From Monosiga brevicollis MX1 (taxonomy: Eukaryota > Opisthokonta > Choanoflagellata > Craspedida > Salpingoecidae): a stretch of DNA of 64,000 bases. This document shows, one piece after another, positions 1 through 64,000 of the stretch. The translations under genes were made by a program, and so were the position numbers. The stretch is from NCBI RefSeq assembly GCF_000002865.3, contig NW_001865046.1, positions 1,216,988 through 1,280,987 on the forward strand, in the 5' to 3' direction. The notes below the pieces were generated by a model. The model searched no databases. It was not told where the DNA came from and saw only the letters and a list, made by a program, of their open reading frames with translations. Each line of letters starts with the position of its first letter. The first letter of the stretch is position 1.

Positions 1-556
1 GACTACAACGAGTACTTCCGGGATCTGCCGGTACGTTTTTGATGAAGGTCGAAGACCCCTACGTTGTTGTTGCCTGGCTTCTTGCTCCGAGCTGACGCGA
101 CATGTTCCCCCCCCCCCCCCCCCCTCTACTCAACAACAGCATGTCGCTATTCTGAACGACACCGGCAAAGAAAAGTACAAAATGTCGAGCCACGATTAAA
201 TCACCCAGCCTTTTGGCTTCTTTCATCACATAATCAATGTCAACCGCCCCGGTCTATGACACGGACATTGATATCTTGTGCTTTTTCTTTCTCTTTTTCG
301 AGTTTGTTTGTTGTTTGTTGTTTGTTTGGGCTCATCGTTTCTGGTTTGTCTTCTTTCGTTTCAATCGTTTTAGTCACGCTCATATTTTGTCCTGCATCTG
401 CTGCTGTGGCAGTCTTCTGGGGAGGATTGATGAGGCGTAGATCTCGAGTTGAGGCTACAATTTCTTTTTCTACTCTTATTTCCAATAACATGAACTGCTA
501 TAGCGCGCACGAGGACGAACAGGGCAATAAGATGAACACAGTCAGGTGGCTTCTCG
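1..556. other. left edge, no gene seen
   Basis: This is the 3' flank of the minus-strand HECT gene that ends at 557. It holds a run of C at 107-124 and T-rich stretches around 275-360. Short open frames occur on both strands but none has recognisable protein character or splice support. The first bases could belong to a gene further left, which cannot be judged. Confidence 0.5.
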
Positions 557-2088
557 TCAACTGAAGGAGAACCCATGTGCCCCATGACGAATGGCAATCA
601 GCACTTTCTGACGTAGAATTGCAGGGGTTGGGTATGGTGGTAGCTTGAGGAGATTGAAGCATGTTGAAGCTCCAGGTAAATGCCGCACGTCTAAAATCAT
701 GGCGGTCAGCGTGCTGGTGAGGTCCCGTGCTTAACTTGGATGAGAAACGACGAGGCGACGCAGTCAAAATCATAATCCATCACATACCTCCTCCCCTTGT
801 AATGGTCATGCCGGACCCGCCCCCCAAGGCACGAAGATCGGCGAAGCCGCCGGGGGGTAGCCTGGTGACGCCCGTTACAAATTGCAAGAGCAGGCTTTTT
901 TCAGCGTCCGAGAGCGTGGTCACCAGCTGCCAGAACCATCGGATAACCTGCGTATCACCCCCAAAATTTGGATTAGAGCAGCATGGCACAACACGCACGC
1001 CATGGCTGCAGAAAGTAAAACTGACCTGATGGTTCGCATCGTACTCATTCGAGTAGGAGGTATGTCGTTGCCATGCTTGCACATCAATGGTCGCGACGCC
1101 TTCCAGAGTGAGCGCCAACTCGCCCGCCGTGAAAGGCATCAGCAAATCCGGCGGTAAGACACTTTGAAAGCCTTCACGCAAATCCCTCACCTAAGCCTCA
1201 GACACGGACCCCAGGTTGAGACACAGTTTGGCCACACGCAAAGCAGCGCACGAGAACATTCGGATCCCCACAGCTCAAGGGCATCACACCTCGCACGAAG
1301 TCTTATCCACGAGGTGAAATTGTGCCACGGCTTGGACGTAGCCCTTTTTGTTGGCATCCGTGACGGACGCGTGATCGCGTGAAAGCTCAATCTCAATCGG
1401 GGCTGCACCCGCACAAGGCGGGACTGACACGCTGTAGCCAAGATCGAGATCCAAGTCATCAATGGACCGGTTCAAGAGCCACCGCAGGTTGCGGCCTAAA
1501 TCGCCGTCCAAGGTCTCGAGCGAGTCAATGTTGGGCTCTACGGGATCGCTCAGCATCTCAGCCAAGACGTGCAATGCCAGTGGTAAATTCACGGTCTGTT
1601 GATGCAAGATAGCCAGCCCTAACAGCGTTCCCAATGCCCGAAATTGGGCAGTTCTCGCGTTGGAGTCCGGCCTAGCAGCCAAGTTGATATGCGGTTGAGC
1701 TGTCAAGTTCGAGCCAAGTCGGCTTCATGGGGCGGGTTAGGGTGGTTGCCCACATTGTGCTCGCCTTGCGTGGCACTCACCGTGCAGCCTCACATGCTCC
1801 GTGCTCGTTCAAAAAGTACGTTGGGACAAGCCGGGGGTTGTTTTCCTATCAGAACGCAAGGCTTCAGATCATTCTAGAAGTAACGCCGTGGCAAGCCATA
1901 CAATGCTCTGGTCAAGCACATCATAGCAAGAACCAACCGTCGCTGCGGTCAGAAGCTTGGTGTCGGTTAGAATACTATCAGGTAGAACGGAGAAGAGCTC
2001 ACGCAGAGGCCCGAGGCAAATTCCTAAACCAAGGAAGTGACATGGCTGAGCGGGCCTCTTTGTGCACAAATTTCTTTTCCCACACACA

Positions 2089-2134
<46 letters not shown>

Positions 2135-4791
2135 AGAGCGAGGCTTGGTTTCATGCTTGACACACACCTGCCTCGCCCACAAAGGCGACTTTTAAATGAA
2201 TGTTTTTAGGATGCTTCGTAGGGGATAGCCTGGCAGCTTGGACTTGCTGGTCGTGTGTTGTGAGTTGTGTGTTCATGGCAAGCCAAGCAAGAAGGCAAAT
2301 CAAGCAACAGGCAGCAAGTCCATGAGGCACAGCGGCAAAAGGGGGGGGGGGGGGGGGGGGGGGGGGGGNNNNNNNNNNNNNNNNNNNNNNNNNNNNNNNN
2401 NNNNNNNNNNNNNNNNNNGGGGGGGGGTTGTATTTGAGGCAGTGATGGACATACAGCGGCTGCATCCAGAAAAAGGCGTTGTCGGTGAACATGAAGCTAT
2501 CAAGCAGAACGCCGTGAGCGTGGTCGAGCAGCAGACTGGAAGCTCTCAAACTCGACGCTGAAGCGGAGCGATCGACGGCATCTTACTGCGAGGGAACGGG
2601 GCATTTCGTTTTGCACTTTGCGACGCAGCCAAGCGGTTTTGACGTCAAGGTCCAACAGGCCTCGTTGATAGAGTAGAAAATGCAGGTCTGTATCCAGCAT
2701 TGCGGGATGCTGGCGCACCAGATCGTTCAGGAAGCGAAAGTATCGTTCCTGCTCGAGAGAACACGGGCCAAGGGCCACAAAACAGCAGTTTGCATGAAAT
2801 TCATTCCACCAGCGCTTGTTAAATGCAGCAATCAGTGTCATACCGTGGTTGAGATGGTTTTCAAGATGGCGATGGCTCGTTCCCGGAGCGGCTGAAACCA
2901 CGTCACCACAAAATCACAAAAAGTCAGGTTTGTAGGAACGGCATGAACCCTTTCGGAGAAAAGGAGCAGCGACCATAATATCCCACTCGATGCCTCACAT
3001 TTGTGCTCGAGCGTTTACTGATGAAACTTGCAAGATACCGCAGCTGAAGTGGCTCGGGTTCCAAAAGGATAAAGACAAGGTCCGATGCCCCCTCAAAGTC
3101 AGCATAAAGGACCGGAGGCCAGCCGTGGTGGTCTACAAAATTAACTCGATGACCCGCCTTGATCAGGAGACTGACGGCAGCGGTATGGCCACCCAAAGCA
3201 GCCACGTGCAAGGCAGATGTGCCCTCGTGATCAAACGCCTCGACCTGGGCGCCGGCCGCAATGAGGCATTCAAGAGCCGCTTCTGCGCCCACTTGTGCTG
3301 CCACCATAAGGGGGGTAAAGCCCATGGCGTCGCGCGATTCCAGCACGTCGCTGCTTGATGCATCAAGGACCAGGCGCACACATTCAGCATTGCCTACAGC
3401 AGTCATAATGATGGCCGGGAGAGGTCAAGGGGGTTGAGCTGGGAAATTACCAGGTACGCCTTCTCAAACAAGCGGTACGTACCACCCTCTGCAGCCAGGT
3501 GCAGGGCTGTGCGCCGGTGGGCATCCGTGCTGTCTCGTGTAGCAACCGAGCGCGGCCAAAGCTTTTGGGCCATTGTCAAGTGCCCAGCTCGCAGGGCAGT
3601 AAAAAGCGGGGTCATGCCCTATTCATGAATTATCGATTGCAAACAGGCAACAAGTGAGTTGAAGCGCCGAGCAAAACCAAAAGGCCAAACGGAGCACGAG
3701 CGAACCTCATGGTCGGGCTTGTCGACCCAAGCGCCCATGGCCTGCTTGAGACGCGCATAGCGGAGCATGACGGCCCAGCACTGCAGAGCGTTGTAAGCTG
3801 CGCAATGGTGCAGCAGATTGCTTCCATCGAGGCGCTCCTTGAATTGAGGCTGATTCAAGGGCTCGCGGCCAGCCATCACGACGTCGAGGAGATGTTGGAG
3901 CACACGGTCGGCATCCGTGGCGATGACGTGGTGGAGGATGGTCCAGTTGTTCAAGTCGACACGGCTGACACGACTCTGGACCCAAGCAACCGGTCAGGGA
4001 AGGAGCAGCGCCACACAGACATAGGACAACAAGGTGAGGGTGGAGGGCAACCAAGATTCTTCTCACTTCCGCTGAGGGTACAAGAGCAGACAGGCACCTT
4101 GTGTTTGAGCAAGCAATGTACAATCGGCCAATTGTCGCGGCGCGCGGCCAGCATGACCGCCGTCATGCCGTCGTGATCATAGCTGCAAATGTCTGCGGGT
4201 ACTGCAAATTACGCGAAGCAGATTGGTCAAGAAGAAACAAGCACATACGGAAAAAAAAAATTGAAGAGAAGGTGAGCGGGCAAGGCGTAGGTTGGGTTTG
4301 CACCCATTGATGTCGATATGGGACAAGTCTCATCACGTTTTGGTCTGACCACACGCTCGAATCATACCTCTTTGTTGGTTCAGAAGCTTGGTCACCTCGT
4401 TGAGGTCGTCGTGCTCAACAGCAGTCCACAGGGCTGTGCGATCAGCGGGTACCTCTGGAACCTGAAAAAAGACATGAACAGACAGAAAGCAAAGTGTATG
4501 GCAAGGGGGCGGGGCGGGGCAGAGGGAGAGGGTTGTGTAAGAGTCACAGGCCATTGCCCGACAAAACGCCAGTCGGTAAGTTGGCCGAGGCTTTCGAGGA
4601 CGCAGGTAACAGAGAAGAACGCACGACTTTGGTGCAAACGTGGCAAATATGCGGGGGCAAACTGCGATCACGGCGTTCAGGGCGGTTGAAACAGGCTGCA
4701 TGCTGCATGCGCCGACACAGCTCTTGACGGCAGAAGAGGCGTCGTCCCATGTACGGGGCGTCATGCTGACATGGGCATCTAGCGCGATCAT
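557..4791 (-). CDS. HACE1: HACE1-like ankyrin-repeat HECT E3 ubiquitin ligase
   Basis: A multi-exon gene on the minus strand. N-terminal exons (about 4460 down to 2930) encode ankyrin-type repeats, with pieces such as ALWTAVEHDDLNEVTKLL, RTALHLAAEGG and GFTPLMVAAQVGA. A linker around 2900-2640 resembles the human HACE1 middle region (AMLDTDLHFLL against IIFDHFHFLL). The HECT domain follows: FRALGTLLGLAILHQQ (about 1640), NLRWLLNRSIDDLDLDL, GFQSVLPPDLL, IRWFWQLV and LLLQFVTG. The last three exons are placed exactly at 1190..1026, 947..788 and 690..557 and join in one frame. The end LPGASTCFNLLKLPPYP carries the presumed catalytic Cys and matches the human HACE1 C-terminus in spacing; the stop is at 557-559. 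HECT ligases form a thioester with ubiquitin before transfer. Human HACE1 (909 residues) targets active Rac1; that substrate is not shown here. The 5' end is uncertain: a Met at 4791 lies only 5 bases below the stop of the next gene. A sequencing gap falls in an intron or exon border near the start of HECT. Confidence 0.75.
2341..2427. repeat. poly-G tract with 50-base sequencing gap
   Basis: A run of G from 2341 is interrupted by 50 N (2369-2418) and resumes as G to 2427. The same homopolymer on both sides suggests an unresolved G-tract rather than missing unique sequence. It lies inside the HECT gene, between the linker exon and the start of the HECT domain, so a small exon could be hidden there. 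An A-run (about 2102-2130) preceded by a CA repeat sits just to the left. Confidence 0.8.
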
Positions 4792-4795
4792 CCAA

Positions 4796-6581
4796 TCATG
4801 ATGCAAAGGTCAGATGGACTGAGCGCGTGCGTTGCGCGACGATGGCAGCGTTTTCGTACTCAAAGTGACGATGGGTGCCATCGCCTTCCCCTTCCTCGTC
4901 ACTGTTGACGAAAAAGTCCTCCTCAGAGACACGTTGATCAGCGTGTGGCACCGCCTGTGACTGCGATCCGCGGCGCGGCTCGTCGAAAAGTCTGGCGGCA
5001 GCAACACAAGCCGCGTCTTCGTCGTCAGAGATGGCAGCGACCGTGCTACTCGAGCTTGAGGCATCATCGTCAGAGGCCAGTGGCCCTTGAAGGGAGCGAC
5101 GCACGCGTTCTATTTGGCGTGGATTTGAGTCTTTTACATTCGAAGAGCCAGCTCCAAAAACCTGCTCGCGCAAAGTATCATGGTGAGTGGCAAGGCAAGA
5201 AAAAGAGGCGACACACGCTACAAGCGCGTGGGTATGAACGCGAGTCATTTGGGCCATACCCGGCGGAGATTAGCTTGGTTTCGGCGGCTCGCCGCCAGCC
5301 GAGCTTCAAGCCTATGTGAGTGTCGCTCAGCTGAACCGTCGTCCGCAGGCCCGGATCCTGCCTCATCGGTGGGGGAGGGCGCACCAGACAAAGACTTGGC
5401 ACGGCCAGATTCAGGTTTCTTTGAAGAAGTATGGTCATCATCGCTGGAGTCGTCGAGCAAGATGCCGACGGCATGTGTCCCGCCACTAGGCGCGGTACCT
5501 GGGTCATCAGAACCTTGGTCCGAGTCGGAATCAGTTGAAAAGGAGGGCATGCCCGGGACGGGCGGCTGACTAGCATTGATATTGGGGCCGGGTGCCGCTT
5601 CATTCTCTGAATCGGAGTCTGGCAAGAGCAGGCGATGTGGTCGGGCGCGGGCTACGGAATCCGAGGCAGATCGCGAGGGGCGCGTGGTGCTGGCAGTGGC
5701 TGGGCGGGAGCGCCGCCGAGTGCTGCGCACTGGTGTGGCAGTAGTTACGTCGCTTGTTAGAATGGCTTCATCATGGCGTAGACCTCGCCGCGCACGGGCG
5801 GCGTGTTCACCTTCCTCGTCGTCGCTGGCTATAAAACCGGCCAGGTCCTCCACTTCGCGTAGATCGTGGTTATATGCGCTGTGTCTGTATCCAGGGCAGT
5901 CCATGAGCCGGAGGATTGAGCAGCATCAGCAACGGCCTCCACATGGCAATGCCCACCAGGAGGGAGCACTTACTCGGGGATGAACCTGCTGGTGCGGTTG
6001 AGGGTGGAGTGGGCCTCGCGATACTTCCACAGCTTGGAGTGCTTGGGTTCGGCCAACTCGGCGCTGGTGGATTGGTCGCGGTGCACCCGCTTGCGTTGGG
6101 GGCTTGTGGGTGACCGGGCGTGCTCCACAGTGGCGTTTTGAACATCGGCGCGCCTTCGGCGTGCAGCGGCTAGCGATTGGAGCGCCCGGACGCTGCCGGA
6201 CGCTGCTCGTGTCCGGCGGCGCCGCTGTTCCTGTTGTTCGCGAGGAGCGCCATGGCCTGAAGCGAGAGTACCAGCCTCCTCGAGATCTGCATTCTCATGT
6301 TCACTGCTGCTGCTGGCGGTTCGGGCGACAGGGCGGCCATAGAGATCCACGTCGTCCTCCGAGTCTGGAGCGTCCCAATCATCCGAGCTTGCTTCCAATT
6401 GAGCTGGAGCACGGGCTGCTTGATGTGTAGCCGAGCGCAGGCTGGCACTGGTCTGGCTGCGCAAGGCTCTGGGGTCCACGGACTCGATAACAGACTGCGA
6501 TGACGTCCTCGACACCGCCTGTCGCTCCGGTGAGCCCGCAGAGGAGTCGGAGTCGTCCGACTCCAGCTGCACGCGGCTCAT
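4796..6581 (-). CDS. acidic serine-rich protein of unknown function
   Basis: Three exons join in one frame: 6581..5974, 5884..5260 and 5161..4796, giving 532 residues. The first intron has donor GTAAGT and acceptor CAG, the second donor GTATGG and acceptor CAG. The protein is low-complexity, with clusters of Ser-Asp/Glu (for example SDDSDSS, DDSSDDDHTSSKK, SDDDASSSSS) alternating with Arg-rich stretches (RRRRTRAASG, RKRVHR). One more ordered segment spans the first splice: LWKYREAHSTLNRTSRFIPE then HSAYNHDLREVEDLAGFI. No signal peptide, membrane segment or known domain was recognised. The Ser-Asp/Glu clusters look like casein kinase 2 sites and the basic patches like nuclear signals, so a nuclear scaffold is a guess. 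The stop is almost in contact with the HACE1-like gene in the same direction. The start Met (6581) follows a T-run on the plus strand. Confidence 0.75.
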
Positions 6582-7577
6582 TGTTTTTTTTTTTTTTTTT
6601 TTTTCTGTAACGACCGGTAGTTGACTTGGAAAGTAGTAAAATACTTTTTTCTGAAAGCATCATAAGGAACTTAAGTATAATACTTTTTACGTATGAGATC
6701 GCAATGTGGTAGCGGCTCGGGAATATGCTTGCAAGCAACAGTGAGATTTTTGAATAGTTGGAGGTAGTGAAAGTCGGTGCTGGATCAATAGCCGTTTTGA
6801 CCAAGCGATTGGCAAAGGAGCCAGTTGGACGATGAAGCATCCCGCTTCTCTTCGGAGAGACAATAGTCCTCTGTTCATCTCTGAAACAAGCAAACAGCTG
6901 TATTGTTTCTCTAATTTGGCACAAGTTTTAACGTATGTAACATGCATGTGAATATCATTCTCTGAGGATCGAAGCCTAAACAGCCCGCTCTCTGCCACCT
7001 CTCCGCCCTGAGCACCCTTCTCTACCCAGTGATCCTTTTGTTTTCTGTTCTGGGATCCAGCTGGTCACCCGAAGCTTTTGTCTTTTTTTTTTTTTTTTTT
7101 TTTTGGGGCTCGCGGACCGTCTTTGACCCGGACCAACTCGTGCGGTCGGTGCTTTTGAGCTCACGCTTCCGGTGGGACGACAAGTAATAGCCTCTGTGGT
7201 AGCAGTGCCTTGGGAACGACCCAGCTTCGTTTTGGTCTCGGTACGTATCAGCTTTCAATCAGCGATTTTGTTCTTGCTCTTGGCTCTCGTCGGGTGACTG
7301 GTTCAGTGTCAAGGGGCGCGGCTCGCGCGCGCGCGCGCACCCTTCTCTGAGCCACAGCCCTGGAGATCTGGTGTTGGTGCCTTGGGCCCTGTTGTGCGCG
7401 TTGTTTTAGCCTTGTCTCAGTTCTGTATCTCGTTCTGGTTTTCTTGTACGCGCGCGCGCGCGCGTGTGTTTTCACTTTCGGGTTTTTTTTTTAAACTCTG
7501 CATCAGTATTCACTGAAAACACTTGATGTACAGGGGTTCTCCTGACTTTTGCAGCACCTTCGCTTCGAATACCAATC
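6582..7577. promoter_or_regulatory. divergent intergenic region
   Basis: This is the space between the minus-strand acidic gene and ARPC2 on the plus strand, so it should hold both promoters. Visible are T-runs at about 6584-6604 and 7082-7104, and GC dinucleotide runs near 7325-7340 and 7449-7464. Open frames inside it look like chance frames. No core promoter element was identified with confidence. Confidence 0.45.
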
Positions 7578-9394
7578 ATGATTTTGCAGAACCGCATCAT
7601 CGCGGAAACCCTTGAAGTTCGCCACAACCAGCTGCAGGAGGAGAAAGTGCGTAGCAAGTGGCCATGACCTGTTTGCGGGTCGCGTATCGTTGTTCTGTGA
7701 ATTTTTTTGGGGGGCTGGCAGGCACCAAGGGCACACCTGTGGACCCATGTGCCGGAAGCCACCGGTCATGCCATGTACTCCTGTGCGAGCGTTCAGACGG
7801 ATTCAGATGCTGAGAGGCTCAAGGCGCGTCATGTGCTGCTGCGAATAGGTGGACCCTGTGGAGGTGACCATTGCCGATTTTGATGGTGCTCTGTATCACC
7901 TGTCCAATCCGGAGGGTGATCGCAACAAGGTTCAGATCAGCCTGGGCGTCAAGTTTTATCATGAGCTGCAACCGCATGGTGTCAACGAGGTAGGGCAGCT
8001 CGCTTAGATCCCGGCCGCTGAAATGAACATCCTGACAAGAGCTGACCGGCGCCGTGTCTTGATTCCCTCCAGCTGATGAAGCGCGAGTACGGCGACATGC
8101 TTGTGGCTCCCGAAAGCGGTTCGTATCTCCTTGCGCATGTGATATTCGTGAAGCACCTTGTTTGTCCGGTTTGCGTTGGTGTTTTCGCTCTCGCCCTTGT
8201 GCCCTTGTGCTCGTGGCCGATTTGTGATGTTGACGAGTAGATGGGTGCTTGATCACGGCAGCGCCGTTGGGTCCACCTACTCACTCATGGTCTGCGTTTG
8301 GGGTTTTATTTGTTGTAAAAACCAGGCTACGATGTAACTATTGTGGTCGACCTTGCGGCCATGGGTGCGGACCCCACCGTGACCATTATGAAGGCGGCTT
8401 CCCTGCGCCGCAACTGCTTTGCGGCCCTGTTTGAAAAGTTCTTCAGCATGCAGCAGGCGGGCAACATTGATGAAAAGGCGGTGCTGCAGTTTCGCGACCA
8501 GGAAACGCTGTACATCAACGTCCTCAAGGATCGTGTGACGGTCATTTTCAGCACACTTTTTTCAGACGCCGACGACGTTGTGATTGGCAAGGTCTTCATG
8601 CAGGCCTTTAAGGATGTCCGTGGCAAGAACCCGCAGGCACCCCAGGTGCTCTTCTCCTACCTGGAGCCGCCGCGCGAGCTCGAGGGCACAGGTGCTCTCA
8701 GTGGCAAGAATGTCGGCTATGTCACCTTTGGTTCGTGCCCTGCACTTTGCTTCCTTGTTGTTGTTGCTGTTGCTGTTGCTGTTAGTGGTGGTGGTGGTGG
8801 TAGTGTGGGTGCGTTTCAGAGGGGCCAATGGTTTCAGTCTCTGACCATTCTGTTGCCGAGTGGTGTACGAGGCTTCCCTTGCTGTCTGCTGTCTGTCAGT
8901 GTCTGTCAGTGTCTGTCAGTGTCTGTCAGTGTCTGTCAGTGTCTGTCAGTGGACAAAGGCGCGTCGTTGTGGCAATCCACACTCACTGTTCTCATGTGCG
9001 ACACCATTGCAGTGCTGTTTCCTCGCCACTTTGAGGGAGCAAAGAAGGACTCGACGATTGACTTGCTGCATACCTTCCGTGACTACTTGCATTACCACAT
9101 CAAGTGCAGCAAGGCATACCTGCACCAGCGCATGCGCGCTCGCACATCTGAGCTGCTCAAGGTGGGGGTGGTTTCTTTTTATAAACTCGCATTTCATTTT
9201 TATTTTAAGCTTATTGTTTACTTCCTCCCGCCTTGAAGCGTGCTTGGTGTCCCCGCCCCTCACGCTCGTTTTCTTTGATGCCTTGTTCGTGCGGTGGTGG
9301 TGGATGGCAGGTTCTGAACCGTGCTCGACCCGACTCGGAGAGCAAGGAGAAGCGAACCATCACGGGACGCACTTTTTCCCGCAGCGGCCGCTAA
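7578..9394 (+). CDS. ARPC2: Arp2/3 complex subunit 2 (p34-Arc)
   Basis: Six exons, 7578..7646, 7849..7989, 8073..8118, 8326..8730, 9013..9161 and 9311..9394, join to 297 residues (human 300). Diagnostic stretches match animal ARPC2 almost word for word: [80 protein letters not shown] and the C-terminus [27 protein letters not shown]2 pairs with ARPC4 to form the core scaffold of the Arp2/3 complex and contacts the mother actin filament when branched actin is nucleated in the cytoplasm. Introns follow GT-AG with donors such as GTGCGT and GTAGGG. The intron between exons 4 and 5 holds GTT/GCT triplet runs and a perfect 10-base tandem repeat. The start is the first ATG in the frame and gives the exact family N-terminus. 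Confidence 0.97.
8891..8950. repeat. 10-base tandem repeat, six perfect units
   Basis: The unit GTCTGTCAGT occurs six times in a row without change, inside intron 4 of ARPC2. A related partial unit precedes it at about 8881. A GTT/GCT triplet tract (about 8757-8800) lies upstream in the same intron. Confidence 0.95.
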
Positions 9395-12300
9395 GCGGTT
9401 GATGGTTCGCATGCTTCCTGATCACACATTCCTGTCGATCAGCAGGCCGGTCTTGTCTGAAGGTCTTGTCGGACGAGGAAGGACCGAGGAAAAGTTGGCA
9501 CGTTGCGCAGGTTGACGCGAGTTGCCAAGGTAGTGTCGCTGTGCCTATCACAGTACCCGCCGGAGTCCCCTCACGGCGTGCTCTGATGGATTTTCTGTTT
9601 GTCCTATTTGTTTACTTTCTCCGTCCTCCCCTGTTTCTTTCTTCCCCCCCTTTTTTTTTGTTTTGTTTTGTGCCCATGGCAATCGCACGCCAATTGAAAA
9701 TGAAAAGTGCCTCGCCGGCTGAGCATGGCTCGCATCGGTCGTGACGGTCTCGTCCAGACCCTGACATTACGCAGTTCACGCCAGGAATCTGTTGGTGTTT
9801 GTTGGATGTGTATTGACATACACGCTTCCCGAGGCCACCATAGCTGGTCCAGCACAGCGCAGAGCCAAGCCAGAAGGGTCCGTGCGCAGGCTCGTTCAAA
9901 GGCCGCGGGTTGGGTTGTGTGGCAAAAGTCAGATAATTAACTTTTCAGAATCAGCTACCGGCACTGTAAATTAAACTTCTTCGGCAACAATGTCATCAAA
10001 ATTGAGTGATGGTTTTTGCATGTTCTGGTGACGAGCTCGTTCTAACCTTGGTGACGCCACGAGTTCTCCGGAAACCGACAGCGGCATGGGCAAGGCAGAG
10101 CATGGGCTCGGGAGGTTCTGGGTGTAGTAAGCCTCCATGTCTGTAGAATTTTGGGGTTTATGTCAACGGTTATCTAGAATTGTTGTTGCTAAATAGGACA
10201 GATGAGGTGATTTCTCAAGAAATGTCTAGAGATGTCCTCGTGAAGGTTGGCGCGGGTCTCCAGTCGCAGACGGCCCTGGTGGCCGTCGTGAATTCCGTCC
10301 TGTTTCTTGAAGGTTGATTCGGATGCGTTTGCAGGTCTTTGGAATGATCTGGCAGAACAGAAAGATGGTCCGAACGCGTATCGTCCAGGCACGGCGCTTG
10401 CTGTCGAAAAAAAAAAACAAGAGGGAGAAAAAAACCGTGATGCCATCCATCCTGATCGCTCTTGGCAAACATCGGATCAGATTCTGATTAACTTTGGATG
10501 TAAAGCAACTTGTGAGGCTGGCATGGTTTGCGCTTGTGGTGCTTCATGAGCTTGCCGTACGCTCGCTCGTGATTGCTGTGCGTTTGAGTTTTTTTACTTT
10601 TTCTTACGCTTCTCAGTGTGTGTTGTTTTGCACAACACGTGTATGAACGGAGAAAGGGTTTCGGGGCACGACTTTGTGTGCATGGTCAATCGTCATCAGG
10701 CAGGGATTGTACGACGACAGGCACATCCCATAACGTCATCTCAGAAGACATCGCGTCGTGCAAGTCATGATGTTGGCTTGATCATGAAGGTTCTTAGCAA
10801 GACACAGTGAGGCAATGTTCCGCAAAGTTGAGGTTGGGACTTATGATCTGTCTTCCGTATTGTGATCGTTCAAGCCACCAGTGAGGTGAGATGTTATTGT
10901 TCATGAAAACGACACGGGTGCTGGTCATCACGGAACCAGACCCATTTAGGTATGAGCTCAACATGGGGCGATGCAGATGCAAATGTGGGATTTAAGTGGG
11001 ACGATTACGCATGCAGCTCTTTTGGGAGTGTGCAACACTTTGATCATGGCTTTGGGCTTTGGGTTGATCCAGCTTTTTGACCGTGTAGCGCGTTTCTTGG
11101 ACTTTTTGAGGGTCCCACGCCAACGGTCTTGCCTGATGTTGTTATGGTTTCTTTACTCAGGCTCAACAACGCCTTTCGCCTGTGACAGGCCTACGTCATC
11201 GCACTGTTGCAGGAAGCCTTTTTCCCTTGTCGAGCGTTGGTGATTGCAACACGTTGAAGGACGTGTTGCATGTTGACTGTGGGAAACCCCATTGCACTTC
11301 ACGGCTTTTGTCTGGGCTCTGTGTGTGTGTGTTCTTTTGTTGCTTACGTTGTTGGGGTTCTTTTGTTCTTTTGTTCTGTTCTTTTGTTCTTTTGACTTTC
11401 TTTTGTTCTGTTCTTTTGTTCTTTTGTTCTTGTTCATCTTCTGTTGCCTGGTCTTCATCTTCTTCCCACCAAACGCCTATTCTTCTTCAACCTGTTCTTC
11501 AACTCTTGCTACTCCCTCTACCTCTTCTGCTACTTACTGTGACGGCTGCGCGACTGGGCACGGTCAATCGACAAGTCGTGTGTTGCCGGGATAGAGCGTA
11601 CCGACGACCAACGCCTCCTGCACACCCCCTTGGCCCCGGCTGCCCGTCCCGAGTCGCCGCCTCCGCCCCCACAGACACCCATGTGTCTCCGCCTAAGCAA
11701 ACCCCAACTGGGAGCGACGATAAAAGGAAAAAAAGCCAAAAAAAAAGACAACTAGCAGCTTAACACTTCTTTCCCCTTCAAAGGTCACCGACTTACCCCC
11801 TGCCTGTCATTTTTCCACAGTTGTCGTCAGGTAAACTCGGGCTTGCCCTTTGTCCTTAACACTGAGCACTTCGCCACCCCACACACACACACACACACAC
11901 ACAGAGAAAGAGAAAAGGGGACGCGCTTACCACCCGAAGAGAGAGAGACAAAAGGAGTTGTTGACTGCCATTTTTCTTCTCTTGAATGCCTCTCGTGCTA
12001 CTGGTTCGAGGGCGCTTTTTTTTTTTCGATTATTTTTATCGGATCCGGCTATTAATATCTGTATGTATTGCTTACGGAAGGGAAGGGGAGGGTTAGGGGA
12101 TGCCCTTTGGTAGTTGGACCAGGTTGCCTGCCTGGCTGGGTGGTCTGCCGTTTGGTGTAGATGGGCTTGCTGTGCTTGGGGTGTCTTGGTGTTTCAGAAC
12201 CCCCTATTCCCTCTCTCTCTCTCTCTCTGCTTTGCTTTGCTTTTTTTTTTTTGGCGCTGAACGCTTGCTGTTGGACTTGGGGTCTCCGCTCGCACACACA

Positions 12301-13318
12301 TGCACCTGCTGCTTGTCAACTGGCTGCCTGATTGTGTCGGCTGACAGCGCCGTCTGTATGTGTCAATCTTCCTCCTCGCCGTCGGCGACACACATACACA
12401 CACATAACATACACACATAACACCTTTACACCTGTCAAGTTCCAAACGGCAGCCACCTCTCTGCTGCTCGTCATCACCACACCTTTCCATCACACTGTTC
12501 TGAGACACAAGACATTCCGGCTTGGTCCTGGCACACACACCCTATCCCCATGCCAGGTTCCTTCGTCCAACCCACCCCCGCCGCCATCACACTTTTCGGC
12601 TCTTGCCGTGTTGTCTTGTGGGGAATGGCGCCAAAGCAGTTAGCACCGGCTGTCGCCCATTTTTTTTTATTGGTTCATGTTGCGCCTTTGTTGAGGTTGT
12701 TGTTCTTCTGCTCGTCCTTGCTGGTCTTTTGAAGCCTCGCCGCCGTGTCCCCTGCACTGAGCACCTTTTGCTTGCTTCTTCCTTCGTTGGCCTGCTCCTT
12801 TATAACGCCTCGCCTATGACACCGCCTTGCTCACTTTTACTTTGCTGACTCTGATGCTCCCTTAGATTACCCAACAAGCCTTCCTCCTACCGGGCTGCCA
12901 CTCGCCCCCAGACCTCCTCGTTGAGCCACCTGCTCCTCGGCTCAAGCCATTCGGGACGCTCGCCTTTCCCCGTTTTGTTGCCCCTTTTGTGGTTCTTTTG
13001 TTGTCATCTCGTCAACGAAACGTCGTTGTTGAAGAAACAAAGAACAAAAGAACCTCGTTTCTCTCTCGCTCTTTCCCTCTCTTTCTTTTGTTTCTTGTTT
13101 CTTGACGCTGCAAACTGGTTGACGCGCATCAAAGAGCAGCTTTGCTCCCCCCCCCTCTCTCTCTCTGTCTCTCCCCCCCTTGAGTCCTTGAGTATTTGTT
13201 GTTGGGTTCCTTGAGATACGGCGACGACTCGTGCAACTCGTGCTCTCTGAGGTTTCTATTTTGGGTGCTACGCCAAATCGTTTGGCATTTTTTTCTTCTT
13301 CCTTTTTCTCGCGACACC
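9395..13318. other. long stretch without a recognised gene
   Basis: Almost 4 kb lies between ARPC2 and the phosphatase gene. I saw no exon with recognisable protein character on either strand. The right half is strongly pyrimidine-rich on the plus strand: TTCTTTTG-type repeats at 11358-11433, a CA run at 11881-11902, CT runs near 12210-12228 and 13150-13170, and T-runs at 12240 and 12661. It may contain non-coding 5' exons, long 5' UTR introns or promoters of the phosphatase gene. A small or fast-evolving gene could have been missed. Confidence 0.4.
11358..11433. repeat. TTCTTTTG/TTCTG low-complexity tandem repeat
   Basis: An imperfect array of TTCTTTTG units mixed with TTCTG. It is continuous with a T/C-rich tract that runs towards 11520. 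Translation of either strand gives only low-complexity protein, so it is treated as non-coding. Confidence 0.8.
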
Positions 13319-14723
13319 ATGGACGGCACCCCCTCCTCCCCGGACAGCGTTCAGCTGGATCACAACCTGCCCATCGAGCCCGAAGAGCTCATGGGGCTCA
13401 TGGAGACGGACACTGATCGCTTGGTGGTGTTGGACGTGCGTCCTTACAGCGATTACGTCGTGGGACACATTAAAAACGCCTTTACCCTCCGTTTCTCCAG
13501 TATTTTGCTGCGCCGGCTTCGCCAGAACAAGGTCAGCGTGCTGGATCTCTTGATCGACGAAGCCTCGCAATGCATCTTCCGCGAACGCACCAGCCGGCCA
13601 CATGCCGTCATTGTCGTCTACGACAACAACACAACCGAGCTCGACATTAGCGAGCCCGATCACCGCAACTCGCTCCACGTCACCGTACAACACCTCCTCA
13701 ACTCCAACTATCACGTTCGCTTCCTACGTGGTACGTCATCCGTCCTCCCTTGGACCCATTTGATACCTCTTCGCACCTCCATGCCATCCGACTCACTCAC
13801 CCATCTGATGAACCGACAATCGCTTTTGCATCACGTTTCCAGGCGGTTTCAACGGCTTTCAGGACATGGTAGACTTTTGTGAAGCCAACCCCAACAACAC
13901 CCCACCCCAAGCGGCGCTCTCCCTCTCTTCCCTGAGCCTCGACCGCAACATGACCCCCAGCACGCCCATTGAACGCCACCATCGCGACAAGGCCCCAGCT
14001 CAAATCTTGCCCTATCTCTACGTCGGCGCCGAGGCTCACGCCGAAAACCGTGAGCTGCTCAAGCGCCTCAACGTCACCCACGTCCTCAACCTGACCACCC
14101 ATGACTCACGAAAGTACCCCGAATTTGGCTACCACCAAATTGCCATTCGTGACTCATGGAACCAGGACATGAGCAAATGCTTTGAGGATGCCTTTGAATA
14201 CATCAACAAGTGCCGTGCGGAGGGGGGTTGCGTGCTTTTGCATTGCGTGGCCGGCATCTCTCGCTCGGCCACCGTGGCCATTGCTTACCTCATGACCTTT
14301 CGCGAGCTGGACTTGAACGCGGCCTATTCGACCGTCAAGGAGCGTCGTCCCTGCATCGCCCCAAACCTCGATTTTATGGGCGAACTGCAGCGATACGAGG
14401 AAAAGCTGGCGGCCAAGCGCCAGGTCAAACCCTCGGGCTGGACCTGCGTTGACGAGGAAAGCCAGAACATTGGCATTCAACTTCCCACCTTTAAAGGCGT
14501 CATCCCACCCCACAAGAAGAACCGCATGAACAAGAAGGGCCCCGGCCTGAGTCTGCCCGGTGCAGCCTCTCCCTCTGCCCACGCCACCAACAAGAACAAC
14601 ATGTCCACGAGCCAGAGTGCAAGCAACTTTCCCAGTTCGGACGTCGGTCCCTTGGGCAATTTTGGCGTCCCTCCCACCCCCACTGCGGCTGCGCCGCCCA
14701 CCTTGACCTTCCCGTCATCCTAG
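13319..14723 (+). CDS. MAP-kinase phosphatase (dual-specificity, rhodanese plus DSP)
   Basis: Two exons, 13319..13730 and 13843..14723, give 430 residues. Residues of about 20-135 form a rhodanese/CDC25-like domain (VVLDVRPYSDYVVGHIKNAF). It contains the basic patch FSSILLRRLRQNK in the place where animal MAP-kinase phosphatases carry their kinase-interaction motif. Residues of about 165-310 are the catalytic domain, with LPYLYVGAEAHA, the likely general-acid Asp in IAIRDSW (near 240) and the signature HCVAGISRSA with nucleophile Cys at about 272. The motif NLDFMGEL follows, as in DUSP1-type enzymes. The C-terminal 110 residues are Pro/Ser/Asn-rich with a basic patch and look disordered. It should dephosphorylate the Thr-x-Tyr loop of MAP kinases; which kinase cannot be told. 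The ATG at 13319 follows a pyrimidine tract; earlier in-frame ATGs give no domain. Confidence 0.93.
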
Positions 14724-14862
14724 GGTGCAATGTTCGTGAGGACATGAGTTGAGGGCCTAGACATGCCCGGTCATCCGTGATCACCCCGACCGACCCGATC
14801 ACGCTTGGCCTGTTTTTTGTTTGTTTTGTTTTTCGGTTGTGAAAACGACGCGCTACCCTTCG

Positions 14863-14904
<42 letters not shown>

Positions 14905-16332
14905 TTTTTTATTGAGTCTCTTTATGGAGCTCATTTGTCTTCACCCTCGTGATCTGTGTATGTTTACCTGTTAGTTCTCTGTCCGTGTGCTTCTGGTTGC
15001 CATTTTGTGGCATTGATGTTTTGTTTGGTCGATGCAACGGATCGTTGCTTTTCCCGTCCCCCTTCTTTACCCACATGAGAGGTTCTCCTTGCACTCTTGT
15101 GTAGCGATGAGGCGTCATACCCTATGGTGCGCTTCTTTGCACTGACAGTGCTGGCGCTTGCAGCGCTCCTGCCGAGTTCCTCGATCTCTTTTCCACCGCT
15201 CAACTTCTCCCCGTCTTTGTATCCTTTTCTCCATCCATGATTGCACGGTCTCGTGTCTCGGCTTGACTGAGTGCCACCTTTTTTTTTTTAACATATTTCA
15301 CTGTTCGCAGCTTGGCTGCCTCCACGATTTTTACTCCAATGTTCACCTTTCCCTTTTCGGCTCTCCCTCCCTCTACCTTATTTCCTTAACTTGCAGTCTT
15401 TATTCCCGTGTTACGATCCCATTGACTTGTTGAACGTGTTTGTCTTGTTTTGTGAGCCCACGTCCAACGTATGTTGTGATTTCCGTGGTCCTTATTAGGA
15501 GCTGGATTACTCCTCAAGTCACACTGACTATTCTTGTCGTGTTTGGGAGAGGTTGTGGCGTTTGCCCCTTTCCCGTTTCCTTTCTTTAAGCCAGCTGTCT
15601 CCCCAACTGAGCCCTGTGTGTGAGTGCGTGTACAGTATATACTTCTGCAGCACACTGCAATAGATGATGTTTTCGATGCGCAACCTTTGGCTCTCTCCCA
15701 CGCTCAGAGCCCTCTTGGCGCCGCATTGCGGCTGCTTTGGTGGCTACGACCGAATCAGTCACATTTGCCGCCACGTAAAAAGACAAAAGCCGATGTCCCC
15801 GATTTCTCTCAAAAGAGCAAAGCCATGCGTTGCTCTGGCTCAGCAAGCATGACAGGCCATCCCAAGTCATCTTGATGTGTTTTGAGTCATACCCTTTCCG
15901 ATGCAGCCTCGTGTCGGGGCGTCGGGCATGTGAACAAACGGCGCACAGATCAAATAAATGAAAACAAAAAATAAAATAAAGAAATAAATAAATACGTCAT
16001 CGGAGTGTGTCAGGGGGAGAAAGGGGAGATGGGCACGGGCAAGATGGTCGCACCAATCACGCACCCCGCCGGCAGTCAGAAACCCCTTTCCGCCCTTACT
16101 AATTGGGATGCGCTTGACGGTCGTATTGAGCACGCACATGCTCCGAACAAACCGTTCGCAACGGTGCACTGTGGATTGAAATGAGTGCCCTTGTCGACAC
16201 AATATATGACACCCCACCCTGCAAGACCTTTCTACCCACTGCCCTGGTCATGACGACATTGGGCTTGAGGCTGTGCCATTGGCAAGGCGTCCCGACGCGA
16301 CTGTGCCCAACAACGAGTCAACTGTCAATTTG
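14724..16332. other. convergent intergenic region
   Basis: This space separates the phosphatase (plus) from homoaconitase (minus), whose 3' ends face each other. It contains a TC run at about 14864-14895 followed by a T-run to 14910, further T-rich tracts near 15280, and an A-rich AAATAAA-type tract at 15950-15995. I see no convincing gene. Confidence 0.5.
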
Positions 16333-19300
16333 CTAAGCAGAGCGCGCAGCCAGTGCGTGGCGAATCCACGGCTCGAGACCGCCCAGTACAATTAGCTCTT
16401 GAGCGGTCGGACTGATGGGGTCAATCGGGTAGCTCTTGCCGTTCCTATCTCATACCGCCAAGGCCATGACAGGGTGCGGTGAGTGAGCGCACACCGGCAT
16501 TTTGAGCTTCACGCAGCCCTCGGCATCGGAGATCCCGAAAAGGGGGGCCACATGCCGTACCACACAATGGCGTTGCGGGAAAAGTCCAGCTCCAGCGGTC
16601 CTTCGGGTTCTCCCAGAATCGCATGATTGGCATCCCGAGTCGCAAACGCAGCCTACCCCGGAAAGTGATGTCGCAAGTATGCAATCAAACATGAGTGGCT
16701 ACACGCTCCTTGCCCATGCCAGCCACGCGAAGGCGCGGCGCTCACCTTGGCATCCTGGATAAAGCGGGGCTGGACCAGCACCAGCAGGCCGTTGTTCAGC
16801 GCGTTGCGCTTGTAAGTCTCGTTCACGCTCTCGCAAATCACGGCTTGCACGCCAGCTACAGCGGCCCCCGGTTCCCCCCACCCGGCCCAATCCAGCCACA
16901 CCAGCTGTGAGCCTCAACAGTGGATCGAGAAGAAGAAGAAAAAGAAGAAAAAGAAGAAGAACCAAAAGAACCAAAGGAAGCACAAGAGCCGGGGTGCATT
17001 CGATGCAGGCACACATTTCACGCAGACCCACCGTGTTTGAGAGCGGTGGCCGCCTGCTCGCGAGAGCTGCCAGTGCCAAAGTTGGCACCAGCCACCAAGA
17101 CTGAACGCACACCGGCCAGGCGCGGAGCCAGTTGGGGATCGTAATTCTCCATGACCACCTGCACGTCCACCAGTAACCCAGTGAACAGGCCGGCAAGCAT
17201 GCAAGTCAGGTAGGGCTTATGGAAGCAGCCAGACAGGCGTGCGTCAGGTGAGACGCACCCGGGCTTGCTCTTCAGGCGAAATATCTTCACGATACGTGTA
17301 TTTGCCAGCGTAAATGCCGTCCGTGTTGATGTTGTCGTCGAGGCAAAACACGGGCACACCACTAATGTGCTCAGGAAAGCCGGACACAAAGCGTGAGGTG
17401 CCCGTAGGCTGGGCCGGCGCGATCGCTTCGTTGCTGTGCTTGACACGCGCCACCAGCGCCGACCCTGCAGTGGGAGCCCCCGGGGGCGCGCAGATGTAGC
17501 CCGACAGGGCCGAGGCTGCTACCACTGCAGGGGACGCCAGATAGGCCTGTCCCAAAACCACAGCATAAATTCATTCATCACCAGACAGGGAGCCAAAGTC
17601 AGCTTGGCCACGAATTTGGGGGACCAAAGCGTAGGACGGCGTTTGAGCAAGCACAGGGCCACGGCGCGGGGATCAAGACGTACGTCGGCATTGCGAGATC
17701 CCATGCGCCCCTTGAAGTTGCGGTTGGTGGCAGAGATACCCACCTCGCCGTCCTCCAGCAGGCCTATCATGCCCTCACCCCCAGGTGCGTGAGCAGAAAA
17801 ATAAGAGAACAGCATGTACACCAGCTAAATGGCTATGCTGGACGCACCGGTACCAAGGCCAATGCAAGGGCCACAACCTGCAGGCAGGGGCGTGCAGCCC
17901 GCGGCCAGCAGGTCATCCCACACGCGCTGGTGTTGCGCAGTCTCCAGCACTTCACGCGATGCCGGGGCCACGTAAAACTCCACATGCTATGATGGGGCGA
18001 CATGGCGACAGTTGGTTGACATATACCCATGCCAAACAGGCTGGTGTTGTTTGGGAAGCAAGCAAAGCCGCCGTACTGGTGCAATCTTCTTGCCCCGCAA
18101 CACGTCAGCCGCTGCAGCCAGGTCGGATGCGCGCGCGTTGACACATGACACGAGATACGCCTATGCTCCAAGAGGTTCACAGGCCCGCACAAAACACCCA
18201 TGCCGGCTGATGAGTATCAAGCGAGCTACCCAATCGAGCTGCCCCCGAGAGAAACTCATACCTTGTGCACCTTGATGTGTTGCGCTTCAAGCTGGCTGAC
18301 AGTTTGCATGGCCTTGACGGAGTTGGGACCAGCCACGCATGGCTCGACCGAGCTCAGGTCCAGCTCGAGTTCCTGGCCCAGAGCGTGAAAATGAAGAGTG
18401 GGCTTTTCGAGCGACGAACGCAGATAGACGGCAAAAGGTGGGCTACCCAACAAGCTTACCGCGGCATAAACGGCATCCTCATCCGCACGCAGAGGGTGTT
18501 GGTTCCAGGTTCTGATCCGGATTATATACAGAGGATTGAGTTTACGTGACAAACCAGACGCCTGCGCTTGTATGCGAGGAGTCAGACAAAGGCTTACTCA
18601 ATGTCGGATGATGAAATACGTGACGCGGGCTGGCGAGCCGCCTGCTGAGCCAGGGTGTTGGCGCGTGCCTGCCAAGACTGCAGGCGCGCCTCGTACCAAT
18701 TTCGCAGCGCCTCGTCCCAAGGAAACACCCCAGCCAAAGCACCCCATTCAGTTGTCATGTTGGCGATTGTCTGTGTACGCAAAGGCAAGTGTGGGGTGAG
18801 GATATTCTTTTACAACTGTATGCCATGCGAGGTAGTCAGCGGACCAACCAAGCGCTCATCGACAGAAAGAGTGGCCACACCGTCGCCCGTAAACTCCACG
18901 GCGGCATTGAGCACCTGGAATTAAAATGAACAGCGGTGAGGATCGCCCACGGCTTGACGCCCGACTGGTCGACCGGTCAAGGCTGACAGGTGGCAAGACA
19001 TGTACCAAGGTTTGGTCGAGGGCGACGGGGAAGCACTCACCTCGTCTTGATTGAACGCGCCGCACAGAGCCACAATCACGTCCTTGCCCGAGACTCCAGG
19101 CTGCAGCTGTCCAGTCAGCTTGACTGCAGGTCAAGCACATGTGAGGGGGATGTGTCGCGGGTTGCCCGAGTGAACAAGGACGGTCGTTATGAGTGCCAGG
19201 ACGCCAGGACCCGTGAGAGCAAAGGCTCACCTTGAACCACGGGAGGCACTTGCCACCAGGTGTGTCCCAAAGCCCAAATACCGGCCGCATCAGTGCGGAC

Positions 19301-20287
19301 GACCGGGGTTCCCAGGCAACCCAAGCCGCCGTACCTGGAGAGGCCGGCGGATCGCGGGGGGTGGGGGTCGGAGATGGTATTTGGCATTTGCTCGGCCAAC
19401 AACAAAGAAATCGAGGAAGAGCCAACCCAGCCCAGTGCGACAGCGGCAAGCAAAGGCTCACGTACATGTTGGAGTGCGAGTCGCTAGCCACAACCATGCT
19501 ACCAGGCGTAATGTAGCCTCGCTCACACATGGTCTGGTGGCCAATGCCCTCGCCTAGCGTCCAATGCCCGGAGCAGCGATGAGTGTCAGCACACAGCAAC
19601 ACGAGGGCTAGGTGCTCGTTTGCTGTTGAGTGGTAGCCTGGGAACTCCATGTGCCCTACCGGCCTTGTAAAAGTCAACCCCATGGCTCGCGGCAAACGCC
19701 TCGATCTCCTGGTACTTGCGCAGGTTTTTCTCTACGCCCAAGCCACGCGAGGTCGCGTAACCCAATGAGATGCGAGGACAGGGTAGTGCTGAGTGTTGCT
19801 GGGGCGGGGTGTTCAGCAGTTGTCCAACCACTGCGATCCTGCACGTTGTGGTCCAGGGTGAACACGGGCTGCTCCGAGCTATACATTTGCTTCACCTCGA
19901 GCTGCTCAAACCTAGAAGAGCAAGAGGGCGGCAGGTGTCGCGTGTTGGAGGGATCAGGCACGGTCCAAGGGGCAGACCCAGTATGCAGCGAGAAGGGCAA
20001 GAACTGAGATATTGAGCGCACTTGGCCATAACCGCAGCCGTGTTGTCGTGTGTCATGACATGACGAGGCCGGATCTTGACAATCTGCCCTGAGCGTGCCG
20101 GCGCTCCTTCACCATCATCCGCATCATCGCGCACCAGATGCCGCTGCACAATCTTCTCCACCAACGTGAGCCCCGGCGCCGACCCCAACCGAGCCACACT
20201 ATGCCGAAGCCCCCGCACACCAACAACACCACCACCCCAGGCCCTCCGACCCAGTCCCTCAAGTCTCATCACCCCCGCCGCCGCCAT
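16333..20287 (-). CDS. LYS4: homoaconitase, mitochondrial
   Basis: Seventeen exons on the minus strand join into 737 residues: 20287..20022, 19911..19832, 19731..19660, 19553..19466, 19334..19231, 19123..19041, 18914..18849, 18770..18598, 18511..18262, 18160..18077, 17986..17848, 17763..17684, 17546..17259, 17158..17032, 16855..16746, 16652..16561, 16444..16333. The frame stays open across every GT-AG border. Homoaconitase interconverts homocitrate or homoaconitate with homoisocitrate in the alpha-aminoadipate route to lysine. Family stretches are [91 protein letters not shown] and [14 protein letters not shown]. The three Fe-S Cys ligands are present (SCVNAR and CGPC). [14 protein letters not shown] and [10 protein letters not shown] fit homoaconitase rather than aconitase. 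The Arg-rich N-terminus ([10 protein letters not shown] to RLGSA) fits a mitochondrial presequence. Oddity: the first cluster motif is SCVNAR, where yeast Lys4 has SCTNSR. Yeast Lys4 is about 693 residues. Confidence 0.95.
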
Positions 20288-20403
20288 TTTCAACCTTCGA
20301 CACACACGAGCGCGCGCTCTCTCACACAAATCGCGTGTGTGTGTGAGGGTGNNNNNNNNNNNNNNNNNNNNNNNNNNNNNNNNNNNNNNNNNNNNNNNNN
20401 NNN

Positions 20404-20449
<46 letters not shown>

Positions 20450-20578
20450 GGGCCAAATTGTCAGCATATTCACAAAGTATAATAGTATCCTCCACTTTTA
20501 AAAACGAAAATTTTCGCCAAAATTCAAAAAAGTGCTTTTTTGGGGGGGTTTTTTCAATTTTACTTTTTTTCGGGTTGG

Positions 20579-20617
<39 letters not shown>

Positions 20618-20688
20618 GGAGGAAGTGACGGTACAACTGGATGAGAACGGGATGCACAAGGGCTGAGGCAGGCGGCTTTGTCTTCATC
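20288..20688. promoter_or_regulatory. bidirectional promoter region with gap and repeats
   Basis: The start codons of homoaconitase (minus) and NEK2 (plus) are about 400 bases apart and divergent, so both promoters must lie here. The stretch contains a GT run before and a CA run after a gap of 52 N (20352-20403), a T-rich tract at 20535-20570, and a CTG repeat close to the NEK2 start. GT entering and CA leaving the gap could fold back on each other, which may explain why it was not sequenced. Confidence 0.6.
20580..20615. repeat. CTG trinucleotide repeat, about 12 units
   Basis: An uninterrupted CTG array lies about 75 bases upstream of the NEK2 start codon, probably in its 5' UTR. It is outside any coding frame I would accept. 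Confidence 0.9.
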
Positions 20689-22676
20689 ATGGATCAACAA
20701 GGTGTGTGGGCTTGTCGTGTCGCGATGGACCGCCGGCGGTCTGCTTAGCTCAGCATACATGCGGATGTTTTGCGGTGGGGCTGACGACAAATGTTTGCAG
20801 GCTCTCGTGTGCGCGTCGCGCAGCTGAGCGACTACGAAGTGTTGGAGGTCATTGGCACGGGCACGTTTGGAACGTGCGAAAAGATTCGACGCAAGAGCGA
20901 CCAGCAGGTGGGTTTCCCGCCATCGCTGTACCCAAGTCATCATCCGAAAAGTCATCACCCGAACTTACCCCGCCTTCCGCCACCTCGACATGTCACGCCC
21001 CTGGCCTTAGCTATTCGTTTGGAAGCGCATTCGCTATGGCGAGATGAACGATAAGGAAAAGCACATGCTCGTGGCCGAGGTTAACATCCTCCGTGAGCTC
21101 AAGCACGACCACATCGTGCGCTACCATGACCGGTACGTACGCCCTGGCCAATGCCCCAAACCCGATCGCCTGGTCTTGACCTCACCTAAACCCGTGTCCG
21201 CAGCGTTATTGACCGCGAGAACAGCACCATCTACATCATCATGGAGTACTGTCCGGGAGGTGACCTGGCCGCTCTCATCAAAACCCATCGTCGACAACGG
21301 TGAGTTTCCTGATGCTGCAAAAAAATGCGTTGCAAGCTCGCTCGCCGTGCCAACACGTCCCCATGATGCCGTCATGTGCACCTTATTGCATGCCTGCACG
21401 ACATGCCCCCGCAGTACACGGGCGTCGGAGCAGCTGATCCGTCGGATTTTCCGGCAACTGGTTGAGGCTCTTGGCGTGTGTCACCACCGAGCACAGGGTG
21501 CCATCATTCATCGTGACCTCAAGCCTGGGAACATCTTCCTTGATCAAAATGGTGCGTAGCGTACAGAATTCATTCCTAGCAACGAGCGTTTGGCATGCCG
21601 AATGCCCTCACCCATATCATCGACTCTCTCTCCACCTCCGTCTCTCATCGCTGCGTTGCTGACGCAGGCAACGCCAAATTGGGTGATTTTGGGCTCTCCA
21701 AAGTGCTGAGCGCTCGCACAAATCTGGCCAGCACATTTGTTGGCTCCCCCTACTACATGAGTCCAGAGCTGATTTCTGAGTGCGCATACACAGCCAAGAG
21801 TGACGTGTGGTCCCTAGGCTGCATCATCTACGAACTCGCCGCTCTCCATCCCCCCTTTGAGGCCTGGTCCCAGGCCGAGCTTGCCGTCAAAATTCGCAAG
21901 GGAACCTTTGAACACTTGCCCACCACCTATTCAAGAGAGCTGGACGACTTGGTCCGGTGCGTTGACGTCCTTTGTCTGAACGCGCGCCAAGGCCATGGTC
22001 GCAGCTACATGCACATGAGGTACTCACCCCGTTTATTATGCCCGAATTGCCACTCGCTTTGGTTCTAGATCCATGCTCCAGCAAGACTATCACCTACGTC
22101 CCTCGGTCCTTGAGCTTCGCAAGCATCCCTATTTGGCATATGCCCAGGCCTCGCCCGACGTACGGGCCATGCCATCAACACCTCCCGCCGAACAACATCG
22201 TCCGGTTGCACGCCGCGGACAAGCACGCCGTTTGCCCAGCACGACCAGCAGTGATCACGACAGTAGTGGCAGCGGCGCCGAATGCCGACGCTGCGATCGC
22301 TTGGCCCGGCTGGAAGAAGAGCTGGCTCAGCGCCAAGCCGCTTTGGATGCCCGGGAGCAGCTATTGGATGCACGCCTTCGTGCGCTCGACCAGCGCGAGC
22401 GCCAGCTCCAACTCTTTACCAAGCAACATGCTGCGTTTGGCAAAGGTACGCATCAGCACTCATCCCAAGCGGCCTCCACTCCTTCCCACCCACCCTGCTT
22501 CAAGAAGCGCCAACCTTGCTTGCCCTGACCGTTATTGACACATTGTAGAAAATGAGGCACCTGCTCTGCGCAAGATTAGGACACCGTTCGCGCCTGGCGG
22601 AAGCCCTCGAGAACGGGTCGTCTACAACGTCTACAGTGAAATCGGGGCACCTTGGCCTCAAGCTGGCACGCCATGA
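20689..22676 (+). CDS. NEK2: NIMA-related kinase, NEK2 type
   Basis: Eight exons, 20689..20701, 20801..20907, 21011..21132, 21204..21299, 21415..21551, 21668..21956, 22069..22445 and 22549..22676, join to 422 residues (human NEK2 is 445). The kinase domain occupies about residues 14-275: glycine loop IGTGTFGTCEKIRRKSD, catalytic Lys in FVWKR, MEYCPGGDLA, IIHRDLKPGNIFLD, DFGLSK, and the activation segment TFVGSPYYMSPE. A predicted coiled coil of heptads (LARLEEELAQRQAALDAREQ and onwards) at about 330-375 matches the NEK2 leucine zipper that drives dimerisation. The Tyr-containing tail is short, ending in QAGTP. In animals NEK2 sits at the centrosome and loosens the link between centrioles; here it would act at the basal body or centrosome. 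Exon 1 codes for only four full residues, and its start is supported by clean splicing into the kinase domain. Confidence 0.95.
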
Positions 22677-22725
22677 GCAAAAACTGCTCGGGTGCTTAAA
22701 GTCTTCAAGATCCTCCCTCATAGTA

Positions 22726-22731
22726 AATAAA
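22726..22731 (+). terminator. polyadenylation signal AATAAA of NEK2
   Basis: A canonical AATAAA lies 50 bases after the NEK2 stop codon, at the distance expected for 3' end formation. Confidence 0.6.
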
Positions 22732-23120
22732 CTTCTCCAGTGTCTAGCCCAGCACGATGTTGCACATAGATGAAGACCATCCGTGGTTATTGCTGGGCTC
22801 TCTGTTCCATCATTTCTTGAGAGCCCGATGTCTCATGCGGGCTGACCTGTGCGCCAGAGGCGCCAACTTTGTCGTCGTCTTCCGTTTTTAAATCTTATTT
22901 CCTCTTTGTGTTCGCCGGTTTATAATCGATTTCGTTATTTCTTCGATTCTTTTACTCATTCACGTCGACGCTTTCAGGTTAGTAAAAGGCAGCCGGGTCG
23001 ATAAGTGACCCGACATGTCGAGTTTTCCTTGTTCCAACAAAGTGAAGCAGTAGGAGATGGTACATTACCGAGTACAAATGCCCTGGCCATAACGGGATAC
23101 GACAATGTATGAGAGTTTGC

Positions 23121-23159
<39 letters not shown>

Positions 23160-23343
23160 CGATGACAACACCTCATCCTTTTCGTTCAGCAAAAACCGAA
23201 ATGGATTTGAGAAAATGGGGTAGCTCAAGACGCTTAAATTTTGAATCAATTTGGAATCAAAAGGTAGCGGCGGATCACGAGGCTTGGACGGGCACAGAAA
23301 CGGTGGCTGTTGCGGCTCAACACGAAAAAGAAGCACGCGGTGT
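22732..23343. other. convergent intergenic region
   Basis: This is the 3' flank of NEK2 and of the minus-strand dehydrogenase. It has an A-run at about 23120-23159 interrupted by single G. I see no gene. Confidence 0.5.
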
Positions 23344-25346
23344 TTACTTCATGGTGGGCATGGCAGTGGCAGCCTTGAGCACATCAGCATCGGCGTCGCG
23401 CCAGAGGCTGGTGACGGTCTTGAGCTGAGTGTAGAAGTTGACGCCGGCCTTGCCATAAAAGTTGCAATCGCCGAGGAAGGAGCCCTTGTTACCGGTGAAA
23501 GAGAAGAAGGGAAGGGGCACGGGAATGGGGACATTGACGCCGACTTGGCCAGACTCAATCTCCATGGTGTACTTGCGTGCCGCAGCACCAGAGTTGGTGA
23601 AGATGGCCGTGCCGTTGCCCCAGCGGTTGGCGTTGACCAGCTTGATGGCCTCATCGATGGTGTCCGCATGAAGGCAGACAAGGACCGGGCCGAAAATCTC
23701 CTGTTGATAGCAGTCCATGTCCGTCGTAACGTCAGTCAAGATGGTGGGGCCCATCCAGTTGCCGTTGGGGTAGCCCTCGACTTGGACGTCACGGCCATCA
23801 AGAAGAAGGCGAGCACCCTGCTGCACGCCGCTTTCCACAAGATCAAAAGCGCGCTGCTTGGCCTGGGGCGAGATCATGGGTCCAATGTCGGTGCCGGCCA
23901 CGTCGCCTGCGTTGACAGTGAGCTGCTTGGCCAGACCCACCAGGTCCTCAGCCCAAGACTGAGCCTCACCAACCAGCACCACCGTGGAGAGAGCCATGCA
24001 TCGCTGACCCGCAGCACCAAAAGCTATGAACAGCGATCCGACCAAGTGTGGCCAGGCAACAGTGAGGCATGACAATGGCACGAGTAGTGGCACGATCGTC
24101 CGTGTTGATGCGCAAATGACGATCTGAGAAGAGCTGAAGCCAAACAAAAGCAGGTAGAAGGGGACGCACCGGCGCCGACGAGGGCGTTAAGCGTGGCCGT
24201 CTTGTTGGCATCGGGCAGAATAACACCGTGGTTCTTGGCGCCCATGTTGCTCTGAACACGCTTGCCGTTGCTGGTGCCTCGGTCCCAGATGTGCTTGCCA
24301 GCCTGATCCGAACCAACGAACGAGATGGCACGGATGGCCGGATCGTCGCAGACAAAGTTGACAGCTGTTGACAGACAAGCATGGAAAAAGGTGGAATGAG
24401 ACGAGTCTTCAAGTGTGCAGACGGAAACACACGAGGAAAGAAAATACAGGGAAAAAATTGAAAAAAAGAAAAACAGAAAAAGAAAAAGAAAAAGAAAAAA
24501 GAAAAGATTCGTCATCATGAAGGCTTGAAAGCACACACAGGAAGATGGGGAATCGGGAGGTTAGGAAAAAAAAAAGGGAATACCTACCGTCATGAGCACC
24601 GTGAATGACGTTGAAGACGCCCTTGGGGAAGCCGGCCTCCATGGCAAGTTCCGCGATCATCATGGTAGCAGCTAAGGGAGCGTTGAGTCGGTGAGGGGCG
24701 GGCATGTTTGAGGGTGTCAGCAACCAACGCCTCGAGGCAACCACCTTACTTGGCACGCGCTCGCTGGGCTTCATGACCATGGTGTTGCCACAAGCAAGGG
24801 AGAGCATCATCCAGAGAGGAATCATGGCCGGGAAGTTGAAGCTGCACACACGAGGGGGGGGGGACGATGGACAGTGCCATGGCCATGCGTGAGAAATGAG
24901 CCATGGCCCGGTGCATGACGCTGCACCTTTGAGAAATGAAGCAGTTGGTATGCAACGCGTGCCAAGTTCTTACGGGCAAATGCCACCCGTGACGCCGAGA
25001 GGAATGCGGTAGCTGTAGGTATCCAAGTCCTTGGCCACGCCGGGAACGGTTTCACCCATCATCAGGGTGGGGATGGAGCAGGCGTGTTCGATGACCTGGA
25101 TGCCACGCAAGACGTCACCCTCGGCGTCGGCCAGGGTCTTGCCCTGCTCCTTGGTGATGGCGGCGGCAATGCGAGACTGGTTCGCACGCAACAGGTGCTG
25201 CAGCTTGAACATGCAAGCTTGGCGTGTCAGAATGGAAGTATCCTTCCAGGTGGCAAAAGCCTACGGGTGGCGCAAAGCAGGAAGAGGAGGGGCTTGAGAT
25301 GGGAGGGGTGTTACCTTGGCCCAATTACGTGGCTGTGGTGCAAAGA

Positions 25347-25389
<43 letters not shown>

Positions 25390-25945
25390 GCACGTACAGC
25401 GGAGGCGGCATCGCTGGCTTCTTGCATCTCAGCCTGGGTGGCGGCGGGCACTTCGGCAATGACCTCGTTGGTGGCCTAGGTCGTGTACGCCACGACGAGT
25501 CAAGTGAGCGACACCAGGTATGCTGTGCGCGACACCGGTCGGGCGGGCGGGCGTCGACAAGACATACCGGGTTGTGCACGGGGATCCAGTTGGAAGTCTC
25601 GCTGTCACGGAATTCGCCGTTGATGAGCAGCTTGACGCGGGGCTATGAGATGGCAGATTGGGTAACGGAGGCGTGGGTGTGAGGTGATCGATGGTTGGTT
25701 GAAAGCGTGCTTGTGCATCTTAGCGCACGAGGCGCTGCGAAGAAGCCTACCGTCGTGCTGGCAAAGCGCATGGCGCTCAGGTGCTACGAGGTGAAACAAG
25801 GAGCGCGGAGGAGGCAAGGGACATGCAGGGTCAATGGTCCCGCCAACATCAACCAGGCCAAAAGCAGATAGACGGGGTGGCAACGGCAATTGGAAGAAGC
25901 ACATACACGCAGGGTCGTGGGACGGAAGAGGGAGCGGAGGGCCAT
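23344..25945 (-). CDS. ALDH6A1: methylmalonate-semialdehyde dehydrogenase (acylating), mitochondrial
   Basis: Nine exons, 25945..25907, 25783..25751, 25642..25568, 25475..25398, 25260..24974, 24841..24750, 24671..24588, 24364..24170 and 24023..23344, join to 520 residues (human 535). The enzyme turns methylmalonate or malonate semialdehyde plus CoA and NAD into propionyl- or acetyl-CoA, in valine and pyrimidine breakdown in mitochondria. The N-terminus [13 protein letters not shown] then [10 protein letters not shown] is a plausible presequence split by an intron. Family motifs are [71 protein letters not shown], the catalytic Cys in [22 protein letters not shown] and [18 protein letters not shown] near the end. 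GQRCMA and the QLKTVTSLW end separate it from other aldehyde dehydrogenases. Intron 4 carries a GT repeat. Confidence 0.96.
25349..25387. repeat. GT dinucleotide repeat
   Basis: A pure GT run in the intron between exons 4 and 5 of the methylmalonate-semialdehyde dehydrogenase gene, next to the donor of exon 4. On the transcribed strand it reads as a CA run. Confidence 0.9.
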
Positions 25946-26330
25946 GGCTGGTGAATACTTGTGTCCGTCAGCTCTCCTGAAAAATCCTTCTAATCAAGAA
26001 GCATCATCGCAACGGGCCGAGGGCAGACATGGTCAAGATGAGTCGAAGGCGAGGCCATTTAATCCACAGACCCATGTGCGTTCAAGCCTCTCAGGCCCAG
26101 CGGACGGCCCGAGGCCAGCGCGGGGTCACAGCTGCTCAACGTCGTCGAGCGACGGCCCCAAAACAGGGTGACATTGTCTCACATTCCACACGGGCAGGCA
26201 GATGCACACAAACGAGCCACAACTCAAATGCCTTCGCTCTATCCCTTCCTTCCCCTCCCGTGCCATTACCGCTACCCGCGCCGAGCTCCTCAGCCGCGAG
26301 AGGCAGAGGGGCCATGCCAGGCGCGTCGAC

Positions 26331-26372
<42 letters not shown>

Positions 26373-27318
26373 GTGCCGTCAGCACACCATTCGGTGGCTG
26401 TGCAATCCGCTCACCGCTAAGAGAAAGTGCGACTACGATCACACTTTCTACATTACAAAGCGTAATGTATTACACACTTGATATAGATTTCAAGTGTAGC
26501 AGTAAGTACACTATGGGAGGATGTGCTAATCGACTCGTGTGGTGTGATGGCTTACAAGCTGATTGTAAATCTGCATCTTCCTATCAAACAGAAACATTAA
26601 AATACCTTCGAGACACTAACAAAAATACATCAACACCCTAATTATCGTCGACTTGTTGACGTCTTTTGATCAACGTCGCTCAATGACATATGGTAGCGGA
26701 CGACGGAGCAGCAGGCGTTGCATGTGTGTTGCCTTTTCTTTTGTTCACCGATCATCTTGCTCTGCTACACGGTCTTGATCTCTGTCCCTAGCTTTGGCTT
26801 TCTGTTTGACCCTGTCTCTGAGTTCAGAACGGTCTCTGGCTTACTCTCTCACACACAGGCGTTTAAGCGTGTGATACTATTCTAGGCGTATCTGCATCTC
26901 TGACAAGACCTGACTCTGGGGTTGTATCTCTGCCACAGCCTCTCACTCAATCTCCCTCTCTCAAAGTACACTTCGCGCTGGCTCATTTCTCGTTTGCGCG
27001 CTCGCTCGCTCCCACACGGTTTGTGACGCGACGGGATCGGAGACGGTGCTCTTTTGCGATAGCTTCAGCTGCGTAAGTGCGGAAGGTGGCTGGCCATGGG
27101 TGCCAATCGAGGGGCTTTGGTGATCGTGGGGCCAGTGGTGCGCCCCGCCCCCCTCACCCCAGGCATGCACGGGACAAGGGGCGTCACGCTCGCCCTTGCT
27201 TGTGCGTGTCGAGCAGCCCTCGGTTCAGGCCGGGCACTTTGCGGCTCTCTCTTGGCGTCAATCAAACGCATTTTCATTTGGGTTCGCTGGTCGTCGTTTT
27301 GGGGCTTTTAGCTTTACC
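25946..27318. promoter_or_regulatory. divergent intergenic region
   Basis: This is the space between the dehydrogenase (minus) and the mitochondrial-type unknown gene (plus), so it must contain both promoters. It has a TC run (about 26336-26369) and, from about 26430 to 26690, a stretch visibly richer in A and T than its surroundings that contains two hairpins. A CT-rich stretch with many TCTCT motifs follows to about 27010. I found no gene. Confidence 0.45.
26450..26497. repeat. two adjacent short hairpins
   Basis: ACATTAC (26450-26456) pairs with GTAATGT (26462-26468) around a 5-base loop. ACACTTGA (26474-26481) pairs with TCAAGTGT (26490-26497) around an 8-base loop. Both stems are perfect. 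They sit in the A/T-richer island of the intergenic region. Function unknown. Confidence 0.7.
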
Positions 27319-29473
27319 ATGGCCATGTCGATCCGCTCGTCGCGCGGTGCGCTTCAGCACCTGCGCACCCTTGCGCGCCAGTACGCCGTCTCGGCTCAAG
27401 AAGGTACTTTGGGTGCCAAGTCGCCGCTTTGAGCAGGCCGTTGTCACCAGCCCTGACCTGCTCCTTATCCTCCTCACCCCGGCTTGGCTCGAATTTTGCT
27501 GAGTAGCGACGAACATCGACTCGACCCTCGTTGAGGCTTACCAGGCCAATCCCTTCAACATTGACAAGATTGATATGAGTGAGGTGCGTTCTCGTCCCTG
27601 CTCTTCGCCGGCTGAGCTTTTACCCTTGCCTTTGAGCCACTGCGCGCAAAGGGCTCGTGGTGTGCCCGTCAAGGTTCGCCGCTTATCCTTCTGCTGGCTG
27701 AAATGACCCGATGCAGCTCCGCTTCGAGCCCGAGGAGAACACCAAGGGCGTTGTGCAACCCCAGCTCTACGTCGGTGACAAGTGGGTTATGCTGTCTTTA
27801 TTTTCATCTGATGGGGGCTCGTCAACCCTTCTCGATCTGATCCGCCCCACCTTTGCCCGTCACCTCTCCCCGGCTGACGCTCACAGGAAGGGCCTTGAGA
27901 TCTTGACGCCCTTTATGGTGACGGGCTACACCTACTTCAGCAAGATCGGCAACTTTGGTGTTGACAAGAACTTTGGCTCGGGCAAGTTCAGCATCAACAG
28001 CCTCAAGGATGCTGAATACGAGGTGAGGGACTTGGTTTCCCACTTTCTCGATAAGCCCTCGCGCCCGCTTCAAATACCTGCTGCTACGAATCATCACCTT
28101 ACACTCTCGCTTGGGCGGCACGTCATTCCAGCTGATGCTGACGAACCGCCCGCTCTCCATCCAAGAAGGCGAGAACGAGCAAGCCAATGCCTTTTTTGAG
28201 CTTCTTTCCGCCTTCCGCAACAAGGTGCGTGCCGGCACTGTTCATCTATTGCTTCTGGCCTGCGGATCCACCTCGTTGATTTCTCTGTAAAACGTTGGCG
28301 TTGACTTGTCATGCCCTGCTCTCATCGTCCTTCATCGGTGCTGTTCTCGGCGGTTGTAGCTGATTGCCCATGTGGGTGAGAACCTGTCGTCGTACGACGT
28401 CCTGAACAAGAAGCACAGCTACCTGGCTGATTCCACCGATGAGGTTCGCAGCAAGGTCCTCAGTGGCTGCACCTCTCAGCTCATGCGTCCCATCACCTTC
28501 AAGGATTCGGTATGTGGCCTGCCAGTGGTTTTTCCCCTTCCTTTTGGCTTAGCTGCTGCGAGTCAAGGATCAAGGCAACCAGCATCCAGATGGTCTACAC
28601 AGGGGTCGATGTCGGTCCTAGTCTGCTTGCCTCATTCAATGTGCTCTCTGATGTTGGTGTATGTGTGTGTGTGTGTGTGCGCGCGCGTGAGTAGGAGAGC
28701 ACTTACCAGGCTCTGAGCCTGCGCGAAAAGGTCTACCTCAAGGCCCTGCCCGATGTCGAGTCAGTTCCCCTCACCCGCCATCCTGCTTGTTACTCAGCAT
28801 GACGTTCCTGGGATGTCGCGGCACGAAAAGGGCGCTTTCCTCGTCCCTCTCATCCGTGCCTCATCCCATCCCCTCTTCTCCCCTCAGGATCAAGGCCTTT
28901 TGCGAGGAGGACCATGACATGGCACAAGATGGCTATTTGCGCAAATACCTCCCCGTCTATGATGCGTACGTTTTGCCGGTGTGGCAGACATCTGCTGCGG
29001 CTAACTCTGCTGCTTCCGCGTCGATTGACAGCTCTTTCTTTTCCGCATCCACTGACGCTGTGTGGTCATGCCGCTTGGTGCGCGTGTTGTCTGTACCTTG
29101 CTTCCTTGTTTTACGCTTCACATCTTTGCAGGAGCGGCGACAAGCTTCCCGTCGAGACGTTCAAGATTGGCTTTGGCGACGTCGTATCTTCAGTCCTGCG
29201 CGTACGTGTACTGCTTGCAATCAGCTCTGCCGAGGCCAAGGAATGGTTGATACCAAGGGGCTGTTTTAATGACGTGCATTGTTTGACCCTGATGTTGTCG
29301 CATTTTGTTTCGCGTAGGTGCAACCTTACATTTACAACGTGGGTGGCAACGCGGGCATCAAGATTGCGCTGCGCCTGCGCTCCGTGACGGTGGGCCGTCA
29401 GCGTGTTGCCAAGGAGGCCAAGCAGACCGATAACCTGGGCACCGACGGCAGCCCCTTTGGTAGCCTTTTGTAA
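27319..29473 (+). CDS. unidentified protein with mitochondrial-type presequence
   Basis: Ten exons, 27319..27403, 27507..27583, 27717..27781, 27887..28022, 28132..28224, 28360..28509, 28695..28759, 28888..28965, 29132..29201 and 29318..29473, join to 324 residues with no internal stop. The N-terminus MAMSIRSSRGALQHLRTLAR then QYAVSAQE has alternating Arg and hydrophobic residues with no acid, typical of mitochondrial import. I do not recognise the family. Conserved-looking blocks are ILTPFMVTGYTYFSKIGNFG, LMLTNRPLSIQEGENEQANA, KVYLKALPDVE and, near the end, VQPYIYNVGGNAGIKIALRL. The block order, with a late VxPYIYNxGGxxGIKxxL segment, reminds me of a family of small proteins in large DNA viruses thought to have an OB-like fold; this is a weak impression. 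There is no membrane segment. Two Met codons start the frame (27319, 27325) and the first is used here. Confidence 0.85.
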
Positions 29474-30952
29474 AGCAATCGTGACCTTTACTTAATTTGG
29501 ATGTAGAGAGTTGCCTTCCACCACTCCTATACAAGCATCACTTCTTGGTTTTTGTCTTTGCGGCTTTGGGTTTTGGCGATGAATTTCTCCTCCTCGTTCC
29601 CGGCTAGACCTGGGGCGCTGGTCGTGGAGATGCAGCGCATCTTGTAAGCCATTTTTTCATGATTGTGACGAGTTCTTCCTCCACTTGTCTTTTCTACCTG
29701 TCCACAAGCCACATCTGTGCCGTCCGTGTGCTTCGAACAATCACAGCGGGAAGAAGGAGTTGAACAGGGTAAAAGAAAAAAGAGAAAAAAAACCCACACA
29801 AAACACCCGAAAGGAAACCACAGTAAAACAGCTGTTTAGCACAAGATGGACCAAGCTTTGTTTGTCTCACCCAACAAAACAGCACCCATCCTGATAGGAT
29901 GGCGCCAACGGCCACCACCCATACGCAACCACACCCGATTGACCCTTTAACACTAATATCCGCTTGATCGAGTCACACTTGTTGTGTGTTGTGTGGCGAT
30001 TGTCTCTCGTCCGTTTTCTTTTGTTTGAGCTGTAAATGTGTGACGGATTTTCCGACCAGGAGGAGTAGGATCAGAGATGTAGACGGGTGTGGGGTATGAT
30101 GTAGAGATGATGGTTGGGGGTGGAGCGGTGTAAAGGGGGCAAGCAAGCTGTTGGCAGAGAACGTGGCCTCGGCCTCGCACAGCCTAGAGAGTGCCCACAA
30201 CTGACCTAGTATGAGTTGCCTGACACAGCTCGGGTCATACACAACGAAAGCGCCCCACGCACACAGGTGTGGGTATTCTCGTTATAAAATAACGATAAAG
30301 CAGGCTACAGGTGTGGGACCATGCTGAACGGGGGTGGCTGCCCTTTCAAAGGGAGGCGTTGGACGTATTTTTCTGCGTTTTTCAGAGTCTCACAACACGT
30401 ACGTACCGCTGTTGGTCTGGCTGGTCGCCCCGATGCCCCGACGCGCTGTGCGCGCGTGTGTGTATGTATGTGCGTATGTGTGTGTGAGGGTGAGCAAGAG
30501 AGAAGGAGAGGGAGGGAGAGAGAGGAGAGAGAGAGGGGAACGTAGCAAAACGTGAGAGAAAAAAAATCGAGAGAGATTCAAGCCATTGACTGGCAGATGG
30601 AAAGCTTTGAAAAATGGCAGCGGCATCATGGTTTTTAAAGGGTGAGCGAGGTGTCCAGGTCAAGAGGATAATGGTGTGGCCATGGGTCTGGGTGTGCTGA
30701 CTGAGCCCCCGGCAGAGTATTATTTTGTTTTGCTCATCGGCAGCGTCGCTTGACCCTTCTCTTTGTGATCGTCTGACCATGTGAATGCACGCTTGCTGCT
30801 CAATGCGATAGGGTTGACTTTTCTCGTCCGTGCTTCCTCCCGCCGTTGCTGCGGTGGCGCTTTTGCGGGGGAGGTGCTTTTTTGCTCTTTTCGTCTTCCC
30901 AGTCCGGCTGGCCTTGATCGGTGACCCGGATTGACTCGCCGTGGTTAAAATC
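29474..30952. other. intergenic region
   Basis: No gene seen. It contains a TG/TATG run and a following GA-rich tract around 30455-30545, and A-rich patches near 29770. It should hold the promoter of the polycystin-like gene. Confidence 0.45.
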
Positions 30953-33900
30953 ATGGCAGTGGAGGCCATGGCACCCGCCACCAAGGGTTTATCGCAGCGA
31001 CAGCGGGGCGTGGGTTGGCCCACTTGCGCGTTTGTGCTGCTGGGCTTGGCGCTGGTCGCTCAGCCAATGGCAGCCTTTACCATCTCGTCAGCCGTCTCCT
31101 CTCCAACGGGCCCCGCTGTCAATGCCTCGCTCTTGGTCACGCCGGCCGTGCTCAATGCTTCCCTTGATAACCTCACGCATACCCTCCCCGTGCGCCTCGT
31201 GGTTGAGGGTCCGCCTGCCTGGCGTTTGCAAAACCTGACCGCTCAATTCGCCACGACCAGTCCTCTGGCGCTGGGAGGCCCCATGCCTGCTCTCACGGCT
31301 GCCCTGCCTGCCACAACGGCACAGTTGTCATCCCAGACGGCCACTCTTGCGCAGGCAGATGTCAATGCCTCATCTTTGAGCCTCGATTGCAACCTGACCG
31401 TGTCTGTCGCGGCCGCCAATGCCATCCATGGCGTTGTCGCTTTGCCCCTCACCGTCACCCTCTCCTTCTCAGCCCTCGAGCTTGACAATAACCAATCCAG
31501 CTACCCCATCAGCTACACCACCATGCTCGCTCTTCCAGCTGCCCACCCCCTCTTGCTTCAGGGTCCCGATCCACTGTTTGGCACGCTGATGACCACCCCC
31601 TGTGAATACGCCGCCGTCGTCTCTGCCATGGCTGAAGTCGACTTTTCCACTTGCGCCATTCCCCTTTCCTCAGTGGCCCTTCCCACGCCCGTCAGCACCA
31701 TCATGACCGTTCTGCAGGGCTGGCTTGGAGGCCAGAATCCCCAGTATCAGCCTCTCGATCGCGCCCTCAATGCCCTCAAGATTGCCCTTGAAGATCTTCA
31801 AATGGTCTTAACAACCACCGAGTCCATCTTGGACTGCGCGACTACGCAAGTCCTGACCACCCTAGCTGACGACATTATCCGCATCTCTCATGCCCAAGAA
31901 GCAGAGGCTCTTGCGTCGTGGACCTCCCTCGTCACCCCACAGTGTGGCAACGGCGTGTGCAACCTCACGGCGGAATCCTGCCAAACTTGCCTCAGTGATT
32001 GCGGCACCTGCCTCTTCGCCTTTGTCCCTTCCAGCTCCAACCAGCAAGTTCCCAACCTGCGCAGCCTTGTCGGTGCCTGGGAACCCTCGAGCAAACTCGG
32101 CGCTGTGCGCATTTCTCCGTCCGTCTTTGCGCCCTTGGCATCGGAGTCCCGCCTTTCCTTTGATGTACTGGATGTTGACAACTTTGCTGGCTACAAACTC
32201 ACGGTATGTGGTCCACGAGCAAGTACCAGACTTGATACTGCAGTGCGCCTCCTTCGTTGTGCGCGTGTGTTGCATCGTTTCTTGGTCGGCTCCACTCTTT
32301 TTTTTTGGCTAACCACCTGCTACTTTCCACCCAACAATAGTATGATGCCCGTATTGACTCGGGTAGTGACGAGTATCCTTACTTGCACACCCCGACGGCC
32401 GACTACGCCGACACGCTTTGCTTTGCTGGATTGTCCTTTGCCTTTACGGCCAGCGGGCCTGTGGATGATCTCCGCTTTGTGCTTGACCTCTCTGGTGCTT
32501 TCATGTTCCGGGACGCCGGCGTCGTGCTTCCCGTTGTAGCGTCCTGGAACGAGACCAGCCAAGCTTGGGAAGCCCTCGCCAATCAATCCCACGATGCCTT
32601 GGCGCAAACTCTGACCTTTCACACTACTCAGTCGGCGCAGTACGCGCTTTACGCGCAACCCTTTGTGGCACCCACTACCACCACCACGGCGGCCACTACC
32701 GTTGCAACCTCAATCGACAGCACTGCTACGTCTGACGCGACTACGACCATCAATCCCGCTCTGGCCAACGCTCTGGCCGACCTCATGCCCGGCACCAACT
32801 CATCCGAACGCGTCAGCACAACCCGCTTTTCCAATACTCTCCTCAACGTAAGGTGTCTCTTCTGCCTGCACGCGAGGGGGCCGCAAAGCTCGCCTCTGCT
32901 GTCCACTTTCCCATGCGTTGCTGACCTCTGCCACCGCCGACTCTGCATGCCGTGTCCCGTCTCATGGCGTTACTCTTCTTTTCTTCCTCCTTCCCTCTTG
33001 CTCGTCGCTGTAGGCTCTCGATGCGATTCTCGACTCAATCGTTGAAACCCTGCCTGAGGGGGGCGTCGCGGTCCTGTCCCACAACGGGGTCTCCATCAAG
33101 GCCGAAAATCGCCCGTCCAATGCGACCAGCAATTATACCGCATCGGGCGTCCAACCCTTCCCCGCCGTGGGTCTGCCTCCAGATTTTGCTGCCGTGCTCG
33201 CACAACTGGGCGTGACCGCAGGCGACTCTGTCAACTTGCTTCTCACCTCTTTTGAGGGGCAGAACCCCAACGCCTCTGGCATCATGGATTTTACCATCAA
33301 GCTGGGTCAAGATAACCTCGAGGTGCACAACCTGTCCGAGCCCATCCTCATTTCTTTTTACGTTGATTCTGACGTCAATGCTTCGGATGAGAGCGTGGAG
33401 TGTCGCTTTTGGAACGCGACGCTGCTGCAGGCCAACTGCACGCCCTCGGACACTTACGACTGCCTCGGCGCCTGGGACGCGACCGGTGTGCGCAAGGTCC
33501 CTGAGCTCAGCCACGATAATTATGTCGTCTGCGAAACCGTGCATCTCTCCACTTTTGGCGTGGGCGTGGACTTTACCATCACGCCTCCCGACGTCTCGTT
33601 GGCCAACTTTAACCCGGCCAACGCCAAGTACATTTGGGTCCTATGGGGCAGTTTCTACGGCTTTTGTGGCCTGATCTACCTATATGCCTTTTTTGAGAAG
33701 CGCGCCTATGATCGTCGTCAAGCAATGATCGATGCCGGTCTGCTGTGGGCGGATGAGCTTGGACCACGCGAAAAGTCAGACGCTGAAATTGACCTTGAGC
33801 TGGTCAATCACGGCTTCTTGGGCGGATGGGCCCGCCGTTTTGCGCACATGATCAAGCGCAAGCATCAATGGTGCGCCATCGTCTGGCCAAGCGGCAAATC

Positions 33901-35035
33901 AGTATATCCCAAGCGCAGCGTGATCGTGACGGCGTTCATGTCCACCACCTCGCTGGCCTTTGGCATGATGGCCATCTTCTGCTACACCGAATCGCAAAAC
34001 CCCGGCGAGAACACCAACACGTTCCGCGTGACCGTCTCTGGCTCGGACGTGTACCTTCCCCTCGAGGGCATCTATTCTTTTTTCATCACCTTTCCCTTTA
34101 TGGTCATTCTCTCGATCAGCCTCGCAAAGTACTCTTGCTACTTGGACCTTTTGCGCAAGATCTGCCCAGCTCGTTATCGCAACCACGCGGCCGTAGCCAA
34201 GCTGCGGCCCAAGATGCAAGGCATGTACCTGGGTCTCGACGAAGCCTACCCACCGGGGAGCCTGCAGCTGGGCCGTCAGATGTCACGCAAATCCTCGGAA
34301 ACGGTCATGACCGAGCTGGACCTGGCCATGTTTGAGGAGGTGGAAATGGAGTCGCGCGATCCCTTGCATGGGGCACAGCCCAGTGCCGCCATCGATGACC
34401 AAGCGCCGTTTAAGGTGATGCGCCTGTCATTGGATGATGAGAAGAACGTGGATCAGCAGGACGACGAGGGTGTTCTTGCGATGCTGAACAAGGAGGATGA
34501 ATTGGAGCGCGCTGCGGGTGATGGCACGCGCGAGCAAAAGCTGCTGCGCTCTTTTGCCGACGAGCTCAACATTGCCTTTGACTTCCAGGATAGCATCTCC
34601 CAGACCGATTCTGGATTGGCGGCCGAGGACCAAGTGGAATATGACGAGGCCGAGATTGCACACTTTGATCGCCTCATGCGCTTTTATCGCACCACGTCCT
34701 ATGGCCTGGCGTATTTTCTCTTGATTACGGGGTTGGTGCTGGCGCTGACCTTTATGGGCTCCATGGACGAAGAGGTACAAGTTCGGTACCTCAAGGGCGT
34801 GGGCGAGTTTCTGATTTTTTCGGCCATTATCACGGCCCCCCTCGTTTTTTTGGTGGCAAGCGGCCAACGTCAAATGTACATGATGCGCGAGCGCCAGCGG
34901 TGTACCGATGCCGAATGGCAATCGCGCGTGGCCATGGCCACGGCCATTGGGACCGCGCTCATCATGACTCGAGCCATGATTCAGCGAGAGATTGGCCGCG
35001 CCATTCGTGAAAGTTTTGGGCTTTCCATTCTCTAG
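30953..35035 (+). CDS. GPS-domain multi-pass membrane protein, polycystin-1-like
   Basis: Three exons, 30953..32203, 32341..32847 and 33014..35035, join to 1259 residues. A hydrophobic segment (CAFVLLGLALVAQPMAAF, about residues 26-43) acts as signal peptide or anchor. The ectodomain has many N-glycosylation sites, a Cys motif CGNGVCNLTAESCQTC (about 330) and a Thr-rich linker (about 565). A GPS-type autoproteolysis site follows at about 713-765: CRFWN, then CLGAWDATG, then VCETVHLSTF, where cleavage would fall between Leu and Ser. The first membrane helix comes straight after (about 793-813). Four more follow near 887-912, 938-960, 1149-1170 and 1183-1204, separated by a long acidic cytoplasmic loop. 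The loop start (HQWCAIVWPSG to YPKRSVIV) resembles the segment before the second helix of polycystin-1 proteins, but I see no PLAT or PKD repeats. It could instead be a lineage-specific GPS receptor. The start Met at 30953 is the first ATG before the signal; a further Met follows at codon 6. Confidence 0.85.
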
Positions 35036-36506
35036 TTGTTTTCGTCTTATTTTTTTTTGTGATTCCAGCTTTTCGACTGCTGCGCCCATCATCAGTGATG
35101 ACCGGTGTCTTTGTGTTTGTGTCTACTCCTGACCCTATGAGGGTGGTTGAGGCTATGGATGTTCTTCGATTTTTTTTTTTTTTTTTCGTTTTACTGAGGG
35201 CTGCGCCCACAGCTTTTCCCCCTTTGTTGCTTAGAAAGCGCTTTGTACCTTTTTCTCCAATTGATAAAATATTTTCTTTGCGCCTTGAGATGAAAGTCGA
35301 GAAGACTTGATTTGGCAGTGCAGTTGACCTGTGAGCCTGTCAAAGGCAACCAAACAAGGTTCAAGAAAGCAAAGGGGCCATGCGATAGATGGAGTGGACA
35401 GGCAAACACCGGAGAGCGAGGCAAACACCAGAGAACCAGGAGGCACTCGAGATATGCGAGCGCGTCAATAATAATAAAAATTTGGTAATGCACATGTCCT
35501 TGATTTATTTCGACTGTTGCAATCGGCATTGTGTATCAGCGAAATGCGTTTGCAGCAATATACGTCATAATATAGGACAAGTCATTGTGTGACTTTTAAC
35601 GTGTTTTGGCTAGAAATGTCATAGGTGAGAATAAAGTTGAGGCGTGCGCGTGTGAGTGGCAGGCAGTCTGGCGACGTCGCGCAGCTCACAAATGGCAGCG
35701 GCACAGTCCTAATCAGCCGGAGACGCCGTCGTTCCGATACGCTGAGAGACATGGCTGTGCTCGCACGGGGTACGTCTGACTGTGCGCGCCTCGCCTTCTT
35801 CACAGGTAGAAGGAATGCTTGGCAGCGGCGCAACAACAACCACCACCACCACAACAGAAAACCACAAGCTCCGGTGGATGAGGAGTTGAATTTTTTTCTC
35901 TCTCTCTCTCTCTCTCTCTCTCGCTCCCCTCTCTCTCTTTCTCTCTCGTGCGCACGTACAGCTGCAGCTGCAGACTTTGTCGTTCCACACTCGGAGCAGG
36001 CCTGGTCTGGTCTGCCTATCTCTTGGGCAAGTCGCCTCGTGAACCTTGCGGGATCGGTTGCAACGTGCAGGTGCGGTTGTCCGAGGGGTGTAGCATGGCA
36101 TGGGTCTTGGCAGCGAGCCGGGGGATGTCGCCAACACCGCGCTTCTCTGTCTTGAGGCTTCCTTTTGATTTTTTTTTTCTTGCGGATTGTGCAGGTTGTG
36201 GAGCCTGATCAAGCTGAGAGCAAAGGCACCGTTTGCGGCGGTGGCAGCGCCTGGCGTCGGCCCCCTGCTTGCGGCGGGCAGCCGGCCTTGCCAAGACCGT
36301 GCAAGGTCTATCCGTCGCAGGTTTGTGTCGGTCGATTCGCTGAACTCCGCCTCCTTCTTTACCCAGCCCCGTGACTTTGTTGGTCTTCAATCTGGTGGTC
36401 CTTGATCGTGAAGAATATCACATCAGTCATTTTCTCACAAGCCTTACGTTCTGACCATCCACGCGGCAGCCTCCTTCTACAGACAAGCGTGCATGGTTCA
36501 ACCATC
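35036..36506. other. intergenic region
   Basis: No gene seen. There are T-runs near 35171-35186, a CT run at about 35898-35926, and mixed sequence up to the receptor start. The 3' UTR of the polycystin-like gene and the promoter of the receptor must lie here. Confidence 0.45.
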
Positions 36507-39500
36507 ATGACGTCTTCAGCTCAAAAGCTGCTTTCGCTGCAGCTTTTGCTGTCGCTCCTCCTTCTCTTTTCATCCTTCGTCGCGTTCAGCAGTGGTGAGA
36601 TTCACACACGCTTCTCCTGTTTTGCTCGGTCTAAAAGCCATACATGCTCCGCTGGCTTGTTCCAGACCAACGTACCTTTGATCGACAGCTGTTTCTCAAA
36701 AGCCAACAACTCACCATCCCATGGCTTGCTGCACCCGATTCTAGCGGACTGCGAGGTCAACGGCTGCAACCACGGTACTTGCAACACCTCAACCAACGTT
36801 TGCGACTGCGAGGATGGGTTTCTTGGCCCAGCCTGTACCTTTGAAACTTGTAACGATGAGCGGACTTTCCGGCCTGGGCTTCTGGTTGAGCTTTATGATG
36901 ACTACAATTTCAAGTCAATGGATGGTGGGCAAATCCTTTGGCGCAACGTCAACTACTACTGGAATTATGATGCCCCTCTACCTCTGCCCGACAATTATTT
37001 CTCCATCGTGGTCCAGGGCGTCGTTCGTCCTTCTCAGACCGGGTTTTACAAGTTCCAGTGTCGGTATCGTCAGGGCAATTGTCGGCTCTTTGTTGACCGC
37101 AACCAAACAGTCAACAGTGATGCTTTTTATCTCGCTGCCGGCCAGGCCTATCGGTTGAAACTGGAGTTTCAGCACACCTCTGGCTACACATACTTGTATC
37201 TCGACTGGTCTGGCCCTCTCGTATCGGCGGACACAGAGCCGACTTTTGTCGTTCTTCCTGCCGAGTACCTTGAACACGAAGTTGTGTGCCCTGGTGGCTG
37301 TTCCGCCCGAGGCTGCTGTGAAGTCTCCAATCAATGCCACTGTCCCGAAGGCTACACGGGACACGATTGCAGCATCTCCATCAATTCAGCCAATTGCGGC
37401 CCCGAATATCCCCAGGGTCCCTACCTTCCAGGCGGCGTCAATGTCGCCCTCTATTCAGACTACTACTGGGGCGCTGGTCAGCCACCCATCACCCAACTGG
37501 CGCAGCGTGCGACGAGTCTCTCCTCGACCTCTTCGTCCCCCAGTAGCCTTATTACCAATCGTGACTACTGGTCCTTGACTTACTATGGCAAATTGCGCAT
37601 CAATGTCACTGGTTGGTACAGCTTTGCCACCTCTGTGACTTCTGGTTCAGCCGTGGTCTTGGTTGGTCCCCACGCCGTCATCACACCTCTCGCAGGCAGC
37701 ATATCGCGCCAAGTATATCTGGTTGGCGACAGATTTTATGATTTTCGTGCCAGCTATCGCCATTCGAGTGGGACTGCCGCTTTCCACGTGTATTGGACTC
37801 CGCCCGGAAAAAGCCAGTCCCTGATAACAACCTCTGAACTATTTACGCCAACTCAGGGTAGCTTTTGCCAATTGCAAAACATGTGCAACAGCAATGGCTT
37901 CAATAATAACGGTCTTTGTCTCTGTGGCCCGATTCACGAAGGTGACTCGTGTGAGCACTATCGGTGCCGGTCTGACGAGTGCCGGTACACGGACAATTGC
38001 TATGACGAGGCCTACGGCAGTGACGACGGCGAATGCGGGGGCCAGGGTCGGTGCGTGGCCGGTCTGTGCGAGTGCTACGGGGCGCTGACGATGGAGAGCC
38101 AGTGCACTCGCGTGGGCTGCGCCGATGACGTGGACTGCTCCAACCACGGAACGTGCGGAGCGGAGGGGACATGTGAATGCGATGCCGGATACATGGGCGA
38201 AGCATGCGAGCTGACGGTATGCGGAGATGAGCGCGCGGTTCACCAGGGCTTGATTGCGACCTTCTACGATGGGAGCGGGTTTGATGAGCGGCGTGCCATG
38301 GTGGCGATGCCGCGTGTGTCGACGGACCCCGATTACGATGCCCCGCACCCGGGGCTGCCAAGCGACTACTTTAGCATTGTATATGCGGGGTTTGTGCGGC
38401 CCAAGGAGACGGGGTGGTATCGGTTCCGCCTGCGGCGTGAGAACAGCAACGCGTATATTTACCTGAACCGGAGCTCGTACGATGACAGTGCGGGCCGCGC
38501 GGTGTTCTTGACGCGGGTTGAGCTGCTGCGCCTGAAGCTGGAGTGGCGCCACTACACGTCGGATACGTCATTGTACTTTGACTGGATGGGGCCGTTTGCC
38601 AACTCGACGCTGGCCGAGGCGGCGCCGACGTCGGCTTTTGGGGTTGTGCCGGACCATGTATTGTTGTATGAGGCGGTGTGTCCGGGCGGCTGCTCGGGTC
38701 GCGGGTGCTGTATTGCCCCAGACACGTGCTCGTGTGATCCGGGCTACACGGGTCCTCGCTGCGAGGTTGCGACGGAAGACTGCGGCACCGACGGGCCCTC
38801 TGGTGATCTGGTACCTGGCGGCCTACGGACACGTTTTTTCAACGGCGTGCTGGAGGATGCCATGACAAGTACTGCGACATATGCCGACGGCGGTGTGCGC
38901 ACCCGCATCAACAGCGATTGGGGATCGAGCGGTCCTGCGAGTGGTGTGGACAGCAATTACTGGACAGCCGTGTACACGGGCTATGTGCGGGCTGATCAGA
39001 CGGGATGGCATACGTTTCGCGTGAGCGCCAGCTCGATGGATGCCCGGCTTTATGTGGGAGGGCTACGCCTTTTCACTTGGACCGAGGCCTGGTCGCAGCC
39101 CATGTATCTCGTGGCAAATCGTCTGTATCCGTTGCGCTTCGATGCTCGGGACGGAACGGGATCGGCCGCCGTCTACCTCTACTGGGAGGGGCCAGGTTTT
39201 ATGGAGCATCTGGTTCCGTCCACTAATTTGTATCACATGACGGAGGGCTTTATGTGTGGCTGTGGTGAGGATGCTTGCTCGAGCTACCAGCGCGGTGTGT
39301 GTGCAAATGGCCAATGTGTCTGTCACGGGCAGTTTGAAGGAGACTCGTGCGAGCACTATCGGTGCCGATCCGACGAGTGCCGGTTCTCGGATAATTGTTA
39401 TGACGAAGCTTATGGTAGCGAGGATGCCGAGTGCAATGGGCAAGGCCGCTGCGTAGCTGGCGTGTGCGAGTGTAATGGGGGCTTCTTGGACGAGAGCCAA

Positions 39501-42500
39501 TGTACACGTGTTGGCTGTTCGCAACCCATGGACTGTTCTAATCGCGGCCTCTGCAACGAACGCGGACAGTGTGAGTGTCAGGTGGGCTACTTTGGTGAGG
39601 CTTGTGAGCTTACAGAGTGTGGCAACGAGCGGGCCATGTTGCCAGGTGTCCAGACAACCTACTTTAGCGGCTACTCCTTTGACGAGCGGGAGGCAGCCAT
39701 TGCTGAGTCCAACATCTATCGTGATCTTGGCACGGGCATTCCTTTCCCTGGGCTCCCGAGCGATTATTTCAGTGCCACTTTTGAGGGCTATTTACGCGTG
39801 CCTACCACCGGATGGTACCGTTTCCACTTGGCATGGGAGCGAGGTGAAGGCCGGCTCTTTTTGAACCAAACACAATACACCAACTCAGCTGTTTCCATCT
39901 TGATGACCCAAGGCGCCTTGGTGCGTCTCAAGGTGGACTGGCAGCATTCCTCGAGCAGCACATCTATTTTCTTCTCGTGGATGGGTCCGTATAACAGCTC
40001 AGCAATGGCGAGTGCGGCAAGCAGTGATGAGTTTGTGGCCGTACCCTCCCACGTTTTACTTCACGAAGCTGTTTGCACGGGAGGCTGTTCAGGTCACGGG
40101 TGTTGCGTAGCCGCAGATACTTGTACTTGCGATGAAGGCTTTACAGGGCCGCGCTGCGAAGTGGAGGTGGCAACGTGCTCATCAACAGCTCGTGGCTCAC
40201 TTGCGGCTGGGTTGCAAACGCGCTACTTTGACGGTGTCTTTGATGACGCTATGGCGTGGGCGCAACCCGTTACCCAAAATCGCAGAAGCAACATCAATGT
40301 CGACTTCAACTATGACCCACCGGCGAAAGGTGCGCCGGCTGACTACTTTACGGTCGTTTGGTCTGGCTACATTCTTCCACCTCAGACGGGCTGGTATACA
40401 TTTCGTCTCACAACGGACAGCATGTCGGCTCGATTGTTCGTTGGGAATCAGCTACTCATCCCCTGGGAAAATGCGTTCTCGACTGAAATATTCTTGCAAG
40501 CGCACCGGTACTACCCATTGCGCTACGATGCGCAAGATGGAACCGGTGATGCAGCTACCAGTCTGTATTGGACCGGACCCGGTTTCATGGAGCACATTGT
40601 GCCAGCCACTGTGTTTTTTTCGCTGCCCGACACTGAAAGTTGCTCTTGCCCCAACAACTGCACATTGAGCACAAACGGCGTCTGTCTTGACGGGGTGTGC
40701 GCTTGCACAGGTGCTTTTGCTGGAGAAACTTGCAACGAATTAAGGTGCCGGGTGGATGAATGCAGCTATCATGACGGTTGTTTTGACCCGGCCAGCGGCA
40801 GTAATGGTGCACAATGCAATGGAATTGGAACATGTTCTAACGGTGCCTGTGAGTGCACAAATGGCTTGGGTTTGCACCCGTCGTGTGTTTCGCCGCCGTG
40901 TGAAGATGACGACGACTGCAGCAGCCCGCAAGGGATGTGCACAAGCCAAGGATGTGTTTGTGCAGCCGGGTATTCGGGCAACGCTTGTCAATTCACCACG
41001 TGTGCCCTGGAGGGCGTGACACCTGGTCTTCAGGCGCTCTTTTTTAACGAGCAGGAACGGCTAGTGGTGGTGGCCACTGCGCAGACCACGTTTCTTGCCG
41101 CCACCTGGGACGGTAGTCCATATGCTGGCGTCAACTCCAACTACTTTGGCGTGCAGCTTCAAGGCATGCTTCTATCTCCGGCAGCTGGCTGGTATCGGGT
41201 TCAGTGCACGGTGTCTCGAATGGCGTGTTCGTGGCTGCTTAACAATTCAACGGACACGGCTATTGAAATGGAAAAGGGTTGGCAAAATCTAACCGTAGCG
41301 TTATCCCACACCTCAAGCACAGCTCAGTTTACTTGGCAACTTGCCGGGCCTTACGCCAATCGAACTATTGCCGAAGCAGACTCTAGCCCCGCATACTGGA
41401 CACCGGACGATTGGCAGATGGGTCACAAAACGCAATGCGCTCAGTGCGACCACGGTTGCTGCTCGGGATCTGGTGTTTGTGTGTGTGAGCCCGGGTGGGC
41501 TGGAACAGCGTGCAACATTTCACTTCCAATGTGTCATAGCACGAACACCACGCTGTCCCACGGTGCCATCGCTCGATACTATACCGACAACTCGTTTGGA
41601 AACCTGTTGGCAACTGCATCGGTTGGTCGTCTAAGGGCTAGTTTTGGCTACGATGCCCCATACACCGGTGTCCCGAGCAGTTATTTTGGTATTCGCTTTG
41701 AAGCCTTTGTACAGGTGCCGCATGACGGTTGGTATAGTTTTGCTTTCTCGGCCAGCAACATCAACGGCCTGCTTCGAGTTGCAAACGAGCTTGTCCTCCC
41801 CACCAGCGGTGGGTTCACGTCATCCATCTATTTGCCCGCCGACTCGGCGATACCCCTCTTTTTGCAGGTGTACAAAACGTCGTCCTCCAGCAGCTCGTAC
41901 AGTTTGACCATCCGTGGCCCCAACAGTTACGCACGTGATCTCGATGTGAAAAATTTGTTTTACTACAACGGCGTATGCGGCTGCCTTCCGTGCGACTTGG
42001 CCACTGTCAACGATCACGATCCTTCTTTCGTAGTTGCATCCACAGCGACTCTTACTGTGCGTGAGTCGCAGCTGGGCATTGTTCGATGGCTCGTTGCGAG
42101 TGATCTTGATACCGGCGACTCTTTTGGCATCCAATATGGCTTGGAAACGGATCCCAGCGGTTGCTTCTCTGTTGACGCGGTTACAGGCGCACTGCGTCTC
42201 GTTTGCCCGCTGACCAAGAGTGTGCGACCAACGTTTGATCTTGTGGTCAGTGCCACTGATTCGGGCACGCCCCCACGCAGTATGAACGGTACCATTTCCG
42301 TATCCGTCGAGTGTGCCACTGGCTTCACCGGAAGCAACTGCACCAGCTGTGCTGCCAACTATGGTGGTTCAACCTGCGCGCCGTGTGTGCCATGCTCGAC
42401 CCATGGCGTGTGCGGGGAAGGCGGTCAATGCTATTGCACCGATCCCACGTTTACAGGCAGTGCTTGTGAAGATTGTATCGCTCGCCACTACGGCAGCTCC

Positions 42501-45500
42501 TGTGAGCCCTTGCCATGGGTGGCCAGCTTGACTCCGTCAACGGGCTTGGACTACGGAGGGACCATCGTATCACTGGTTATACACAACATGCCCGCTGTAC
42601 AAACGAATGTTGTTTGCAGTTTCGATGGCCTCTCAGTTGTAGGAACCGTTTTCGGCAACGATACGGTTACCTGCGTCACACCACGCCACGAAGGCGGAAA
42701 CATTGCGGTCAAAGTCAGCTTTGACGGCGGCAGCACCTTCATTGGTCCCAGCACAGGCCGCACCTTTACGTACGTGGGGGATTGCCCGCAAACCGATTGC
42801 CCTCCAGCTCGTGCCTCCTGCGTGTTTGGAGAGTGCTACTGCTCCCAAAGATATTTTGGAGACAAATGTGCTCAGCAGTACGTAAAACCCGTCATCAAGC
42901 CCATCAGCGGCGCCACCGTTTTGCCCGGCGCAGAGTACTCGCAACGTCTGGCTCTGCAGGCTGGGAACGGCGATATCACCTGGGTATTAATGAACGGGCC
43001 AGCCGGAGCGTATTTGGCAGATGCCACCGTCTTTTGGACCAGGGCAGTGAGTGCTTCAACAGCTTATAGCTTTGTGGTGGAAGCCCGTAACGCGTATGCT
43101 GCCGGCGCTGTGAAATGGGACATTCAAGTGCCATTTGCCTACCAGGCGCACATCCTATCCACAGGCAAAGGAGGGGTCCTGGGCTCTCCAGCGCAGGTGC
43201 GCGTGGAAGGTGTCATTACCAAAAGCCACGCAGACATTGTTTTAAGCAACCTTGCCAATTTGTCAGTTAAAATCTGGTAAGTCTTGTTTCATAGAGCTTA
43301 CAAATGCCGCCTTGATGTCCAACAACAAGCTGCGTGCAAGGGTGCAACCAACCATTGATGTGCAGTTGTCTCATTCCTGTCGTTTTACTTGATAACTTGA
43401 TGGCATATTAATGACTTGCTTAGGTTGACACAGGCATCGTGGGGAAACCGCCGCCGAGCGACAACATCCACAGTCCTGACAGTTCTAACCAATGCAACCG
43501 GGCATTTTTCAAAATCTCTGAGTTTGAGCGGGCGCGGTGTTTACCGCCTGGTCAGTACGGACTTGCTGGTTGGTTTGATTTATATTGTCTCTTTCCTCAT
43601 GCTTGAAAAATGGCTGCGTGCTTGCCATGTGGCCCCCTTGCCTTTTTTTTTTTTTCCGTGGGATTCTTAGGGCGTTTCACACATTGATGCCACAGTGATG
43701 GAGGATGAGAACACGCTGGAAGTGGCGGGTCTGACGTCATCACTCAGTTCGGTCGAAGTGCCCCTCCTATCAGGCACCAATGACACCATCTTCTTAACTC
43801 GCGTCAGCAATCCGTCATCAGTCGCCATTGCGGATGTATCTGTATCGTGGACAGGGCTCTATGGCATTCCCATCCCTTCGGGCCTTACGCCGTATGTGCT
43901 TTTGGACCAAACGAATATAGCAGCTGGTAGCTACACGTCGCTGCGCCTTGCTGTTCAAGTCGAGGACGATTTTGTTGGCTCGGCTTTGCTGGCCGTGCGC
44001 ATCACAGATGCTGTGTATGGAGTTTTCGTGCCCGTCACAGTATCCATCGATGTGACAGCTCCAGCTGCACGCATTAAAGCCTCATCCACTTATCTATCCG
44101 TCACGGCCATTCGCAATTTCTCGACAAGTCGCTTTGTGACCATTACGAATGTGGGCAGCGCCGCCACTCCCACGCTCGCCGTGGACGTACCGGCAAATCA
44201 AGATCTTCTGACCACCACGACGCCCAGAATTTCTCCGCTTCAGCCTCTAGAAAGTGCCGAGGTAGCGCTTGTGTTGACACCACAGGCAGCAGCTGAGCTG
44301 CAGCGCGGGTCTGCATACGTTGTCGTTCGTTCGGCTGGCCCTTCAACCTTGAACGAGATTCGTATCTCGCTTGCCTTTACAATATCCAGCAACGCAAGCT
44401 ATGATGTTGCTGTGGTTGCCGAGGATGAGTATACATACTTTGCTGAGGGGGCGCCCAATGTCTCTGATGCCACAGTTCGTTTGGTGGGCAAGAGCCGCAG
44501 CTTCAGCCAAACTCTGAAGACTGGACCCAACGGGCTTGTAGTGTTTCGAAATGTCCCTGAAGGCTTGTACCAAGTTAGCGCGCAGGCTTTGCGTCACACT
44601 GCTGACTCGGCTATTATTCGAGTCGATGATGCGCTTTCGCTGACTCAACTGTTCTTAGCTCGAGCTGCTATTAGTTATGTGTGGACGGTAACACCCACGC
44701 AGGTGGAAGAGACTTACTCTTTTGCGTTGACGGCTGAGTTTGAGACACGTGTTCCGATGCCTGTCGTCACGATTGAGCCGGCTTCCATCGATTTGGATCG
44801 CTTGTCCTACGGTGACATTACGCAGCTGGACTTTGTGATCACCAACGAGGGTTTAATTGCCGCGGAATATCCCGTGCTGAGCCTACCAGATCATCCCGTG
44901 ATCAAGTTCATTCCGCTCACAGAGCCCGCCACGGTCGTACCTGCTCAAACATCAATCATCTACTCATACGAAGTTATCGTTGATGGAGATGAAGGGGATG
45001 ATGATGGTGATGGTGATGATGATGATGATGATGATGACTTGGCACCCACGGGCGGTCCATCGTCTACTGCTGCCGCGACAGCATCGACAGATGTTGCAAC
45101 ATCGCCCACCTTTGTAACGACCACAGGCGGTGCAAATCCTCCTGATGGCTCTACACCTGCTGGTGGCTCTACACCTGCTGGTGGCTCTACACCTACTGGT
45201 GGCTCTACACCTGCTGGTGGCTCTACACCTGCTGGTGGCTCCACACCCGCTGGTGGCTCTACACCTGCTGATGGCTCTACACCTGCTGGTGGCTCCACAC
45301 CCGCTGGTGGCTCTACACATGCTGGTGGCTCCACACCCGCTGGTGGCTCCACACATGCTGGTGGCTCCACACCCGCTGGTGGCTCAACTGTTGGGCCAAC
45401 GTCTTTCACCGACGATCCAACATCCGATGACGATGAGGGTGACGACGACGATGGATCGGACGACGATGACGGTGGTTCAGACAACGATGACGGGGGCTCT

Positions 45501-48500
45501 GATGGCGGGGGCTCTGATGGTGGAGATGGAGGCGGCGGGAACGGAGGTGGCGGGGGCAGCAGCGGTGGTCCGTATGCTGGATCATGCTACACTGGTCGAT
45601 TTCAATACCAATACATTTGCAGGGGTTTACAAACTCGCGGCGTTGCAATTGAGATGACTGGCGGAGGTCGGCCTTGCTCATCCTCAGGCCGAGCAGCAGC
45701 TTACATTTCATCGCACCGAAGCTCTGGCTCTGGGGTCGTGTATGCGTCTGTCTCTGTTGCCTCGCCAGCAAGCTGTGGTGATCCCTGTAGTTTGGGTGAC
45801 GTGCTGGGTAACTGTATGGGAAATGACTGCGCAGGGTCGGCAGCTGCTGCGGCGCTGACTTTGGCCTGCGCCAATGCCAAAGAAATGGCAAAACGCTTGT
45901 CACGCGCATTGATCGACTGCACAATTGGTGGTTGCCCTCGTGCTCTTGCGAATGTGCCCTTTTGTGATACTAACGCTCTCGGCATCATTCAATGTGTTGG
46001 CAACATCGCCACTGGTTGCACTGGTCCTTACGGCGCTGGTATGTATACTGCCTACTTTCATTTGTGTTGCTTAAATGTGTCCGAGAGAAGGAATAATGAG
46101 TTGTTTTTTTCGAATGCTGACCCGAAACGTGGTTCAGGCCCGAAACGTGGTGCAGGCCTTTGTATTGACAGGTGGTTGTGCAATGGCTGTTGTGCAATAC
46201 TCATACCACCTTTGCTCTTTGCTGACCTGCCGGTGTTTTCATCTAGCTGCATCTGCTGCCTTTGGTGCTGCCATGTGCGCAGCAAGTGTGGGATCTGCCT
46301 TAAGCTCCTCGGCTCGAAGACGGCGAGAACAGAACCCCACCTTTTTTGAGCTCGTCCGCCGGGACGCCGACGAGGATCTGGCGGCTGAGGGGCTGTATCA
46401 AGCGTCTGGGTGGATTCAAAACTATGTACTTTTGATGCAAGCCATTTTCGGGGTGAATGACAACAATTTGGCCTTTGCATACAACTCCTCCTTTCACGCC
46501 GAATACTTTATGCCTGCACTGACGGAGGGCAGCGAATTGGATTCATTGATCTCCACTGCGGAGTTGGCAAGTGTTGTGAACGCCTCTCCCGCCAACGTCG
46601 ATTCAGGAGAGGTCGAGCTGTGGCTTTTAAAGTACAATCGCACAGCCGCGGCCTGGTTGACAGGTGCCGTCAACGCGAGCAATCACGACACGTTTAACCT
46701 CACCGACATTGAGAATCGGTTTTCTCAGCTTCAAGCCGACACGAACAACGCTTTGCTGCTGGGTTACACTGATATTCTGTCCGCGTACATGGGGCTGCAG
46801 CGAGTTTTCGAGCAATCGCGGGCTAACGCGGCCCGGAAAGCCGGCGTTTGCGCGTCGGTCACCATCACGATCGAACAAGACCTGGTTATGGCCCGCCAAG
46901 CATTTGAAGCGCGACTGGAGATTGTCAACGAAGACTCTTACGATCTATCAGACATCAGCGTTGAGTTTATCATTACCCATGTTGCCACACGAATTCAATC
47001 GCGTCATGTGTTTGAGATCGGTAGTGCGACCATGGAGGGTGGCCTAACCGGTGTTTCTGGCGGCGGTGTCCTGCCAAGTGGTTCCACAGGCACAGCAACC
47101 TGGCTCATGCTTCCAAATGCTTTGGCTGCGCCTACATCAGCTCCCGAGGAGTATGAGGTCGGTGGCATTCTGGTTTACACAATCAATGGCATCACGACAG
47201 AGGCGGACCTCTTTCCAGATACGATCACAGTCCAGCCGGATCCTCGGATGACTGTTCACTATTTCCTCCAGGAGTATATCGTCTCTGATGATCCCTTCAC
47301 AACCGAGCTAGAAGCGGCCTTGCCGGCAACATTGGCCGTTGTGATTCACAATCACGGAAATGGTACAGCTCAGAACATGCGCATTTCTTCCGAGCAACCA
47401 CAGATTGTCAACAACGAAAAAGGGCTGCTGGTCAATTTTGAGCTGCGAAGCACATCTCTGAACGGTGTGGCTGTGTTGCCACCACGACTGGAGAATGTCG
47501 ACATGGGAGATTTGACTAGCCGTGCAAGCGCTGTTGTCACGTGGGAACTATTGACCAGCCTACAAGGTCGCTTCACGGACTTTAGCGTCGAAATGCAGTA
47601 TAGCAACGTTCTAGGCAACGATGAGCTTTCTTTGATTGAGTCTGTCAATTCCTATCAGATGCTGCACATGTCAGCCGTGCCAAACGGCTTTGAGTTTGTT
47701 GTTCGTTCGAAAAACGTGCCTGGTCTGTACTGGCTGTTGCACAGCCAAGATCCGCGGGTCATCATCCCACTGGCAAATCCTGCCAATCAAACGGCCGTAT
47801 ACGATGAGGACAGTCAGATCCTCTTTTTCTCCTCGGAGACATTGGTCCCGGGCTTCCGCCTCACTCAGGTTGTATTACCTGCGCGGCAAAAAGCCATTCA
47901 GGTTTTGCGACATGAGGGTAACGGTACCGTTATCATTGACCCCAGTCGCTTCTGGGTGATTCACGTCACCGAGCATCTCCAGCCAGCCCGTCGACGTACC
48001 ACCAATGATGGAATAACCACGAGCACCCTGTATGTGGTTGACGAGGATGAAGGCGGCAGCAGCCTTCCGTATGACTACGAGGCTCATCTGGTTCCTGACC
48101 CAGTAGTATTGGATAATACCACCAACCCTACTGCCACAACAACCACACCCAGCGGTGCAGCGACAGGAACGCACAGTCCTACAGCATCGACTACGAATAA
48201 CGGCGGTGGAATTGCATCAACCTCGAATAATGGCGGTGGGGATGCATCGACCTCTAATAATGGCGGTGGGATTGCATCAACCACGAATAACGGCGGTGGA
48301 ATTGCATCGACCTCGAATAATGGCGGTGGGGATGCATCGACCTCTAATAATGGCGGTGGGATTGCATCAACCACGAATAACGGCGGTGGAATTGCATCGA
48401 CCACGAATAACGGCGGTGGGGATGCCAATGTATCTCCTTCTACAACTGCTCACGGCGAGGGGGCCGGGGGGGGCACTGGTACACCGTCTTTGACAACAAA

Positions 48501-49395
48501 CAGTGGTGCGGATGGATTCACCTCCACCCCACCAGCCGATGGAGGCAGTAGTGGCGCATCATCAACCCTACCCAACGGGGGTCAAGGCTCTGCCAGTGAC
48601 GATGATGACCTCAACTTGGGTCGTTGGTCAACAACCGATGATCCGACGCAGCAAAACAGAGACCCAACGGCACCCCAAAAAGCTTCACAGTTTCCTCTGT
48701 GGCTAATTGCACTGGTGGCTATTCTGTTGCTGATTATCATTGCTGTGCTATTGGTTCGATACTGGCGTCGTGCAGGTGCCCAAGCGCGCGCGGATCGTCG
48801 AGTCCGCTCCGTGGTCCCTTCAAAAGACAGTGAAGATCTCCGCACCCACTTTACAAATCCTGGATACGAAGGGGTGGTCGACCCTTCATCGGGTCTTTAC
48901 AGCGAGATTGAGCTGCAAACCGACCGAGCTGTTGAAAATCCGGTCTACGATGGGGCTGTGCAGCTGGATAGCGTGTATGCTGACGCTCGCTCGAAACCAC
49001 TCCTTGGAACACATGCAGGAGCTGCCGTTGTTTCTCAAGCAGAATACTTTGATCCGCATGCCAAGCAGGATGCGCAGTATTTTGACCCTGCTCAAGCAAG
49101 GCAAGGAACTAGCGAGAATCACTACTTTGATCCGCACTCTCAGGTCCCCGCAACGGCCGCGGCGGGCGCTCAAGATTACTTTGATCCAAAAGACATTGGT
49201 CTCCGCCCTGTACTTGGTGCCAGCGCAGTTGCTGAAGATGAATTGTATGCTGATGGGATGGAAGTTGGAGCCATGACCACATCAGGTCTAGTCCCAGATG
49301 ATGGCTACCTCGATCTCGAGGATCACCCTGAGCCGACTGCATCAGATCAGACGTACTTTGATATCAGCCCAGATGCCAATGCACTATTGGATTAA
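36507..49395 (+). CDS. giant PA14/EGF/cadherin/IPT adhesion receptor with tyrosine-rich tail
   Basis: Exons 36507..36594, 36745..43276, 43424..43550, 43671..46038 and 46247..49395 join to about 4087 residues. Order: signal peptide (LLSLQLLLSLLLLFSSFVAF); eight PA14-type domains in four pairs (about 68-191, 254-391, 525-651, 714-861, 991-1121, 1181-1321, 1453-1578, 1629-1768) with EGF-like Cys clusters between; one cadherin repeat (about 1786-1884); EGF-like repeats; one IPT/TIG domain (about 1958-2039); long beta-rich regions; Asp-rich and GGSTPA linkers; a Cys-rich block near 2860-3040; another beta-rich region; an NNGGG repeat linker; one membrane helix (LWLIALVAILLLIIIAVLLV, about 3853-3876); and a 210-residue tail. 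The tail holds eleven tyrosines in acidic contexts, four of them YFDP, plus NPGY and NPVY. This fits a cell-surface adhesin or glycan receptor that signals through tyrosine phosphorylation. Known: PA14 domains often bind glycans, and NPxY binds PTB domains. Inferred: its ligand and kinase. The first intron is 150 bases and open in frame, so its removal is likely but not certain. Confidence 0.9.
45142..45390. repeat. 18-base coding minisatellite (GGSTPA), about 14 units
   Basis: Inside the receptor gene a six-residue unit, Gly-Gly-Ser-Thr-Pro-Ala, repeats about 14 times with a few Asp, Thr or His variants. It forms a flexible, probably O-glycosylated stalk between two Asp-rich stretches. The high identity between units at the DNA level suggests length variation between individuals. 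Confidence 0.9.
48184..48426. repeat. 30-base coding minisatellite (STxNNGGGxA), eight units
   Basis: Eight copies of a ten-residue unit, Ser-Thr-Ser/Thr-Asn-Asn-Gly-Gly-Gly-Ile/Asp-Ala, lie between the last ectodomain block and the membrane helix of the receptor. It looks like a second flexible stalk. Confidence 0.9.
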
Positions 49396-49439
49396 GCTTG
49401 CCTTTGCACACCCCACATGCACATACAAATGCCATGTAG

Positions 49440-49445
49440 AATAAA
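49440..49445 (+). terminator. polyadenylation signal AATAAA of the receptor gene
   Basis: A canonical AATAAA lies 45 bases after the receptor stop codon and well before the next gene. Confidence 0.65.
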
Positions 49446-49806
49446 ATTCGTTGCTGACTCTTTGAACTGTGGAATGTGACTAAAAGCCGCCGAGTCAAGT
49501 CGCCTCTTCGATTGACATGTGAATTGAACTTGATGATTTACTTTGTTCTATCCCTTTTTGGATCATCACGGCCTGACTGTGTTTGTGCTGTTGTATTCAG
49601 AATCAGATGCGATGCGATGCATCAGCCTGAACCGCCAAAACACCGTTTGAATTTTGGTTCGCGAGAAACTCAAGTGTGATAAGCATTCTGTTCATTTGTT
49701 CATTTTTTCCATCTGATTTTCATTTCTTGAGCCGATTCTCTTTCTGACTGCTTGGGTCGCGTGCACTTTGAGCTGTCCACATACACCACCCACCCAGCAG
49801 CCAACC
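49446..49806. other. short intergenic region before helicase copy 1
   Basis: Unique-looking sequence without a gene. No terminal repeat, target-site duplication or telomeric repeat that would mark the left edge of an element was seen. Confidence 0.45.
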
Positions 49807-52800
49807 ATGTCAAGAGCACAAGAGAGCGTCTGCTTGCATTGCAATATAGCATTTCATAGTCGTGTTGCAAGAGATCAACATGTCTCTTTGGTGCGTTGCG
49901 TGCATCATGAATCTGTCTGATTGCCTCTCCGAAAAAAAAAAGCCACCTCATCACCAGCATTCGTGAGCATGTAGGTGCACCAGAAGCGAACACGGGTCAG
50001 GTTGAACGGAGAAGTAATCGTTCGACACCGGGAGGATGACGGCTTTTTTCATTGCCGAGTGGCAGGATGCCACTACCGCCACAAACGTGCGGTCACCCTC
50101 AAATCTCATCTCCGACACCAACATGAGGAACGGGCGCCACCGGTGCCGGCTGTGATCAACGACCATCCGCCTGCTCGCCAAAAACCCGCTCGAACGCGCA
50201 CGAGAAAGCGCATAGTCAGGCTTGACCGGCGCCTAGGCATTGCTGGGGCCCGGCAGTTCATGGAGGGCATTGGTTGCTTGGTGAGCCCTGCTGTTGCATC
50301 ACTGGTCTGTACGCATTGTGGCCATGTCCTCAGCGGCAGGGTGCTCCATCACATCCTCAACAAGCACCATGTAAGGTGTAGCCAAGAAGACATCGACGCA
50401 GCCACGGCACTCCTGCGCTCCCTGCAGCCTGAGGAGCCGCCAATTGACCTCGGGCCAGAATCAGGCCCACGTGTGCCTGTAGAAGGCATCCCTATTCTTG
50501 ACGGTGTGGGCTGCCCTCTATGCCAGGCTTGCTTTACCTCGAGCGGCAGTCTCAAAAACCATGTTATGGCAGAACATCCACATGAACCAGGGGCCAAGCA
50601 GTTGCCTCGACGTGTCAAGCTGCAAAAGCCGTTGCGTGGTGCTGGTGTCCGCTGTGTGGAAGTGATTGTCGAGGAAAGCAATGATGCTTCAGCAGCCGAC
50701 GTCAGCGAAAACGAGGAGGAGCTGGAGGAGCAGCAGCGGTTTAAGCAGTTCATCTCAAGCACCCAGGCCATGGCGTCAGAGGCTGAGGAGAAGCGCTGCC
50801 CGCACGGCGTTTACCAGATGCATCCGTTCTACGACAGCGTGGGCATGACGCTGATCCTGAACGAGCTGACCCCAGAGCAAATTCTCAAGCTGGGCCACGA
50901 CACCCCACCCGCACCACTTGCGGCGGGCATGCAAGAGATCTTCTGGGAGGCCCACGAACAATTGTCCCAGCACGGTCTGGCGGCTGCTTCCGTGGCGTCC
51001 TTGTTCGGAGATGAAGAGTTTCAAGTTCAGCCGCAATCTTTACCCCAAGTATCTCCTGGCACGATGAGCAGATACCTAAACATTGGAGCGCGGCTGGTGC
51101 ATTTTATACTGCTACTGAACGCACTGCCAGCCCCCGAGCCATCCAGCTTTTTGAGCCAGGTGCTCACCAGTCGTGGGGAGGCCATAACTACAGCTGCTTT
51201 GGCCGTGCAAGACGCGCTGGATGCGGGACTGAGCGGGGAGGATCTTGTCGAGCCCTTGGCGGCACTGTGGCTGGCACTGGTGAATGCAGAGCTACATCTG
51301 TTTGACAACGACAAGGTGCACTTTGTCAACGTGTTTTTGTTGTGCACGGCCGTGTCCAAGGGAAGCGGTGTCTTGCAGGACATCCGGCGCTGGACCACAA
51401 CGCTGGCCGGCCTGATTTACATTTTCAAGCTGTTTTTGCTCCGGTTTGGCAAGGCACAGCGATGGGCCACTGCGGGTAAACTCAGGCCTTTTCTACAGTC
51501 TGGACGGCTGGTGCATTTTCTGAGCCAGCGCATGACGGCGGCTCGCTCTGCCAGCACGGCCGATGGGCAGGTTGGAGTGGATATTGATGTGCAAACGGAC
51601 GGTGACATGACGGACGAGGCGCTGCACACCATTGTTTGTCAAGGTACTGAACTCAACGTGAAAGAGATTGGGACCGCCCTGGCACAGATGCGCAACGATA
51701 TGAAGGAGGTCTTGGACACCCACCTCTTGCTGGGATCGGATCTGCGAGAGCGACATGCTCTCGAGTATGTCCGGCTACGGTCGAAGGAGGATCGGACCAA
51801 CAGGGTCAAGAATTGGTGGGTGGGCCATGGCAGCCCAGCTGAGCGGGCCCTATTGGATCACATTGGCCAGACTCCGAGCTTGCGGCAAGAATTTATCTGC
51901 ACGGAGCTGGGGCCAGAAGGAGCTGATGAAGAGCTGACCTTTCGAGAAGACCGCGTGCGGGAATGGCTTCTGTTTGTGGGCAAGTTTAACCAGCTGGCGG
52001 TCACTTACACCCACATGGCTGGAGGTACGCTTGCGATCGAGCAAAGACTCTGTTTGAGAAGCTTGGCATGTTTATTGTACCACTCTTATCTGTTTGCATT
52101 GGCTTTGGCGTTTTGTTAGGTCTGCCACCTCAAGCAACCGTATATCAAGGGCTATCCTACAAAAATGGCGTGGGTCGGCAACGGGCCGTGTTTTTCGCTG
52201 AAAGGCAGCTTTCCATATTGACCCGTCTGGGTAAAACCCACGGGCTCTCTCTAGATGAGCAGCACGCCTATCGGTACATGGACGAGGAAGTCAGCAAGCT
52301 GATTTTCATGTATTTGCTCTTGTGCAAGCCTCTGGAGCAGATGCTAACCAGCTGGCTGGAGAAGCGGGGCGCTCTTCAAACCCCTCGCGATGGCGGGCGT
52401 GGAACCTACGACGATGATCAGGAAGAGGAGGATCTATTGGAGGACGAGCAGGATGAAGACCACATGAGCCACGACGATGGCATGACCTTGCGACGCGAGG
52501 TACAAGACGCTCAACGCCACTATAACAACAGCCACTTGCTCTTCAACATTGCGCCTCTGCAGACCATGCTCAGCCCAGCCTCCATCTACGCTGCCTTTCG
52601 TCGACAAATGACCGCCTACCTGCATCAGCCAACGCTGGGAGTGGCCAAGTGGCGACACGCCGTGACCTTTTGGATGACAACATTTGTGACAAACCGGCTC
52701 TTTGCCGACCCCGCGAGCACTTTGGGTAGCCTGATGCGCACCCAGGCACAGCCCTTGGGCAACATGGCCAAAGACTTCTTTGCTACCGCAACAAGCAACC

Positions 52801-55795
52801 AATTGCAAGCCAAAATGTCATCACGTCTGATGCATCAGCTGGCCTCACAAAGCTGGCATGCCTTCTTGGGTCTTGACCGCAAGCGCAGCGTGGCCGAGCT
52901 CACAGCCGCCAAGGAAGCTTTGGATGTTCGCCACCCCATAAGCTGGAGCGGGTCATCAAAGCTTGAAGCAGACGGGCGCGTCATCATGGATCCACGAGCC
53001 GAGCATGATGTAGCCTACATGACCCAACTGGCCCAGCAGGCACGCATCTCCTGGGGCCACGGCTTTAAAAGCCAAGAACAGTTGGATTTGGCAGCGGCCA
53101 TCGACCAGCATCGGGACGAGGATGGCTGGCTGATTGTTGTCACGCCGTTAGACATGGACAAGACGCTTTGTACCATGCCCAAACTGGGTTGTCACCCGCA
53201 TGCCGGCACGGTGCTGTGGATTGTGCCTTTTGCGACCTCGGCCGATAATTTGCTGCAGCGTCTGCAAGCGGCTGGCCACAGTGCGCAAAGGTGGCTGGGC
53301 CCCTCGACGCCGGTAGCAGCTGGCCTCGATGTGCTTATTATCACGACTGACAAGTTTGTTAACACGGGCTCTGACGCCCTGCACGCACGTGCTTGCTTCC
53401 AAGGCATTAGGACCGTGGTTCTGGACGAAGCGCACACGCTGATCTCTGATGCCAGCAGCCGGAATATGATGGCTCAAGTCGGGGCCTGCGTGGCCTCTGG
53501 CGGATGGACCAACATCAAGCGCGTGGCTTTGACTGATACTTTATGCATGTGCGACCAAGAGCGGCTTTTTCGACAACTGGGTCAGCAAGCAGGGGGCAAA
53601 CTGTACCGCCTGGAAACAATGCGTCACAATGTGGAGCTGCGTGTGCATCATGGCGACCAGCGGGCCTTCTTGTCGCACGTGCAAGGTCTTGTGGACAGGC
53701 AGCGGATGACGCGTCAGGAGAATGAGGAGCCTGTGCACATGATGGTCTTTTGTGACACGGTGGCCGAGGTAAAGCTGCTGTGTGACCAGCTGCACGCACG
53801 CGGCTATGCAGCTTTGCCCTACTATGCAGACTTGGAAGAGATGGCGCAGAAGGACCATCTGGCACGGTGGCAACAGAGTGAATGCGACGTCATCGTGGCC
53901 GCCAGCTGTCTGAGCATGGGTGTGGATCTGTTTACCGTCCGCCACGTGCTGTGGTATGGCAGTGGTCATGACGTCTATACCCTGGTAAAGGTGAGTTGCT
54001 GCTCAAACGTTCATGGGACTGTCTCAATTTTTTTAAAAAAAAAATGAATTGTTCATTGAATTAATGGTGTGCATGTAATCGGCCATAGGCATTTGGTCGG
54101 GCTGGCCGTGATGGAAAGGACGGAGCTGCCGAGTTGTGGCTGCCAGTCAGGTGCGCCCCAGCACCGGGCATGGAGGCCTTTGTCGAGGGCAGTGTGTGTC
54201 GAAGGTGGACGCTTGGCAAAATGTTGGATTCCCGCGCTGCTACATGCCTTGCCACCGGCCAGGCTTCCTGTGACGTGTGCACGCAAATGGCACAGGAAGT
54301 GCAGCCAAGCATCGCCGTACACAGTGAACATGTCACTCGATCGGGCGAGACTGCAGTGATGGCTGATGTATCGCCACGGCCAAGTGCTGAACGATTTGAT
54401 GCAGCCACCGAAGAGCTCAGGTCTGTGTCAGATTCACCCACGGTGTCAGATTCCGAGCTTCAGGCACAGCGACAGGAAGAAGCTCGGGCGCAGCCAGTGC
54501 AGAGCAGTGACACTCGTCAAGCTCCAGCATCAGGCGTGACGTTGGCCTCTGAAGCAGGCTCGGCCATGGCTGATTTTTTGCCAAGGCCACGTGCTGGACG
54601 ACTTGACGAAGAGGCCACGGAACCCATCATGTCTCTGCCAGCAACACCGACGGCATCTGACTTTGAGCTTGAGTTTGATTCCCTGACAGAACTTCAAGAA
54701 GATGATGTACCATGTTCTTCCGTGCCAGGTTTGCGGGCCAAAACCACGTCAGGGGGTGAAAATGTGCCTCGGCACGCAACAGAAGCTGCAGCTTCAAACG
54801 AGGCTAAGCAGACTTCCACGGCTTTATTACCTCGTCTTGGAGCACCGCTGCCATCTCTGCCAGTACCTTCGGCCTTGCCGATGCGCTTGCCCGTGCCATC
54901 TGCTCCCGATGCCTTGTTACCACGGCCCCGAGCAAACGCGCCCTCGGCAGCGCTGCGGCTTACGCGTGTCCGGGCTCTGGCGGAACGCACAACTGCCCTA
55001 GCCTCACCCATGGAGAGCTCCCCTGACGGTGACGGCCCTGTAGATATAGACCCTGCCGCAGAGGCCGAGACCACGCAGCACCCTTGCACTTTGTTGGGCA
55101 ACCAAGGGTCTGGAGTATCTGGCGCAAACCCTACGCGGCCTTCTGCCAAGCGTGTGGCATCTGCTACATTGCCCCCGGCTGCTTTATCATCGCAAGGATG
55201 TGAAGCGGCGTCGATGCCACGTCTGAGATCAGACAAGCGAGCCAAGACGACGCGTTCGCGCCTAATCCACAAGGCGGCGGCTGACAAGTTTCTGGATGCG
55301 CTGAGGTTGATGCATGCCTATTGCATGCCATGTACCATTCGCCAGTCTCAAGCCGTCTGGAAACCTCAACATATCTGTCCCGAATCAGACGACACATGCA
55401 CCCGGTGCCATCTCGCGGGGCACAGTGCCGATGAGTGCAACATCGATTTTGAATCTGCCACACGAGAATGTTGCGCCAGATGTGGCATGCCATCTAGGAT
55501 CGGCGGCCACCCGTTGAAGCATTTGCCGAGCTGTGCAATCGATAAAGGCCTTGGACGAGTCTTGAGCTCCATTGTCCTCCTTGCCGACTGTCATCCGCGG
55601 CTGCGCCAACTGGCCAAGCGGATGGGATACGATCTTCAGCCCGGGACGCTGCAGACGCGACATTTTCGCGAAAGATTTATCGCATGGCTGTACTCGGAAG
55701 ACAAGCATCTGCCGGCAGGCCATTGGCACCTTGTGGAGTTTGTGATTGAAAGCGTTGAGATTTTGATCGGGGCAGCCGCGAGGGCTGTGATATGA
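49807..55795 (+). CDS. zinc-finger RecQ-like helicase, TLH type, copy 1 (open frame)
   Basis: Four exons, 49807..49890, 49975..52024, 52120..53990 and 54089..55795, join to 1903 residues. The first C2H2 finger (VCLHCNIAFHS and onwards) is completed only after splicing: C-x2-C-x12-H-x4-H with the last His in exon 2. Further fingers lie at about 51-77 (FHCRVAGC), 138-162 (LVCTHCGHVL) and 207-232 (GCPLCQACF). The central module has WLLFVGKFNQLAVTYTHMAGG (first 20 residues at about 690) and SQSWHAFLGLDRKR (about 955), as in the large fungal RecQ/TLH proteins I remember. The helicase covers about 1030-1370: an unusual Walker A (TPLDMDKTL), DEAH in VLDEAHTLI, SCLSMGVDL, and motif VI AFGRAGRDGKDG. 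A CCHC knuckle (CTRCHLAGHSADEC, about 1771) is near the C-terminus. Likely DNA-binding and nuclear. The degenerate Walker A and LTDTL in place of LTGTL suggest weakened ATPase. It could be a mobile-element gene or a subtelomeric gene family. Confidence 0.82.
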
Positions 55796-56751
55796 TAACA
55801 GAAGCGACATGCTATTTTTTTAAAAGGTTTGGATAGTATTATAATGGGAGTATGAGGACCGAGAACACCATGATGCGTGGAATCGACCAAGACTTTTATG
55901 CAAGTGTGCTTCAGTAGCCTCTGGGCTTTTTCTGTCATGCGGAATGAGCTGCGTCTTGCCAGGAGGGAGCGCAAATTGACATCGTTTGCCTTGCCAAGTA
56001 CTGTTTGAACGCCTGACACCTGGCATCTTGATGCTCTTGCGCCACACACAACAGAGTGCACGGATCCTTGCAGGCGTTGGCACGATTGACAGGAATACTG
56101 AATGATGCGCCAGCAGGCCTGAATCAGTCGTGAGAAAGTGGACCTTGTAATTGCATCCAATATAAAGGATGATGAACGGTTTTGGTCTTTAGAGTACAGT
56201 CATAAAGCTAAAATCATGACACATAATGTAGAACAAAGCAGAGAAAATGAAGATTTGACTTTCTGCAGCAAACCTTGTGGAAATGGAAGAATTGAGCTGT
56301 ATGGAAACGTGACAGCGTTCAGAAAAGACTCGAGATATTGTTGGCTTTTTGTGTGTTTATGTGTGTGTATGTGTGTGTGTGTGTGGGGAGTGTGTGTGTG
56401 TGTGGTCACATTTTCTTTTTTTTTTTTTTTTTTGATCAGTCGCCAAGTCGAGGCATTGCTGTTGCTGGCGGCGTGGTTCAGCGTGGGGCAACCATCAGTA
56501 TCGGTGCGTGCAACAGTACCCGAGTCATCGAGGATCCTGGTCTCGCACGCTTTCCGTTTGGCCAGGTTGGTGAACACCCACAATGACGGCGGTCGGCATA
56601 CAAGAACCAAGATCGTGACATTCACCTCCGTTTTCTTCCCATCTTCGGCCTCACCTGCTCGTTCGTAGGTGGAGCATTTAGTCAACCAGCCTGGACATTC
56701 GCAGACCTTGTGTTCCAATCGACACAAACACGCAACAGCATCTGGCACGGC
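55796..56751. other. spacer between helicase copies 1 and 2
   Basis: Nearly 1 kb without a recognised gene. It holds a GT-rich tract (about 56349-56402) followed by a T-run (about 56417-56433). A minus-strand open frame covers part of copy 1's 3' end and the spacer but has no domain and is taken as chance. No inverted or direct terminal repeat shared with the left flank of copy 1 was noticed. Confidence 0.45.
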
Positions 56752-59620
56752 ATGGATGCTTCATCAAGCACTCAGGGTGGAGCGCAGTCGACCCACACAT
56801 GTCGATCATGCGCTCAAACTTTTACGACGCAGAAGCAGCAAGCGCATCATCAACCTCGCGTGCTGCTCGGCGTTCGATTTCATCTGTCACGCTCTCACAT
56901 CGCTTTGCAACCAACTTGTAGCGTCATCAACAAGAGTCGCGGATCACCATCGGTCAAAGAAACTTTCTTTTAAAGCGAGCGGCACTCGATGGCAAATTTT
57001 GCTGTCCGATCTACGGCTGCAAGAAGCGCTACCCCAAGGCTGAGGGCGTGAGACGGCACATCAGAGCAAAGCACATGGCCATGGCAGAGAAGACTTTTGC
57101 CAAGCTGGGCGGTATGCTCGTTCGCAGCCCCGCTTCGCAGATCAACAACGCTCCGAAGTCGGTCATTGGAGCGCCTAAACGCCGATATCCTCATCATCAA
57201 GTTTCCTTGGGCAAAAATGCTGATGCATCGCGCGCCAAAATGTATCTGGAATCGCTTGGTCTGGCTCTGGATGAGTACGAGTGGATACTGATTTGCGGCA
57301 AGTGCGCGTACGCATTGAGCGAACACCCAGCCCAGCACCTGAAGCGCCACTGCCTGAACGTAGAAGATGCAGACATATCGCTTGCCATGGACCTCATCAA
57401 GGAAGCAACGCCACGAAAGGTACCCAAACTCGACATGAACGGCTGCCGACCTGCGTACCCATGCATCCCAGTACATCGGGGCTATAGGTGTCCTTGCTGT
57501 ACCTTTTGCTTTTCAACACGAGAAAGCCTGGTGCGACATGAACAATGCCATGCTGGTGATCCAGCCACCATCAGACCCTGGGCCTTGGGGTACTGCTTGA
57601 CCGATTGGCACTCAACCAATTCAGAGAGCTGGGATTTAGCGAGATCAACCCGACGCTAATCACGTGCATGCATGGTCTCTTGGACAAGACGCACGAAAAC
57701 ACGTTACACGCATGCAGCAGAGCTACGATCGCTACATGATTGTGGCTACGCGCTACGTGCAATACCTCTTACGAGCACGGCGCCGTGACAGCCAGCTTCC
57801 TGGTCGAATCAGTGACGAGCTGGCAAAAGCTTTGGACGACGTGGAAGTGGCCCAAGGTCAAAATAACATTGCGCTATCCGAGGCGTTGACCAACGTGTGG
57901 TGTGCCATCCTTGATGAAAGCACGGACATGAACAACTTGGACTTGGAGTACTGTCCCACCATCTATATCCTTTGCACGACGGTGAAAGCCAACAACACCT
58001 TTAAGCAGCCAAGCAGCTGGACGCCAACGCTGGCAGCCCTGTTGTGGATCTGCCGCTTGTTCCTGCTCTTCCGCCGCCAGCTCGATCGAAATAGTCCGGG
58101 CGCGCTGACGGATGATACTGCTGTCAAGACACGGTTGACGGAGGGCCGCATTTGCTACTATCTTGGTAGTAAATTGACCTATGTTCGCAAATGCTCCTCG
58201 GAGGAGGGCAAATACGGTGTTGACGTGGTGTTTGAAACGCAGCCAGCCCCCGGACAGGAGTTTCAGGCTTTGACAGTGAATGGCATTCGTATGGACGTGT
58301 CTAAGTTTGGGACAGGTCTGCGAGCTATGCGAGCAGGAATGAACCAAATTCTCACCAAGGACCTCCTGTTCAACTCGGGGCTGGAGAAGCGAGTTTATGC
58401 TGTCTTGCCCTCACTGCTTGACTCAGATCAGTCCGGGCCCCCACAGTCCTGGTTAGGCCAGGATTTGAAGGACGCTGGCGGTCGTGACTTTTACACAATG
58501 CTGTTGGAGCACATTTTGGAAACTCCAGAGCTGGTCAAGGAGTTTACCATGCCTAATGCACCCGGCAAGTTCAGCGTAGAATCAGTGTGGCGGTGGATCT
58601 GCTCCCTGCAAGAGTTTAATCGCCTGGCATTGACCTATACACACCTGTCAACTGGTACGTCTGATCGTTTGAGTGGTGTTGTTTGTTGCAAAAAAAATTT
58701 ACATGCGCAGAGTCTCACCATACACCTGTGCATAGCCCCACCCGTGCATGCGACGGTATACACGAGCCTTTTTTATCGCGACTCCTCCGCCAGCCCCAGA
58801 AATGTCTTCTTCTCCGGCAACCGCTTGGCGTTTGTCGCGCAACAAGGCGAAGCTACATTGATCAACAACCCCGAGTCGCATGCTACACACTACATGGACG
58901 AGCGGACCAGTGCAATTATGATGGCTTACCTGCTATTGTGCAAGCCATTGGAGGAGCTGTTTGCTGATTACTTGCAAGAGCGAGGCGAATTGATCACGTC
59001 CTCGGCAATAGATTCCAATTCTTTGACGGAAGAGGAGCAAGATGAGCTCGAGGCCGGCGCGATGGAGGTCGAAGATTCGGTCGCGCCAAACACTTCCAGC
59101 CCTGCTGACGACCAGCACGCTGATCTGCGAGCTTTCAAGCGTGTCGAACTGGAGGGCACGTATGAGCTGCTATTCAATATTGTGCCGATGCAGCTCGAAA
59201 AACAGCTTCGACCAGGCCTAGTCTACCGAACCATCCAGGCCGTGACCAAGCGATTTCTTGGAACCAGCATCACTGTCAGCGCATGGCGGCACATGAGCGT
59301 GGCCTGGCTGCGCACACTGGTGATGCATGATGCGCCCGAGCTTTTAGGGGCGCTGGATGTAACTTACTCTCAAAGCCAGCGTGGAGGTCGGACGGCACGC
59401 GACGTCCATGGCCGCACGCAGCGCGACCACAAGGTTGCGTCCAGCGAATCAGAGTATGGCCACCAATTTCTGTCCGACGAGTGGCGCAAGCTCATCCAGC
59501 TGATGTAAGAGATTCAAGAAGCTGGAACCATACATGAACAGACCTGCGTATGACAAGTGGTTCAAAGGCACGTTGTCATTCAGGCGTCATGGTTTAGTAA
59601 TGCCGTGCACATGTGCAGGT
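56752..59620 (+). pseudogene. TLH-type gene, copy 2a: zinc fingers and central module, broken
   Basis: Exon 1 (56752..56859) starts with MDASSSTQGG and carries the first part of a C2H2 finger (TCRSCAQTF). After splicing to 56922 its last His is supplied, exactly as in copy 1. A second finger (FCCPIYGCKKRY) and two more Cys/His clusters (ILICGKCAYAL, YRCPCCTFCF) follow to about 57560. The frame is then disturbed twice by about 57720, after which a long frame runs to 59508 with the central module (WICSLQEFNRLALTYTHLSTG), the conserved intron near 58654-58738, YRDSSASPRNVFFSGN and an ITVSAWRHMSVAWLRTL segment. Sequence after 59508 still resembles copy 2b but is decayed. No helicase part is attached before copy 2b begins. 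It is diverged from copy 1 and belongs to another branch of the family. Confidence 0.7.
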
Positions 59621-60760
59621 GACCGGCAACATCAATTGTCTCTCCTTGTTGTGACACATGCGGTCGGACACGAGTTGCACTTGCTCTATCCTCGGCATTA
59701 GCAACTCGACAGCTATTCTAAGGGTGCACCTGTTCTGATCACTGTGAATACTTGCCGACCGCAGCTGGTTCAATTGACCTCAAGACACCATCAAACCTTT
59801 CAATCTATCGCGACTCCTCCGCCAGCGCCAGACATGTCTTCTTCTCCGGCAATTTGATTCATGCGGAGCAGGCCAAACGCTGGCGGTGCGCTGCTACTGT
59901 TCTCTGTAGCGTCGGCTGGCACTTGGATCCTCAATTGTTCAATGACCAAGACCTACAAACGCTTGGTGACCGCGTGGATGCCCTAACGTCGGCCTCTGTA
60001 GCTGCACCTTGATACTTTTTTACAAATTGAAATTTGTGGCGCTTTAGAGTGGCTTGTCGATTGCTATGCAAAAAGAAAGTAAAGTCAATGGGCAGGGCGG
60101 GCCTTGCCAACCGTCTGAAGCAGAACCGTCCAACAAGCACGGAAAAGAGCGAGAAACCGCTTCGTCTTCTTTTACCATGACAACGGATAATAGCAATAGT
60201 GTCTCGGTAGTGGTGGATGCGGCGCTGCACGAGCTGGTGACGAGGGCATTGAGCGGCGGTCTTATCATGCAAGCGATCAGTTCCGGTCACGCTCGGGTAT
60301 TCTGACAATTGGATGCAGTAAATGTGTGTCTGGTTGCCAAGGTTCTTGGTGTCTTTGCAAGTCAGTTTGTGAGACACCTGTGCTAGGTGCGTTGGTTGGC
60401 TACAAGTGTGGGTAAAACTGCGTCGTCAGCAGAAGCGAAGGCGCGACCCAGACTGAAGAGCGACGTCCACGCCAAGTCTATCAAACCATCCAGGCCGTGA
60501 CCAAGCAATTTCTTGGAACTAGCATCACTGTCAGTGCATGGCGGCACATGAGCGTGGCTTGGCTGCGTACACTGGTGTTGCATCATACGCCCGAGCCTTC
60601 ATTGGGGGCGTTGAATGTGGCACACTCTCAAAGCCAGCATGCAGGCAGAACGGCACGCAACGTCTATGGCCGCACGCAGCTCGATCACAAGTTTGTGTCC
60701 AGCGAAGCACAGTATGGCCACCAGTTTGTGTCTGAAGAATGGCACAAGCTCATGAAGCTG
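58777..60760. repeat. imperfect direct duplication inside helicase copy 2
   Basis: The stretch at 58777-58822 recurs at about 59805-59850, and 59229-59500 recurs at about 60481-60760, with few differences in the parts I compared by eye. The spacing differs by roughly 225 bases, so one copy has lost or gained sequence between the matching blocks. The duplication creates the joint between copies 2a and 2b. Confidence 0.75.
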
Positions 60761-62884
60761 GTAGATGTAGAGGATCAGATCCAAGCCGAGGCCGTGGATG
60801 AGCGTATCTGCGTGCAACAAGTGGTTCATAAACAGGTGGTCATCCAGTCGTCTCGGGTCAGAAACGTCAGCACACAGGTGCAAGCGACCGCAGGCACGCA
60901 AACGGATCTCGAGGTTGAAGCCTGTCTTGATGCTGAAGACGACATTGACGAAATTATTGCCGAGTTGGATTTAGGCGAAGCTGAGGCAGCCGAATCGTCC
61001 ATGCCAGTTGCCGTGCAGCGAGCCGTGGAAGAGGCTGCGTCGACGGCCTTGCAGCAAGAGCCAAGCCAGCACAGTGGCCAAACGCAGCAAGAAGAGTATG
61101 AGGATTAGATTTGGCTTGCTCAATGTGTGCGGCAAGCGTGGAAGACAACGTTTCGCGACTGGGATCAGTACCGATTGGCACAGGCTGTGACTCGGCACTA
61201 AGCTCAGGATGGCTGGCTGTTGGCCGTGGCCCCGACTGGCATGGGCAAGACGCTGTGCACACTTGCTCACCTCCAGCCACGCAAGGTCGTGGTGTGGGTA
61301 GTGCCGCTTCGTGAGCTTGCCAGAGACTGGTGCCGCCGCTTCGAGCAGGCTGACATTGTATCGCAGTGGGCTAAGAATGATGGCCGTGACATGCAAGTCA
61401 ACGTTCAAGTGATTGTCATGACGGTTGACCTTTTGGTTGGCCATGGGATGAGGTGGGTGCAAACACTCGTGCAGCAGAAGCGTCTGGCCATGCTAGTGAT
61501 GGACGAGGTTCACACAATGCTCGTGGACACTAGCTATCGAGAGAGTCTAGTTCGCTGCCCAGGCCGGCTGGACCATCTTCGCCAAGACCCATCTGTCAAG
61601 TGTGTGGGCCTCACTGGCACGCTTTGCCCCAAAGATGAGCGGGCTCTGCTCCAACAGCTGGATTACACGGAGGACGCTTCGTACCAGACCTTTCGTATGC
61701 CAACCATGCGAACCGATCTTCGGCTAGGGGTGCAACAAGGAACAACAAAGGCATTTGAGAAGTTTGTGAAACATCACTACGACATGTTGGAGCGAGAGAG
61801 CCGCGTGGATCGCATGCTGATTTTTTGTGACACGAAGAAGCAGGTTGAGGCATTGTCGACTCAGTTGGCACGCCCGTTGGGTCACGAGCAGTCGCTGGCC
61901 GTGGATGCTGACATGTCAGCCGAAGACACGCGAGCCGCTCTTGAGCAGTGGAGGAGCGGCACGCAGAGTCTGGTCTTGGTGGCCACAAGCTGTTTGGGCG
62001 CGGGCTTGGACATGCCCAACGTCCGGAAGGTGATCTGGTTTGGCAGCGGCTACAACGGCTACACCTTGTCGCAGGCCTTTGGCCGGGCTGGCCGCGACCG
62101 ACGGGGTGGCGAGGCCACGCTATGGATACCACCAGGCACAGCGGTTTCGGAAGACCTGCAGCCATTTGCAAGCATGAAGCGCTGCCTGACCTTTGAGCTT
62201 GGTTGGCTGCTGGATGGTGAGGGCCACATTTGTGCGGCCGCAGGAGCGCCGGCTTGCACCGTCTGCTCCATGATGCAACCGACCTTCACAGCGCGCCATC
62301 CAAGCCGTGAAGCACATGGGGCGCCAGTATCACACGAGGGCCAGACGCGGGCCAAACGAGCGCAGTTGATGGTACCATCGGCGCCCATTCAGTCAGACGA
62401 CTTTAACACGGCTCTGCTATGGATGTGCACCTACTGCTGGGCCTGCAGCTGCAGCAGAGACCGCTTGGTTGCTCACCACCAGCCTTCTAGCTGCCCGGCC
62501 ATGAAAGGGCGCTGTTTTCGATGCCACTGCCGCGGTCATGGTAGTAGCAATTGCCAAGTGACCTTGGGGGCGGGTGTTTGCTACCGGTGTTGGAGGCCGC
62601 AGAAGATTGGAGGTGAGCAAGTGGTGGAGTGCACGGGGCGGGCCTGTGGCCAGCGCAACCGCGAGACCATCCGGGCCTTGGTCGCGTCTGTGTCACGCAG
62701 TCAAACTTTGCACGGCATCATGCAGCGCATGGAGTGCCCGGCTGAGCTGCTGGCAGTTAGAGGGCGGGACTTTGACCCGTCGGAGATGCAGGCGCTTGTG
62801 GGCTGGCTGTACGGGCGCGTTGGCCACCCGCGCGTGCTGAAGCTTGTGATTGAAGCGAAACGGCAGTTTGCAATGATGAAGTGA
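59752..62884 (+). pseudogene. TLH-type gene, copy 2b: shortened centre plus RecQ helicase and zinc knuckle, broken
   Basis: This piece repeats part of copy 2a (YRDSSASARHVFFSGN at about 59808, ITVSAWRHMSVAWLRTL at about 60526) with unrelated sequence between, then continues into an acidic segment ending at 61108. A stop-containing joint follows, with recognisable homology to copy 1 (DQYRLAQAVTRH). The helicase frame 61220..62884 is open for 554 residues: Walker A APTGMGKTL, DEVH box, LTGTLCPKD, SCLGAGLDMPNVR and motif VI QAFGRAGRDRRGG. It ends with a CCHC knuckle (CFRCHCRGHGSSNC) and a conserved C-terminal block (GWLYGRVGHPRVLKLVIEAK). The helicase motifs are more canonical than in copy 1. 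Whether any transcript is made from the helicase frame alone is unknown; the Met at 61220 sits directly before the Walker A motif, so such a protein would lack the upstream part of the first RecA lobe. Confidence 0.72.
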
Positions 62885-63210
62885 GTGTTTGTTTGTTTTT
62901 GAAGCGGGGGTATAATTGAGACGTTTGACAGCTTGTGGGCTGTTTGCGTTAGAGGAGATACGCTGATCGAGCATGGATGTGAACAGATATTGAAGTGAAA
63001 TCAGTTGCGTTGAAGGGGAAAAGAAATTACGATGGGAGGGAAACATCGAAGGAAGAGACACGGATGAGCAATGATGAAAATAGTAGAAATGAGTAAAAAT
63101 GTGGAATGAAGAAAAAGAATTGGTTGGTGGTACATGTAGAGAAAAGAGGTGGAATATGAGGATGGTGTGAAGAAGGTGTTTTAGAAAAGGGGAAAAGAAA
63201 ATAAGATAGC
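62885..63210. other. purine-rich spacer
   Basis: No gene. From about 63015 the plus strand is dominated by G and A (GAAGAAGG, GGGGAAAAGAAAA type), in contrast to the flanking helicase copies. It ends where homology to copy 1 begins abruptly. Confidence 0.5.
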
Positions 63211-64000
63211 CTGAACGAACAGCATACCTTTCGATACATGGACCAGGAAATCAGCACGCTGATATTCATGCATCTGCTGCTGTGCAAGCCTCTGGAGCAC
63301 ATGCTGAGCAGCTGGCTGCAAAAGCGGGGCAGCCTGAAAACCCCCGACGACGAGAATGGCATTCACAATGCCGAGCAGGACGACGAAGATTTGCTCGACG
63401 ACGAGCTGGATGAAGACCACATGAGCCACGACGAGACGATGACTTTGCGACGCGAGGTCCGGGACGCTCGAAACCACTACAACAACAGCCACCTGCTCTT
63501 CAACATTGCGCCCCTGCAGACGATGGTCAGCCCAGCCACCATATATGCGACATTTCGTCGACAAATGACCACGTACCTGCATCGGCCAAAGCTGGGGGTG
63601 GCCACGTGGCGACACGCCGCAACCTTCTGGATGACGACGTTTGTGATTAACCGACTGTCGGCCGAGACGACCGACGCCCTGGGCAGCCTGATCCACACTC
63701 AAGCTCAACACTCTGGGGACACAGCCCAGCGGGCCTATGCACGCACAGCTAGTGACCATGTGCAAACCAAAATGTCGTCGCGACTGATGCATCAAGTGGC
63801 CTCGCAAAAATGGCATGCTTTGTTTGGACTAGATCGCAAGCGCAGCATAGCCGAGTTGACCGCGAACCAAGAAGCATTGGAAGCTCGCTATCCCATCAGC
63901 TGGAACCCGGTGACTGACCTCTCGCCCGAGGCAAACGGGCGTATCATCATGAACACGAGGGCAGAGCATGACGTACCCTACATGACCCAGCTGGCCAAGC
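63211..64000 (+). CDS. TLH-type gene, copy 3, 5'-truncated, continues beyond the window
   Basis: From 63211 one frame is open to the window end and encodes about 263 residues closely similar to copy 1 from its position of about 52252: FRYMDQEISTLIFMHLLLCK, YNNSHLLFNIAPLQTM, FRRQMTTYLHRPKLGVATWR, QKWHALFGLDRKRSIAEL and AEHDVPYMTQLAK. It is much closer to copy 1 than to copies 2a/2b. The zinc-finger region and first half of the central module are missing; homology starts abruptly after purine-rich DNA, so this is a truncated copy or the far side of a rearrangement. It retains QAQHSGDTAQRAYAR, the best preserved version of a motif shared with the fungal proteins. Whether the helicase part follows to the right cannot be seen. 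Confidence 0.75.
   Translation, partial: MNEQHTFRYMDQEISTLIFMHLLLCKPLEHMLSSWLQKRGSLKTPDDENGIHNAEQDDEDLLDDELDEDHMSHDETMTLRREVRDARNHYNNSHLLFNIAPLQTMVSPATIYATFRRQMTTYLHRPKLGVATWRHAATFWMTTFVINRLSAETTDALGSLIHTQAQHSGDTAQRAYARTASDHVQTKMSSRLMHQVASQKWHALFGLDRKRSIAELTANQEALEARYPISWNPVTDLSPEANGRIIMNTRAEHDVPYMTQLAK

Follow-up and report, generated by a model that had tools for sequence, protein, structure and literature searches.

The final 64 kb of a 1.28-Mb Monosiga brevicollis contig (the window analysed here, at whose base 64000 the contig stops) is very probably a chromosome end carrying a subtelomeric family of telomere-linked helicase (TLH) genes, with a full gene of subfamily A1 followed outward by truncated copies of subfamilies B and A2, all directed towards the end. 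The M. brevicollis TLH family itself is already known and is not a discovery of this analysis. Robertson 2009 (Chromosome Res 17:873; cited in PMC5405514) refers in its title to M. brevicollis telomere-linked helicase genes and their likeness to those of some fungi, and the original prediction was mistaken in taking the family to be undescribed. TLHs as such have been on record since 1998, according to a reference in PMC5576322. The prediction of four related pieces in one orientation at the right of the window, filling 49.8-64.0 kb, holds, and their features are as follows.

49807-55795, + strand: copy 1, subfamily A1, complete four-exon gene of 1,903 aa (frame without internal stop)
49807-49890, 49975-52024, 52120-53990, 54089-55795, + strand: exons of copy 1 (joined frame)
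50302-50577, + strand: OrsD domain of copy 1, Pfam PF12013 (32.3 bits where the cut-off is 26.6; E 1.5e-7)
52122-52874, + strand: C-terminal part of the copy 1 central module, with a tyrosine-recombinase-like pattern (alignments, profile comparison)
53145-54118, + strand: helicase domain of copy 1 (Pfam Helicase_C 2.6e-9, motif tables)
55397-55438, + strand: CCHC knuckle of copy 1, CTRCHLAGHSADEC, starting at residue 1772 (sequence)
56922-59625, + strand: copy 2, subfamily B, with finger, OrsD and central module, ending before the helicase (DNA identity, Pfam)
60456-63131, + strand: piece 3, subfamily B, with central-module end, helicase, zinc motifs and 3' flank (identity, Pfam)
63207 (approximate)-64000, + strand: piece 4, subfamily A2, central-module fragment (DNA identity, motif)

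Copy 1 starts at the ATG at 49807, in agreement with the prediction, and is a single open frame once three introns are removed; its splice sites were picked for the match of the joined frame to the predicted relatives P0001 and P0003. The domain order is C2H2 fingers, OrsD, a central module with WHAFLGL, an SF2/RecQ-like helicase and a zinc knuckle. The two N-terminal fingers, read by eye, lie upstream of OrsD, the WHAFLGL motif (residues 957-963, 52854-52874) closes the central module, and another Cys-rich motif, CARCGMPSRIGGH, comes after the knuckle. The helicase retains DEAH and AFGRAGRDG, but its Walker A motif is PLDMDKT (53145-53165) instead of PTGMGKT, and its motif III is ALTDTLC. Within the central module, Q (52131-52133), P (52752-52754) and F (52779-52781) replace conserved R, H and Y.

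The predicted order of finger, central module, helicase and knuckle is complete in copy 1, but copy 2 and pieces 3 and 4 are truncated. Copy 2 has an OrsD domain at 57282-57548 (Pfam E 8.7e-6) and, over 58307-59625, 83% identity to the left-end copy of contig C53; a fragment of a second copy lies downstream of it, at 59804-59852. Piece 3 is 5'-truncated, starting within the central module, and carries two in-frame stops; its helicase frame (61202-62884; Pfam DEAD 5.1e-15, Helicase_C 1.8e-18) has an intact Walker A, PTGMGKT, and across 2,688 columns the piece has 94.7% identity to this same copy of C53. Piece 4 lacks its 5' end and is cut on its 3' side by the contig end; it contains the A2-type motif WHALFGL, and 63217-64000 has 76% DNA identity to 52257-53037 of copy 1. 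Three subfamilies, A1, A2 and B, can be distinguished, with copies 1 (A1) and 4 (A2) forming branch A, and copies 2 and 3 branch B; at some ends the label was given by identity class alone, and three helicase matches carry none.

Two family queries have at least 61 and at least 49 matches in the genome, both counts being lower bounds, so the family is not a chance occurrence. Of the 110 matches listed, 104 are no more than 40 kb from the end of a contig, in zones that make up 11.2% of the genome, and all 104 have their 3' side outward, with none inward. These matches occupy at least 38 of the 114 contig ends, which serve here as a proxy for chromosome ends. The copies are thus clustered at ends and not randomly spread, as expected of the subtelomeric family that had been proposed. 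The six listed matches far from ends comprise three family fragments (C16:73013, C17:203522 and C56:1841781) and single matches in C39, C54 and C55. Those in C39 and C54 were rejected as ordinary DEAD/Helicase_C proteins, and that in C55 was set aside as presumably the same. The OrsD domain is found at 19 places in the genome, 15 of which exceed the family cut-off.

Could this pattern come from a dispersed transposon that is over-represented at contig ends as a result of assembly breaks in repeats? Among the matches listed, 10 of the 38 family-bearing ends do stop inside a match or within 100 bases of one, and the three internal fragments point the same way. A dispersed transposon, however, should have left copies pointing inward at roughly half of the contig ends and numerous copies inside contigs, whereas all 104 listed matches near ends face outward. 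Two inverted-repeat pairs occur in the 45-64 kb region, both within copy 2 and neither flanking the copies. We regard this explanation as very improbable, and the earlier suggestion of a mobile element, if taken as a freely mobile one, is unlikely as the main reading with three internal fragments against 104 terminal matches. A subtelomeric family is preferred, although we can only infer that its copies lie close to the true telomere, because no assembled contig end carries a TTAGGG array and the assembly breaks off in or close to a match in 10 of the 38 cases. (TTAGGG)4 is found once in the assembly, internal to C29 and about 64 kb from its end; the idea that it marks an ancient fusion was rejected. 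Recombination between chromosome ends would spread the copies and keep them alike, since they are truncated, some family copies look mosaic, and no end copy is reversed.

The predicted resemblance to fungal TLH/RecQ proteins is supported, in that fungal OrsD/RecQ-like proteins share OrsD, the helicase and C-terminal zinc motifs (similar ones occur in several fungal-type relatives), and fungal-type relatives have the WHxFLG motif too. Among nine outside relatives of the copy 1 helicase, OrsD is present in P0024, P0028 and P0032 (Sorochytrium), where it precedes the helicase as in Monosiga, and is sub-threshold in P0030 (Hypoxylon); both named sources are fungi. The best outside match of the A1 helicase is an OrsD-helicase (E 2.3e-18), with the first RecQ at E 2.1e-8, and the best outside matches of the B helicase are DUF559-helicases without OrsD. 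In a tree, Monosiga A and B lie beside the OrsD-helicases, and 12 OrsD-less RecQ-type rows group together (100/99); the branch adjacent to them is weak (75/70), branches are long, and P0032 sits on the side of the RecQ rows. Acquisition from fungi by horizontal transfer would fit the two named fungi among the relatives, but is unlikely: the branch leading to Monosiga has a length of 1.37 changes per column, which is long, Monosiga is not nested within a group of fungi in this small tree, and the A and B helicases, at most 36% identical, represent an old split.

Passages in the fungal literature describe comparable genes. In C. higginsianum a helicase and DUF3505 are reported in one orientation at 24 of 24 subtelomeres (PMC5576322), and the U. 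maydis UTASb is described as carrying OrsD (PMC10532341). OrsD may not mark all TLHs, because PMC7473861 reports subtelomeric RecQ genes of A. bisporus and other fungi with no domain beyond the helicase core.

Subfamily A1 has lost helicase residues under continued purifying selection. The Walker A motif has G replaced by D in all ten copies read, and motif III has a G-to-D change in 9 of 9 copies with data. These alterations, together with the mosaic appearance of some copies, which suggests conversion, would suit plain functionless pseudogenes kept alike by gene conversion. Also in favour are a stop in exon 3 of one copy, a frame shift in another (one of two among ten with gaps in this exon) and stops in 3 of the best 12 exon 2 matches. 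However, exon 3 has no stop in nine of the ten copies, and the median dN/dS of A1 is 0.226 over 45 pairs (0.246 in the central part and 0.221 in the helicase part), below the values of the catalytically intact A2 (0.345) and B (0.318). Pairs were dropped if they shared fewer than 60 codons or had dS outside 0.03-3; the whole-region medians kept all pairs (45, 28 and 21), and the A2 central part kept 15 of 28. Private changes in A1, counted at columns with a clear majority and as single-base changes only, alter amino acids less often than the neutral expectation (58 to 57, against an expected fraction of 0.691); 0 of 2,000 neutral simulations were as low, and ten leave-one-out repeats gave 0 of 1,000 each. 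Pseudogenes kept alike in this way have little probability on these data. The A1 branch looks catalytically dead yet preserved, a combination that is possibly new.

The central module is common to the Monosiga and fungal-type proteins and has, in alignments, an R-K-R-H-Y pattern with the spacing of tyrosine recombinases. In the nine catalytic-type rows, R, K, R and Y are present in all and H in eight, in this order. Of the conserved positions, A1 has altered R, H and Y alone, leaving the 13 outside the pattern unchanged; the conserved positions are the 18 columns with conservation in at least 8 of 9 rows, and the five catalytic columns were fixed from the recombinase pattern before the count, with the A1 letters already in view. 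A profile comparison by hhalign with tyrosine recombinases (frames from 28 of 30 loci, 24 after removal of near-copies, plus Cre, all named recombinases by a PF00589 match) gave a score of 21.3, which column shuffles reached in 0 of 200, 2 of 800 and 5 of 900 cases (7 of 1,900 overall). Read by eye, this alignment pairs R, K, R, H and Y with their recombinase counterparts, and the H-to-Y spacing is 9 in both profiles.

Alternatively, the module may be a mere helical DNA- or protein-binding domain and the R-K-R-H-Y pattern a coincidence, a possibility that we consider the lesser one but by no means slight. The hhalign probability is just 1.3%, Pfam, PHROGs and NCBIfam gave no recombinase-naming match to the module up to E 10, and single-sequence HMMER between module and recombinases gave no signal in either direction. 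Two low-confidence AlphaFold models (mean pLDDT 55 and 59) matched nothing clearly. In addition, the first H of HxxR is found only in P0025 among the nine rows, and the E of RxxE is absent from the Monosiga rows. Set against this are the rarity of the score among shuffles, the paired residues, the shared spacing and the selective alteration in A1. A tyrosine-recombinase central module is modestly supported by the profile comparison and may be a new observation.

The A2/B protein may be a DNA-end factor in which OrsD and the C2H2 fingers would bind DNA, the central module, read as tyrosine-recombinase-derived, would cut or hold it, and the helicase would unwind it. We infer that A1 may have turned into a non-catalytic protein that binds ends or serves the active branches as partner or regulator. 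The effect would be to aid copying or repair of ends alongside ordinary telomerase. The TERT of M. brevicollis was reportedly not found in 2017, but the species appears to encode one, since TERT motifs and a Telomerase_RBD match are present in the genome; the idea that TLHs substitute for a missing telomerase was rejected on this ground.

More widely, the fungal and choanoflagellate TLHs may be OrsD-finger/tyrosine-recombinase/RecQ-like fusions whose ancestor was a mobile element of the recombinase type that became established at the ends of chromosomes, with A1 as a doubly dead but selected chromosome-end protein; for this reading as a whole we see an even chance. If the central module is a tyrosine recombinase, it offers a concrete catalytic hypothesis, covalent tyrosine-DNA intermediates at chromosome ends, and might explain why the genes remain there. 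A conserved doubly dead branch would mean that binding, and not catalysis alone, is under selection. A TLH family outside fungi shows that these genes are old in opisthokonts or have moved among them.

The Y' element helicases of Saccharomyces are on subtelomeric repeats that spread by recombination between ends, and like the Monosiga family they are helicase genes on end-linked repeats; they are not known to carry OrsD or a comparable central module. Crypton tyrosine recombinases, compared by description, have an R-H-R-Y pattern like that of the Monosiga central module. Dead but conserved Crypton (DUF3504) descendants are described in PMC3212892, one of which, WOC, is located at telomeres and would be paralleled by a doubly dead A1; the text of that paper mentions no helicase, whereas the Monosiga family has one. 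The genes in the title of Robertson 2009 are from the same species and, going by that title, are the same genes. TLH1, UTASa/UTASb, tlh1/tlh2 and Fusarium TLHcr are likewise subtelomeric and multi-copy, with a RecQ-like core and truncated copies; the classical TLHs (S. pombe, Magnaporthe, Ustilago) were likened to the Monosiga family by description. Fungal TLHs have a single orientation to the end where this is reported, and OrsD/DUF3505 in some, and Monosiga is alike in both. The Monosiga family differs from them in its non-fungal host, the introns in its genes, the lack of assembled terminal repeats and its helicase-dead A1 branch.

The window (G000:C49:1216988-1280987) lies in a contig of 1,280,987 bases, so its base 64000 is the final base of the contig. 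Proteins as much as 95% identical to those of the window genes carry the name Monosiga brevicollis MX1. The original prediction described four related pieces at this end and a likeness to fungal telomere-linked helicases (TLHs), and both are right. The pieces belong to three subfamilies, A1, A2 and B:

49807-49890, 49975-52024, 52120-53990 and 54089-55795: exons of copy 1 (A1), joined frame of 1,903 aa with no internal stops
end at 59625: copy 2 (B branch), ending upstream of its helicase
start at 60456: piece 3 (B), starting within the central module, with two in-frame stops
start near 63207: piece 4 (A2), continuing off the contig end

Copy 1 encodes two C2H2 fingers (recognized by eye), an OrsD domain (formerly DUF3505; E 1.5e-7), and a central module terminating in WHAFLGL at residue 957; the helicase motifs follow, then an extended low-complexity region and, at residue 1772, a CCHC knuckle. 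Piece 3 is 94.7% identical to a copy at the left end of contig C53. By eye, protein P0033 and the window frames place one intron of A and B at a common position, immediately upstream of LP(P/V)RA. The last gene before the cluster (46075-49395) has a 1,106-aa frame that combines 30-base repeats, a hydrophobic segment and, in its tail, NPxY-like and YFDP motifs; its only Pfam match is a sub-threshold DUF4381, and its product is likely a membrane protein.

The family is mostly located at contig ends and is uniformly oriented there. Searches of the genome (39.47 Mb, 57 contigs, 114 ends) found at least 61 matches to the helicase of piece 3 and at least 49 to the OrsD/central exon of copy 1. Of these 110 matches, 104 are no more than 40 kb from the end of their contig, in zones making up 11.2% of the genome. 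All 104 terminal matches have their 3' side toward the contig end. The matches mark 38 of the 114 ends, and outward polarity at 38/38 has a chance of 2^-38, with each end counted once and assumed independent. Three short internal TLH fragments (C16:73013-73333, C17:203522-203668 and C56:1841781-1842014) may be insertions or remnants of earlier ends; the other three non-terminal matches are helicases outside the family (confirmed for C39 and C54, presumed for C55). At 10 of the 38 family ends the contig stops inside a match or within 100 bases of one, which indicates that the assembly breaks within TLH genes. Across the whole assembly of 57 contigs none of the contig ends carries (TTAGGG)4, which occurs once, inside contig C29 (G000:C29:493423-493446), about 64 kb from its end.

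A1 has broken helicase motifs. Among the loci from the piece 3 search (10 A1, 8 A2 and 7 B copies), D precedes K in the Walker A motif of 10/10 A1 copies (PLDMDKT, PSGMDKT or PLDMDKK); A2 has PTGMGKT in 7/8 and PTGMGKA in 1/8, and B has PTGMGKT in 7/7. Motif III is TDT in 9/9 A1 copies with data and TGT in 7/8 A2 copies, and the motif V glycine is D in 9/10 A1 copies, the window copy retaining G. At four ends (left end of C23, right ends of C48, C49 and C56) a complete A1 occurs with a further sizeable copy, and A1 lies further inward; at the left end of C17 an A2 fragment lies on the inner side of A1. Mosaic-looking A1/A2 copies at the left end of C24 (G000:C24:20782-22904) and the right end of C10 (C10:201406-205502) are a sign of conversion between ends.

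Despite these motifs A1 appears to be preserved. Median pairwise dN/dS of A1 exon 3 is 0.226 (range 0.143-0.358, 45 pairs; helicase part 0.221, central part 0.246); the medians of A2 exon 3 (0.345, 28 pairs) and of the B frame (0.318, 21 pairs) are higher. At least one stop occurs in 1/10 A1, 7/8 A2 and 3/7 B rows; two further A1 copies have gaps in exon 3 (123 codons in locus L020; 22 codons plus a frame shift in locus L028). Private A1 changes number 58 amino-acid-changing and 57 silent (neutral expected fraction 0.691), and none of 2,000 neutral simulations keeping the same base changes was as low. The window copy contributes 14 of the 57 silent changes, and leaving out any one A1 copy still gives 0/1,000. 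The corresponding ratios are 51:38 for A2 (p 0.008) and 58:42 for B (p 0.02). The broken-motif A1 is therefore constrained at least as much as A2 and B, and this dead but preserved branch may be new.

The central module, between OrsD and the helicase, has a residue pattern like that of tyrosine recombinases. Aligning seven fungal-type and two Monosiga rows (A2, B) gives nine invariant columns: G53, G90, P92, R94, R111, K128, P160, R222 and Y262. Together with H253 (8/9 rows), R94, K128, R222 and Y262 form the R-K-R-H-Y order of tyrosine recombinases, and a profile built from 25 recombinases has the same H-to-Y spacing of nine. HxxR lacks its first H in 8/9 rows, and RxxE is present in the fungal-type rows and absent from the Monosiga rows. 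With hhalign the module scores 21.3 against the recombinase profile (P 0.041, probability 1.3%), a score reached by 0/200, 2/800 and 5/900 column shuffles. One alignment pairs all five residues with their counterparts (by eye); another has R and K in register, whereas no single one of 900 shuffles placed more than one of the residues correctly. No recombinase-named match was found in the family libraries searched, single-sequence profile tests against recombinases were flat, and structure models were of poor quality with no clear match.

A1 differs at three of the 18 columns conserved in at least 8/9 rows (R94Q, H253P, Y262F), and all three are among the five proposed catalytic columns (chance 10/816). 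Across A1 copies R is Q in 10/10, H is P in 9/9 and Y is F in 8/9 (C in one), with K retained in 9/10 and the second R in 10/10. H and Y are retained in A2 (6/6 with data) and B (7/7 with data), as is the first R (4/4 and 3/3 with data). The central module is somewhat more probably a tyrosine recombinase domain than not, and this recombinase-like core may be new. The wider proposal, that TLHs are OrsD/tyrosine recombinase/RecQ-like helicase fusions derived from a mobile element, with A1 kept as a non-catalytic end protein, stands at about even chances.

The copy 1 helicase matched 24 proteins, 15 of them from Monosiga or of the same kind (at least 61% identity) and nine others:

P0024: OrsD and helicase, the best match of the nine (28% identity, E 2.3e-18)
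P0025, P0026: helicase without OrsD (Pfam)
P0027: RecQ with RQC and HRDC (Pfam)
P0028: OrsD and helicase (Pfam)
P0029, P0031: DnaQ-type RecQ (Pfam)
P0030: from the fungus Hypoxylon texense, sub-threshold OrsD and helicase (Pfam)
P0032: from the fungus Sorochytrium milnesiophthora, OrsD and helicase (Pfam)

The B helicase matched 26 proteins, 12 from Monosiga or alike and 14 others: six DUF559-helicases, its nearest outside matches (best E 2.4e-11), two DnaQ-RecQ, five RecQ-UvrD and one OrsD-helicase (P0050). P0041-P0045 and P0047 (1,130-1,202 aa) join DUF559 (PF04480) to a RecQ-like helicase. A tree of 30 helicase domains joins Monosiga A to B (100/100) and these to P0030 (94/90), with the other OrsD-helicases alongside; 12 RecQ-type rows that lack OrsD make up a single group (100/99), and P0032 falls on their side (75/70). 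These placements are tentative because the branches are long.

A telomerase RNA-binding domain (PF12009) matches C48:754256-754531 (E 2.3e-13), and the frames that follow have TERT-type reverse transcriptase motifs by eye. Pfam confirmed the first piece only, the reverse transcriptase frame giving no match. Judged by sequence, G000:C48:754256-756180 (L032:1757-3681) is likely a telomerase reverse transcriptase gene; a 2017 paper states that TERT was not found in M. brevicollis or S. rosetta (PMC5405514). With this match and these motifs M. brevicollis likely has an ordinary telomerase, and TLHs need not stand in for it.

The M. brevicollis family, originally predicted to be undescribed, is already known: Robertson 2009, as cited in PMC5405514, concerns its telomere-linked helicase genes. 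No link between a telomere-linked helicase and a tyrosine recombinase was found in the literature searched, a scope that excluded most subscription papers; a paper on Trypanosoma cruzi (PMC3418195) mentions RecQ helicase and, without connection to it, has tyrosine recombinase in the title of a reference. A. bisporus has 19 subtelomeric RecQ genes, about half of them truncated, and its authors report no domain besides the helicase core, there or in other fungi (PMC7473861), which disfavours OrsD as a universal TLH marker. Other papers describe both TLHs and FoTeRs from F. oxysporum (PMC12857005), repeated subtelomeric regions, their genes not named there, in S. rosetta too (PMC4054682) and an OrsD domain in U. 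maydis UTASb (PMC10532341). In C. higginsianum, 24/24 subtelomeres carry repeats with helicase and DUF3505 domains in a single orientation (PMC5576322).
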